In this document: positions 1 through 43,555 of the stretch, one piece after another
Layout of the letters: each line of letters opens with the position of its first letter
How positions within the stretch are numbered: the first letter of the stretch is position 1
From: Nocardioides sp.
GTDB lineage: Bacteria > Actinomycetota > Actinomycetes > Propionibacteriales > Nocardioidaceae
Reading direction: 5' to 3'
NCBI GenBank assembly: GCA_025965275.1
Contig: JAOPXG010000049.1
Coordinates: 1-43,555, forward strand
Length of the DNA stretch: 43,555 bases
Position numbers and translations under genes: made by a program
The notes under the pieces: generated by a model
The model's input: the letters and a program-made list of their open reading frames with translations, nothing else
The model's database searches: none
Told to the model about the DNA's origin: nothing

Positions 1-443
1 GTCGCGAGGACGACGTGCCTGCCGGTGTACGTCGTCTCGGTGGTCGAGCCTGTCGAGACCACGGTGACCTGCTTGGGACCGGTCAGCCGGCCGGCGCCCT
101 CGATCACGGTGATGCCGCGGCCCTTGATCAGACCGGTCAGGCCCTTGAAGAGCCGGGAGACGACGCCGTCCTTGTAGGCGTTGACGCCGGCCATGTCGAT
201 GCCCTCGAAGGTGGCCTTGACGCCGAACGTCTCGGACTCGCGGGCCTGGTCGGCGATCTCGGCGGCGTGCAGCAGCGCCTTGGTCGGGATGCACCCGATG
301 TGGAGGCAGGTGCCGCCGAGGTTGCCCTTCTCGACCAGCCCGACGGACAGATCCAGCTGGGCGGCGCGGAGGGCACAGGCGTAGCCGCCGGACCCGGCAC
401 CGAGGATGAGCACGTCGAAGTCGGGGTCTGCCACGGGACCCAT
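1..443 (-). CDS. lpd: Dihydrolipoyl dehydrogenase, N-terminal part (runs off window edge)
   Basis: Reverse-strand translation MGPVADPDFDVLILGAGSGGYACALRAAQLDLSVGLVEKGNLGGTCLHIGC: Rossmann GxGxxG plus GGTCLHIGC redox motif. GTG at about 434 is an alternative start. Confidence 0.93.
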   Translation of the reverse strand, partial: MGPVADPDFDVLILGAGSGGYACALRAAQLDLSVGLVEKGNLGGTCLHIGCIPTKALLHAAEIADQARESETFGVKATFEGIDMAGVNAYKDGVVSRLFKGLTGLIKGRGITVIEGAGRLTGPKQVTVVSTGSTTETTYTGRHVVLA

Positions 444-515
444 CTTTGCACTTCTCTTCAACGTGTCCACACCGACCTCCGACGCAATGAACGGTGTGTT
501 GGCACACTGGTACCC

Positions 516-884
516 ATGGCATGGATGGACCGCTTCCGACGCGGATCGAACACGAAGATGCGGCGCCCGACGCGCGACGGCTACCGCACCGGCTCGACCC
601 GCGTGCGCGCGTCCGACGGTGTCGACCAGGAGCACCTGCACGCCTGGGTGGCCGCACGCCGCGGGGTCGAGGTTTTCGTCGAGCCGCGCACCGCGGTCAG
701 CGACGTGACGCTGCTGCTGGTCGCCCACGACGGGGAGTGGACCCGCCGCCGGGTGCCGTCGGTCAAGTGGGCGCACGCGTTCTGCAACGCCCACCACGTG
801 CCGTCGTACGACGCCGCGGTGGTCGGCATCCCGCAGCGGATGCGGGACTACAACCGGCGCCGCAAGGAGCAGGGGCCGCTGTAG
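516..884 (+). CDS. Conserved actinobacterial hypothetical protein
   Basis: ORF MAWMDRFRRGSNTKMRRPTRDGYR...; divergent from lpd, followed by convergent pepA. Confidence 0.75.
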   Translation: MAWMDRFRRGSNTKMRRPTRDGYRTGSTRVRASDGVDQEHLHAWVAARRGVEVFVEPRTAVSDVTLLLVAHDGEWTRRRVPSVKWAHAFCNAHHVPSYDAAVVGIPQRMRDYNRRRKEQGPL

Positions 885-897
885 CCCCGCACCTGCC

Positions 898-2406
898 CTA
901 CTTCTTCTGGGACAGCGTCCGCGCGTAGTCGACCAGGGTCGCGACGGCGACACCGGTGCCGCCGGAGGTCACGTGGCCCCAGGCGCTGCCCGAGTTGAAC
1001 GACGGGCCGGCGATGTCGAGGTGCGCCCACGGCACCCCGGCGGTGAACTCGCGTAGGAACGCCGCGGCGTACAGCCCGCCGCCCCAGCGGATCCAGTCGT
1101 GCTGGGCGAGGTCGGCGATCTTGCTGCCCTTGATCCGCTCCTCCATCGACTCGGGGATGGGCATCGGCCACATCTCCTCGCCGGCGGTGGCGGCGGCGGC
1201 GAGCACGTCGTCGACGACGTCCTCGGACCCGAGCACTCCGGCGACGCGATCGCCGAGCGCGACGACCATGTGGCCGGTCAGGGTCGCGACGTCGAGGATC
1301 ACGTCGGGCTTCTGCTCGGTCGCCCGGACCAGGGCGTCGGCGAGGACCAGCCGGCCCTCGGCGTCGGTGTTGAGCACCTCGACGGTGGTGCCGCCGTACA
1401 TCGAGAGGACGTCACCCGGCCGGACCGACGAACCGGAGACCATGTTCTCGGCCATCGGCAGGAACGCGCTGATCTTGATCGGCAGGCCGAGGGCCGCGAT
1501 CGCGAACGTCGCCTGGGCGACCGCGGCGGCGCCGGCCATGTCGGACTTCATCTCGCCCATGCTCTGCGCGGGCTTGATGCTCAGGCCGCCGGAGTCGAAG
1601 GTGATGCCCTTGCCGACCAGCGCGAGGTGGTGCTTGGCGCCCTTCGGCGCGTACGTCAGCTCAACCAGGCGCGGGGGAGCGTCGGACCCCATGCCGACGC
1701 CGAGGATGCCGCCGCAGCCGAGCTCGGCGAGCTCCTTCTCGTCCAGCACCCGGATGGAGACCTTCGGCGCGCCCCGGCCCTTCGTCAGCTCGCTGGTCGC
1801 CGCGACGACCGCGTCGGCGAACGCCGGCGGGGTGAAGTCACCCGGCGGCGTGTTGACCCAGTCGCGGGTGGTCGCGACGGCGCGGGCCACCACGTGCGCG
1901 TCCGCGAAGGCCGCGACGGCCTCCTTCCGGCGGGAGATCGGGCTGAGCACCACGACCTCACCGGGCGTGCCCGTCGCGCCGTCCTTTTCCTTCTTGTACG
2001 TCGTGTACGTGTAGGCGCCGAGCTCGTAGCCCTCGGCGACCGCGCGCACCAGCTCGACCGAGTCGGCGGGCAGCGCGATCGCGACGGACGCCGCGTTGGT
2101 CACGGCCCGGGCGGCGGCGCCGGCGGCTCGTCGTACGGCGGTCGGGGTCACCGTCTTGCCGAGACCGACGAGGACCAGGAGCCCCGACGAGAGCGTCCCG
2201 GTCGTCGGGACCTTGACCACCTCGCCTGCCTTGCCGGTCACGCCCAGGGTGGCGAGCAGCGGCCGCAGCTTGCGCCCGTAGGCCTGGCCGACGTCCTCAC
2301 CGCCCGCGGCGAGCTCCGGGCCCTTCGGCGTCTGGACCACGCCGACGACGACGGCGTCGGAGCGGGTCTTGGCAGGACTGGCGCTGCGCAGGGTGTAGGA
2401 CGTCAC
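898..2406 (-). CDS. pepA: Leucyl aminopeptidase (M17)
   Basis: Contains LVGKGITFDSGGLSIKP and NTDAEGRLVLADAL M17 signatures; GTG start VTSYTLRSASP. Confidence 0.95.
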   Translation of the reverse strand: MTSYTLRSASPAKTRSDAVVVGVVQTPKGPELAAGGEDVGQAYGRKLRPLLATLGVTGKAGEVVKVPTTGTLSSGLLVLVGLGKTVTPTAVRRAAGAAARAVTNAASVAIALPADSVELVRAVAEGYELGAYTYTTYKKEKDGATGTPGEVVVLSPISRRKEAVAAFADAHVVARAVATTRDWVNTPPGDFTPPAFADAVVAATSELTKGRGAPKVSIRVLDEKELAELGCGGILGVGMGSDAPPRLVELTYAPKGAKHHLALVGKGITFDSGGLSIKPAQSMGEMKSDMAGAAAVAQATFAIAALGLPIKISAFLPMAENMVSGSSVRPGDVLSMYGGTTVEVLNTDAEGRLVLADALVRATEQKPDVILDVATLTGHMVVALGDRVAGVLGSEDVVDDVLAAAATAGEEMWPMPIPESMEERIKGSKIADLAQHDWIRWGGGLYAAAFLREFTAGVPWAHLDIAGPSFNSGSAWGHVTSGGTGVAVATLVDYARTLSQKK

Positions 2407-2437
2407 CGGGGAAGGATAGTCCGGTAGGTTCGCGGCC

Positions 2438-3541
2438 ATGTCCGACCTGCTCCGTTCCCCGCTGCACGACCGGCACGAGGCCCTCGGCGCGAAGTTCGCG
2501 TCCTTCGGCGGCTGGTCGATGCCGCTCGAGTACCCGTCCGGCGTCGTCAAGGAGCACACGGCGGTGCGCGAGTCGGTCGGCATCTTCGACGTGAGCCACC
2601 TCGGCAAGGCGGAGGTGACCGGGCCCGGCGCCGCCGACTTCGTGAACCGGACGCTGACCAACGACCTCGGCCGGATCGGACCGGGCCAGGCGCAGTACAC
2701 GCTGTGCTGCGACGACGCGTCCGGCGGCGTGGTCGACGACCTGATCGCCTACCTGCACGACGACGAGCGGGTGCTGCTCGTCCCCAACGCCGCCAACACC
2801 GCCGAGGTGGTCCGCCGGCTCGACGCCGAGGCGCCCGACGGGGTCACGGTCACCAACCGCCACCGCGACCTCGCCGTCCTCGCCGTCCAGGGCACGAAGT
2901 CCGACGAGGTGCTGGCCGAGGTCGGCCTGCCGGTCGGTCACGACTACATGTCGTTCGTCGAGGCATCCTTCGAGGGAGAGACGGTCGTCGTCTGCCGCAC
3001 CGGCTACACCGGCGAGCGCGGCTACGAGCTGGTCGCGCCGAACGCCGTCGCCGTACCGCTGTGGGACGCGCTGATGGGGGCCGGCGAGGAGTTCGGCATG
3101 CTCGCCTGCGGGCTCGGCGCCCGCGACACCCTGCGCACCGAGATGGGCTACCCCCTGCACGGCCAGGACATCTCGCTGGACGTGACACCCAACGAGGCCC
3201 GCCTCGGCTGGGCGGTCGGCTGGAAGAAGGACGCCTTCTGGGGCCGCGACGTGCTGACCGCCGAGCGGGCCGAGGGTCCGAAGCGCATCCTGCGCGGTCT
3301 CGTCGCGACCGGCCGCGGCATCCCGCGCCACCACATGAGCGTCAGTCTCACCGCCGACGTGCTCCTCGGCGAGATCACGTCCGGCACCTTCTCCCCGACG
3401 CTGCGCAAGGGCATCGGGCTGGCGCTGCTGCCGTCGTTCGTCGACCCCGACGCCGAGGTCGGCGTCGACATCCGCGGCCGACGAGAGATCTTCCAGCTCG
3501 TGAAGCCGCCGTTCCTGGACCCCTCCGTGCGAGAGTCGTGA
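2438..3541 (+). CDS. gcvT: Glycine cleavage system aminomethyltransferase T
   Basis: MSDLLRSPLHDRHEALGAKFASFGGWSMPLEY...; GcvT family throughout. Confidence 0.96.
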   Translation: MSDLLRSPLHDRHEALGAKFASFGGWSMPLEYPSGVVKEHTAVRESVGIFDVSHLGKAEVTGPGAADFVNRTLTNDLGRIGPGQAQYTLCCDDASGGVVDDLIAYLHDDERVLLVPNAANTAEVVRRLDAEAPDGVTVTNRHRDLAVLAVQGTKSDEVLAEVGLPVGHDYMSFVEASFEGETVVVCRTGYTGERGYELVAPNAVAVPLWDALMGAGEEFGMLACGLGARDTLRTEMGYPLHGQDISLDVTPNEARLGWAVGWKKDAFWGRDVLTAERAEGPKRILRGLVATGRGIPRHHMSVSLTADVLLGEITSGTFSPTLRKGIGLALLPSFVDPDAEVGVDIRGRREIFQLVKPPFLDPSVRES

Positions 3542-3543
3542 CC

Positions 3544-3804
3544 GTGAATCTTCCCGACCAGCCGCCGACCTTTCGCCAGCCCAGCCCGGCCGAACGGCCG
3601 TGGTGGTGGCGCCTCGAGAACGCCGCCGGCGACGAGGTGACGACCCCCGACGACGACCTGGCCGGCCAGCGGTTCGCGAGCCAGGCCGACGCGGAGTCGT
3701 GGGTCGGCGAGATCTGGTCCGACCTGGCTGCGGAGGGCGTCGACGCGGTCACGCTGTTCGAGAACGACCGTCGGGTCTACGGGCCGATGTCTCTCCACCC
3801 CTGA
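3544..3804 (+). CDS. Small conserved hypothetical protein
   Basis: MNLPDQPPTFRQPSPAERPWWWRLENAAGDEV...; directly follows gcvT (GTG at 3538 possible). Confidence 0.7.
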   Translation: MNLPDQPPTFRQPSPAERPWWWRLENAAGDEVTTPDDDLAGQRFASQADAESWVGEIWSDLAAEGVDAVTLFENDRRVYGPMSLHP

Positions 3805-3879
3805 TCCAGGGCTGAGGGGAACGTTTCCCGTCTTCTCCGGGGTCTGGTCCGTGGGGGCCCGTGCGAGAAGGATGCAGTC

Positions 3880-4374
3880 ATGCGGAACGACGCCGATTTC
3901 GCTGCCTACATGGCCGCGCGCTGGCCGTTCCTCGTGCGCTCGCTCGTCCTGATCGGCTGCCCGCGACACGAGGCGGAGGACGTCGTCCAGACCGGCCTGG
4001 CCCGCTGCTACGCGTCGTGGGACCGGGTGCGCAGGGCCGACGACGTGGATGCCTACGTCTACCGGACCGTGCTCAACTGCTGGCACAAGAGCCGCAAGCG
4101 CCGGTGGTGGGGTGAGGTGCCGACCGAGACCCTGCCGGAGGCGCCGTCGACCACGGACCCGACCGACCAGGTGCTGCTGCGGCAGGCGTTGGAGGTGCAG
4201 CTCGGCCGGCTGACCCCGGAGCACCGCGAGGTGCTCGTGCTCCGCTTCGTCGCCGACCTCACCGAGCCGCAGGTCGCCGAGGTGCTCGACGTCCCGGTCG
4301 GCACCGTCAAGAGCCGGGTGTCGCGGGCCCTGACCCACATCGACCTGGCCGCGTTGAGAGAGGTGGCCGGCTGA
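3880..4374 (+). CDS. SigE-family RNA polymerase sigma factor (sigma-70 family, ECF-like)
   Basis: Region 2 (EDVVQTGLARCYASWDRV) and region 4 (LTPEHREVLVLRFVADLTEPQVAEVLDVPVGTVKSRVSRAL). Confidence 0.93.
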   Translation: MRNDADFAAYMAARWPFLVRSLVLIGCPRHEAEDVVQTGLARCYASWDRVRRADDVDAYVYRTVLNCWHKSRKRRWWGEVPTETLPEAPSTTDPTDQVLLRQALEVQLGRLTPEHREVLVLRFVADLTEPQVAEVLDVPVGTVKSRVSRALTHIDLAALREVAG

Positions 4375-5489
4375 TGACCGAACAGCTCGCCCAGGAGATC
4401 TTCCGCACGGCCAGCGAGTCGATCGACGTCCTGTCGCCGCCCGTCGACGGGGCCATCACCCAGGCCCGCACGATGCGCCGCAAGCGGCGCCGCGTGGTCA
4501 CGGCCTCGATCGTCGCGGCGATCGTCGTGGTCGCGGGCGTGACGTGGGCGACCACCCGGCCCGCCGACGTGAAGCCACCGGAGCCCGGGCCCGCCAACGT
4601 CGTCTCGTCGCCCAACCCGGCGGCCATCGCCTGGTACGCCGGCGGCAAGCTCCACCTCGACCGCATCGCCGTCGAGCTGCCCCCGCTGACCGACCTCGTG
4701 GAGGTCTACGGCGGTGCGGTCTACGGCGACCGCGAGGGTGTGGTCGCCTACGTCGCGGCAGACGGCACCCGCACGGTGATCGGCGCGAAGGTCGCCGCGG
4801 CGCCGCTGGTCGGCTCCGACGAGAGCGGCTGGGCCGCCTGGGTCGACCCGCGCGGGGGCACCCCGACCCTGGTGGTCTACGACGTGGTGGCCGGCAAGGT
4901 CCTCGACCGCCTCGAGCTCCCGTCCACGGGTGCCGGGTCTCCGGACCTCGACGTCGCGACCCACCCCGTGGCCATCGACCAGGACCACGTCTACTACGCG
5001 ACCCGGGACGGCGACTTCGCCTGGGCGCCGCTCGACGAGGAGCCGCTGCTCCTGGACCGCCAGGGTCTGCTCGACTCCGCGTCGGCCACCCGGGTCTACG
5101 AGCAGTCGGGGCGGATCGACATCGTGCAGTCGTTCTTCAGCGTCGACTTCGTCCGCCGCGGTGAGGGCGCGACCCTGTCGGGCGGCGGCAACTACGTGCT
5201 GACCCGCGCGCCGGGGGCGTGGACGCCGGGCGCGCCGTTCCGGCCGCTCCTGTACGACGCGCGCTCCGGTGACCGGCTCGAGTCCGGGGTCGGTGCCGAC
5301 GAGCTGGTCCTCGACGCGTCGTTCGGCGAGGAGCACGACGTCGTCTACGTCGTGGGCCGGACCGCGGACCTCGGCGCCGACGCGACCGACCCGATGCTCA
5401 CCCTCCGCAGCTGCCAGCTCGGCACCGCCGACTGCCACGACGTCGCGCTGCTCCCGGCGGCCGGGGAACGGCCCCTGCTGGCCCACTAA
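4374..5489 (+). CDS. Membrane-anchored hypothetical protein, sigma-factor partner (possible anti-sigma/sensor)
   Basis: Start overlaps sigma stop (ATGA); single TM (VVTASIVAAIVVVAGVTWATT) then large exported domain. Confidence 0.75.
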   Translation: MTEQLAQEIFRTASESIDVLSPPVDGAITQARTMRRKRRRVVTASIVAAIVVVAGVTWATTRPADVKPPEPGPANVVSSPNPAAIAWYAGGKLHLDRIAVELPPLTDLVEVYGGAVYGDREGVVAYVAADGTRTVIGAKVAAAPLVGSDESGWAAWVDPRGGTPTLVVYDVVAGKVLDRLELPSTGAGSPDLDVATHPVAIDQDHVYYATRDGDFAWAPLDEEPLLLDRQGLLDSASATRVYEQSGRIDIVQSFFSVDFVRRGEGATLSGGGNYVLTRAPGAWTPGAPFRPLLYDARSGDRLESGVGADELVLDASFGEEHDVVYVVGRTADLGADATDPMLTLRSCQLGTADCHDVALLPAAGERPLLAH

Positions 5490-5498
5490 CGTGCTGCC

Positions 5499-6341
5499 AT
5501 GCGATTCAGCCAGGTCGACGTCTTCTCCGACGAGCCGCTGCTCGGCAACCCCGTGGCCGTCGTGCACGACGCCGACGGCGTCACGGACGAGGAGATGGCG
5601 GCGTTCGCGCGGTGGACGAACCTGTCGGAGACGACCTTCCTGCTGAGCCCGACTCAGCCCGGTGCCGACTACCGCCTGAGGATCTGGACGCCGGGCGGCG
5701 AGCTGCCCTTCGCCGGGCACCCCACCCTCGGCAGTGCGCACGCCTGGCTGGAGGCCGGGGGCGTGCCCGCGGGCGGCCCCGCCGGTGACCAGGTCGTGCA
5801 GGAGTGCGGCGCCGGGCTGGTGACGATCCGGCGTACCACCACCGATGCACGGAGCCGCCTGGCCTTCGCGGCGCCGCCGCTGACCCGCTCGGGTCCGGTC
5901 GACGCCGCCGACGTCGCCGGCATCTGCCGGGCGCTGCGGATCTCGGAGTCCGCGATCGTCGAGACCACGTGGATCGACAACGGGCCGGGCTGGGTCGGCG
6001 TGCTCCTGGCGGACGCCGCCGCGGTGCTCGCGCTCGAGCCGGACTGGGCCGCGTTCGGCGACCTCAAGGTCGGTGTCGTCGGGCCGTACGCCGACGGGCC
6101 GCTCGCCGTGGAGGTGCGCGCCTTCTGCCCCGGCTACGGGATGCCCGAGGACCCGGTCACCGGCTCGCTCAACGCCGGCATCGGGCAGTGGCTGGCCGGC
6201 GGCCGGCTGCCCGCGTCGTACGTCGCGAGCCAGGGCACCGCCCTGCAGCGGGCCGGTCGGGTGCACGTGGGGCTGGAGGGAGAGACGGTGTGGGTGGGGG
6301 GCGACACCCGCACCACGGTCTCCGGATCCGTCGACCTCTGA
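5499..6341 (+). CDS. PhzF family isomerase/epimerase
   Basis: MRFSQVDVFSDEPLLGNPVAVVHDADG...FAGHPTLGSAHAWL...CPGYGMPEDPVTGSLNAG. Confidence 0.93.
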   Translation: MRFSQVDVFSDEPLLGNPVAVVHDADGVTDEEMAAFARWTNLSETTFLLSPTQPGADYRLRIWTPGGELPFAGHPTLGSAHAWLEAGGVPAGGPAGDQVVQECGAGLVTIRRTTTDARSRLAFAAPPLTRSGPVDAADVAGICRALRISESAIVETTWIDNGPGWVGVLLADAAAVLALEPDWAAFGDLKVGVVGPYADGPLAVEVRAFCPGYGMPEDPVTGSLNAGIGQWLAGGRLPASYVASQGTALQRAGRVHVGLEGETVWVGGDTRTTVSGSVDL

Positions 6342-6357
6342 CGACTAGGGTTTGGGT

Positions 6358-7167
6358 GTGCAGATCTATCTCGACCTCCTCCAGCGGATCCTCGACGAGG
6401 GCGTGAAGAAGGGCGACCGCACCGGCACCGGCACCCGGTCGGTCTTCGGCCACCAGATGCGCTTCGACCTCGCGGCCGGCTTCCCGCTCGTCACGACGAA
6501 GAAGATCCACACGCGGTCGGTCTTCGGCGAGCTGCTGTGGTTCCTCCGCGGCGACACCAACGTGAAGTGGCTGCAGGACCGCGGCATCACCATCTGGGAC
6601 GAGTGGGCCGACGACAACGGCGACCTCGGGCCGGTCTACGGCTACCAGTGGCGCTCGTGGCCGACCCCCGACGGCCGCCACGTCGACCAGATCGCCCAGG
6701 TCGTCGACCAGATCAAGGGCAACCCCGACTCGCGGCGCCACATCGTCTCGGCGTGGAACGTCGCCGACATCCCGGACATGGCGCTGGCGCCGTGCCACAC
6801 GATGTTCCAGTTCTACGTCGCCCCGTCCGATTCGGGTCAGGGGCGACTCAGCTGCCAGCTCTACCAGCGGTCGGCCGACGTCTTCCTCGGCGTGCCGTTC
6901 AACATCGCGTCGTACGCGCTCCTCACCCACATGGTCGCCCAGGTGACCGGTCTCGAGGTCGGCGACTTCGTGCACACGCTCGGCGACGCCCACCTCTACT
7001 CCAACCACCTCGACCAGGCCCGCCTCCAGCTCACCCGGGAGCCGCGGCCGCTGCCGACGCTGGTGCTGGACACCGAGGTGAAGGAGCTCGACGCGTTCGA
7101 CCTCGAGCACATCGCGATCGAGGGCTACGACCCGCACCCCGGGATCAAGGCCCCCATCGCCGTATGA
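6358..7167 (+). CDS. thyA: Thymidylate synthase
   Basis: [26 protein letters not shown]...[12 protein letters not shown]...[29 protein letters not shown]. Confidence 0.97.
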
Positions 7168-7646
7168 CACCCGGTGGCAAGCGGGTCGTCCTGGTCGCCG
7201 CCGTCGCCCGCAACGGCGTGATCGGCAACGGGCCCGACATCCCCTGGAAGCTGCCGGGCGAGCAGCGGCTCTTCAAGGAGCTCACGATGGGCCACGTCCT
7301 GCTCATGGGGCGGACGACGTACGAGTCCATCGGCCGGCCGCTGCCCGGCCGCACCACGATCGTGCTCACGCGGTCGCCGACCTGGTCGGCGGACGGGGTC
7401 CTCGTCGCCCACGACCTCCCCGTGGCCCTCGCCCTCGCCGACACCGTCGACGGTGACGTGATGGTCGCCGGGGGTGGCGAGGTGTACGCCGCCGCGCTCC
7501 CGCTGGCCGACGAGCAGGTCCTGTCCGAGGTGGACCTCTCGCCCGAGGGCGACGCCTTCTACCCGGCGTACGACGCGGGGGAGTGGGTCGAGTCCTCGCG
7601 CGAGGTGTTCGACGGCTATGAGCGGGTCCGGCTGCTGCGGGCGTAG
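7164..7646 (+). CDS. folA: Dihydrofolate reductase
   Basis: [60 protein letters not shown] overlap with thyA. Confidence 0.97.
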
Positions 7647-7651
7647 TCGTC

Positions 7652-7771
7652 CCCGTTGATCGAGCAGGCTGCGAAGCAACCGTGTCGAGATCCCCGCAGC
7701 CTGCGCGCCGCCCCACGTCGGTTGCGGGGGTCTCGACGACGCTCGCTGGCGCTCGCTGCTCGACCAACGGG
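7652..7771. repeat. Imperfect palindromic intergenic repeat (about 120 bp)
   Basis: Left CCGTTGATCGAGCAG...GTCGAGATCCCCGCA and right TGCGGGGGTCTCGACGACGCTCGCTGGCGCTCGCTGCTCGACCAACGGG are near reverse complements. Confidence 0.75.
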
Positions 7772-7812
7772 TCGAGTGGGGCCGGTCTTGCGACTGATGG
7801 CAAGGTGACCCC

Positions 7813-8745
7813 ATGGAGCTTCGCGTGTTCACCGAACCCCAGCAGGGGGCGACGTACGACGACCTGATCCGGGTGGCGCAGGAGGCCGAGCGACTCGGCT
7901 TCGGGGCGTTCTTCCGGTCCGACCACTACCTGGCGATGGGGACGGACGGGCTGCCCGGGCCGAGTGACGCGTGGATCACGCTGGCCGGGATCGCCCGCGA
8001 GACGAGCACGATCCGGCTCGGGACGATGATGACGAGCGCGACCTTCCGGCTGCCCGGCCCGCTGGCGATCTCGGTCGCGAACGTCGACCAGATGAGCGGC
8101 GGTCGGGTCGAGCTCGGCATCGGCGCCGGCTGGTTCGAGGCCGAGCACCAGAAGTACGGCATCCCCTTCCCGTCGACCGGGGAGCGGTTCGACCGCTTCG
8201 AGGAGCAGCTCGCGATCATCACCGGGCTGTGGGCCACCGAGGGCGGCTTCACGTTCGAGGGTGAGCACTACACCGTGACCGACTCGCCCGGGCTGCCGAA
8301 GCCGACCCAGACGCAGGGCCACCGGGGCGGTCCGCCGGTCCTGATCGGCGGCACCGGCAAGAAGCGCACCCCCGAGCTGGCCGCCCGTTACGCCGACGAG
8401 TTCAACCTGCCGTTCGTCGACGAGGCGACCACCCAGACCCAGTTCGCGCGGGTCCGCGAGGCCTGCGAGGCCCAGGACCGCGACCCGGCGACGATGACCT
8501 GGTCCAACGCGTTGGTGCTCTGCGTCGGCGCCGACGAGGCCGAGCTCGACCGTCGGGCGGCGGCGATCGGTCGCGAGAAGGCCGAGCTCCGCGAGAACGG
8601 CCTGGCCGGCACGCCGGAGGAGGTGCTCGACAAGATCGGGCGGTACGCCGACCTCGGTGCGCAGCGCCTCTACCTCCAGGTGCTCGACCTGGCCGACCTC
8701 GACCACCTCGGCCTGGTGGCCGCCGAGGTCATGCCCCGCGCCTGA
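7813..8745 (+). CDS. LLM class F420-dependent oxidoreductase
   Basis: MELRVFTEPQQGATYDDLIRVAQEAERLGFGAFFRSDHYL...RLGTMMTSATFRLPGPLAISVANVDQMSGGRVELGIGAGW. Confidence 0.93.
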   Translation: MELRVFTEPQQGATYDDLIRVAQEAERLGFGAFFRSDHYLAMGTDGLPGPSDAWITLAGIARETSTIRLGTMMTSATFRLPGPLAISVANVDQMSGGRVELGIGAGWFEAEHQKYGIPFPSTGERFDRFEEQLAIITGLWATEGGFTFEGEHYTVTDSPGLPKPTQTQGHRGGPPVLIGGTGKKRTPELAARYADEFNLPFVDEATTQTQFARVREACEAQDRDPATMTWSNALVLCVGADEAELDRRAAAIGREKAELRENGLAGTPEEVLDKIGRYADLGAQRLYLQVLDLADLDHLGLVAAEVMPRA

Positions 8746-9575
8746 CCGCGCCTGACCGAGCCGTTGGCGGAGCCCACGGAGGCCTGGGAGACCACAGCCT
8801 CCGCGGCGGCTGTCTCCCGCTGGAGGAACGCGCCGAGGTCGCCGATGGTGCTCATCAGCGGCGCCGGGAACACCACGGTCGTGTTCTTGTCGACGCCGAT
8901 CTCGAGGAGGCTCTGCAGGTTGCGCAGCTGGAGGGCCAGCGGGTGCTGCATCATCGTGTCCGACGCGTCGCCGAGTGCCGCGGCAGCGGCCGCCTCGCCC
9001 TCGGCGGCGATGATCTTGGCGCGCTTCTCGCGCTCGGCCTCGGCCTGGCGGGCCATGGCCCGCTTCATGCTCTCGGGGAGCTGGATGTCCTTGAGCTCGA
9101 CCAGCGTCACCACGACGCCCCACTCGGCGGTCGCGACGTCGAGGATCTCGCGGATGGCTCCGTTGATCGTCTCGGTCTCCGACAGCGTCTCGTCCAGGGT
9201 GCTGCGGCCGACCACGTTGCGCAGCGTCGTCTGGGCGATCTGATTGATCGCCGCGGCGACGTTCTCGATCGCGACCACGGCCTTCACCGCGTCGGCGACG
9301 CGGTAGTAGGCCACCGCGGCGACGTCGATGCTGACGTTGTCCCTCGTGATGATCCCCTGCGACTGGATCGGCATGGTCACGATCCGCAGGGAGACCTTCC
9401 TCAGGACGTCGACGAACGGGATGATGAAGGTCAGGCCCGGCTCCCGGACGGCGATGACGCGGCCGAGCCGGAAGAGCACCCCCTTCTCGTACTGGTCGAC
9501 GACGTGCATCGACATCGCGAGCAGCACCACGGCGAGCGCGGCGACCACGCTCAGGACGATCCACACCACGGTCAT
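8670..9575 (-). CDS. Slipin/stomatin-like SPFH domain protein with an apparent frame-extended C-terminus
   Basis: MTVVWIVLSVVAALAVVLLAMSMHVVDQYEKGVLFRLGRV...; SPFH core. The last ~25 aa read antisense through the LLM gene. Confidence 0.92.
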   Translation of the reverse strand: MTVVWIVLSVVAALAVVLLAMSMHVVDQYEKGVLFRLGRVIAVREPGLTFIIPFVDVLRKVSLRIVTMPIQSQGIITRDNVSIDVAAVAYYRVADAVKAVVAIENVAAAINQIAQTTLRNVVGRSTLDETLSETETINGAIREILDVATAEWGVVVTLVELKDIQLPESMKRAMARQAEAEREKRAKIIAAEGEAAAAAALGDASDTMMQHPLALQLRNLQSLLEIGVDKNTTVVFPAPLMSTIGDLGAFLQRETAAAEAVVSQASVGSANGSVRRGQARGMTSAATRPRWSRSARSSTWR

Positions 9576-9696
9576 GGCAGGCCTCCTCATCGGCTCCTTC
9601 CAGAGTCGCGCGCCGACCACAGGCCCCGATAGAGGAAAAGGTCATGTCGGGAGCGGGCGATCGGCCGGTGCCCGTGCGAGCGATAGCCTGTCCTCC

Positions 9697-10593
9697 ATGA
9701 CGTCCGCTTCATCGGCTCCGTTCGGCCGTGTCCTCACGGCGATGGCCACCGCGTTCCACGATGACGGCTCGGTCGACCTCGCCGGCACCGCGCGGATCGC
9801 GGCCCACCTCGTCGACCACGGTCATGACGGCGTCGTCGTCTCGGGCACCACCGGAGAGTCGCCCACCACGACCACGGCGGAGGACGGCGCGATCCTCGCG
9901 GCGGTCAAGGACGCGGTCGGCGACCGGGCCGTCGTGGTCGCCGGTGTCGGCACCAACTCGACCGCACACTCCGTGGAGCTCGCCGAGCAGGCCGCCAAGG
10001 TCGGCGTCGACGGGCTGCTGCTCGTCACGCCGTACTACAACAAGCCCAGCCAGGCCGGCGTCCTCCACCACTTCCGCTCGGTCGCCGAGGCCAGCGACGT
10101 CCCCGTGATGCTGTACGACGTCCCCGGCCGCACCGGCACCCAGATCTCGCTCGAGGTCTACGAGCAGGCCATCGCCCTCGAGTCCGTCGTCGCGGTCAAG
10201 GACGCGGTCGGCGACTTCGCCCGCGGCGTCAAGATCATGCAGATGGGCTACGCCCTCTACTCCGGCGACGACGTGAGCACGCTCGGCTGGCTCGCCCACG
10301 GCGGCTCCGGCGTCGTCTCCGTCGTCGGCCACGCCGCGGGCGACCAGATCCGCGGCATGATCGACGCCTTCCTGGCCGGCGACCACGCCACGGCCCTCAC
10401 CAGCTTCACGCGGATGCTCCCCGCGGTGGACGCCGTCATGGGCGTTCCCAACTACGGAGCCACCACCGCCAAGGCAGCACTCCAGCTCCTCGGCGTCCTC
10501 GACAACCGGAACGTCCGCGCACCCCTGGTGCCGTTGGACGACGACGAGGTGGCCGCACTTCGAGCGGGCCTCGAGGCCTCCGGTCTCCTCTAG
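9697..10593 (+). CDS. dapA: 4-hydroxy-tetrahydrodipicolinate synthase
   Basis: GTTGESPTTT, LLLVTPYYNKPSQAGVLHHF, VMLYDVPGRTG, VVAVKDA motifs. Confidence 0.96.
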   Translation: MTSASSAPFGRVLTAMATAFHDDGSVDLAGTARIAAHLVDHGHDGVVVSGTTGESPTTTTAEDGAILAAVKDAVGDRAVVVAGVGTNSTAHSVELAEQAAKVGVDGLLLVTPYYNKPSQAGVLHHFRSVAEASDVPVMLYDVPGRTGTQISLEVYEQAIALESVVAVKDAVGDFARGVKIMQMGYALYSGDDVSTLGWLAHGGSGVVSVVGHAAGDQIRGMIDAFLAGDHATALTSFTRMLPAVDAVMGVPNYGATTAKAALQLLGVLDNRNVRAPLVPLDDDEVAALRAGLEASGLL

Positions 10594-10607
10594 ACAAGGA
10601 CCACAAC

Positions 10608-12293
10608 TTGAGTCACCCCCACCCCGAGCTCTCCGCACCGCCGAAGCTGCGCAAGGGCGGTCTCCGGATCACCCCGCTCGGTGGGCTCGGTGAGGTCGGT
10701 CGGAACATGACCGTCTTCGAGTACGCCGGTCGCCTGCTGATCGTCGATTGCGGCGTGCTGTTCCCCGAGGACCACCAGCCCGGCATCGACCTGATCCTCC
10801 CCGACTTCGACAACATCCGGGACCGGCTCGACACGGTGGAGGCGCTCGTCCTCACCCACGGGCACGAGGACCACATCGGCGCGACGCCGTACCTCCTGCG
10901 CGAGCGCGGCGACATCCCGCTCGTCGGCTCCGAGCTGACCCTCGCTCTGCTCGGCAGCAAGCTCCGTGAGCACCGCCTGCGCGAGACCGTCCACCACGTC
11001 GTGAAGGAGGGCGACCGGATGACGTTCGGGCCCTTCGAGCTCGAGTTCGTCGCGGTCAACCACTCCATCCCCGACGCGCTCGCGGTCGCGATCCGCACCG
11101 GCGCCGGCCTGGTGCTCCACACCGGCGACTTCAAGATGGACCAGCTGCCGCTGGACGGCCGGATCACCGACCTGCGCGCCTTCGGGCGGCTGGGGGAGGA
11201 GGGCGTCGATCTCTTCCTGACCGACTCGACCAACGCCGAGACGCCGGGCTTCACGCCGACGGAGAAGTCGATCACCCCGGTGATCGACCAGGTCTTCCGG
11301 GAGTCGAAGCAGCGGATCATCGTCGCCTGCTTCGCCTCCCACGTGCACCGCGTCCAGCAGGTCCTCAACGCGGCCGTCGCCCACAACCGCAAGGTGGCGT
11401 ACGTCGGGCGCTCGATGGTCCGCAACATGGGCATCGCCCAGGACCTCGGCTACCTCCACGTGCCGCCCGGCGTGATGGTCGACGCCAAGCAGCTCGCCGA
11501 CCTGCCGCCCGAGCGCCAGGTGCTGGTCTCCACCGGGTCGCAGGGTGAGCCGATGAGCGCGCTCAGCCGGATCGCCCAGCGCAACCACAACTTCGTGCAC
11601 ATCGAGGAGGGCGACACCGTCCTGCTCGCCTCGAGCCTGATCCCCGGCAACGAGAACGCCGTCTACCGGGTCATCAACGGGCTGGCCCGCTGGGGCGCGC
11701 ACGTCGTGCACAAGGGCAACGCCCTCGTGCACGTGAGCGGCCACGCCAGCGCCGGCGAGCTCCTCTACTGCTACAACATCGTCAAGCCGCGCAACGTGAT
11801 GCCGGTGCACGGCGAGATCCGGCACCTGCTGGCGAACGCCGAGCTGGCGCGCTCCGTCGGGGTCGAGAACGTCGTGATCGCCGAGGACGGCGTCGTCGTC
11901 GACCTCATCGACGGGGTCGCCAGGGTCGCCGGCAAGGTCGACTGCGGCTACGTCTTCGTCGACGGCTCGTCGGTCGGCGACATCACCGAGTCCGACCTCA
12001 AGGACCGCCGGATCCTCGGCGAGGAGGGCTTCATCTCGGTGATCGTGGTGATGGACTCGGTCAGCGGCAAGGTCGCCGCCGGCCCGGAGATCCACGCGCG
12101 CGGCAACGCGCTCGACGGGACCTCGTTCGAGGAGCTCAAGCAGCCGATCATCGACGCGCTCGACCGGGCCGTGGCGGAGGGCAACACCGACTCCTACCAG
12201 CTGCAGCAGACCGTGCGCCGCGTCGTCGGCCGGTGGGTGAGCAACACCCACCGCCGCCGGCCGATGATCATCCCGGTCGTCATCGAGGCGTGA
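10608..12293 (+). CDS. rnj: Ribonuclease J
   Basis: RITPLGGLGEVGRNM, LTHGHEDHIGATPYLL, HTGDFKMDQLPLDG, STGSQGEPMSALSRIA; TTG start. Confidence 0.96.
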   Translation: MSHPHPELSAPPKLRKGGLRITPLGGLGEVGRNMTVFEYAGRLLIVDCGVLFPEDHQPGIDLILPDFDNIRDRLDTVEALVLTHGHEDHIGATPYLLRERGDIPLVGSELTLALLGSKLREHRLRETVHHVVKEGDRMTFGPFELEFVAVNHSIPDALAVAIRTGAGLVLHTGDFKMDQLPLDGRITDLRAFGRLGEEGVDLFLTDSTNAETPGFTPTEKSITPVIDQVFRESKQRIIVACFASHVHRVQQVLNAAVAHNRKVAYVGRSMVRNMGIAQDLGYLHVPPGVMVDAKQLADLPPERQVLVSTGSQGEPMSALSRIAQRNHNFVHIEEGDTVLLASSLIPGNENAVYRVINGLARWGAHVVHKGNALVHVSGHASAGELLYCYNIVKPRNVMPVHGEIRHLLANAELARSVGVENVVIAEDGVVVDLIDGVARVAGKVDCGYVFVDGSSVGDITESDLKDRRILGEEGFISVIVVMDSVSGKVAAGPEIHARGNALDGTSFEELKQPIIDALDRAVAEGNTDSYQLQQTVRRVVGRWVSNTHRRRPMIIPVVIEA

Positions 12294-12305
12294 GGCCTGA
12301 GGCAG

Positions 12306-12330
12306 CCGACCTCGAGGTACGAGAGGTCGG
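12306..12330 (+). terminator. Weak stem-loop after RNase J
   Basis: CCGACCTC-N9-GAGGTCGG, 8-bp stem, no U tract. Confidence 0.35.
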
Positions 12331-12340
12331 CGTGGGCCGA

Positions 12341-12400
12341 AGGGGTCGAGCAAGCCTGCGACCGAGCTTGCGAGGTCGCAAGGGCGGGTCGAGACACGGG
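12341..12400. repeat. GTCGAGCA...GTCGAGAC intergenic repeat, related to the 7652-7771 element
   Basis: GGGGTCGAGCAAGCCTGCGACCGAGCTTGCGAGGTCGCAAGGGCGGGTCGAGACACGGG. Confidence 0.5.
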
Positions 12401-12405
12401 TTCGG

Positions 12406-12912
12406 TCAGCGACCGATCCACGGGGTCCAGTGCCGGCCCCCGTTGACCGACCAGTCGCCCTTGTCGCCGTCGGCGCTCCACTGGACCCGCGGCTGGAACT
12501 TGACCCGACCGGACGGGCTGCCGACGCACGACCGCGGCACCGAGAGCTCCGTGCGGTCCTTGGCCAGGGAGCGGGTGGCCCGCAGCCCGGGGCACGGGTG
12601 CGCGCCGAAGTCGCTGTCGTATACCTGCCCTCCCGAGCCGTCGAGGGCGGCGAAGACGTGCCACTCGGCGCCGGACGACGTGCGCAGCCCGAACTGGATG
12701 TCGCTGGCGCTGCGGGTCAGGTCGCGGTGCCGGACCGTCACGCCGATCCGGCAGCCGTTGGTCACCGTGGTCCGCACGATGTCGTTCGACCCCGGCGCGT
12801 CGCGCCGGGCGTCGTCGAAGGACCGCGTCGAGGCGTGGGCGGCCGGCACTCCCGCCAGGACGAGTCCAGCGGCGAGGCCGATGCCGGTGACCTGGGTGAG
12901 GGGATGGCGCAC
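12406..12912 (-). CDS. Secreted hypothetical protein
   Basis: VRHPLTQVTGIGLAAGLVLAGVPAAHASTRSFDDARRD...: signal peptide and mature domain. Confidence 0.75.
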   Translation of the reverse strand: MRHPLTQVTGIGLAAGLVLAGVPAAHASTRSFDDARRDAPGSNDIVRTTVTNGCRIGVTVRHRDLTRSASDIQFGLRTSSGAEWHVFAALDGSGGQVYDSDFGAHPCPGLRATRSLAKDRTELSVPRSCVGSPSGRVKFQPRVQWSADGDKGDWSVNGGRHWTPWIGR

Positions 12913-13010
12913 GGGGAGCTCCTCGTGACAGCAGGCAGGCGGGGTCCGTGTGCCCGTGACGCATCCCCGACAAACCCCCGGCGGTCGGGAGGTAGGGGAG
13001 GGGAGTGGCG

Positions 13011-13448
13011 TCAGCGCCGTCCCCAGACCCAGGCCAGGAAGAGGCACACGGCTCCGGCGGCGGCGGTCCCGATCGGCACGACGTAGATGAAGACCTCGAG
13101 GCCGTCCGACCAGTCCGAGTCGCGGTAGCGCTGCACGTCGACGGAGGCTCCCCAGGCGAGGGCGGCCACGGTCCCGACCTGGGCCGCAGCGGCGGGGATC
13201 CACCAGGAGTACGCCGCGGCGGCGGCAAGGAGAGTGGCGAGCACGGCGGCGCCCAGATAGGTCGCTGGCTCGATGAACTCCACGTTGTACGACGAGGAGT
13301 CCGCGACACCGCGGATCCGCGAGACCCCGTCGGCGGCGTCGAGCGCCCACGCCGTGCCCAGCCAGGCCGCGGCCACGGCCAGCACGGCGAAGACGATGGA
13401 GACGACGCGGGGGCCCGTCCGACCAGTCATCGTCTCAGTCTGCGCCAT
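13011..13448 (-). CDS. Small integral membrane hypothetical protein
   Basis: Four hydrophobic segments in MAQTETMTGRTGPRVVSIVFAVLAVAAAWLGTAWAL...; alternative start 13430. Confidence 0.7.
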   Translation of the reverse strand: MAQTETMTGRTGPRVVSIVFAVLAVAAAWLGTAWALDAADGVSRIRGVADSSSYNVEFIEPATYLGAAVLATLLAAAAAYSWWIPAAAAQVGTVAALAWGASVDVQRYRDSDWSDGLEVFIYVVPIGTAAAGAVCLFLAWVWGRR

Positions 13449-13458
13449 CGGGTCGTTA

Positions 13459-13549
13459 GACACTCGACCACCGACATCGGTGGGCGCCATGGTCTGTCGG
13501 CCCACCGGGTCTCGACACGCGGGTCGCGACACTCGACCACCAACGTCGG
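13459..13549. repeat. Pair of 22-bp near-identical direct repeats in intergenic DNA
   Basis: GACACTCGACCACCGACATCGG (13459-13480) and GACACTCGACCACCAACGTCGG (13528-13549), 20/22 identical. Confidence 0.7.
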
Positions 13550-13628
13550 ATCCGCTGGCGCGTCTCCGACCCGACACGCACTCCTGTGATGCGTGTGACT
13601 GGAGTGACGCCTGCGTAGGGTGGGGACT

Positions 13629-16202
13629 ATGGCGACCCGTACGTCTTCCCCGCCGGGGTCGCGGAGCAAGAGCACGTCTTCATCCGGAACCCGCACGACC
13701 GGTCGAGGCGGCTCGAGCACCCGATCCCGGAGTACCCGCAAGCGCCCCACGTCAGGACGCGGCAAGAGCCGCTCGACCGCAAAGCGGACGACCAGGCGTC
13801 GACCTTCCGCGCGCCCAGCCCCCCGCGCGGTGCGCAACGGGCCGGGCCCGATCTCGCGGGGCTTCGGCGCGCTGTTCCGCAGCGTCGCGGCGATCTGGGT
13901 CGCCATTGCCCACGCCGTCGGCGCGACGGCCCGCAGCATCGGCCGCAGTGCTCGTGACCTCGAGCCGGAGCACCGGCGTGATGGCGCCGGCCTGTTCCTG
14001 TTCGGACTCGCCGTCGTGGTCGGCGCCGCCGTCTGGTGGCAGATCCCGGGCGGGATCATGGACTTCGCCCGCACCGTCGTCGCCGGGTCGGTGGGCAAGG
14101 TCGGCTGGTTCGTGCCGCTGACCCTCGTCTACGTCGGCTGGCGCACCATGCGGAACCCCATCCAGAACGGACCCGCCGGACGGCAGGTCGTCGGCTGGGC
14201 TGCACTCGCGCTGGGTGCCCTGGGCATCGTGCACATCGCCAACGGCAACCCCCAGCCTGTCCTCGGCGATGCGAGCGACCTGCAGGATGCCGGCGGGGCG
14301 ATCGGGTTCGTCGTCTCGTCCCTGCTCCTCGACCTCCTGCGCACGACGTACGTCGTGGTCCCGCTGTTGGCCCTGATGTCGCTCTTCGGGCTGCTGGTGA
14401 TCACCGCGACCCCGATCTACCTCGTGCCCGAGCGCATCGCGCACCTGCGCGACCGGATGCTCGGCCGGCACCGCGCCGGCCCCACCGCGGACACCGATCC
14501 CGACCAGGGCGACAACGTGCCGTCCGGCGTCGACCCCTATGACTCCCCGGTGCTGTCCGACCGCGAGCTGCGCAAGCGTGGCCGCAAGGTGGACCCGGAC
14601 CTGATGGTCGAGAACGACGACTCCGGGCTGGAGATCTTCGACCCGTTCGTGCCCCAGACCGACAAGACCGAGCTCGAGCCTCCGCCACACACGGCAGCCC
14701 CGCAGCGCGTGGAACAGCTGGCGCTCTCGGGTGACGTCATCTACTCCCTCCCCGCCAACGAGGTCCTGAAGCCGGGCTCGGTCCACAAGGCCCGCTCCCG
14801 GGCGAGCGACGCGGTCGTCGAGCGGCTCACCCAGGTGCTGGAGGAGTTCGGCATCGATGCGCAGGTGACCGGCTACACCCGCGGCCCGACCGTGACCCGC
14901 TACGAGGTCGAGGTCGGCCCCGCGGTCAAGATCGAGAAGGTCACCGCGCTGTCCAAGAACATCGCGTACGCCGTCGCCTCGGCCGACGTCCGCATCCTCA
15001 GCCCGATCCCCGGCAAGTCCGCGATCGGCATCGAGATCCCCAACCTCGACAAGGAGATCGTCTCGCTCGGCGACGTGCTCCGGTCGAACACCGCCCGCTC
15101 GGACCACCACCCGTTGGTGTGTGCGCTGGGCAAGGACGTCGAGGGCGGCTTCGTCGTCGCGAACCTCGCGAAGATGCCGCACCTGCTCGTCGCCGGCGCC
15201 ACTGGCTCCGGCAAGTCGAGCTTCATCAACTCGATGATCACCTCGATCCTGATGCGCTCCACGCCCGACGAGGTCCGGATGATCATGGTCGACCCCAAGC
15301 GGGTCGAGCTCAACGCCTACGAGGGCGTGCCGCACCTGATCACGCCGATCATCACCAACCCCAAGAAGGCCGCCGAGGCGCTCGCCTGGGTCGTGCGTGA
15401 GATGGACCTGCGCTACGACGACCTGGCCAACTTCGGCTTCCGCCACATCGACGACTTCAACAAGGCCGTCCGCGCGGGCAAGGTGCAGGTGCCCCCGGGC
15501 AGCGAGCGCGTGCTGACGCCGTACCCGTACCTGCTGGTGATCGTCGACGAGCTCGCCGACCTGATGATGGTCGCCCCGCGCGACGTCGAGGACGCGATCG
15601 TCCGGATCACCCAGCTGGCCCGGGCCGCGGGCATCCACCTGGTGCTCGCCACCCAGCGGCCCAGCGTCGACGTGGTGACCGGCCTGATCAAGGCCAACGT
15701 GCCGTCGCGGCTCGCGTTCGCGACGTCGTCGGTGACCGACAGCCGGGTCATCCTCGACCAGCCGGGCGCCGAGAAGCTGGTCGGCCAGGGCGACGGGCTG
15801 TTCCTGCCGATGGGCTCCTCGAAGGCCGTCCGGGTCCAGGGTTCCTGGGTCACCGAGGCCGAGATCGCCCAGGTCGTCAAGCACTGCAAGAGCCAGCTCG
15901 AGCCGACCTACCGCGAGGACGTCACGGCTCCGGCCGCGAGCAAGCGGGAGATCGACGACGACATCGGCGACGACATGGACCTGGTGATCCAGGCGATCGA
16001 GCTCGTGGTCTCCACGCAGTTCGGATCCACCTCGATGCTCCAGCGCAAGCTCCGGGTCGGCTTCGCGAAGGCCGGTCGCCTGATGGACATCATGGAGAGC
16101 CGCGGGGTCGTCGGGCCCAGCGAAGGCTCGAAGGCCCGCGACGTACTGGTCAAGCCCGACGAGATCGATGCCGTGATCGCGACCCTCCAGGGGGAGATGT
16201 GA
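13629..16202 (+). CDS. ftsK: DNA translocase FtsK/SpoIIIE
   Basis: Basic N-term, TM region, LLVAGATGSGKSSFINSMI Walker A, LVIVDELADLMM Walker B, C-terminal gamma wHTH (VVSTQFGSTSMLQRKLRVGFAKAGRLMDIME). Confidence 0.96.
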   Translation: MATRTSSPPGSRSKSTSSSGTRTTGRGGSSTRSRSTRKRPTSGRGKSRSTAKRTTRRRPSARPAPRAVRNGPGPISRGFGALFRSVAAIWVAIAHAVGATARSIGRSARDLEPEHRRDGAGLFLFGLAVVVGAAVWWQIPGGIMDFARTVVAGSVGKVGWFVPLTLVYVGWRTMRNPIQNGPAGRQVVGWAALALGALGIVHIANGNPQPVLGDASDLQDAGGAIGFVVSSLLLDLLRTTYVVVPLLALMSLFGLLVITATPIYLVPERIAHLRDRMLGRHRAGPTADTDPDQGDNVPSGVDPYDSPVLSDRELRKRGRKVDPDLMVENDDSGLEIFDPFVPQTDKTELEPPPHTAAPQRVEQLALSGDVIYSLPANEVLKPGSVHKARSRASDAVVERLTQVLEEFGIDAQVTGYTRGPTVTRYEVEVGPAVKIEKVTALSKNIAYAVASADVRILSPIPGKSAIGIEIPNLDKEIVSLGDVLRSNTARSDHHPLVCALGKDVEGGFVVANLAKMPHLLVAGATGSGKSSFINSMITSILMRSTPDEVRMIMVDPKRVELNAYEGVPHLITPIITNPKKAAEALAWVVREMDLRYDDLANFGFRHIDDFNKAVRAGKVQVPPGSERVLTPYPYLLVIVDELADLMMVAPRDVEDAIVRITQLARAAGIHLVLATQRPSVDVVTGLIKANVPSRLAFATSSVTDSRVILDQPGAEKLVGQGDGLFLPMGSSKAVRVQGSWVTEAEIAQVVKHCKSQLEPTYREDVTAPAASKREIDDDIGDDMDLVIQAIELVVSTQFGSTSMLQRKLRVGFAKAGRLMDIMESRGVVGPSEGSKARDVLVKPDEIDAVIATLQGEM

Positions 16203-18031
16203 GCACCATGAACGCAGCACTCGACCACCACTACTACGACGACGAGACCCCTCACGAGCCGCTGGGCTCGGCGCCTGAGCCGGTCGAGGTGCGCCGCAAC
16301 GGCGGCGTCTCCGCCGCGGTCGGTGGCGTCGCGTCCGCGGTGGCGATCGCCTACCTGGCCCGCGCCACCGGCAGCGGTTCCTGGGTCGACTGGGCGCTCG
16401 TCGTGATGATGGGCGCCCTCGGCGCCGCCTACCTGACGGCGTTCGTCGATGCCCGCACCCCGCTGCTCGTCGCGGACATCCAGGGCGTCCGGATCCGGCT
16501 CGGCCGGAGCTGGCGCGGGGTGCCCTGGGCCGACGTCGAGCAGATCGAGCACCGTCCGCGCCGCGGCCTGCTCCGCGACGGCCGCCTGGTGCTGCTCGCC
16601 CGCGACCCGGTCGAGGTGTTCGGCGACCTGGACTCCGCCGCCCGCCGCCAGGCCCGGATCGCGGACCGGCTCTACGGTTCGCCGCTGGCGATCCCGCTCG
16701 CTCTCACGACCCGGGTGACCGGCGCCGGCGACGACCTCACCGTCGCTCTCGAGCGGCTGGCCGGCAACCCCGACCAGGTGGTCGAGGTCGTGCCGGAGCA
16801 GGAGCTCGAGGACCGGGACGAGGTCGTCGACACCGAGGTCGGCGAGACCGAGTACGAGGAGCGCGAGGACGACACCGGGCTCCACGACGACGCCGAGGAC
16901 GACGACCACCGGCCGCTGCTCCACGACCCCCGGCCGGCGCTGGCCCGGGGCATCGGCTTCGTCGCGACCCGGTTGCGGCTGACGCAGTCGATCGGCGCCG
17001 ACGAGCCGTCGACGAGTCCCGCGCCCACGATCAGCCTGCCGATGGTCGCCAGCGCGTCGCCGATCCCGCTGCGCGACCCGGTCGGCGGTGCGCGCGCCGA
17101 GGTCCGCTTCGACGGCGCCGCGGCGCTCAGGTCCGACCCGTACGAGACCGACGACGCGACGTCGTCGGAGCTCCCGGAGGCGCGCGAGCTGCGCCGGCAC
17201 GGCAGCGTCGTCCTGGTCGAGGACACCGTCGTGTGGAGTGACCGGGTGCGCCCGATCTCCCGCGAAGGCGACGCCGTCGCGCCCCTGGTCATCGACGACT
17301 TCTCGGTCGAGCCCGCCGACGACCCGGTCGTCGGACCCGAGCTGGCCGCGGCGCGCACCCGGCTCTCGCTCACCGTCGACCAGCTCGCGGAGCGCACGCG
17401 GATCCGCCCGCACGTCATCGAGTCGATCGAGGTCGACGACTTCGCGCCGTGCGGTGGCGACTTCTACGCTCGCGGCCACCTGCGCACCCTGGCCCGGGTG
17501 CTCGGCGTGGACGCCGCGCCCCTGCTGACGGCGTACGACGAGCGTTACGCCGACGCCCCGATCGACGCCCGCCGGGTCTTCGAGGCGGAGCTCGCGACCG
17601 GCGTGGACGGCCCGATCCGCAGCACCCGCGGCGGCCCCAACTGGTCGGTGCTCGTCGCTGCCGTGATGGCGCTGGTGCTCGCCTGGTCGATCGCCCGGCT
17701 GATCATGGACAGCCCGGTCGAGCTGCACTCGACGACGCCGATCCTCAACGGCTCGGGAGGCGCCAACTCCCAGGTCAAGCTGGGCCCGGCGGTCCCGGTC
17801 AAGCTCGACGCCGCCTCGGGCGGCGCCCACGTCGTCGTCCGCGACGGCGCCGGAGAGATCGTCTTCAACGGTGACCTCGCCTTCGGCGAGACCAAGACCG
17901 TGCAGGCCTCGCCACCGGTGCGGGTGCAGTCGTCCGACGGTGCGCTGGAGCTCACCGTCGACGGCGAGGCCCGCGGCGCGCTGGGTGCCGACGGCCAGCC
18001 CGCGCAGAACACCTTCGCCGCCGCTCAGTAG
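16199..18031 (+). CDS. Helix-turn-helix RodZ-like membrane protein (internal HTH, TM, C-terminal DUF4115-like domain)
   Basis: Internal HTH LAAARTRLSLTVDQLAERTRIRPHVIESIEVDDFAPCGGDFYARGHLRTLARVLGVD, TM VLVAAVMALVLAWSIARLIM, then VPVKLDAASGGAHVVVRDGAGEIVFNGDLAFGE. Confidence 0.85.
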   Translation: MSTMNAALDHHYYDDETPHEPLGSAPEPVEVRRNGGVSAAVGGVASAVAIAYLARATGSGSWVDWALVVMMGALGAAYLTAFVDARTPLLVADIQGVRIRLGRSWRGVPWADVEQIEHRPRRGLLRDGRLVLLARDPVEVFGDLDSAARRQARIADRLYGSPLAIPLALTTRVTGAGDDLTVALERLAGNPDQVVEVVPEQELEDRDEVVDTEVGETEYEEREDDTGLHDDAEDDDHRPLLHDPRPALARGIGFVATRLRLTQSIGADEPSTSPAPTISLPMVASASPIPLRDPVGGARAEVRFDGAAALRSDPYETDDATSSELPEARELRRHGSVVLVEDTVVWSDRVRPISREGDAVAPLVIDDFSVEPADDPVVGPELAAARTRLSLTVDQLAERTRIRPHVIESIEVDDFAPCGGDFYARGHLRTLARVLGVDAAPLLTAYDERYADAPIDARRVFEAELATGVDGPIRSTRGGPNWSVLVAAVMALVLAWSIARLIMDSPVELHSTTPILNGSGGANSQVKLGPAVPVKLDAASGGAHVVVRDGAGEIVFNGDLAFGETKTVQASPPVRVQSSDGALELTVDGEARGALGADGQPAQNTFAAAQ

Positions 18032-18040
18032 CCCGATCGT

Positions 18041-18090
18041 CGAGTCGGCGTTGTGTCAGGGGTCATGGGCCCTGACACAGCGCCGACTCG
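18041..18090. repeat. Long near-perfect inverted repeat / stem-loop (21-bp arms, 8-nt loop)
   Basis: CGAGTCGGCGTTGTGTCAGGG (18041-18061) vs CCCTGACACAGCGCCGACTCG (18070-18090): 20/21 complementary, the mismatch being a G-U pair in RNA. Confidence 0.85.
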
Positions 18091-18126
18091 GCGTTTCCGC
18101 GGGTCGGTTGACATACTCGACGGGCG

Positions 18127-19542
18127 ATGACGACCGAGACCAGCCCTGCCCCCACCCGAGACCTGCTGTCGGTCGCGATGGTGACCCTCGGTTGTGCCCG
18201 CAACGAGGTCGACTCCGAGGAGCTGGCCGGCCGGCTCGAGGCCGACGGCTTCCTCCTCGTTGAGGACCCGGCCGACGCCGACACCGTGGTGGTCAACACC
18301 TGCGGCTTCGTCGAGGCCGCCAAGAAGGACTCCGTCGACACCCTGCTCGAGGCCGCCGACCTCAAGGCCAGCGGTCGCCCGCAGGCCGTGGTGGCCGTCG
18401 GCTGCATGGCCGAGCGGTACGGCAGGGACCTCGCCGCGTCGATGCCCGAGGCCGATGCCGTGCTCGGCTTCGACGACTACCCCGACATCGCCGCCCGCCT
18501 GCGCTCGATCCTGGCGGGGGAGACCCACGAGGCCCACACCCCGCAGGACCGACGCCTGCTGCTCCCGATCACGCCCGTCGAGCGCGCGCTGTCCACGGCG
18601 CCCGTGCCCGGACACGCGTCCGGCCCCGCCTCGCTCCGCCGCCGCCTCGACCAGGGTCCGACCGCGTCGCTCAAGCTGGCCAGCGGCTGCGACCGACGCT
18701 GCTCGTTCTGCGCGATCCCGGCCTTCCGCGGCTCGTTCGTGAGCCGCCGCCCCAGCGACGTCCTGCAGGAGGCGCAGTGGCTGGGCACCCAGGGCGCGCG
18801 TGAGCTCTTCCTGGTCAGCGAGAACTCCACGTCGTACGGCAAGGATCTCGGCGACCTGCGCCTCCTCGAGACGCTGCTGCCCGAGCTGGTCGCGGTCGAC
18901 GGCGTCGAACGGGTCCGGGTGTCCTACCTCCAGCCCGCCGAGACGCGTCCCGGTCTGATCGAGGCGATCGCGTCGACGCCCGGCGTCACGCCGTACTTCG
19001 ACCTCTCCTTCCAGCACGCCAGCGCCGCGGTGCTGCGCCGGATGCGCCGCTTCGGTGACCCGGAGAGCTTCCTCGGACTGCTCGAGCAGGTCCGCGCGCT
19101 GGCCCCGACCGCGGGCGTGCGCAGCAACGTGATCGTCGGCTTCCCCGGTGAGACCGAGGCCGACCTCGAGACGCTGTGCGACTTCCTGGTCGCGGCCCGG
19201 ATGGACGTCACCGGGGTGTTCGGCTACTCCGACGAGGACGGCACCGAGGCCGAGACGTACGACGGCAAGCTCGGCGAGGACGAGATCCGGGCCCGGGTCG
19301 AGCACGTCAGCGACCTCGTCGAGGAGCTGACCTCCCAGCGCGCGATCGAGCGCATCGGCGAGGAGGTCGACGTCCTGGTCGAGCGCATCGACGGTGACGA
19401 GACCGAGGGGCGCGGCGCCCACCAGGGTCCCGAGGTCGACGGCTCGACGTACCTGGTCGACAGCACCGCCCGCGTGGGCGACATCGTCCGCGCGGTCGTC
19501 GTCGACGCCGAGGGTGCCGACCTCTACGCGAAGGCCCTGTGA
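18127..19542 (+). CDS. rimO: Ribosomal protein S12 methylthiotransferase RimO
   Basis: [60 protein letters not shown] radical SAM cluster. Confidence 0.96.
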
Positions 19543-20153
19543 TGACCGAGGTCCAGGCGCCGCCGAGCAACTGGAACGTCCCCAACCTGCTCACCACGCT
19601 GCGGATCGTGCTGGTGCCGTTCTTCGGGTGGGCGCTCCTCGTCGACGGCGGCGAGTCGATCACCTGGCGCTGCGTCGCGTCCGTGATCTTCACCGTCGCG
19701 ATGATCACCGACAAGGTCGACGGCGACCTGGCCCGCAAGCACAACCTGATCACCAACTTCGGCAAGATCGCCGACCCGATCGCCGACAAGGCGATCACCG
19801 GGATGGCCTTGATCGGGCTGTCGGTCGTCGGCGACGTCTGGTGGTGGGTCACGATCGTCGTCCTGCTCCGCGAGTGGAGCGTGACGCTGCTGCGTCTCTC
19901 GGTGCTCCGGAAGGTCGTGATCGCGGCGGCCGACCTCGGCAAGCTGAAGACCACCTTCCAGGCGATCGCGCTCGGCACGCTCTGCCTGCCGCTGCGCGAC
20001 CCGGACCTCGCCGACTGGATGGACGTCCCGGGCGAGGTCCTCTTCTACGCCTCCCAGGCGTGCCTCGCCGTCGCCGTCGCGCTGACCCTCTGGTCGGGCT
20101 ACGAGTTCTTCCGCGACGTGTGGCGTCAGCGGGCAAGCCTGCGCAACAACTGA
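19542..20153 (+). CDS. pgsA: CDP-diacylglycerol--glycerol-3-phosphate 3-phosphatidyltransferase
   Basis: NWNVPNLLTTLRIVLVPFFGW...DKVDGDLARKHNLITNFGKIADPIADKA CDP-alcohol phosphotransferase motif. Confidence 0.93.
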   Translation: MTEVQAPPSNWNVPNLLTTLRIVLVPFFGWALLVDGGESITWRCVASVIFTVAMITDKVDGDLARKHNLITNFGKIADPIADKAITGMALIGLSVVGDVWWWVTIVVLLREWSVTLLRLSVLRKVVIAAADLGKLKTTFQAIALGTLCLPLRDPDLADWMDVPGEVLFYASQACLAVAVALTLWSGYEFFRDVWRQRASLRNN

Positions 20154-20234
20154 CGGACAGTTTGTCGACTTCTGCCGTTGCGAATTTCCGCCGGGCGCGG
20201 TGACGTCCGGCCGGGTCCGGCTTTTGCCGAAACA

Positions 20235-20256
20235 GTTACGTCGCGTTCACGTTCAC
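20235..20256 (+). promoter_or_regulatory. PHO-box-like tandem GTTCAC motifs upstream of the nucleotidase
   Basis: GTTACGTCGCGTTCACGTTCACG: GTTAC, GTTCAC, GTTCAC in a row. Similarity to the actinobacterial PhoP box is only partial. Confidence 0.25.
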
Positions 20257-20329
20257 GCTGGATTTCTGCCTGGGGCACAAGGTTATGGTGCAGGCCACAT
20301 CGCTGGTCTTCGCCGAAAGGTCTTTCATA

Positions 20330-22642
20330 GTGCCCCCCAGTTCTCGGGCGCGCAGGGGCATGCGTGCTCTTGTCGCCATTTCCGGTCTCGCCCTCGCGGC
20401 GATGTCTCTCTCCCTCGTCACCGCTCCGGCCCACGCGGCCGACCCGGTCACGATCCAGATCATCGGGACCAACGACTTCCACGGTCGTCTGCAGCCCGAC
20501 CGCGACATCCCCGGTGCCGCCAAGTACGCCGGCGCTGTCGACGCATTGCGCGCGGAGAACCCCAACACGGTCTTCGCCGCCGCCGGTGATCTCATCGGCG
20601 CCACCACGTTCGACTCGTTCATCGCTCACGACAAGCCGACGATCGATGTCTTCAACGAGCTCGGCCTGGATGTCTCCGCCGTGGGCAACCACGAGTTCGA
20701 TCAGGGTTACGACGACCTCGTCAACCGCGTGATGGCGCCTGAGTCCGAGGCGAACCCCTACGGTGGCGCGGAGTGGCCCTACATCGCCGCCAACATCGAC
20801 GAGCCCGGTGATGCCGACGAGATCGCGCCGTCGTGGACCACCGATGTCGACGGTGTGACCGTCGGTTTCGTCGGTGCGGTGACGGAGCACCTCCACGAGC
20901 TGGTCAACCCGGCCGGGATCGAGGGCCTCGAGGTCACCGACGTCGTCGATGCGACCAACGAGGAAGCCGCGAAGATCAAGGAGGCCGGTGCCGACGTCGT
21001 GGTCCTGCTGGTGCACGAAGGAGCATCGGGGACCGACTGTGCGGCCATGGACGCCGACGGTGCGCCATCCGACTTCAAGTCGATCATCGACGGCGTCGGT
21101 GGGGACGTGGACGCCATCATCTCCGGTCACACGCACCTGAACTACAGCTGCTCCTTTCCCGTGGCTGACTGGGCGGCCGACGCGAGCCGGGTGGTGAAAG
21201 ACCGTCCGGTCGTCTCCGCGGGCCAGTACGGCGCGTTCCTCAACCGGATGACGTTCTCTGTCGACTCTGAGACCGGCTCGGTCCTCGCGGTCGCGAACGA
21301 GAACCTGAACATCAACGCGGGCACCTACACGAGCGACCCGGCTGTCCAGGCCATCGTCGACCAGGCCGCTGCGGACGCCGAGGCTCCGGGCGCAGTCCCG
21401 CTGGGCGATATCGCCGGGCCGTTCAAGCGCGCCACACGGCCCAAGGCTGACGGCAGTGGAGCGAGCGAGGAGGCTCGCGGAGGGGAGTCGACTCTCGGCA
21501 ATCTCGTCGCCGAGGTCCAGCGCTGGGCGACCGAATCAGAGGTCACTGGTGGAGCTCAGATCGCGTTCATGAACCCGGGTGGGCTGCGCACCGACATGGT
21601 CGGCTCCACCCCGGAGGCCTACCCGAGCGAGCTGACCTATCGGCAGGCGGCCAACGTCCAGCCGTTTGCCAACACGCTGGTCAACATGGACCTCACCGGC
21701 GAGCAGATCAAGGCGGCCCTGGAGCAGCAGTGGCAGCCTGAGGGCTCGTCACGACCGTTCCTGCGCCTCGGTGTTTCCGCGGGATTCACCTACACCTATG
21801 ACCCGGCCATGAAGACCGTCACCGCCATGTGGCTGAACGGCCACCGGATCGAGTCCTCAGAGACGTACTCGGTGACCGTGAACTCCTACCTGTCCGCTGG
21901 CGGTGACAACTTCGGCGCTTTCGCGACCGGTACGAACGTCAAGGACACGGGTAAGACCGACCTGCAGGGAATGGTCGACTACCTGGCGGAGTTCGCAGCG
22001 GACGCGCCGCTCCAGGTGGACTTCGGCCAACGCGCAGTCGGTGTCACCTTCCCGGCGGACGCGCCCGCGTCGTACGGCGCCGGCGACGTGGTCGCCTTCG
22101 ACCTGTCGTCGCTGGCCATGACGGGCGCGGGCGACGTCCAGGACCACGACGTGGTCGTGGCCCTCGGTGACAAGGATCTCGGCACCTTCCCGGTCGACAA
22201 CACCGTGACGCCGGGCGCGACGGACGACGACGCGGGTACGGCGGCGGTGAGCATCACGCTGCCCGGTACGGTGCCGGCCGGCGCCCACGTCCTCACGGTG
22301 ACCGGTGTCGACACGGGCACCACCGTGCTGGTCCCGGTGAGGTTCGACAAGGCCGCCTCGTCGGTCTCGGCCAAGGCGACGCCGAAGAAGGTGATCGTCC
22401 AGAAGACCAGGGCGACCGTGACGGCGACCGTGAAGTCAGGTGCCAGTGCGGCAACCGGGAAGATCGAGGTCACCGTGGCCGGCAAGACCTACACCGCGAC
22501 GCTCAAGGGCGGCAAGGCCACGGTCACGCTGAAGAAGTTCGGTTCTGCCGGCAAGAAGAAGGTCACCGTGAAGTACCTCGGTAACGGCACGACGAAGTCG
22601 TCGAGCGACTCGCTGACCATCAAGGTCGTCAAGAAGAAGTAG
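20330..22642 (+). CDS. Secreted bifunctional UDP-sugar hydrolase/5'-nucleotidase with C-terminal Ig-like domain
   Basis: Signal peptide then IQIIGTNDFHGRLQPD, VGNHEFDQGYDDL, GHTHLNYSC; C-term Ig-like. GTG start at 20330 with upstream AAGG. Confidence 0.92.
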   Translation: MPPSSRARRGMRALVAISGLALAAMSLSLVTAPAHAADPVTIQIIGTNDFHGRLQPDRDIPGAAKYAGAVDALRAENPNTVFAAAGDLIGATTFDSFIAHDKPTIDVFNELGLDVSAVGNHEFDQGYDDLVNRVMAPESEANPYGGAEWPYIAANIDEPGDADEIAPSWTTDVDGVTVGFVGAVTEHLHELVNPAGIEGLEVTDVVDATNEEAAKIKEAGADVVVLLVHEGASGTDCAAMDADGAPSDFKSIIDGVGGDVDAIISGHTHLNYSCSFPVADWAADASRVVKDRPVVSAGQYGAFLNRMTFSVDSETGSVLAVANENLNINAGTYTSDPAVQAIVDQAAADAEAPGAVPLGDIAGPFKRATRPKADGSGASEEARGGESTLGNLVAEVQRWATESEVTGGAQIAFMNPGGLRTDMVGSTPEAYPSELTYRQAANVQPFANTLVNMDLTGEQIKAALEQQWQPEGSSRPFLRLGVSAGFTYTYDPAMKTVTAMWLNGHRIESSETYSVTVNSYLSAGGDNFGAFATGTNVKDTGKTDLQGMVDYLAEFAADAPLQVDFGQRAVGVTFPADAPASYGAGDVVAFDLSSLAMTGAGDVQDHDVVVALGDKDLGTFPVDNTVTPGATDDDAGTAAVSITLPGTVPAGAHVLTVTGVDTGTTVLVPVRFDKAASSVSAKATPKKVIVQKTRATVTATVKSGASAATGKIEVTVAGKTYTATLKGGKATVTLKKFGSAGKKKVTVKYLGNGTTKSSSDSLTIKVVKKK

Positions 22643-22645
22643 CAC

Positions 22646-22683
22646 CCCCGTGGGGGCCCGCCACGCGGCGGGCCCCCACGGGG
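22646..22683. terminator. Perfect 17-bp stem-loop after the nucleotidase
   Basis: CCCCGTGGGGGCCCGCC-acgc-GGCGGGCCCCCACGGGG, 3 nt after the stop codon. Confidence 0.8.
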
Positions 22684-22720
22684 TTCCCCCTCACAGCACC
22701 ACCTCTCGGAAGGTCCACCC

Positions 22721-25513
22721 ATGTTCACGACGTCTCGGGCGTCGCGGCGGGTTCTGGCGAGTGTCGCCGGTCTCGCTGCGGCGGTCACCGGTCTCGCCCT
22801 GGCTCCGCTCGCCCCCGCCAACGCGGTCAGCACCGGCCTCGTCATCAGCGAGGTCTACGGAGGTGGCGGCAACAGCGGCGCGACCCTCACCAACGACTTC
22901 ATCGAGCTCTACAACCCGACCACTGCCGCGATCAGCGTCGAGGGCATGTCGGTGCAGTACCGCAGCTCGTCGGCCACCGCCGCGGCGACCGGCGTCACCG
23001 CGCTGACCGGAAGCGTCCCGGCGGGTGGTCACTACCTGATCCAGGAGGCGGCCGGCACCGGCGGCAGCCAGGCGCTGCCGACGCCGGACGCGACCGGCAC
23101 GATCGCGATGTCCGGCACCGCCTTCACGGTGTGGCTGGCGAACGGCACGACGGCGCTCGCACCCGCTGCCGACGACAGCACCGTCCGCACCGGGATCGTC
23201 GACCTGGTCGGCGTCAACAGCAACACCTTCGAGACCGCCAAGACCGGTGCCACCGCCAACGCCACCTCGGCCAGCCGGACCGCCGGCGACACCGACAACA
23301 ACAGCGCCGACTTCGCGATCGGTGCGCCCAGCCCGGCCAATGCCGGACCGGTCACCCCGCCGCCGGACGAGGACCCGACCGAGGCGACGATCGCCGAGAT
23401 CCAGGGCACCGGAGACGCGTCGCCGCTCGACGGCGACGAGGTCGTCACGGAGGGCGTCGTGACCGCGGCGTACCCGACCGGCGGCTTCAACGGCTTCTAC
23501 ATCGAGACCCCGGGCAGCCCGGACACCCCGGGGGCGTCCGACGGGCTCTTCGTCTACGGTTCCGCCGCGACCGCGCTCGTCGAGATCGGCGACAGCGTCG
23601 AGGTCGCCGGTGAGGTCGAGGAGTACCAGGGCACCACCGAGCTCACCGGGGTCGCGGCCGACGACGTCGTCGTGCTCGACACCCCGCTCGGCACGGTGAC
23701 GCCGCTGAGCGTCCCATGGGCCGACCTCGACACGCCTGCCGAGAAGGAGGCCCACGAGGGTGAGCTGGTGTCGCCGCAGGGCGCCTTCACGGTGACCGAC
23801 AACTACGACACGAACTACTATGCGTCGTTCACCCTCGCCTCGGGTGACCACCCGCTGGTGCAGCCCACCGACGTCGCCGACGCCCAGGACACGGCCGCGA
23901 TCGCCGCGATCAACGCCGACAACGCGGCCCGGTCGGTCACGCTGGACGACGGCCAGAGCGTCAACTTCAACAGCGCCGCCAACAAGGGGACCCCGCTGCC
24001 GTGGCTGTCCAACGCCAACCCGGTCCGGGTCGGCTCGGCGGTCACCTTCCACGAGCCGGTCGTCTTGGAGTACCGCAACAGCCTGTGGAACTTCCAGCCC
24101 ACCACCCCGGTGACCGACGACGGCGCCGACGTCGCGACGTTCACCAACACCCGGACCGCGGCCCCGGAGAACGTCGGCGGCGACATCCGGCTCGCGACGT
24201 TCAACGTGCTCAACTACTTCCCGACCACAGGCGCCGAGTACGACGCCTCCGGGCTCGGCACCTGCACCTACTACAACGACCGCGCGGGCAACCACGTCAC
24301 GGTCAACACCTGCGGCACCGAGGCGAGCCCCGGCCCGCGCGGCGCGGCCGACGACGCCAACCTGGCGCGTCAGCAGGCCAAGATCGTGACCGCGATCGAC
24401 GACCTGGGCGCGAGCATCGTGTCGCTGGAGGAGATCGAGAACTCCGTGAAGTTCGGTCAGGACCGCGACGCGGGCGTCGCGACGCTGGTCGACGCGCTCA
24501 ACGCGGCGGCCGGTGCCGGCACCTGGGCGTACGCGCCCTCGCCGGCCGCGGCCGACCTGCCGCCGACGGCCGACCAGGACGTGATCCGGACCGCCTTCAT
24601 CTACAAGCCGGCCGACGTCTCCCTGGTCGGCGGCTCGGTGGTGCTGACCGGCTCGGCTCCGTTCGCCGACGCCCGGGAGCCGCTGGCCCAGGGGTTCAAG
24701 GCGACCGGCGCACCCGACTCGGACGCGTTCGCGGTGATCGTCAACCACTTCAAGTCCAAGGGCTCCGGCGTCGACGACGGCACCGGGCAGGGCAACGCCA
24801 ACCCGGACCGGATCGCGCAGGCGCAGGCGCTCAGCGACTTCGCGACGAGCTTCTCCTCCGGTCTCGGCACGGACAAGGTGTTCCTCACGGGTGACTTCAA
24901 CTCCTACACCCAGGAGGATCCGCTCCAGGTGCTGTACGACGACGGCTACGTGGACCTGCAGACGCAGTTCAACGGCGGTGAGACGACCTACAACTTCGAC
25001 GGTCTCGCCGGGTCGCTCGACCACGTGCTCGCCAACCCCGCCGCCGAGGCGATGGTCACCGGCACGGACGTCTGGCAGATCAACGCCGAGGAGTCGATCG
25101 CGTTCGAGTACAGCCGGTACAACTACAACGCGACCGACTTCTACGAGCCCGGCCCCTACCGCGCCTCCGACCACGACCCGGAGGTGGTCGGCCTCGACCT
25201 CCCCGCGATCGCGGAGCCGCAGACGCCGGCGACGATGACGGTCGTGGCGGTCCCGCAGGTCACGATCGCGAAGTTGATCCCGGTCGGCCTGATCATCCAG
25301 GTCAAGTCCGAGGGCGGCCCGCCGACCGGCAAGGTCACGGTCGCCTGGGACGGCAGGACCAAGGAGGTGCGCCTGGTCCGGGGGTACGCCGCGGTCGACC
25401 TCGGGACGTTCAAGGACCCCGGCACCCACCACGTCGAGGTGACCTACCCCGGGACCGACACGATCGCGCCGGTCACCAAGACGGTCGACATCCGGGTGAT
25501 CAGGCTGTTCTAG
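22721..25513 (+). CDS. ExeM/NucH-family extracellular endonuclease (lamin-tail + OB + endonuclease/exonuclease/phosphatase domains)
   Basis: VISEVYGGGGNSGATLTNDFIELYNPT (LTD), IRLATFNVLNYFPT, IVSLEEIENS, VFLTGDFNSYTQEDPL, SDHDPEVVGLDL. Confidence 0.93.
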   Translation: MFTTSRASRRVLASVAGLAAAVTGLALAPLAPANAVSTGLVISEVYGGGGNSGATLTNDFIELYNPTTAAISVEGMSVQYRSSSATAAATGVTALTGSVPAGGHYLIQEAAGTGGSQALPTPDATGTIAMSGTAFTVWLANGTTALAPAADDSTVRTGIVDLVGVNSNTFETAKTGATANATSASRTAGDTDNNSADFAIGAPSPANAGPVTPPPDEDPTEATIAEIQGTGDASPLDGDEVVTEGVVTAAYPTGGFNGFYIETPGSPDTPGASDGLFVYGSAATALVEIGDSVEVAGEVEEYQGTTELTGVAADDVVVLDTPLGTVTPLSVPWADLDTPAEKEAHEGELVSPQGAFTVTDNYDTNYYASFTLASGDHPLVQPTDVADAQDTAAIAAINADNAARSVTLDDGQSVNFNSAANKGTPLPWLSNANPVRVGSAVTFHEPVVLEYRNSLWNFQPTTPVTDDGADVATFTNTRTAAPENVGGDIRLATFNVLNYFPTTGAEYDASGLGTCTYYNDRAGNHVTVNTCGTEASPGPRGAADDANLARQQAKIVTAIDDLGASIVSLEEIENSVKFGQDRDAGVATLVDALNAAAGAGTWAYAPSPAAADLPPTADQDVIRTAFIYKPADVSLVGGSVVLTGSAPFADAREPLAQGFKATGAPDSDAFAVIVNHFKSKGSGVDDGTGQGNANPDRIAQAQALSDFATSFSSGLGTDKVFLTGDFNSYTQEDPLQVLYDDGYVDLQTQFNGGETTYNFDGLAGSLDHVLANPAAEAMVTGTDVWQINAEESIAFEYSRYNYNATDFYEPGPYRASDHDPEVVGLDLPAIAEPQTPATMTVVAVPQVTIAKLIPVGLIIQVKSEGGPPTGKVTVAWDGRTKEVRLVRGYAAVDLGTFKDPGTHHVEVTYPGTDTIAPVTKTVDIRVIRLF

Positions 25514-27303
25514 CCAGGTCGTGCCGCGTTCGACCTCGTCTCGGCGAGGTTGAACGCGGCACGGACCAGCGCCAGGTGGCTGAACGCCTGCGGGAAGTTG
25601 CCGACCATCCGGTCGTTGCCGACGTCGTACTCCTCGGAGAGCAGGCCGACGTCGTTGGTCAGCCCGCAGAGCCGGTCGAACAGCGCGTGCGCGTCGTCGA
25701 CCCGGCCGGCCAGGGCGTAGGCCGAGACCAGCCAGAACGAGCACGCCAGGAACGGGTGCTCGTCGCCGTCGAGCCCGTCGACCCCGCTCTGGGTGCGGTA
25801 GCGCAGCAGCAGACCGTCGCGCATCAGGTCCTGCTCCACGGCCTCGATGGTGCCGAGCATCCGCGGGTCGTCGCCGGCGATGAAGCCGGTCTCGGAGAGC
25901 ACCAGCAGCGAGGCGTCGACCTCGGTGGTGTCGTAGTGCTGGACGAACGTGTTGCGCGACGGGTCGAAGCCGCACTCGAGCACCTCGGCGTGCACGGTGT
26001 CGCGCAGGTCGCGCCACCGGTCGACGGGTCCCTCGACGCCGAACTCCTCGACCGCCCGGACGGCGCGGTCGAACGCCGCCCACACCATCACCTGGGAGTG
26101 GGTGAACCGGCGCTGGGGGCCGCGGATCTCCCAGAGGCCGTGGTCGGGCTGCTGCCAGGTCTTCGCCAGGTTGTCGACCAGCGAGCGCTGGAGGGCCCAC
26201 GCATTGGCGTCCGCCGTGCCGGCGACCTCGCGGGTCCGCTCGAGCGCGATCATCATCTCGCCCACCACGTCGAGCTGGCGCTGGAGGGCCGCCCCGTTGC
26301 CGATCCGGACCGGACGCGAGTCGGCGTAGCCCGGCAGGTGGTCGAGCGTGAACTCGGTCAGCCGGCGGCTGCCGTCGGTGGCGTAGACGATCTGGAGGTC
26401 CTGCGGGTCGCCGGCGACCGCCCGGAGCAGCCAGCCCCGCCAGAGCTCCGCCTCCTCGGTGTAGCCGGCCTGGATCAACGCCCCGATCGTCAGCGCCGCG
26501 TCGCGCAGCCAGCAGAAGCGGTAGTCCCAGTTGCGCTCGCCGCCCGGGTCCTCCGGCAGCGAGGTGGTCGGTGCCGCGACGATGCCGCCCGTGTGGGCGT
26601 CGGTGAGCATCCGCAGCGTGAGCAGGGACCGCCGTACGACGTCGGGCTGGGGCATGTCGTCGCGGCACCGGCCGGCCCAGTCCTCGTCGTCGGTGATCGA
26701 CGCGTCGATCTTCTCGTCGTGGTCGCCGAGGTCGTCGATCGCGAGGTGCGACGGCATCCAGGTCGTCGAGAACGTGAGGACGTTGCCCTCCGCCACGTCG
26801 AACTCGTCGCTGTGCCGGTGGTCGCTGGCGCGGGGGAGCCGCGGGCCGCGCAGGATCAGGCGGTCGGGTCCGCCGACGGCCACGATCACGGCCTCGCCGC
26901 CGACGGTCTCGCGCCGCACCCACGGCGTCACCGCGCCGTAGTCGAGCCGCACCATCCACACGTGCAGCATCCGCACGGTCCCGCTGACGCCGCGCAGCTT
27001 GCGCACCACGTCGGAGCGGTCGTCGTTGCGCGGCATCACGTCGGTCAGGGTGACGACGCCGGTGGCGGTGGTGAACGTGGTCTCGAGCGCGGAAGACACG
27101 CCGACGTAGCGGCGGGTCACGGTGTAGTCGTCGGCCGGACAGAGCTGCCAGTGCCCGTGGTCGTCGGTGCCGAGCAGTCCGGCGAAGCACGCCGCGGAGC
27201 CGAAGCCCGGGAGGCAGAGCCAGTCGATGGAGCCGTTGTTGCCGACCAGGGCGCCGGTCTGCCGGTCGCCGATCAGGGCGTAGTCCTCGATGGGCAGGGC
27301 CAT
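25510..27303 (-). CDS. Glycoside hydrolase family 15 protein (glucoamylase/trehalase-like)
   Basis: MALPIEDYALIGDRQTGALVGNNGSIDWLCLPGFGSAACFAGLLG...GGERNWDYRFCWLRDAALTI. Confidence 0.94.
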   Translation of the reverse strand: MALPIEDYALIGDRQTGALVGNNGSIDWLCLPGFGSAACFAGLLGTDDHGHWQLCPADDYTVTRRYVGVSSALETTFTTATGVVTLTDVMPRNDDRSDVVRKLRGVSGTVRMLHVWMVRLDYGAVTPWVRRETVGGEAVIVAVGGPDRLILRGPRLPRASDHRHSDEFDVAEGNVLTFSTTWMPSHLAIDDLGDHDEKIDASITDDEDWAGRCRDDMPQPDVVRRSLLTLRMLTDAHTGGIVAAPTTSLPEDPGGERNWDYRFCWLRDAALTIGALIQAGYTEEAELWRGWLLRAVAGDPQDLQIVYATDGSRRLTEFTLDHLPGYADSRPVRIGNGAALQRQLDVVGEMMIALERTREVAGTADANAWALQRSLVDNLAKTWQQPDHGLWEIRGPQRRFTHSQVMVWAAFDRAVRAVEEFGVEGPVDRWRDLRDTVHAEVLECGFDPSRNTFVQHYDTTEVDASLLVLSETGFIAGDDPRMLGTIEAVEQDLMRDGLLLRYRTQSGVDGLDGDEHPFLACSFWLVSAYALAGRVDDAHALFDRLCGLTNDVGLLSEEYDVGNDRMVGNFPQAFSHLALVRAAFNLAETRSNAARPG

Positions 27304-27344
27304 GCCGCGAGGTTACTGGTCGGTGGGTGGCTATCTTGGGCGCC

Positions 27345-27833
27345 GTGACCGATCTGCTTGTCCGTGTGCACCTTCTGCTGCGAGCCGCAGGCAGCACGAT
27401 CGCGACCGCCGAGTCGCTGACCGGAGGCCGGCTCGCGGTCGCGCTGACCGACGTGCCCGGCGGCTCGGAGTCGTACCTCGGAGGCGTCGTCGCCTATGCG
27501 ACCGAGCTGAAGCAGTCGTTCCTCGGCGTCGACGAAGGACTGGTCGAGCAGCACGGCGTGATCTCTCCCGAGTGCGCGAAGGCGATGGCCTCGGGCGTGC
27601 GCGCGGTGACGGGGGCGACGTACGGCCTGGCGACGACCGGCGTCGCCGGCCCGGGGGAGCAGGAGGGCAAGCCGCCCGGCACGGTGTTCGTCGGCATCGC
27701 CGGCCCCGGGATCCTGGAGGCGGTCGCGCTCGAGCTGACGGGCAAGCGCGGCCAGATCCAGGACCGGACCACCCGCGAGGCTTTCGAGGCACTCGAGGCG
27801 GTCCTCCGACGGGAAGAAACCCCGCTCGGGTAG
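27345..27833 (+). CDS. cinA: CinA-family nicotinamide-nucleotide amidohydrolase (C-terminal domain form)
   Basis: [45 protein letters not shown]...[11 protein letters not shown]. Confidence 0.93.
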
Positions 27834-27867
27834 CGTTGACCAGACACACATCGAAAGGGAGACGCGC

Positions 27868-28170
27868 ATGGTGCTGTTTCGTCGGCTGCTCGGCGACGTG
27901 CTCCGCGACCAGCGGATGCAACGCGGCATGACCCTGCGCGAGGTCTCTGCCGAGGCCCGGGTCAGCCTGGGCTACATCTCGGAGATCGAGCGCGGCCAGA
28001 AGGAAGCGTCCTCCGAGCTGCTCGCCTCGCTGTGCTCCGCGCTCGACGTGCCGCTGTCCGACGTGCTCCGTGACGTCTCCGACGCGGTCGCCCTCGAAGA
28101 GGCCGCTGCCGGCCTCACCCCGATCTCGGTCCGTCGCGGTGCGGGCGAGGTCGTCGCCTCGGCCGCGTAG
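27868..28170 (+). CDS. clgR: XRE-family transcriptional regulator, ClgR-like
   Basis: [63 protein letters not shown]; located after pgsA/cinA as in other actinobacteria; ends ...ASAA. Confidence 0.85.
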
Positions 28171-28210
28171 CGCGGCGTAACCGGATGGTCCCGGCTGTCG
28201 TTGGGCGGCC

Positions 28211-31200
28211 ATGAACCGTCGCGCGGTGGGCCTGCTCGGCCTCGTCGTCGTGCTGGCGCTCGGCGTCGGCCTCCTTCCTGCCGTGCTCGCCGTACCGTCC
28301 TCGGCGGCTCTCCCCGCGTTCAGTCGCCTCAGCGGCTTCACGCTCGACCACCACCGGGCCCGCATCGCCCCCGACGACTACACGGCGTACCGGCTCGACG
28401 TCGACCGCATCGCCGACCAGCTCCGCGCCCCGTCAGCAGTGGTCGCCGTCCCCGACCCCGACGGCGGCTCGCAGCGGTTCGCGGTCGAGCCGACCGAGGT
28501 CATGGCGCCCGGCCTCGCCGCCGCGCACCCCGAGATCCGCACCTATGCCGGCCGCGGTCTCGACGACCCGACCCGCACGATCCGTCTCGACGTGACCCCG
28601 ATGGGCTTCCACGCCTCCGTGCGGGGCCCGGGTGGTGCGCGTGCCTGGTACGTCGACCCGGCGTACGACGAACGCGGCGCCGTCGTCCACCTCAGCTACT
28701 ACGGCGCCGCCGTCCCCGCCGCGGCCGACGCCTTCGTCGAGCGCGACCTCGCCGACACCGCGGCGGCCGTCGCGGCCGCACCGGCGGCCCGGGCGCCCGG
28801 GGCACCGGTCGAGCTCCGCACCTACCGGCTGGCGTTCCTCACGGACCCGTCGTACGCCGCGTACTTCGGCTCGGCCAACGTCCTGAGCGAGAAGGTCACC
28901 CTGATCAACCGGGTCGACCAGGTCTACAACGACGACCTCGCGATCCGGCTCGTCCTCATCGACGGCACCGACGCGCTCAACCTCGACACCGCCGCGAAGG
29001 CGACCGGCGTCGACGGGCCCTGCGGGGCGAGCGCGTGCTTCTCGGCCTCCCAGCTCGAGACCTGCAGCAGCTCGACCCTGTCGCGCAACGGGTGGGTGCT
29101 CGGCCAGCTCGTCGGCGCCGACTCCTTCGACCTCGGCCACCTCGGCCTCGGCGTCAGCGGTGGCGGCATCGCGGGCCTCGGCGTCGTCGGCGGCGCGGAC
29201 AAGTCCAGCGGCTGCACCGGCGTGCCGACGCCCGAGGGCGACTACTACGCCGTCGACTACGTGGCCCACGAGATGGGCCACCAGTTCGGTGGCGACCACA
29301 CGTTCAACGGGACCCAGGTCAACTGCTCGCTGACCAACCGCAACGGCGCGACGTCGGTCGAGCCCGGGTCCGGCTCGTCGGTGATGGCGTACGCCGGCAT
29401 CTGCGGCCAGGACGACCTCCAGCCGCACTCCGACCCGTACTTCTCGCAGCGCAGCATCGACGAGATCACCGACACGACCGCGGCCGACCCCGGCGCTCTC
29501 AACGAGATCCAGACGATCACGTTGCGGGGGTTCGACACCGACGGCGACACGGTGACCCTGACCTTCCCCGGCCACGACCCGGTGACCCTGACCCGGGGCA
29601 GCACCGACTACACCGTCGTCGGCGTCACCGCCGCGATCCGCAGGCTGACCGGGTTCACGCCACAAGTGCAGCGCTACGACGGCGGCGCGACGCTGACCGA
29701 CGACGGCTTCCAGCTGACGTTCAACGTCGCCAGCGGTGCCGGTGGCCGAGACGTGCCGCGCCTGGGCATCGGCGCCACGACCGGCGGGGTGTCCGCGTTC
29801 GTCGGCGTCCAGGTACAGGGCGGCCCGGAGGGCAACGGGGGCACGGCCTCGGCCACCCCCAACCACGCGCCGACGGTGACCGCGCCGGCCGACAAGACCC
29901 TGCCGATCCGGACGCCGTTCACGCTGACCGGCTCCGGCGCGGACGCCGACGGCGACGCGCTGACCTACCTGTGGGAGCAGAACGACGAGGGCAGCGTGCT
30001 GCCCACCAATGGCACCGCCCTGGTGAGCAACACCAAGACCGACGGGCCGCTCTTCCGGGTCTTCGGGGTCGCCGCCACGGTCTCGTCCGCGGAGTCCCAC
30101 CAGTCGCCGTCGCCGGGGGAGAACCTCGCCGACGGCAGCACGTCGCGGACCTTCCCCGACCTGACTCAGGTCCTGGCCGGCAACACCAACGCCCAGACCG
30201 GCAGCTGCCCCGCGGCACCCGCCGACACCGACGCCGACGTGCCGGCCGCGGTCGTCGACTGCTACTCGGAGTTCCTGCCGACCGCCGACTACGCCGGCCC
30301 GATGCACTTCCGGCTCACCGCCCGTGACGGCTACGCGGCGGGCGGCGGCACGTCGTACGACGACGTCGTGCTCACCCTCGACAGCTCCGCCGGACCGTTC
30401 CTCGTGACCTCCCGGCGCACGGCGGGACAGCCCGCCGTCGGCGGTGGCCCGGAGACCGTGACCTGGGACGTCAACGGCACCGATGCCGCGGACCTGGCGC
30501 CCAGCGTGCGGATCAGCCTCTCGACCGACGGTGGCCTGACCTACCCGTCGGTCCTCGCCGTCACGACGCCCAACGACGGCAGCGCCGAGGTCACCCTCCC
30601 GGCCGTCGACACCGACCACGCCCGGATCAAGGTCGAGGCCGTCGGCAACTACTTCTTCGACGTCAACGACGCCGACTTCGCGATCGCCACCGACGACCCG
30701 CCGCCACCCGACACCCAGGCGCCGGACACCGCGATCACGCGGGCCCCGAAGGCGTTCACGCTCGGCCGCGCGGTCCTGCGCTACGACGCCACCGAGGCGG
30801 GCTCGACCTTCGAGTGCACCCTCGACGGCGCGGCCCGCGCCTGCGGGTCCGACGGGCTGGTGCTCACCGGGGTCAAGCCGGGGACCCATGTCTTCACCGT
30901 CGCGGCACGCGACGCGGCCGGCAACCTCGACGCCACCCCGGCGACGGCACGGTTCGCCGCGCCGTACCCCGCCACCACGCTCAAGGCGTCGCGTGGTGAC
31001 TGGAAGCGCGGCGACGGGTTCGTCACGGCCACGTCACGCGGCGCGACGCTGACCCGCCGGGCCGCCGACGTCTCGAAGCTCGCGCTCGTCGTCGGCACCG
31101 GTCCCGGGTCCGGCCGGGTCGCGGTCTCCCTCGACGGCACGCGGTTGCGCACCTTCTCGCTGGCCGGCGAGCGTCGCACCCGGGTGCTGCTGCCCGTCAT

Positions 31201-31288
31201 CACGCTGGCGCGCCCGAGCAGCGGCCGGCTGCGGATCACCACCATCAACGGCAAGCCCGTCCGCATCGAGGGCGTCGGGCTCCTCTGA
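28211..31288 (+). CDS. Secreted reprolysin-like zinc metallopeptidase
   Basis: Signal peptide MNRRAVGLLGLVVVLALGVGLLPAVLA; HEMGHQFGGDH metzincin motif at 29267-29299; C-terminal Ig/beta-sandwich modules. Confidence 0.9.
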   Translation: MNRRAVGLLGLVVVLALGVGLLPAVLAVPSSAALPAFSRLSGFTLDHHRARIAPDDYTAYRLDVDRIADQLRAPSAVVAVPDPDGGSQRFAVEPTEVMAPGLAAAHPEIRTYAGRGLDDPTRTIRLDVTPMGFHASVRGPGGARAWYVDPAYDERGAVVHLSYYGAAVPAAADAFVERDLADTAAAVAAAPAARAPGAPVELRTYRLAFLTDPSYAAYFGSANVLSEKVTLINRVDQVYNDDLAIRLVLIDGTDALNLDTAAKATGVDGPCGASACFSASQLETCSSSTLSRNGWVLGQLVGADSFDLGHLGLGVSGGGIAGLGVVGGADKSSGCTGVPTPEGDYYAVDYVAHEMGHQFGGDHTFNGTQVNCSLTNRNGATSVEPGSGSSVMAYAGICGQDDLQPHSDPYFSQRSIDEITDTTAADPGALNEIQTITLRGFDTDGDTVTLTFPGHDPVTLTRGSTDYTVVGVTAAIRRLTGFTPQVQRYDGGATLTDDGFQLTFNVASGAGGRDVPRLGIGATTGGVSAFVGVQVQGGPEGNGGTASATPNHAPTVTAPADKTLPIRTPFTLTGSGADADGDALTYLWEQNDEGSVLPTNGTALVSNTKTDGPLFRVFGVAATVSSAESHQSPSPGENLADGSTSRTFPDLTQVLAGNTNAQTGSCPAAPADTDADVPAAVVDCYSEFLPTADYAGPMHFRLTARDGYAAGGGTSYDDVVLTLDSSAGPFLVTSRRTAGQPAVGGGPETVTWDVNGTDAADLAPSVRISLSTDGGLTYPSVLAVTTPNDGSAEVTLPAVDTDHARIKVEAVGNYFFDVNDADFAIATDDPPPPDTQAPDTAITRAPKAFTLGRAVLRYDATEAGSTFECTLDGAARACGSDGLVLTGVKPGTHVFTVAARDAAGNLDATPATARFAAPYPATTLKASRGDWKRGDGFVTATSRGATLTRRAADVSKLALVVGTGPGSGRVAVSLDGTRLRTFSLAGERRTRVLLPVITLARPSSGRLRITTINGKPVRIEGVGLL

Positions 31289-31298
31289 CCCCGTCCTG

Positions 31299-32090
31299 TC
31301 AGCGAAGGGGCTGGCAGGACGGGCACCAGTACGCCACGCGCTCGACGCCCGGCTGGCCGAGCTCGGCGCGCTGGATGGCGGTGCCGCAGCGGCGACAGCG
31401 CTCGCCGGGCCGGCCGTAGATCCAGAGGCTGCGGCCGCGGCGCTTGTCGCCGGTGGTGCAGATCTGCGGGTGGTGGCGGTTCTGGTCGAGCATCGAGCGG
31501 GCCAGCCGCACCATCCGGAGCGGGTCCTCGACGGCGCCGACCGGGCTGCGCGGGTCGTAGCCGGTGAGGAAGCACAGCTCGGTGCGGTAGATGGTGCCGA
31601 TGCCGGCGAGGTTGCGCTGGTCGAGCAGCGCCTCGCCCAGCGGCCGCTCCGGATCGGCGGTGAGCCGTCGGACGGCCTCCTCGGCGTCCCAGTCGGGCCC
31701 CAGCAGGTCGGGGCCGAGGTGACCGACCACGTCGGACTCCCGCTCCCGGGGCACCAGCTCGACGATGCCGAGCGTGAAGCCCACCGCGCTGCGGGCGCCG
31801 ACGTCGAGGACGACCCGGGCCAGGTGTGACGCGGTGGACCAGCGCTCACCCGGTCGGTAGACACGCCAGGAGCCCTCCATCTTGAGGTGGGTGTGCAGCG
31901 TCCAGGGCCGTTCGTGGTCGATCCGGGTGAGCAGGTGCTTGCCGCGCGACACCGTCTCGAGGACGGTGCCGCCCGACAGGTCGACGGTGGCGTGCTGCGG
32001 GACCCGGAAGTCGGTGCGCTCCAGCCGCTGGCCGTCGAGGGCGCGTCGGAGCCGCTCTGCCGTGCGCCAGACGGCGTCGCCCTCAGGCAC
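31299..32090 (-). CDS. nei2: Fpg/Nei-family DNA glycosylase (Nei2-like)
   Basis: VPEGDAVWRTAERLRRALDGQ...DQRNLAGIGTIYRTELCFL...GRPGERCRRCGTAIQRAELGQPGVERVAYWCPSCQ zinc finger. Confidence 0.93.
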   Translation of the reverse strand: MPEGDAVWRTAERLRRALDGQRLERTDFRVPQHATVDLSGGTVLETVSRGKHLLTRIDHERPWTLHTHLKMEGSWRVYRPGERWSTASHLARVVLDVGARSAVGFTLGIVELVPRERESDVVGHLGPDLLGPDWDAEEAVRRLTADPERPLGEALLDQRNLAGIGTIYRTELCFLTGYDPRSPVGAVEDPLRMVRLARSMLDQNRHHPQICTTGDKRRGRSLWIYGRPGERCRRCGTAIQRAELGQPGVERVAYWCPSCQPLR

Positions 32091-35000
32091 CGGACGACCT
32101 CAGCCGCAGTCCCTTCGGGGTCGCCACGAAGCCGGCCGCTTGCAGTGCCTGGCGCAGCGGGGTCGAGCCGGCGCCGAGCAGCTGCTCGCCATCGGCCTTC
32201 TCGACGGTCAGCCGGCCGAGCGAGCCGCGTCGTACGGCGTCGCCGAGCGCCGCCGCGGCCGGGGTGAGCAGGTCGGGCTCGTCGGTCCAGGTCAGCAGCG
32301 TGCGCCCGCCGCGCTCGACGTAGAGAGTGAGCACGCCGTCGACGAGGACGACGATCGCGCCGGCCTTGCGGCCCGGGCGGTGGCCCGTGGTCTCCGGCCA
32401 CGGAAGGGCAGCGCCATAGGGGTTCGCCGGATCCGTCGCCGCCAACGCGACAGCAGTCGGCTTGGCGTCGGTGGGGAGCTCGGCGAAGGTGCGCAGCCGG
32501 TCGACCGAGCCGGCGGTGCCGAACTGCGCCGCGCCGAGCCCGGCCACGAAGTAGCCGCGGCGGCAGCGGCCGGAGTCCTCGAACGCCGAGAGCACCTTGT
32601 AGACCGCGGCGAACCCGCCCGGCACCCGCTCGCTCACCACCGCGCCGCGGATGACGACGCCGTGCCGGTCGAGCAGCCGCTCGGCGGTGGCGTGCGCGCG
32701 CCGGGTGGGGTCGGTGTCGAGGTCGGGCAGCAAGGCCCAGCGGCCGGCGGTCTCGGGCGGACCCGTGCGGCTGGGTCGCCCGGGCCGGCTCGTGGTCGTG
32801 CGCGGCGGTGGGCGCCGGCTGCGGTGGGCAGGGGTGCCACCGCGGATGAGCGCGCGCAGCGGGGTGAGGGTGTCGTTGCTGACCCGGCCGGACCAGACGA
32901 GCTCCCAGAGCGCCGCGGACAGCGCAGCGTCGTCGGTGGAGCGCACCGCGTCGGACAGCTGGCGGAAGAACCACGCTCCGCCGGGGGAGAGCGCGTCGAG
33001 CACGGCCTGGTGGAGCTCGCCGTGTTCGAAGGGCTGGTGGTCGGGAAGCGTCAGCGGCGCCTGGTCGGCGAGGTGCAGCGAGACCCAGCCGTCGGCGCCG
33101 GGCAGCGCGGCGTGGCCGGCCCAGATGACCTCGCCGGAGGCGGTGAGCTCGTCGAGGTAGGACGGCTCGTAGTCGCGCACCCGCGCCCCCAGCACCAGCG
33201 GCTCGAGCGCCGAGGCAGGGACCGCGCAGCCGGCGAGCTGGTCAACGACGCTGAGGACGCCGTCGACGCCGCGCAGCCTGCCGCCGACGTGCTGCCACGC
33301 CGCGAGGAACCGGCCCAGGGTCTCGGGCTCGACCGGCTCGATCTCCTGGCGCAGCCGGGCCAGTGAGCGTCGGCGGAGGCGGCGCAGCACCTCGGCGTCG
33401 CACCACTCCGTGCCGGAGCCGGCCGGCCGGAACTCGCCGTCGAGCACCCGGCCCTGGCCGGCCAGCCGCTGCAGGGTGTGGCGCACGACGGCGGCGCCGA
33501 GGCCGAGCCGGGTGGCCACGTCGTCGGTGGTGAAGGGTCCGTGGGTGCGGGCGTAGCGGGCGACCAGGTCGGCGAGCGGGTCGTCGACCGGGTCGGTGAA
33601 GGCGTCGGGGGTGCCGGGCGGGACGGGCACGCCGAGTCCGTCGCGGAGCCGGCCGACGTCCTCCACGACCGCCCAGCGCTCGACACCGGCCATGCGGACC
33701 TCGACGACCCGGCGGGAGTCGGCGAGCGCCTTCAGCCAGCCGCCGACATCGGACCCGTCGACCGAGCGGGCGACGACCTCGTCCGTGCTCAGCGGTCCGA
33801 TCAGCCGGATGAGGTCGACCAGGCCCTCGGCGTCACGGGCCCGGCGGTCGGGGGCGAGCCGCTGGAGCTCGGCCTCGACCTCGGCCAGCACCTCGGGGTC
33901 GAGCAGCTCGCGCAGCTCGGCCCGGCCGAGCAGCTCGGCGAGCAGGCCCTGGTCGAGCGCGAGCGCGGCGGCCCGGCGCTCGGCGATGGGGGAGTCGCCC
34001 TCGTACATGAACTGGGCGACGTAGCCGAACAGCAGGCTGCGCGCGAACGGCGACGGGGAGTGCGTCGACACGTCGACGACCTGGACCTCGCGGCGCTCGA
34101 CGCCGCGCATCAGGGTCACCAGGCTCGGCAGGTCGTAGACGTCCTGGAGGCACTCGCGCACGGCCTCGAGCACGATCGGGAACGACGGGTAGCGCGACGC
34201 GACCTCGAGCAGCGCCGCCGACCGCTGGCGCTGCTGCCACAGCGGGGAGCGGCGCCCGGGGTCGCGGCGGGGGAGCAGCAGCGCCCGGGCCGCGCACTCG
34301 CGGAAGCGCGAGGCGAAGAGCGCCGACCCGCCGACCTCCTGGGTCACCAGGGCCTCGATCTCGTCGGGCTCGAACACGATGACGTCGCCGCCGGGCGGCT
34401 CGGCGTCGGTGTCGGGGATCCGGATCACGATGCCGTCGTCGGAGGCCACGGCCTGCCCGTCGACGCCGTACCGCTCGCGCAGCCGGGCGTTGATCGCCAG
34501 CGCCCAGGGCGCGTGCACGGGGACGCCGTACGGCGAGTGCACGACCAGCCGCCAGTCGCCCAGCTCGTCGCGGAAGCGCTCGACGACCAGGGTCGTGTCG
34601 GTCGGCAGCAGGTTGGTGGCCTCGAGCTGCTCGTGGAGGTAGGTGACCAGATTGCCGGCCGCCCACGCGTCGAGGCCGTCGGCGCGGGCGCGCTCCTCGG
34701 CCCGCTCGCGCGGCAGTGCGCCGAGCTCGCGGGTGAAGGCGCCGATCGCGGCACCGAGCTCGGCGGGGCGGCCGAGGGTGTCGCCCTTCCAGAACGGGAG
34801 CCGGCCGGGGATGCCGGGCGCGGGTGTCACGAGCACCCGGTCGTGGGTGATGTCCTCGATCCGCCAGCTGGTCGCGCCGAGCGCGAAGATGTCGCCGACC
34901 CGCGACTCGTAGACCATCTCCTCGTCGAGCTCGCCCACCCGCCGGCCGGGCCCCTCGCCACCGACCAGGAAGACCGCGAAGAGACCGCGGTCGGGGATGG

Positions 35001-36600
35001 TGCCGCCACTGGTGACCGCGAGCCGCTGGGCGCCGGGTCGTCCGGTGAGGGTGCCGGTCACCCGGTCCCACACGATGCGTGGGCGGAGCTCGGCGAACTC
35101 GTCGGACGGGTAGCGGCCGCTCAGCAGGTCGAGCGTCGCGTCGTAGGCGCTGCGGGGGAGCTGGGTGAACGGCGCGCTGCGCTTCACCAGCTCGAAGAGC
35201 TCGTCGACCTGCCACGCGTCGAGCGCCGTCATGGCCACGACCTGCTGGGCGAGCACGTCGAGCGGGTTGGTCGGCACCCGGAGCGACTCGATCGCACCGC
35301 TGCGCATCCGCTCCACCGCGACCGCGGTCTGCGCCAGGTCGCCGCGGTGCTTCGGGAAGAGCACGCCGCGCGACACCTCGCCGACCTGGTGGCCGGCGCG
35401 GCCGACCCGCTGGAGGGCGCTGGCCACCGACGGCGGCGACTCGATCTGGATGACCAGGTCGACGGCGCCCATGTCGATGCCGAGCTCGAGGCTGCTGGTG
35501 GCGACCACGCAGGGCAGCCGGCCGCGCTTGAGGTCGTCCTCGATCAGCGCGCGCTGCTCCTTGGACACGGAGCCGTGGTGGGCCTTGGCGATGATGCTGT
35601 CGGCACCGTGGCTCTGCCCGGACTGGGCCATCAGCTGGGCGGGCGGGTCGCCCCCCTCCTCGAGCGCGACGCCTGCCCGATCGCTCGCGATCTCGTTGAG
35701 CCGCGCGGTCAGCCGCTCGGCCAGGCGCCGGGAGTTGGCGAAGACGATCGTCGAGCGGTGCTGCTCGACCAGGTCGACGACGCTCTCCTCGACGTGCGGC
35801 CAGATGCTCTGCGCACGGTTGGGCTCGTCGGAGTCCTCGTCGTACTCGCTCGGGGCCGTCATGTCCTCGACCGGGACGACGACCGCGAGGTCCCACTCCT
35901 TCTCCGAGGGCGGCGCGACGATCTCGACCGGGGCACCGCCGCCGAGGAAGCGCGCGACCTCCTCGAGCGGACGCACCGTCGCCGACAGCCCGATCCGCTG
36001 GGCCGGTCGCTCGAGGAGGGCGTCGAGCCGCTCGAGGCTGACCGCGAGGTGGGCGCCGCGCTTGGTGCCGGCCACGGCGTGCACCTCGTCGATGATCACC
36101 GTCTCGACCCCGCGCAGCGAGTCGCGCGCCTGGCTGGTGAGCATCAGGAAGAGCGACTCGGGCGTGGTGATGAGGATGTCGGGGGGAGCGGTCGTGAGCT
36201 TGCGCCGGTCGGCCGCGGGGGTGTCGCCGGACCGGACGCCGACCGTCACCTCCGGCACCGCTGCGCCGAGCCGGTCGGCGGTGTGGCGGATGCCGGTCAG
36301 CGGCGCGCGCAGGTTGCGCTCGACGTCGACGCCGAGCGCCTTGAGGGGCGAGATGTAGAGGACCCGGCAGCGGTGTCGCTTGTCGTCGGGCGGCGGGGTC
36401 GTCAGCAGCCGGTCGATGGACCAGAGGAAGGCGCTGAGCGTCTTGCCCGATCCGGTCGGCGCGACCACCAGCGCGTGCCGCCCGGCGCCGATCGCCTCCC
36501 ACGCCCCACGCTGGGCAGGCGTCGGCTCGGCGAACGCCGCACCGAACCAGGTGCGGGTCGGCTCGCTGAACCGCTCGAGACCACCGTCGTTGTCTGCCAC
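32083..36600 (-). CDS. lhr: ATP-dependent helicase Lhr
   Basis: HALVVAPTGSGKTLSAFLWSIDRLL, DEVHAVAGTKRGAHLAVSLERLD, LQRVGRAGHQVG; about 1500 aa with Lhr C-terminal domains. GTG start at 36600 (VADNDGGLERFSEPTRTWF) chosen from promoter placement. Confidence 0.95.
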   Translation of the reverse strand: MADNDGGLERFSEPTRTWFGAAFAEPTPAQRGAWEAIGAGRHALVVAPTGSGKTLSAFLWSIDRLLTTPPPDDKRHRCRVLYISPLKALGVDVERNLRAPLTGIRHTADRLGAAVPEVTVGVRSGDTPAADRRKLTTAPPDILITTPESLFLMLTSQARDSLRGVETVIIDEVHAVAGTKRGAHLAVSLERLDALLERPAQRIGLSATVRPLEEVARFLGGGAPVEIVAPPSEKEWDLAVVVPVEDMTAPSEYDEDSDEPNRAQSIWPHVEESVVDLVEQHRSTIVFANSRRLAERLTARLNEIASDRAGVALEEGGDPPAQLMAQSGQSHGADSIIAKAHHGSVSKEQRALIEDDLKRGRLPCVVATSSLELGIDMGAVDLVIQIESPPSVASALQRVGRAGHQVGEVSRGVLFPKHRGDLAQTAVAVERMRSGAIESLRVPTNPLDVLAQQVVAMTALDAWQVDELFELVKRSAPFTQLPRSAYDATLDLLSGRYPSDEFAELRPRIVWDRVTGTLTGRPGAQRLAVTSGGTIPDRGLFAVFLVGGEGPGRRVGELDEEMVYESRVGDIFALGATSWRIEDITHDRVLVTPAPGIPGRLPFWKGDTLGRPAELGAAIGAFTRELGALPRERAEERARADGLDAWAAGNLVTYLHEQLEATNLLPTDTTLVVERFRDELGDWRLVVHSPYGVPVHAPWALAINARLRERYGVDGQAVASDDGIVIRIPDTDAEPPGGDVIVFEPDEIEALVTQEVGGSALFASRFRECAARALLLPRRDPGRRSPLWQQRQRSAALLEVASRYPSFPIVLEAVRECLQDVYDLPSLVTLMRGVERREVQVVDVSTHSPSPFARSLLFGYVAQFMYEGDSPIAERRAAALALDQGLLAELLGRAELRELLDPEVLAEVEAELQRLAPDRRARDAEGLVDLIRLIGPLSTDEVVARSVDGSDVGGWLKALADSRRVVEVRMAGVERWAVVEDVGRLRDGLGVPVPPGTPDAFTDPVDDPLADLVARYARTHGPFTTDDVATRLGLGAAVVRHTLQRLAGQGRVLDGEFRPAGSGTEWCDAEVLRRLRRRSLARLRQEIEPVEPETLGRFLAAWQHVGGRLRGVDGVLSVVDQLAGCAVPASALEPLVLGARVRDYEPSYLDELTASGEVIWAGHAALPGADGWVSLHLADQAPLTLPDHQPFEHGELHQAVLDALSPGGAWFFRQLSDAVRSTDDAALSAALWELVWSGRVSNDTLTPLRALIRGGTPAHRSRRPPPRTTTSRPGRPSRTGPPETAGRWALLPDLDTDPTRRAHATAERLLDRHGVVIRGAVVSERVPGGFAAVYKVLSAFEDSGRCRRGYFVAGLGAAQFGTAGSVDRLRTFAELPTDAKPTAVALAATDPANPYGAALPWPETTGHRPGRKAGAIVVLVDGVLTLYVERGGRTLLTWTDEPDLLTPAAAALGDAVRRGSLGRLTVEKADGEQLLGAGSTPLRQALQAAGFVATPKGLRLRSSGA

Positions 36601-36606
36601 CGGACC

Positions 36607-36629
36607 ATCTTTGCTCACGGCACCGACAA
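36607..36629 (-). promoter_or_regulatory. RecA-NDp/PafBC-type DNA-damage promoter candidate for lhr-nei2
   Basis: Minus strand TTGTCGGTG-CCGTGAGC(8 nt)-AAAGAT; matches TTGTCRGTG-N8-TANNNT except the first base of the -10. Confidence 0.75.
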
Positions 36630-36692
36630 CCCCCTCGGTGCCGGCCTGCGCGCGTGACGGGGCTCCCATCGGTCGGTGCCGGCCGCACGCCG

Positions 36693-37874
36693 ATGACAGC
36701 GACGTCGGCGCTCGCGAGCGCGCAGATGACGTCTGACGACGGCGGGCGGATCGACGAGATCCGGGCGCTCGAGGAGCTGGTCTGTGCCGCGCAGTCGCGG
36801 CAGGCCCGCCGCGAGTCGCCCCATCGCGGCCGTCAGCACGTCGGGCTGTCCCGGGTTCTGGACGCCGAGCTGCCGCACACCGCCGCCGCCTTCGCCGGGG
36901 GTGGGATCACCGAGTGGCGGGCCATGACCATCGCCCGCGAGACCGCCTGCCTGTCCCTGGAGGACCGGCGCACCGTGGACCGGGCGATCGCGGGCGATCC
37001 CGAAGCGCTGGAGGGCTACTCCGACCGGGTCCTGCTCGGCGAGCTGCGCAAGCTGGTCTGCCGCCTCGACCCCGCCTCGGTCGCCGAACGACGCCGCCGC
37101 GCCGAGGCCGAGCGGTGCGTGACGGTACGACCCGCGCCCGACACGATGGCCTACCTGACGGTCCTGCTCCCGGTGGCGCAGGCGGTGGCGGCCTACGCCG
37201 CCCTCAAGACGGTCGCCGACTCCGCGACCGCGGCGGGTGACCCCCGCAGCCGCGGGCAGGTCATGGCCGACACCCTGGTCGCCCGGGTCACCGGCGCACC
37301 GGTCGACGAGCTCGGCCGGCCGGTGGTGTCGGTGGCGATCAACCTCGTGATGAGCGACCAGGCCCTGTTGGCCGGCGCCCACGACAGCGCCCACCTCGAC
37401 GGCCACGGGCCGATCCCGGCCGGGCTGGCCCGTGAGCTGGTCGCCGACACCCTCGACGCCGGCACCCGGACCTGGCTCCGCCGCCTCTACGCCAGCCCCA
37501 CGACCGGCGAGCTGGTCGCGATGGACTCGTCGGCCCGCCTCTTCCGCGGCGGGCTGCGCGCCGTGGTCCAGCTCCGCGACCAGTTCTGCCGCACTCCCTG
37601 GTGCAACGCCCCGATCCGACACGGCGACCACGCCCTGGCCGTCGCCGACGGCGGCAACACCAGCGCCGCCTGCGGCCAAGGCCTCTGCGAAAGCTGCAAC
37701 TACGCCAAGGAAGCCACCGACTGGCGCGCCCGACCCGGACCAGGGCCGGGGCACACCATCGAGACCACCACCCCCACCGGACACACCTACCGCTCCGCCG
37801 CGCCACCACTCCTGCGACCTCGCATCGGCGCCTACCGACAAGTCGCCGACGGACTCTGGACACTCGTCGCCTAG
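36693..37874 (+). CDS. DUF222/13E12-repeat HNH endonuclease signature protein
   Basis: N-terminal DUF222-type helical region, C-terminal RDQFCRTPWCNAPIRHGDHALAVADGGNTSAACGQGLCESCNYAKE HNH-like motif. Confidence 0.88.
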   Translation: MTATSALASAQMTSDDGGRIDEIRALEELVCAAQSRQARRESPHRGRQHVGLSRVLDAELPHTAAAFAGGGITEWRAMTIARETACLSLEDRRTVDRAIAGDPEALEGYSDRVLLGELRKLVCRLDPASVAERRRRAEAERCVTVRPAPDTMAYLTVLLPVAQAVAAYAALKTVADSATAAGDPRSRGQVMADTLVARVTGAPVDELGRPVVSVAINLVMSDQALLAGAHDSAHLDGHGPIPAGLARELVADTLDAGTRTWLRRLYASPTTGELVAMDSSARLFRGGLRAVVQLRDQFCRTPWCNAPIRHGDHALAVADGGNTSAACGQGLCESCNYAKEATDWRARPGPGPGHTIETTTPTGHTYRSAAPPLLRPRIGAYRQVADGLWTLVA

Positions 37875-37989
37875 CACCGTGCGACAGTCATGACATGGCA
37901 CCAGTGAGCATCGCCGCGCTCCTGGTCGCGCTCGCCTTGGTGGCGTTCGCAGCCCTGACCGCGGTGGGCGAGCGGCGCAGGGGCGTTTC

Positions 37990-38229
37990 GCGCGGGATGG
38001 TCAAAGAACCACGTCACGCTGTCGACGCCGTCCAGGTCGAGTGTCGATCCCGCGCCGGAGCGCACCGCCAGTAACCCACGGTCAGATCGTGCGACGAACA
38101 GCAGACTGTCGGTGGCGTCCGGTGCCGCCAGCGTGCGCGCGACCTCGGCGATCCCGAGTCGGGGGAGTCGGAGCCGAGGCCGCAACCCGCCAGGCCGGCG
38201 ACCATCACGAGGACGAGGAGGACACGTGA
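37990..38229 (-). pseudogene. Frameshifted lipoprotein remnant
   Basis: Frame A: VLLVLVMVAGLAGCGLGSDSPDSG (lipobox LAGC); frame B: LGIAEVARTLAAPDATDSLLFVARSDRGLLAVRSGAGSTLDLDGVDSVTWFFDHP. One extra C in the C5 run (38161-38165) joins them. Confidence 0.45.
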
Positions 38230-38354
38230 CCTGGGTGACGCGGGTTGACCACAGCGCAGTGTGGCATGCGACGTTGCTCTTCGATCAGCGATGGAACCGT
38301 AGTGGCGGCTCAGGTGCTCGTAGTGGGTAGGAGCGCACACAGCGAAGGGCAACC

Positions 38355-38873
38355 GTGAAGCCAGACGAGGACGACTACCGGGCGTTCGTCGACGCGCGCT
38401 ACGCCCGCCTGGTTCGCTCGGCGATCCTGTTCGGCTGCAGCGAGCACGATGCCGAGGACGCGGTGCAGGACGCACTGATCCGCTGCTACGGCGCGTGGGG
38501 CCGGGTGTCCGCTGCGGACGACCGCGACGCGTACGTGTACCGGGTGCTGGTCAACGGCATCACGCGCAGTCGGCGCCGCAAGTGGCGCGGCGAGATTCCC
38601 TACCAGGAGCTGCCCGAACCTCCGTCGACGGACGACCCGGCCACCACGGTGTCGTTGAGCCACAGCATCCGTGTGTCGCTCCAGCGCCTGGGTCACGAAC
38701 ATCGCCAGGTCCTGGTGCTGCGGTACTTCGCCGACCTCACCGAGTCCCAGATCGCCACCGTCCTCGGCATCGCTCCCGGGACGGTCAAGAGCCGCGCGTC
38801 GCGAGCCATCGCCGCGCTCTCCGAAGACAGGTCAATGAGTGACCTCATCGCCCGAACGCACGAGGAGAAGTGA
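38355..38873 (+). CDS. SigE-family RNA polymerase sigma factor (second paralogue)
   Basis: EDAVQDALIRCYGAWGRV...LGHEHRQVLVLRYFADLTESQIATVLGIAPGTVKSRASRAI; clear paralogue of 3880-4374; GTG start. Confidence 0.93.
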   Translation: MKPDEDDYRAFVDARYARLVRSAILFGCSEHDAEDAVQDALIRCYGAWGRVSAADDRDAYVYRVLVNGITRSRRRKWRGEIPYQELPEPPSTDDPATTVSLSHSIRVSLQRLGHEHRQVLVLRYFADLTESQIATVLGIAPGTVKSRASRAIAALSEDRSMSDLIARTHEEK

Positions 38874-39493
38874 TGATCGATGAACGTGAGGTCGTCGACC
38901 TGCTGCGAGCAGCGACTGACGACGTCGTCGTACCGGCGGCACCCACGCGAGACCTGGCCGCGGCCGGCGACAAGAGACGCCATCGCCGATGGGTCGTGGT
39001 GAGCCTCGCGACGGCAACGGCAGTGGCCGCCGTCGCGGTAGCGGTGCCCGTGGCGCTGAGCTCCGAGCGCTCAGGTCGGGCCGTCCCTTCGGCGAACTCG
39101 CCCACGACCGCGCCGGGTGCATCGTGCGCCGACCCGGTGCCGAGCCGGGTGCTGCCCGACTGGGCCCGGACCGGATTCTCCGACCCGCGCCCCCGCATGC
39201 CGTACGTCCTGGGCGACAGCGGTGACATCGTGGCGATCTTCTTCGCCCTACCGTTGACCAGCCCGCCATCAGCCGATCACAACAACAAGATCCTGTGGGT
39301 CTCGCGCGTCGCCGGCGGTACGTCGCTGCACATCACCGCCACGCTCCCGGACGGGTCAGCGTCCACGACGCGAGTGGTCGACGGCGGTCCCGGTCCCTCC
39401 ATCATCGACCTCCCGAAGCCGGGCTGCTGGCACCTGACCCTGCAGTGGGGTGACAACTCCGACACCCTCGACGTCGCCTACCTGGCTCCCTGA
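38873..39493 (+). CDS. Membrane-anchored hypothetical protein, partner of the sigma factor
   Basis: MIDEREVVDLLRAATDDVVVPAAPTRDL...WVVVSLATATAVAAVAVAVPVAL TM; overlaps sigma stop. Confidence 0.72.
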   Translation: MIDEREVVDLLRAATDDVVVPAAPTRDLAAAGDKRRHRRWVVVSLATATAVAAVAVAVPVALSSERSGRAVPSANSPTTAPGASCADPVPSRVLPDWARTGFSDPRPRMPYVLGDSGDIVAIFFALPLTSPPSADHNNKILWVSRVAGGTSLHITATLPDGSASTTRVVDGGPGPSIIDLPKPGCWHLTLQWGDNSDTLDVAYLAP

Positions 39494-39533
39494 CCTCGAA
39501 GGGTTCGAGTCATGGCTGGCATAGCCTTCCGCC

Positions 39534-40326
39534 ATGACCTCAGGCCTGGAGTCGGAGCGCAGCCTCGACGAGGAGCAGTTCCGCAGGCTCGCGGCGTACG
39601 GCGTGGTGCACGAGGTGGCCGAGGGTGACGAGCCGTACGCCACCGGTGACGCGTCCTACGACCTGATCCTGCTGGAGGACGCGTCGGTCGACATCGTCCG
39701 CGACGCCACGTCGAGCGAGCCCGAGCACGTCGTGATCCAGCGCGGGCCGGGCGACTTCCTGGGCGAGCTCAACCTCCTGACCGGCAGGCGGTCTACCTCA
39801 CCGCACGGGTGACCCGGTCGGGCCGGATCGTCCGGATCGACACGAGCGCGTTCCGCCGGCTCCTGGCCGAGCAGGTCGACATCGCCGACGTGCTGCTCGA
39901 GGGTCTCAAGGAGGCAGCCGGCAGCGCGCTCGAGCTGGTCGGCTGGCCGACGGCCGTCGAGACCCGCGAGCTCCGGGCGTACGTCGGCCGGCTCGCGCTC
40001 CCGCACGCGTGGTTCGACGCCGACTCGGTCGCCGGACGGGCGCTGATGTCGGCGAGCGCGAGCGGATCGCCTGCCGCGCGATCTTCTGCTTCGTCGGCGC
40101 CGACCCGGCCACCGAGTGGCTGACCGGCGTCGAGCTCGACGAGGACGGGTTCGTGCTGACCGGGCCCGCGCTGCCCTTCCAGACCAGCATGCCCGGGGTC
40201 TTCGCCGCCGGTGACGTACGCGCCGGCTCCATGAAGCGGGTCGCGGCGGCGGTCGGCGAGGGCGCCAGCGCGGTCGCGTCGGTGCACGTCGTCCTCGGCC
40301 GGCGGGTGGAGGGCCCGGCGACGTGA
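39534..40326 (+). pseudogene. Decayed cNMP-binding/thioredoxin-reductase-like fusion oxidoreductase
   Basis: Frame 0: MTSGLESERSLDEEQFRRLAAYGVVHEVAEGDEPY...GDFLGELNLLTG; frame 2: QAVYLTARVTRSGRIVRIDTSAFRRLLAEQ...HAWFDADSVAGRALMS; frame 1: RIACRAIFCFVGADPATEWLTGVELDEDGFVLTG...MPGVFAAGDVRAGSMKRVAAAVGEGASAVASVHV. FAD/NAD core missing. Confidence 0.85.
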
Positions 40327-40339
40327 CCGCGGTCCACCG

Positions 40340-40971
40340 GCCACCCTGCTCCAGCACGACCCGATCAGTGCGGTGGCGCCGAGCGCCGACCTGGTGCTGT
40401 GGAGCCGGCTCGGATCGTCGTACGACCCGGCGAGCTGCCCGACGCCCTCGACGAGCAGCGGCTGATCGACCACCAGGGTCTGATCCGGCCGAGCGAGGAC
40501 CTGGCGCTCTACCGCGCGGAGATGGCCGTCTGGCCCGGCGTGGGCGAGCTGCGGCCGTGGCAGGTCTCCGTCGCCGCCTGGGTGGAGGCCAACGACGTCT
40601 GCCGGCACGACCTCCTCGAGCGGCTGCGCGGCGACGGGCCGCTGCCGGCCAGCGAGCTGCCCGACACCTGTGAGGTGCCCTGGCCGTCGTCGGGCTGGAA
40701 CAACGACAAGAACGTGCAGATGCTCCTCAAGCAGATGGTCGAGCGGGGCGAGGTCGCCACGGCCGGCGGCCGCGGCCGCGAGAAGCTCTGGGACCTGGCT
40801 GAGCGGGTCTACCCCGACGACCCGGTGCCGTCCCTCGAGGAGGCCGACCGGCTGATCCGCGACGCCGTGCACGAGGACGAGCCGTTCAGCACCGCGACCC
40901 GCGCGGCGGTCGACGCCGAGATCAACGACCTCGCGCGCTGGCTGGGCCTACCCCTGTCGTCGTCGCGCTGA
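40340..40971 (+). pseudogene. Decayed YcaQ-like winged-helix DNA glycosylase family gene
   Basis: Frame 2: LLQHDPISAVAPSADLVLWSRLGSSYDPA, then frame 1: ELPDALDEQRLIDHQGLIRPSEDLALYRAEMAVWPG...ELPDTCEVPWPSSGWNNDKNVQMLLKQMVERGEVATAG...KLWDLAERVYPDD, then a C-terminal-like HEDEPFSTATRAAVDAEINDLARWLGL with the catalytic middle part apparently missing. Confidence 0.75.
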
Positions 40972-42078
40972 TCGTCCTCGCTCGCGGATCCGGGCCATGG
41001 GGAGCGGTGGTTGGTCCAGCGGGTTGGCCGCGGCGACCTCGTCCATGGCGTCGAGGATGTTGCGGAGGTTGATCGTCAGTGCGCCGTACACCGGCCACAG
41101 GCTGGGCGTCGGGTCGAGGTCGCCGGCGTCGACCACCAGGGTGTTGAGGCGCTCCCGGGCCGACCTGATGGCTCCCGGGTCGGCGGCGGCGACGGCCCGG
41201 CCGGCGTCGCCGAGCAGCCGCGGCCACCGGTCGCGGAAGCCGGGGTCCCACTGGTCCTGGCTCGCCGAGTGGTAGCCCAGGGTGCGCGCCATGCTGCGCG
41301 TGTCGGCGACCGCCTGCTCGAGGCGCCGCAGCAGGTCGCGCCAGTGGCTGGGGTCGCGGAGTTCGCGCGCCGAGCGGCGCGGGTTCATCCGGCCGCTCTC
41401 CTGGGCCTGGCGCACCAGCGCCCAGGCGTGGTCGAGGTCGCCGTCGAGCGACCGGGTGCGGTCGACCCAGTCGTCGACCTCCCCGTCGGTGCGCTGGGCG
41501 ATCAGCCCGTCGCTCATGTCGACGAGCAGCGCCCCGATCTGGTCGTCGATGCGGTTCATCGCGGCGATCGCCGTACGACGGCGCAGCGGCGGCCAGACGA
41601 CCGCGTTGACCAGCAGGCCCACTCCGATGCCGATGGCGGTGTCGCCGAGGCGGTCCAGCAGCGCGGTGTCGTCGCCCGAGAAGCCGGTGGTCAGCACGAC
41701 CAGCGCGGTCGCCGCGGCCGCGGTCGCCTCGTCGGCGAACCACGGCAGCGCGCCCACCGCGAGGCCGAGGACGAGCACCACCGCGACCGACAGCGTGTCG
41801 AGGCCGAGCGCGTTGCCGACGCCCCAGGCGAGCACGACGCCGACGACGGCGGCGGTGACCTGGCGCAGCCCACGGGAGAACGTCCGGTAGACCGTCGCGT
41901 GGACGACGAGCAGCGCGGCCCAGGGCGCGAGGAACGACTGCGACAGCGAGAACACCTCGGTGGCCAGCACCCAGGCGAGGACGGCCGCGAGCCCGGTCTT
42001 GAGGAGCTGGGTGACGCCGTTCCAGAACACGGGGTCTCGTGCGCGACCGCGCCAGTCGACGGTCGCGAGGATGGTCAT
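40948..42078 (-). CDS. FUSC family (aromatic acid exporter-like) membrane protein
   Basis: MTILATVDWRGRARDPVFWNGVTQLLKTGLAAVLAWVLATEVFSLSQSFLAPWAALLVVHATVYRTFSRGLRQV; multiple TMs then cytosolic helical domain. Confidence 0.88.
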   Translation of the reverse strand: MTILATVDWRGRARDPVFWNGVTQLLKTGLAAVLAWVLATEVFSLSQSFLAPWAALLVVHATVYRTFSRGLRQVTAAVVGVVLAWGVGNALGLDTLSVAVVLVLGLAVGALPWFADEATAAAATALVVLTTGFSGDDTALLDRLGDTAIGIGVGLLVNAVVWPPLRRRTAIAAMNRIDDQIGALLVDMSDGLIAQRTDGEVDDWVDRTRSLDGDLDHAWALVRQAQESGRMNPRRSARELRDPSHWRDLLRRLEQAVADTRSMARTLGYHSASQDQWDPGFRDRWPRLLGDAGRAVAAADPGAIRSARERLNTLVVDAGDLDPTPSLWPVYGALTINLRNILDAMDEVAAANPLDQPPLPMARIRERGRSARRRQG

Positions 42079-42087
42079 CCCGTGACG

Positions 42088-42471
42088 TTACCCATCCAGC
42101 ACGGCGTCCAGCTCGACCTCGACCTTCCACCGCGGGTCGAGCAGGCCGGCCACGACGACCATCGTCGAGGCCGGCCGCACCGCGCGGAAGAACTCGCCGT
42201 GCACGGCCCCGATGGCGTCGCCGTCGGCGGCGGAGACGACGTACTGCCGCGTCCGGACCACGTCCGACACCGAACCCCCCAGCTCCGCCAGCGCGGTCAG
42301 GCAGATCTCCCAGCACCGGCGGGCCTGGACGGCGGGATCCGGGTCGACCGAGCCGTCCGGCCACACCGGCGCCGTCCCGCTCACCGCGATCGTGGAGCCC
42401 ACGCGGACGGCGCGGCTGAAGCCGATCGAGGCCTCGAAGGGGGAACCGGAGCGGGCGGAGGTTCGCGTCAT
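42088..42471 (-). CDS. RidA family protein
   Basis: FEASIGFSRAVRVGSTIAVSGTAPVWPDGS...VVRTRQYV...RPASTMVVVAGLLDPRWKVEVELDAV. Confidence 0.92.
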   Translation of the reverse strand: MTRTSARSGSPFEASIGFSRAVRVGSTIAVSGTAPVWPDGSVDPDPAVQARRCWEICLTALAELGGSVSDVVRTRQYVVSAADGDAIGAVHGEFFRAVRPASTMVVVAGLLDPRWKVEVELDAVLDG

Positions 42472-42532
42472 GGGCACACCCTAGGAGGAATCCAGGTGAA
42501 CCTGTCGGCGCGCCGGTCTAGGGTCGGGCAAC

Positions 42533-43465
42533 GTGGCAGACACCGACTCGATGATCCTCGCCCAGGGGCTGCGCAAGTCGTTCGGCGACTTCGAGGCCGT
42601 GAAGGGCATCGACGTCGACGTACGCCGCGGCGAGGCGTTCGGGTTCCTCGGCCCCAACGGCGCCGGCAAGTCCTCCACGATGCGGATGATCGCCGCCGTC
42701 TCGCCGGTCAGCGCGGGCGTGCTGCGGATCCTCGGCCTCGACCCGGCCACCGACGGCCCCGAGATCCGCTCGCGGATCGGCGTGTGCCCCCAGGAGGACA
42801 CCCTCGACACCGAGCTGACCGTGCGCGACAACCTCTATGTCTACGGCCGCTACTTCGGCCTGCCCCGCAAGGAGGTCCGCCAGCGGGTCGACGAGCTGCT
42901 CGAGTTCGTCCAGCTCACCGAGAAGGCGTCGGCGATGGTCGAGGACCTGTCCGGCGGCATGAAGCGCCGGCTGACGATCGCCCGCGCGCTGATCAACGAC
43001 CCGCGCATCCTCCTGCTTGATGAGCCGACCACCGGACTCGACCCGCAGGCGCGACATGTGCTCTGGGACCGGCTCTTCCGGCTGAAGGAGCAGGGCACAA
43101 CCCTCGTGCTGACGACTCACCACATGGACGAGGCGGAGCAGCTCTGCGACCGCCTCGTCGTGGTCGACAAGGGAGTCATCATGGCGGAGGGGTCGCCGGC
43201 CGAGCTCATCAGCCGATACTCCAGCCGGGAGGTGCTCGAGGTGCGCTTCGGCTCGGACAACAACGCCGCCGTTGCCGCCCGGCTCGGCAGCATCGGGGAG
43301 CGGTCCGAGGTCCTGCCCGACCGCGTGCTGATCTACACCGCCAACGGCGAGCGGGAGCTCGCGGCGATCCTCGCCGCCGGCTTCGCGCCGATCACCAGTT
43401 TGGTGCGGCGGTCCTCGCTCGAGGACGTGTTCCTCCGTCTCACCGGGCGGAGCCTCGTCGAATGA
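42533..43465 (+). CDS. ABC transporter ATP-binding protein (DrrA-like)
   Basis: FLGPNGAGKSSTMRMI Walker A, VEDLSGGMKRRLTIARALINDPRILLLDEPTTGLDPQ signature/Walker B; GTG start. Confidence 0.95.
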   Translation: MADTDSMILAQGLRKSFGDFEAVKGIDVDVRRGEAFGFLGPNGAGKSSTMRMIAAVSPVSAGVLRILGLDPATDGPEIRSRIGVCPQEDTLDTELTVRDNLYVYGRYFGLPRKEVRQRVDELLEFVQLTEKASAMVEDLSGGMKRRLTIARALINDPRILLLDEPTTGLDPQARHVLWDRLFRLKEQGTTLVLTTHHMDEAEQLCDRLVVVDKGVIMAEGSPAELISRYSSREVLEVRFGSDNNAAVAARLGSIGERSEVLPDRVLIYTANGERELAAILAAGFAPITSLVRRSSLEDVFLRLTGRSLVE

Positions 43466-43475
43466 GCGCCGCCGC

Positions 43476-43555
43476 ATGACGGCCGTTCGCGGCGGACGGG
43501 TCGAGGCACGGGCGGCGCGCAGGGCCCGGCGCTACGGGACCTGGTACGCGACCGA
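43476..43555 (+). CDS. Start of probable ABC-2 permease (truncated by window)
   Basis: MTAVRGGRVEARAARRARRYGTWYATE..., immediately after the ATPase; only the N-terminus is visible. Confidence 0.55.
   Translation, partial: MTAVRGGRVEARAARRARRYGTWYAT

Follow-up and report, generated by a model that had tools for sequence, protein, structure and literature searches.

A predicted PafBC-type promoter with a conserved non-T −12 base upstream of lhr-nei2 in Nocardioides

The lhr-nei2 locus and its upstream element

The 43,555-nt stretch of Nocardioides sp. DNA that was analyzed here, referred to as the window, encodes on its minus strand a full-length large helicase-related protein (lhr, 32083..36600; WH2-WH4 domains, NCBIfam PRK09751 above the cut-off). 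It is followed in the same direction by nei2 (31299..32090, minus strand), a Nei2-type AP lyase/glycosylase whose match to NCBIfam endonuc_Nei2 (5e-102) reaches 340.6 bits, below the curated cut-off of 400. The Lhr protein comprises 1,500 residues with the Pfam domains DEAD, Helicase_C, DEAD_assoc and WH_Lhr, and its closest named relative is found in Nocardioides sp. PD653-B2 (97% identity over 200 residues). The ends of the two genes overlap as in an lhr-nei2 operon: the nei2 GTG (32090) and the lhr TGA (ending at 32083) share 8 nt, which bears out an overlap pointed out in an earlier note on this DNA. The same 8-nt overlap is present in four relatives (G032, G013, G008 and G024), and a nei2-like start lies 3' of lhr in all ten relatives sampled. 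On the other side of lhr a DUF222 protein is encoded divergently (36654-37874, plus strand), which confines the lhr promoter to a short intergenic stretch.

Re-reading of the minus strand from 36629 to 36607 gave TTGTCGGTG, ccgtgagc and AAAGAT, after which ggtccg leads to an in-frame GTG at 36600, exactly as the earlier note had laid it out. The first of these elements (36621..36629, minus strand) is an exact match to TTGTCRGTG, the upstream (−26) box of PafBC-type promoters. The 8-nt spacer CCGTGAGC (36613..36620, minus strand) has a G at −14, and the −10 element AAAGAT (36607..36612, minus strand) has a non-T base at −12, A at −11 and T at −7. The Lhr GTG start codon (36598..36600, minus strand; VADNDGG...) follows 6 nt past the −10 element and is predicted to lie at or beside the transcription start. 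Compared with the RecA-NDp consensus tTGTCRgtg-8 nt-TannnT (PMC5656591), the box and the spacer agree fully, and TannnT is matched in A-11 and T-7 and missed in T-12.

With zero mismatches to TTGTCRGTG-N8-WANNNT the lhr site is the sole one in the window; up to two mismatches yield five matches (1.4 expected), and in the 4.38 Mb assembly the pattern occurs just twice, lhr being one of the two. A chance match of the lhr motif is ruled out by its spacing, its gene context and its footprint in other genomes. LexA control of lhr was likewise rejected: GAACNNNNGTTC-like sites (up to one mismatch) are absent from the window to a distance of 2 kb from lhr, and upstream of lhr they were seen in none of 21 Streptomyces and one of 42 Nocardioides regions. 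An Rfam search of the window gave no match.

The regulation proposed here is known in kind, since PafBC-dependent induction of lhr-nei2, which reportedly acts in interstrand crosslink repair, has been published for mycobacteria, where it does not depend on LexA/RecA (PMC11323726), and is also supported by a second study (PMC8922275). PafBC is activated by ssDNA and operates by sigma adaptation at the −26 motif (PMC11804915), and other actinobacteria are said to have RecA-NDp promoters as well (PMC8223512). M. smegmatis and M. tuberculosis share with the window the same two-gene operon and the same upstream box. They belong to another order, however, and carry C at −12 where the window has A; furthermore, induction was measured in mycobacteria, whereas our comparison uses sequence alone.

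Conservation of the element and position of the Lhr start

TGTC and a start codon in frame were the sole anchors of the lhr alignment, leaving the −10 element unconstrained; RGTG served to break ties and was not an anchor in the column scoring. The sites counted in this alignment are distinct ones, which stem from related and thus not independent sequences. Among the 39 Nocardioides sites, A-11 and T-7 are each present in 38, and the same pattern was observed for 14 sites from a mycobacteria-like genus (f7g13, recognised by how closely its Lhr matches an M. tuberculosis Lhr query) and for 67 from other actinobacteria. The TGTCRGTG columns hold 1.7-1.9 bits in Nocardioides and Streptomyces, compared to 0.3-0.5 bits for the upstream flank. 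For Streptomyces the values are 1.9 bits for these columns, 1.8 bits for the −10 columns and 0.5 bits for the flank. The start codon lies 6-7 nt past the −10 element in all 39 Nocardioides sites, in 20 of the 21 from Streptomyces and in 57 of the 67 from other actinobacteria; in the mycobacteria-like genus it lies 6-8 nt downstream. The motif is therefore kept in relatives, its sharp lhr footprint spanning Nocardioides, Streptomyces, Kribbella-like families and the mycobacteria-like genus, for the most part 6-7 nt before an ATG or GTG. In Streptomyces/Actinacidiphila it takes the form TTGTCAGTG-N8-CA[CG]GAT, 6-7 nt before ATG in 20/21 distinct loci.

The upstream box is not universal, since the lhr genes of a Nocardioides subclade (L039, L040, L042, L043, L047, L049, L055) have TGTCGGAC/TGTCGTAC or similar and not TGTCGGTG. 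As recA keeps TGTCRGTG there, PafBC control may have been lost or altered at lhr alone. Variants of the recA box itself occur in the Kribbella-like family f3 (TGTCCGAC/TGTCCGTC; L196-L201) and in some Nocardioides (TGTCGGGA/TGTCGGAC; L214-L219), each with spacing and T-12 unchanged, which suggests that in some clades the PafBC box has been drifting.

The distance between −10 element and start codon points to a leaderless mRNA, because what is invariant matches a −10 element and not a Shine-Dalgarno sequence, and because in 12 of the 46 Nocardioides lhr loci an upstream in-frame start is lacking altogether. In M. tuberculosis such mRNAs are common and account for 22% of the genes expressed in exponential phase (PMC3898074). 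The location of the element would consequently fix the likely Lhr N-terminus, and VADNDGG, which the earlier note had preferred to the longer ORF, is the probable one, the start 6-7 nt past the −10 element being kept across families.

It might be argued that Lhr truly starts further upstream in the window's genome, at an alternative in-frame GTG (36618) or ATG (36669), in which case the motif would not serve VADNDGG as a leaderless promoter. Upstream of 36600 the reading frame is indeed open, the GTG 18 nt upstream, within the spacer, recurs in many relatives, and GAGGGGG is found 11 nt before 36618. However, apart from the 12 loci in which no such start exists, the spacer bases vary freely (GTGAGC, GTAGGC, GTTTGT, GTCGGC) and the start that families have in common is the downstream one, which renders this reading very unlikely. 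The conserved block has also to be considered as the Shine-Dalgarno sequence of a leadered message, with lhr driven from a separate upstream promoter, since AAGGAT or GAGGAT 6 nt before the start resembles a ribosome-binding site in some relatives. But the invariant columns are A-11 and T-7 without a GGAG core, and Shine-Dalgarno-like 4-mers occurred in only 41 of 122 sites in the initial alignment pass. In Streptomyces and in the mycobacteria-like genomes the block reads CACGAT or CACCAT, which is no Shine-Dalgarno sequence, and no sigma-70-like promoter was found in 36400-37000. We consider this explanation highly improbable and retain the leaderless promoter.

The −12 base, G-14 and promoter subtypes

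That only the first base of the −10 element departs from the consensus stands as an observation, but it cannot be read as a defect of this copy, as a non-T base is the rule at lhr. T-12 was found in 1 of 120 distinct lhr sites (Nocardioides 1/39, mycobacteria-like 0/14, others 0/67), C being the commonest base and present in 14/14 sites of the mycobacteria-like genus. The single T-12 site (TAGGTT, L044; L046 shares the identical 23-nt site) is without G-14. At a local T content of 12-17%, the shortage of T-12 reaches significance only under the assumption of independent sequences, which does not hold here. The stronger argument is the contrast of lhr with recA and uvrB in the same genomes: in Nocardioides T-12 is found in 17/17 recA and 24/25 uvrB distinct sites, and in the mycobacteria-like genus in all nine recA sites read (the anchor was located in 9/17 genomes). 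Leaderlessness is not the cause of the missing T, because uvrB is leaderless by the same geometry and yet carries T-12.

In the window's genome recA and uvrB fit the canonical RecA-NDp form. With the recA P1 type the lhr element has the upstream box, the 8-nt spacing, A-11 and T-7 in common; it differs in G-14, in the missing T-12 and in a start codon at or beside the predicted +1, where recA has a leader. Taken against the published TannnT (PMC5656591), the non-T base could indicate a retained box with a decayed −10 element and an lhr no longer well induced in this lineage. This is barely credible, because A-11 and T-7 are fixed, which is unexpected under decay, and because the non-T base is equally the rule in the mycobacteria-like genus, mycobacterial lhr being PafBC-induced. 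Judged by its conservation, the non-T first base at lhr is not decay and represents a conserved subtype.

In Nocardioides G-14 is present in 38/39 lhr sites, in all 15 non-T uvrA sites and, read by eye, in nearly all sites of an HRQ1-like helicase, compared to 1/25 for uvrB and 1/17 for recA. A strict rule of either T-12 or G-14 but never both, which we had predicted before uvrA was viewed, was broken by four of the six T-12 uvrA sites, which have G-14 as well. These exceptions leave standing only that non-T implies G-14 in Nocardioides, and even here the sites of a RibD_C-domain gene and of rmuC in the window's genome deviate with T at −14. Outside Nocardioides the G occupies either −13 or −14, and G-13 is frequent at uvrB as well; in a form broader than Nocardioides the G-14 rule is weak. 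The G two bases before the −10 element recalls, in a sequence-only comparison, the mycobacterial extended −10 (TGN-TANNNT, PMC3898074), from which lhr differs by A instead of T at −15 and by its non-T −12.

As an extended-type −10, G-14 probably offsets the weak −12 and would combine low basal with high induced expression. It fits this reading, without proving it, that lhr belongs to the most strongly nargenicin-induced genes of M. tuberculosis (PMC8922275). We tentatively suggest, as a real possibility though one we would not yet favor, that two conserved grades of PafBC promoter exist: one with T-12 (recA, uvrB), and one lacking it and carrying a G just before the −10 element. The latter, with low basal and high induced expression, would serve particular repair genes and explain why a motif search reported no conserved PafBC motif for Streptomyces, which on this view would nonetheless respond through PafBC. 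It would include lhr in all actinobacteria sampled and additionally uvrA and the HRQ1-like helicase in Nocardioides. The literature searched yielded no description of the T-less subtype, which is no proof that none exists.

PafBC, genome-wide sites and the predicted control of lhr-nei2

PafB and PafC are encoded elsewhere in the genome as an adjacent tandem pair, both with WYL and WCX; PafB matches PDB 6sj9 (PafBC, 2e-45) and the second gene of the pair carries HTH_PafC (6e-39). Two of the genome's four WYL-domain matches lie outside the PafBC pair, and ClgR has been proposed for the recA P1 promoter (PMC5656591), but with the mycobacterial motif bound and activated by PafBC (PMC6789036, PMC11804915) we give hardly any credence to a second WYL-domain activator or ClgR acting on the same box.

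Pattern searches of the 4.38 Mb assembly revealed 50 matches to TGTCRGTG-N8-NANNNT, many of them inside genes, versus two for the reversed pattern. When the spacer was allowed to vary (TGTCRGTG-N(3-14)-TAGNNT), all eight occurrences had exactly 8 nt. The scan shows that sites recur upstream of DNA-repair genes. Exactly 6-7 nt 5' of the start they are found at lhr, uvrB, sbcD, a DEDD/GIY-YIG (Cho-like) nuclease, an HRQ1-like DEAH helicase and rmuC, and also at an MFS transporter, a peroxiredoxin and the RibD_C-domain gene. These are nine genes with recognisable domains, compared to about 0.05 expected by chance (50 sites × 2 offsets × ~4,200 starts / 8.75 million strand positions, our own arithmetic). 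Sites with a leader precede recA, uvrA, nrdJ, dnaE and an integrase-like gene. With recA and uvrA added to the repair genes above, the functions behind the motif are largely DNA repair, plus dnaE and nrdJ, and by its gene content the pattern is the signature of a working DNA-damage regulon.

In genome G000 the sites before peroxiredoxin (C303, L363), rmuC (C344, L365) and the class II ribonucleotide reductase nrdJ (C65, L005) are of PafBC type. A canonical site, CTGTCGGTG-N8-TAGCGT, lies ~25 nt before the ORF MRKVETLTNGDGTT... (G000:C399, L375), which resembles a tyrosine recombinase/integrase as assigned by eye from its translation; the arrangement suggests damage-induced excision of a mobile element. 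We class the DECH/HRQ1-like helicase (G000:C36, L223; TIGR03817) with the mitomycin-repair helicase MrfA; in many Nocardioides a leaderless PafBC-type site precedes its gene. In the mycobacteria-like genus no PafBC-type site was found at this helicase, so that it does not always belong to the regulon.

With PafB/PafC encoded in the genome and the motif kept in relatives, the overall interpretation of the earlier note largely holds. The element is, with high probability, a PafBC-dependent promoter of RecA-NDp type for lhr-nei2, with a leaderless message and a −10 element of the conserved non-T −12 subtype. The following course, from PafBC binding through start site and induction to the role of −12 and −14, is what we infer for the window lhr. 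Upon DNA damage, ssDNA-activated PafBC would link the TGTCGGTG box with the polymerase-bound housekeeping sigma factor, a mechanism termed sigma adaptation. The polymerase would open the DNA at AAAGAT, and the mRNA would begin at or within 1-2 bases of the Lhr GTG (36600). In the Nocardioides subtype G-14 probably compensates for the missing T-12 and keeps uninduced expression low. The leaderless lhr-nei2 message would then raise the crosslink-repair helicase and its partner together.

New relative to the known regulation is the non-T −12 at lhr, which appears to be kept across actinobacteria including Streptomyces. As the TannnT consensus excludes this conserved subtype, scans based on it would undercount the regulon. 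For S. venezuelae, according to a 2022 study, a first search pointed to a lack of conservation of the M. smegmatis PafBC motif, and a response through PafBC was still to be demonstrated (PMC9380542); with TTGTCAGTG-N8-CACGAT at Streptomyces lhr there is now a specific promoter at which the question of motif conservation becomes testable. The element would place the crosslink-repair operon lhr-nei2 of Nocardioides under the PafBC control known from mycobacteria; judged by the footprint, such control may also reach Streptomyces, Micromonospora, Kribbella-like and other actinobacteria.
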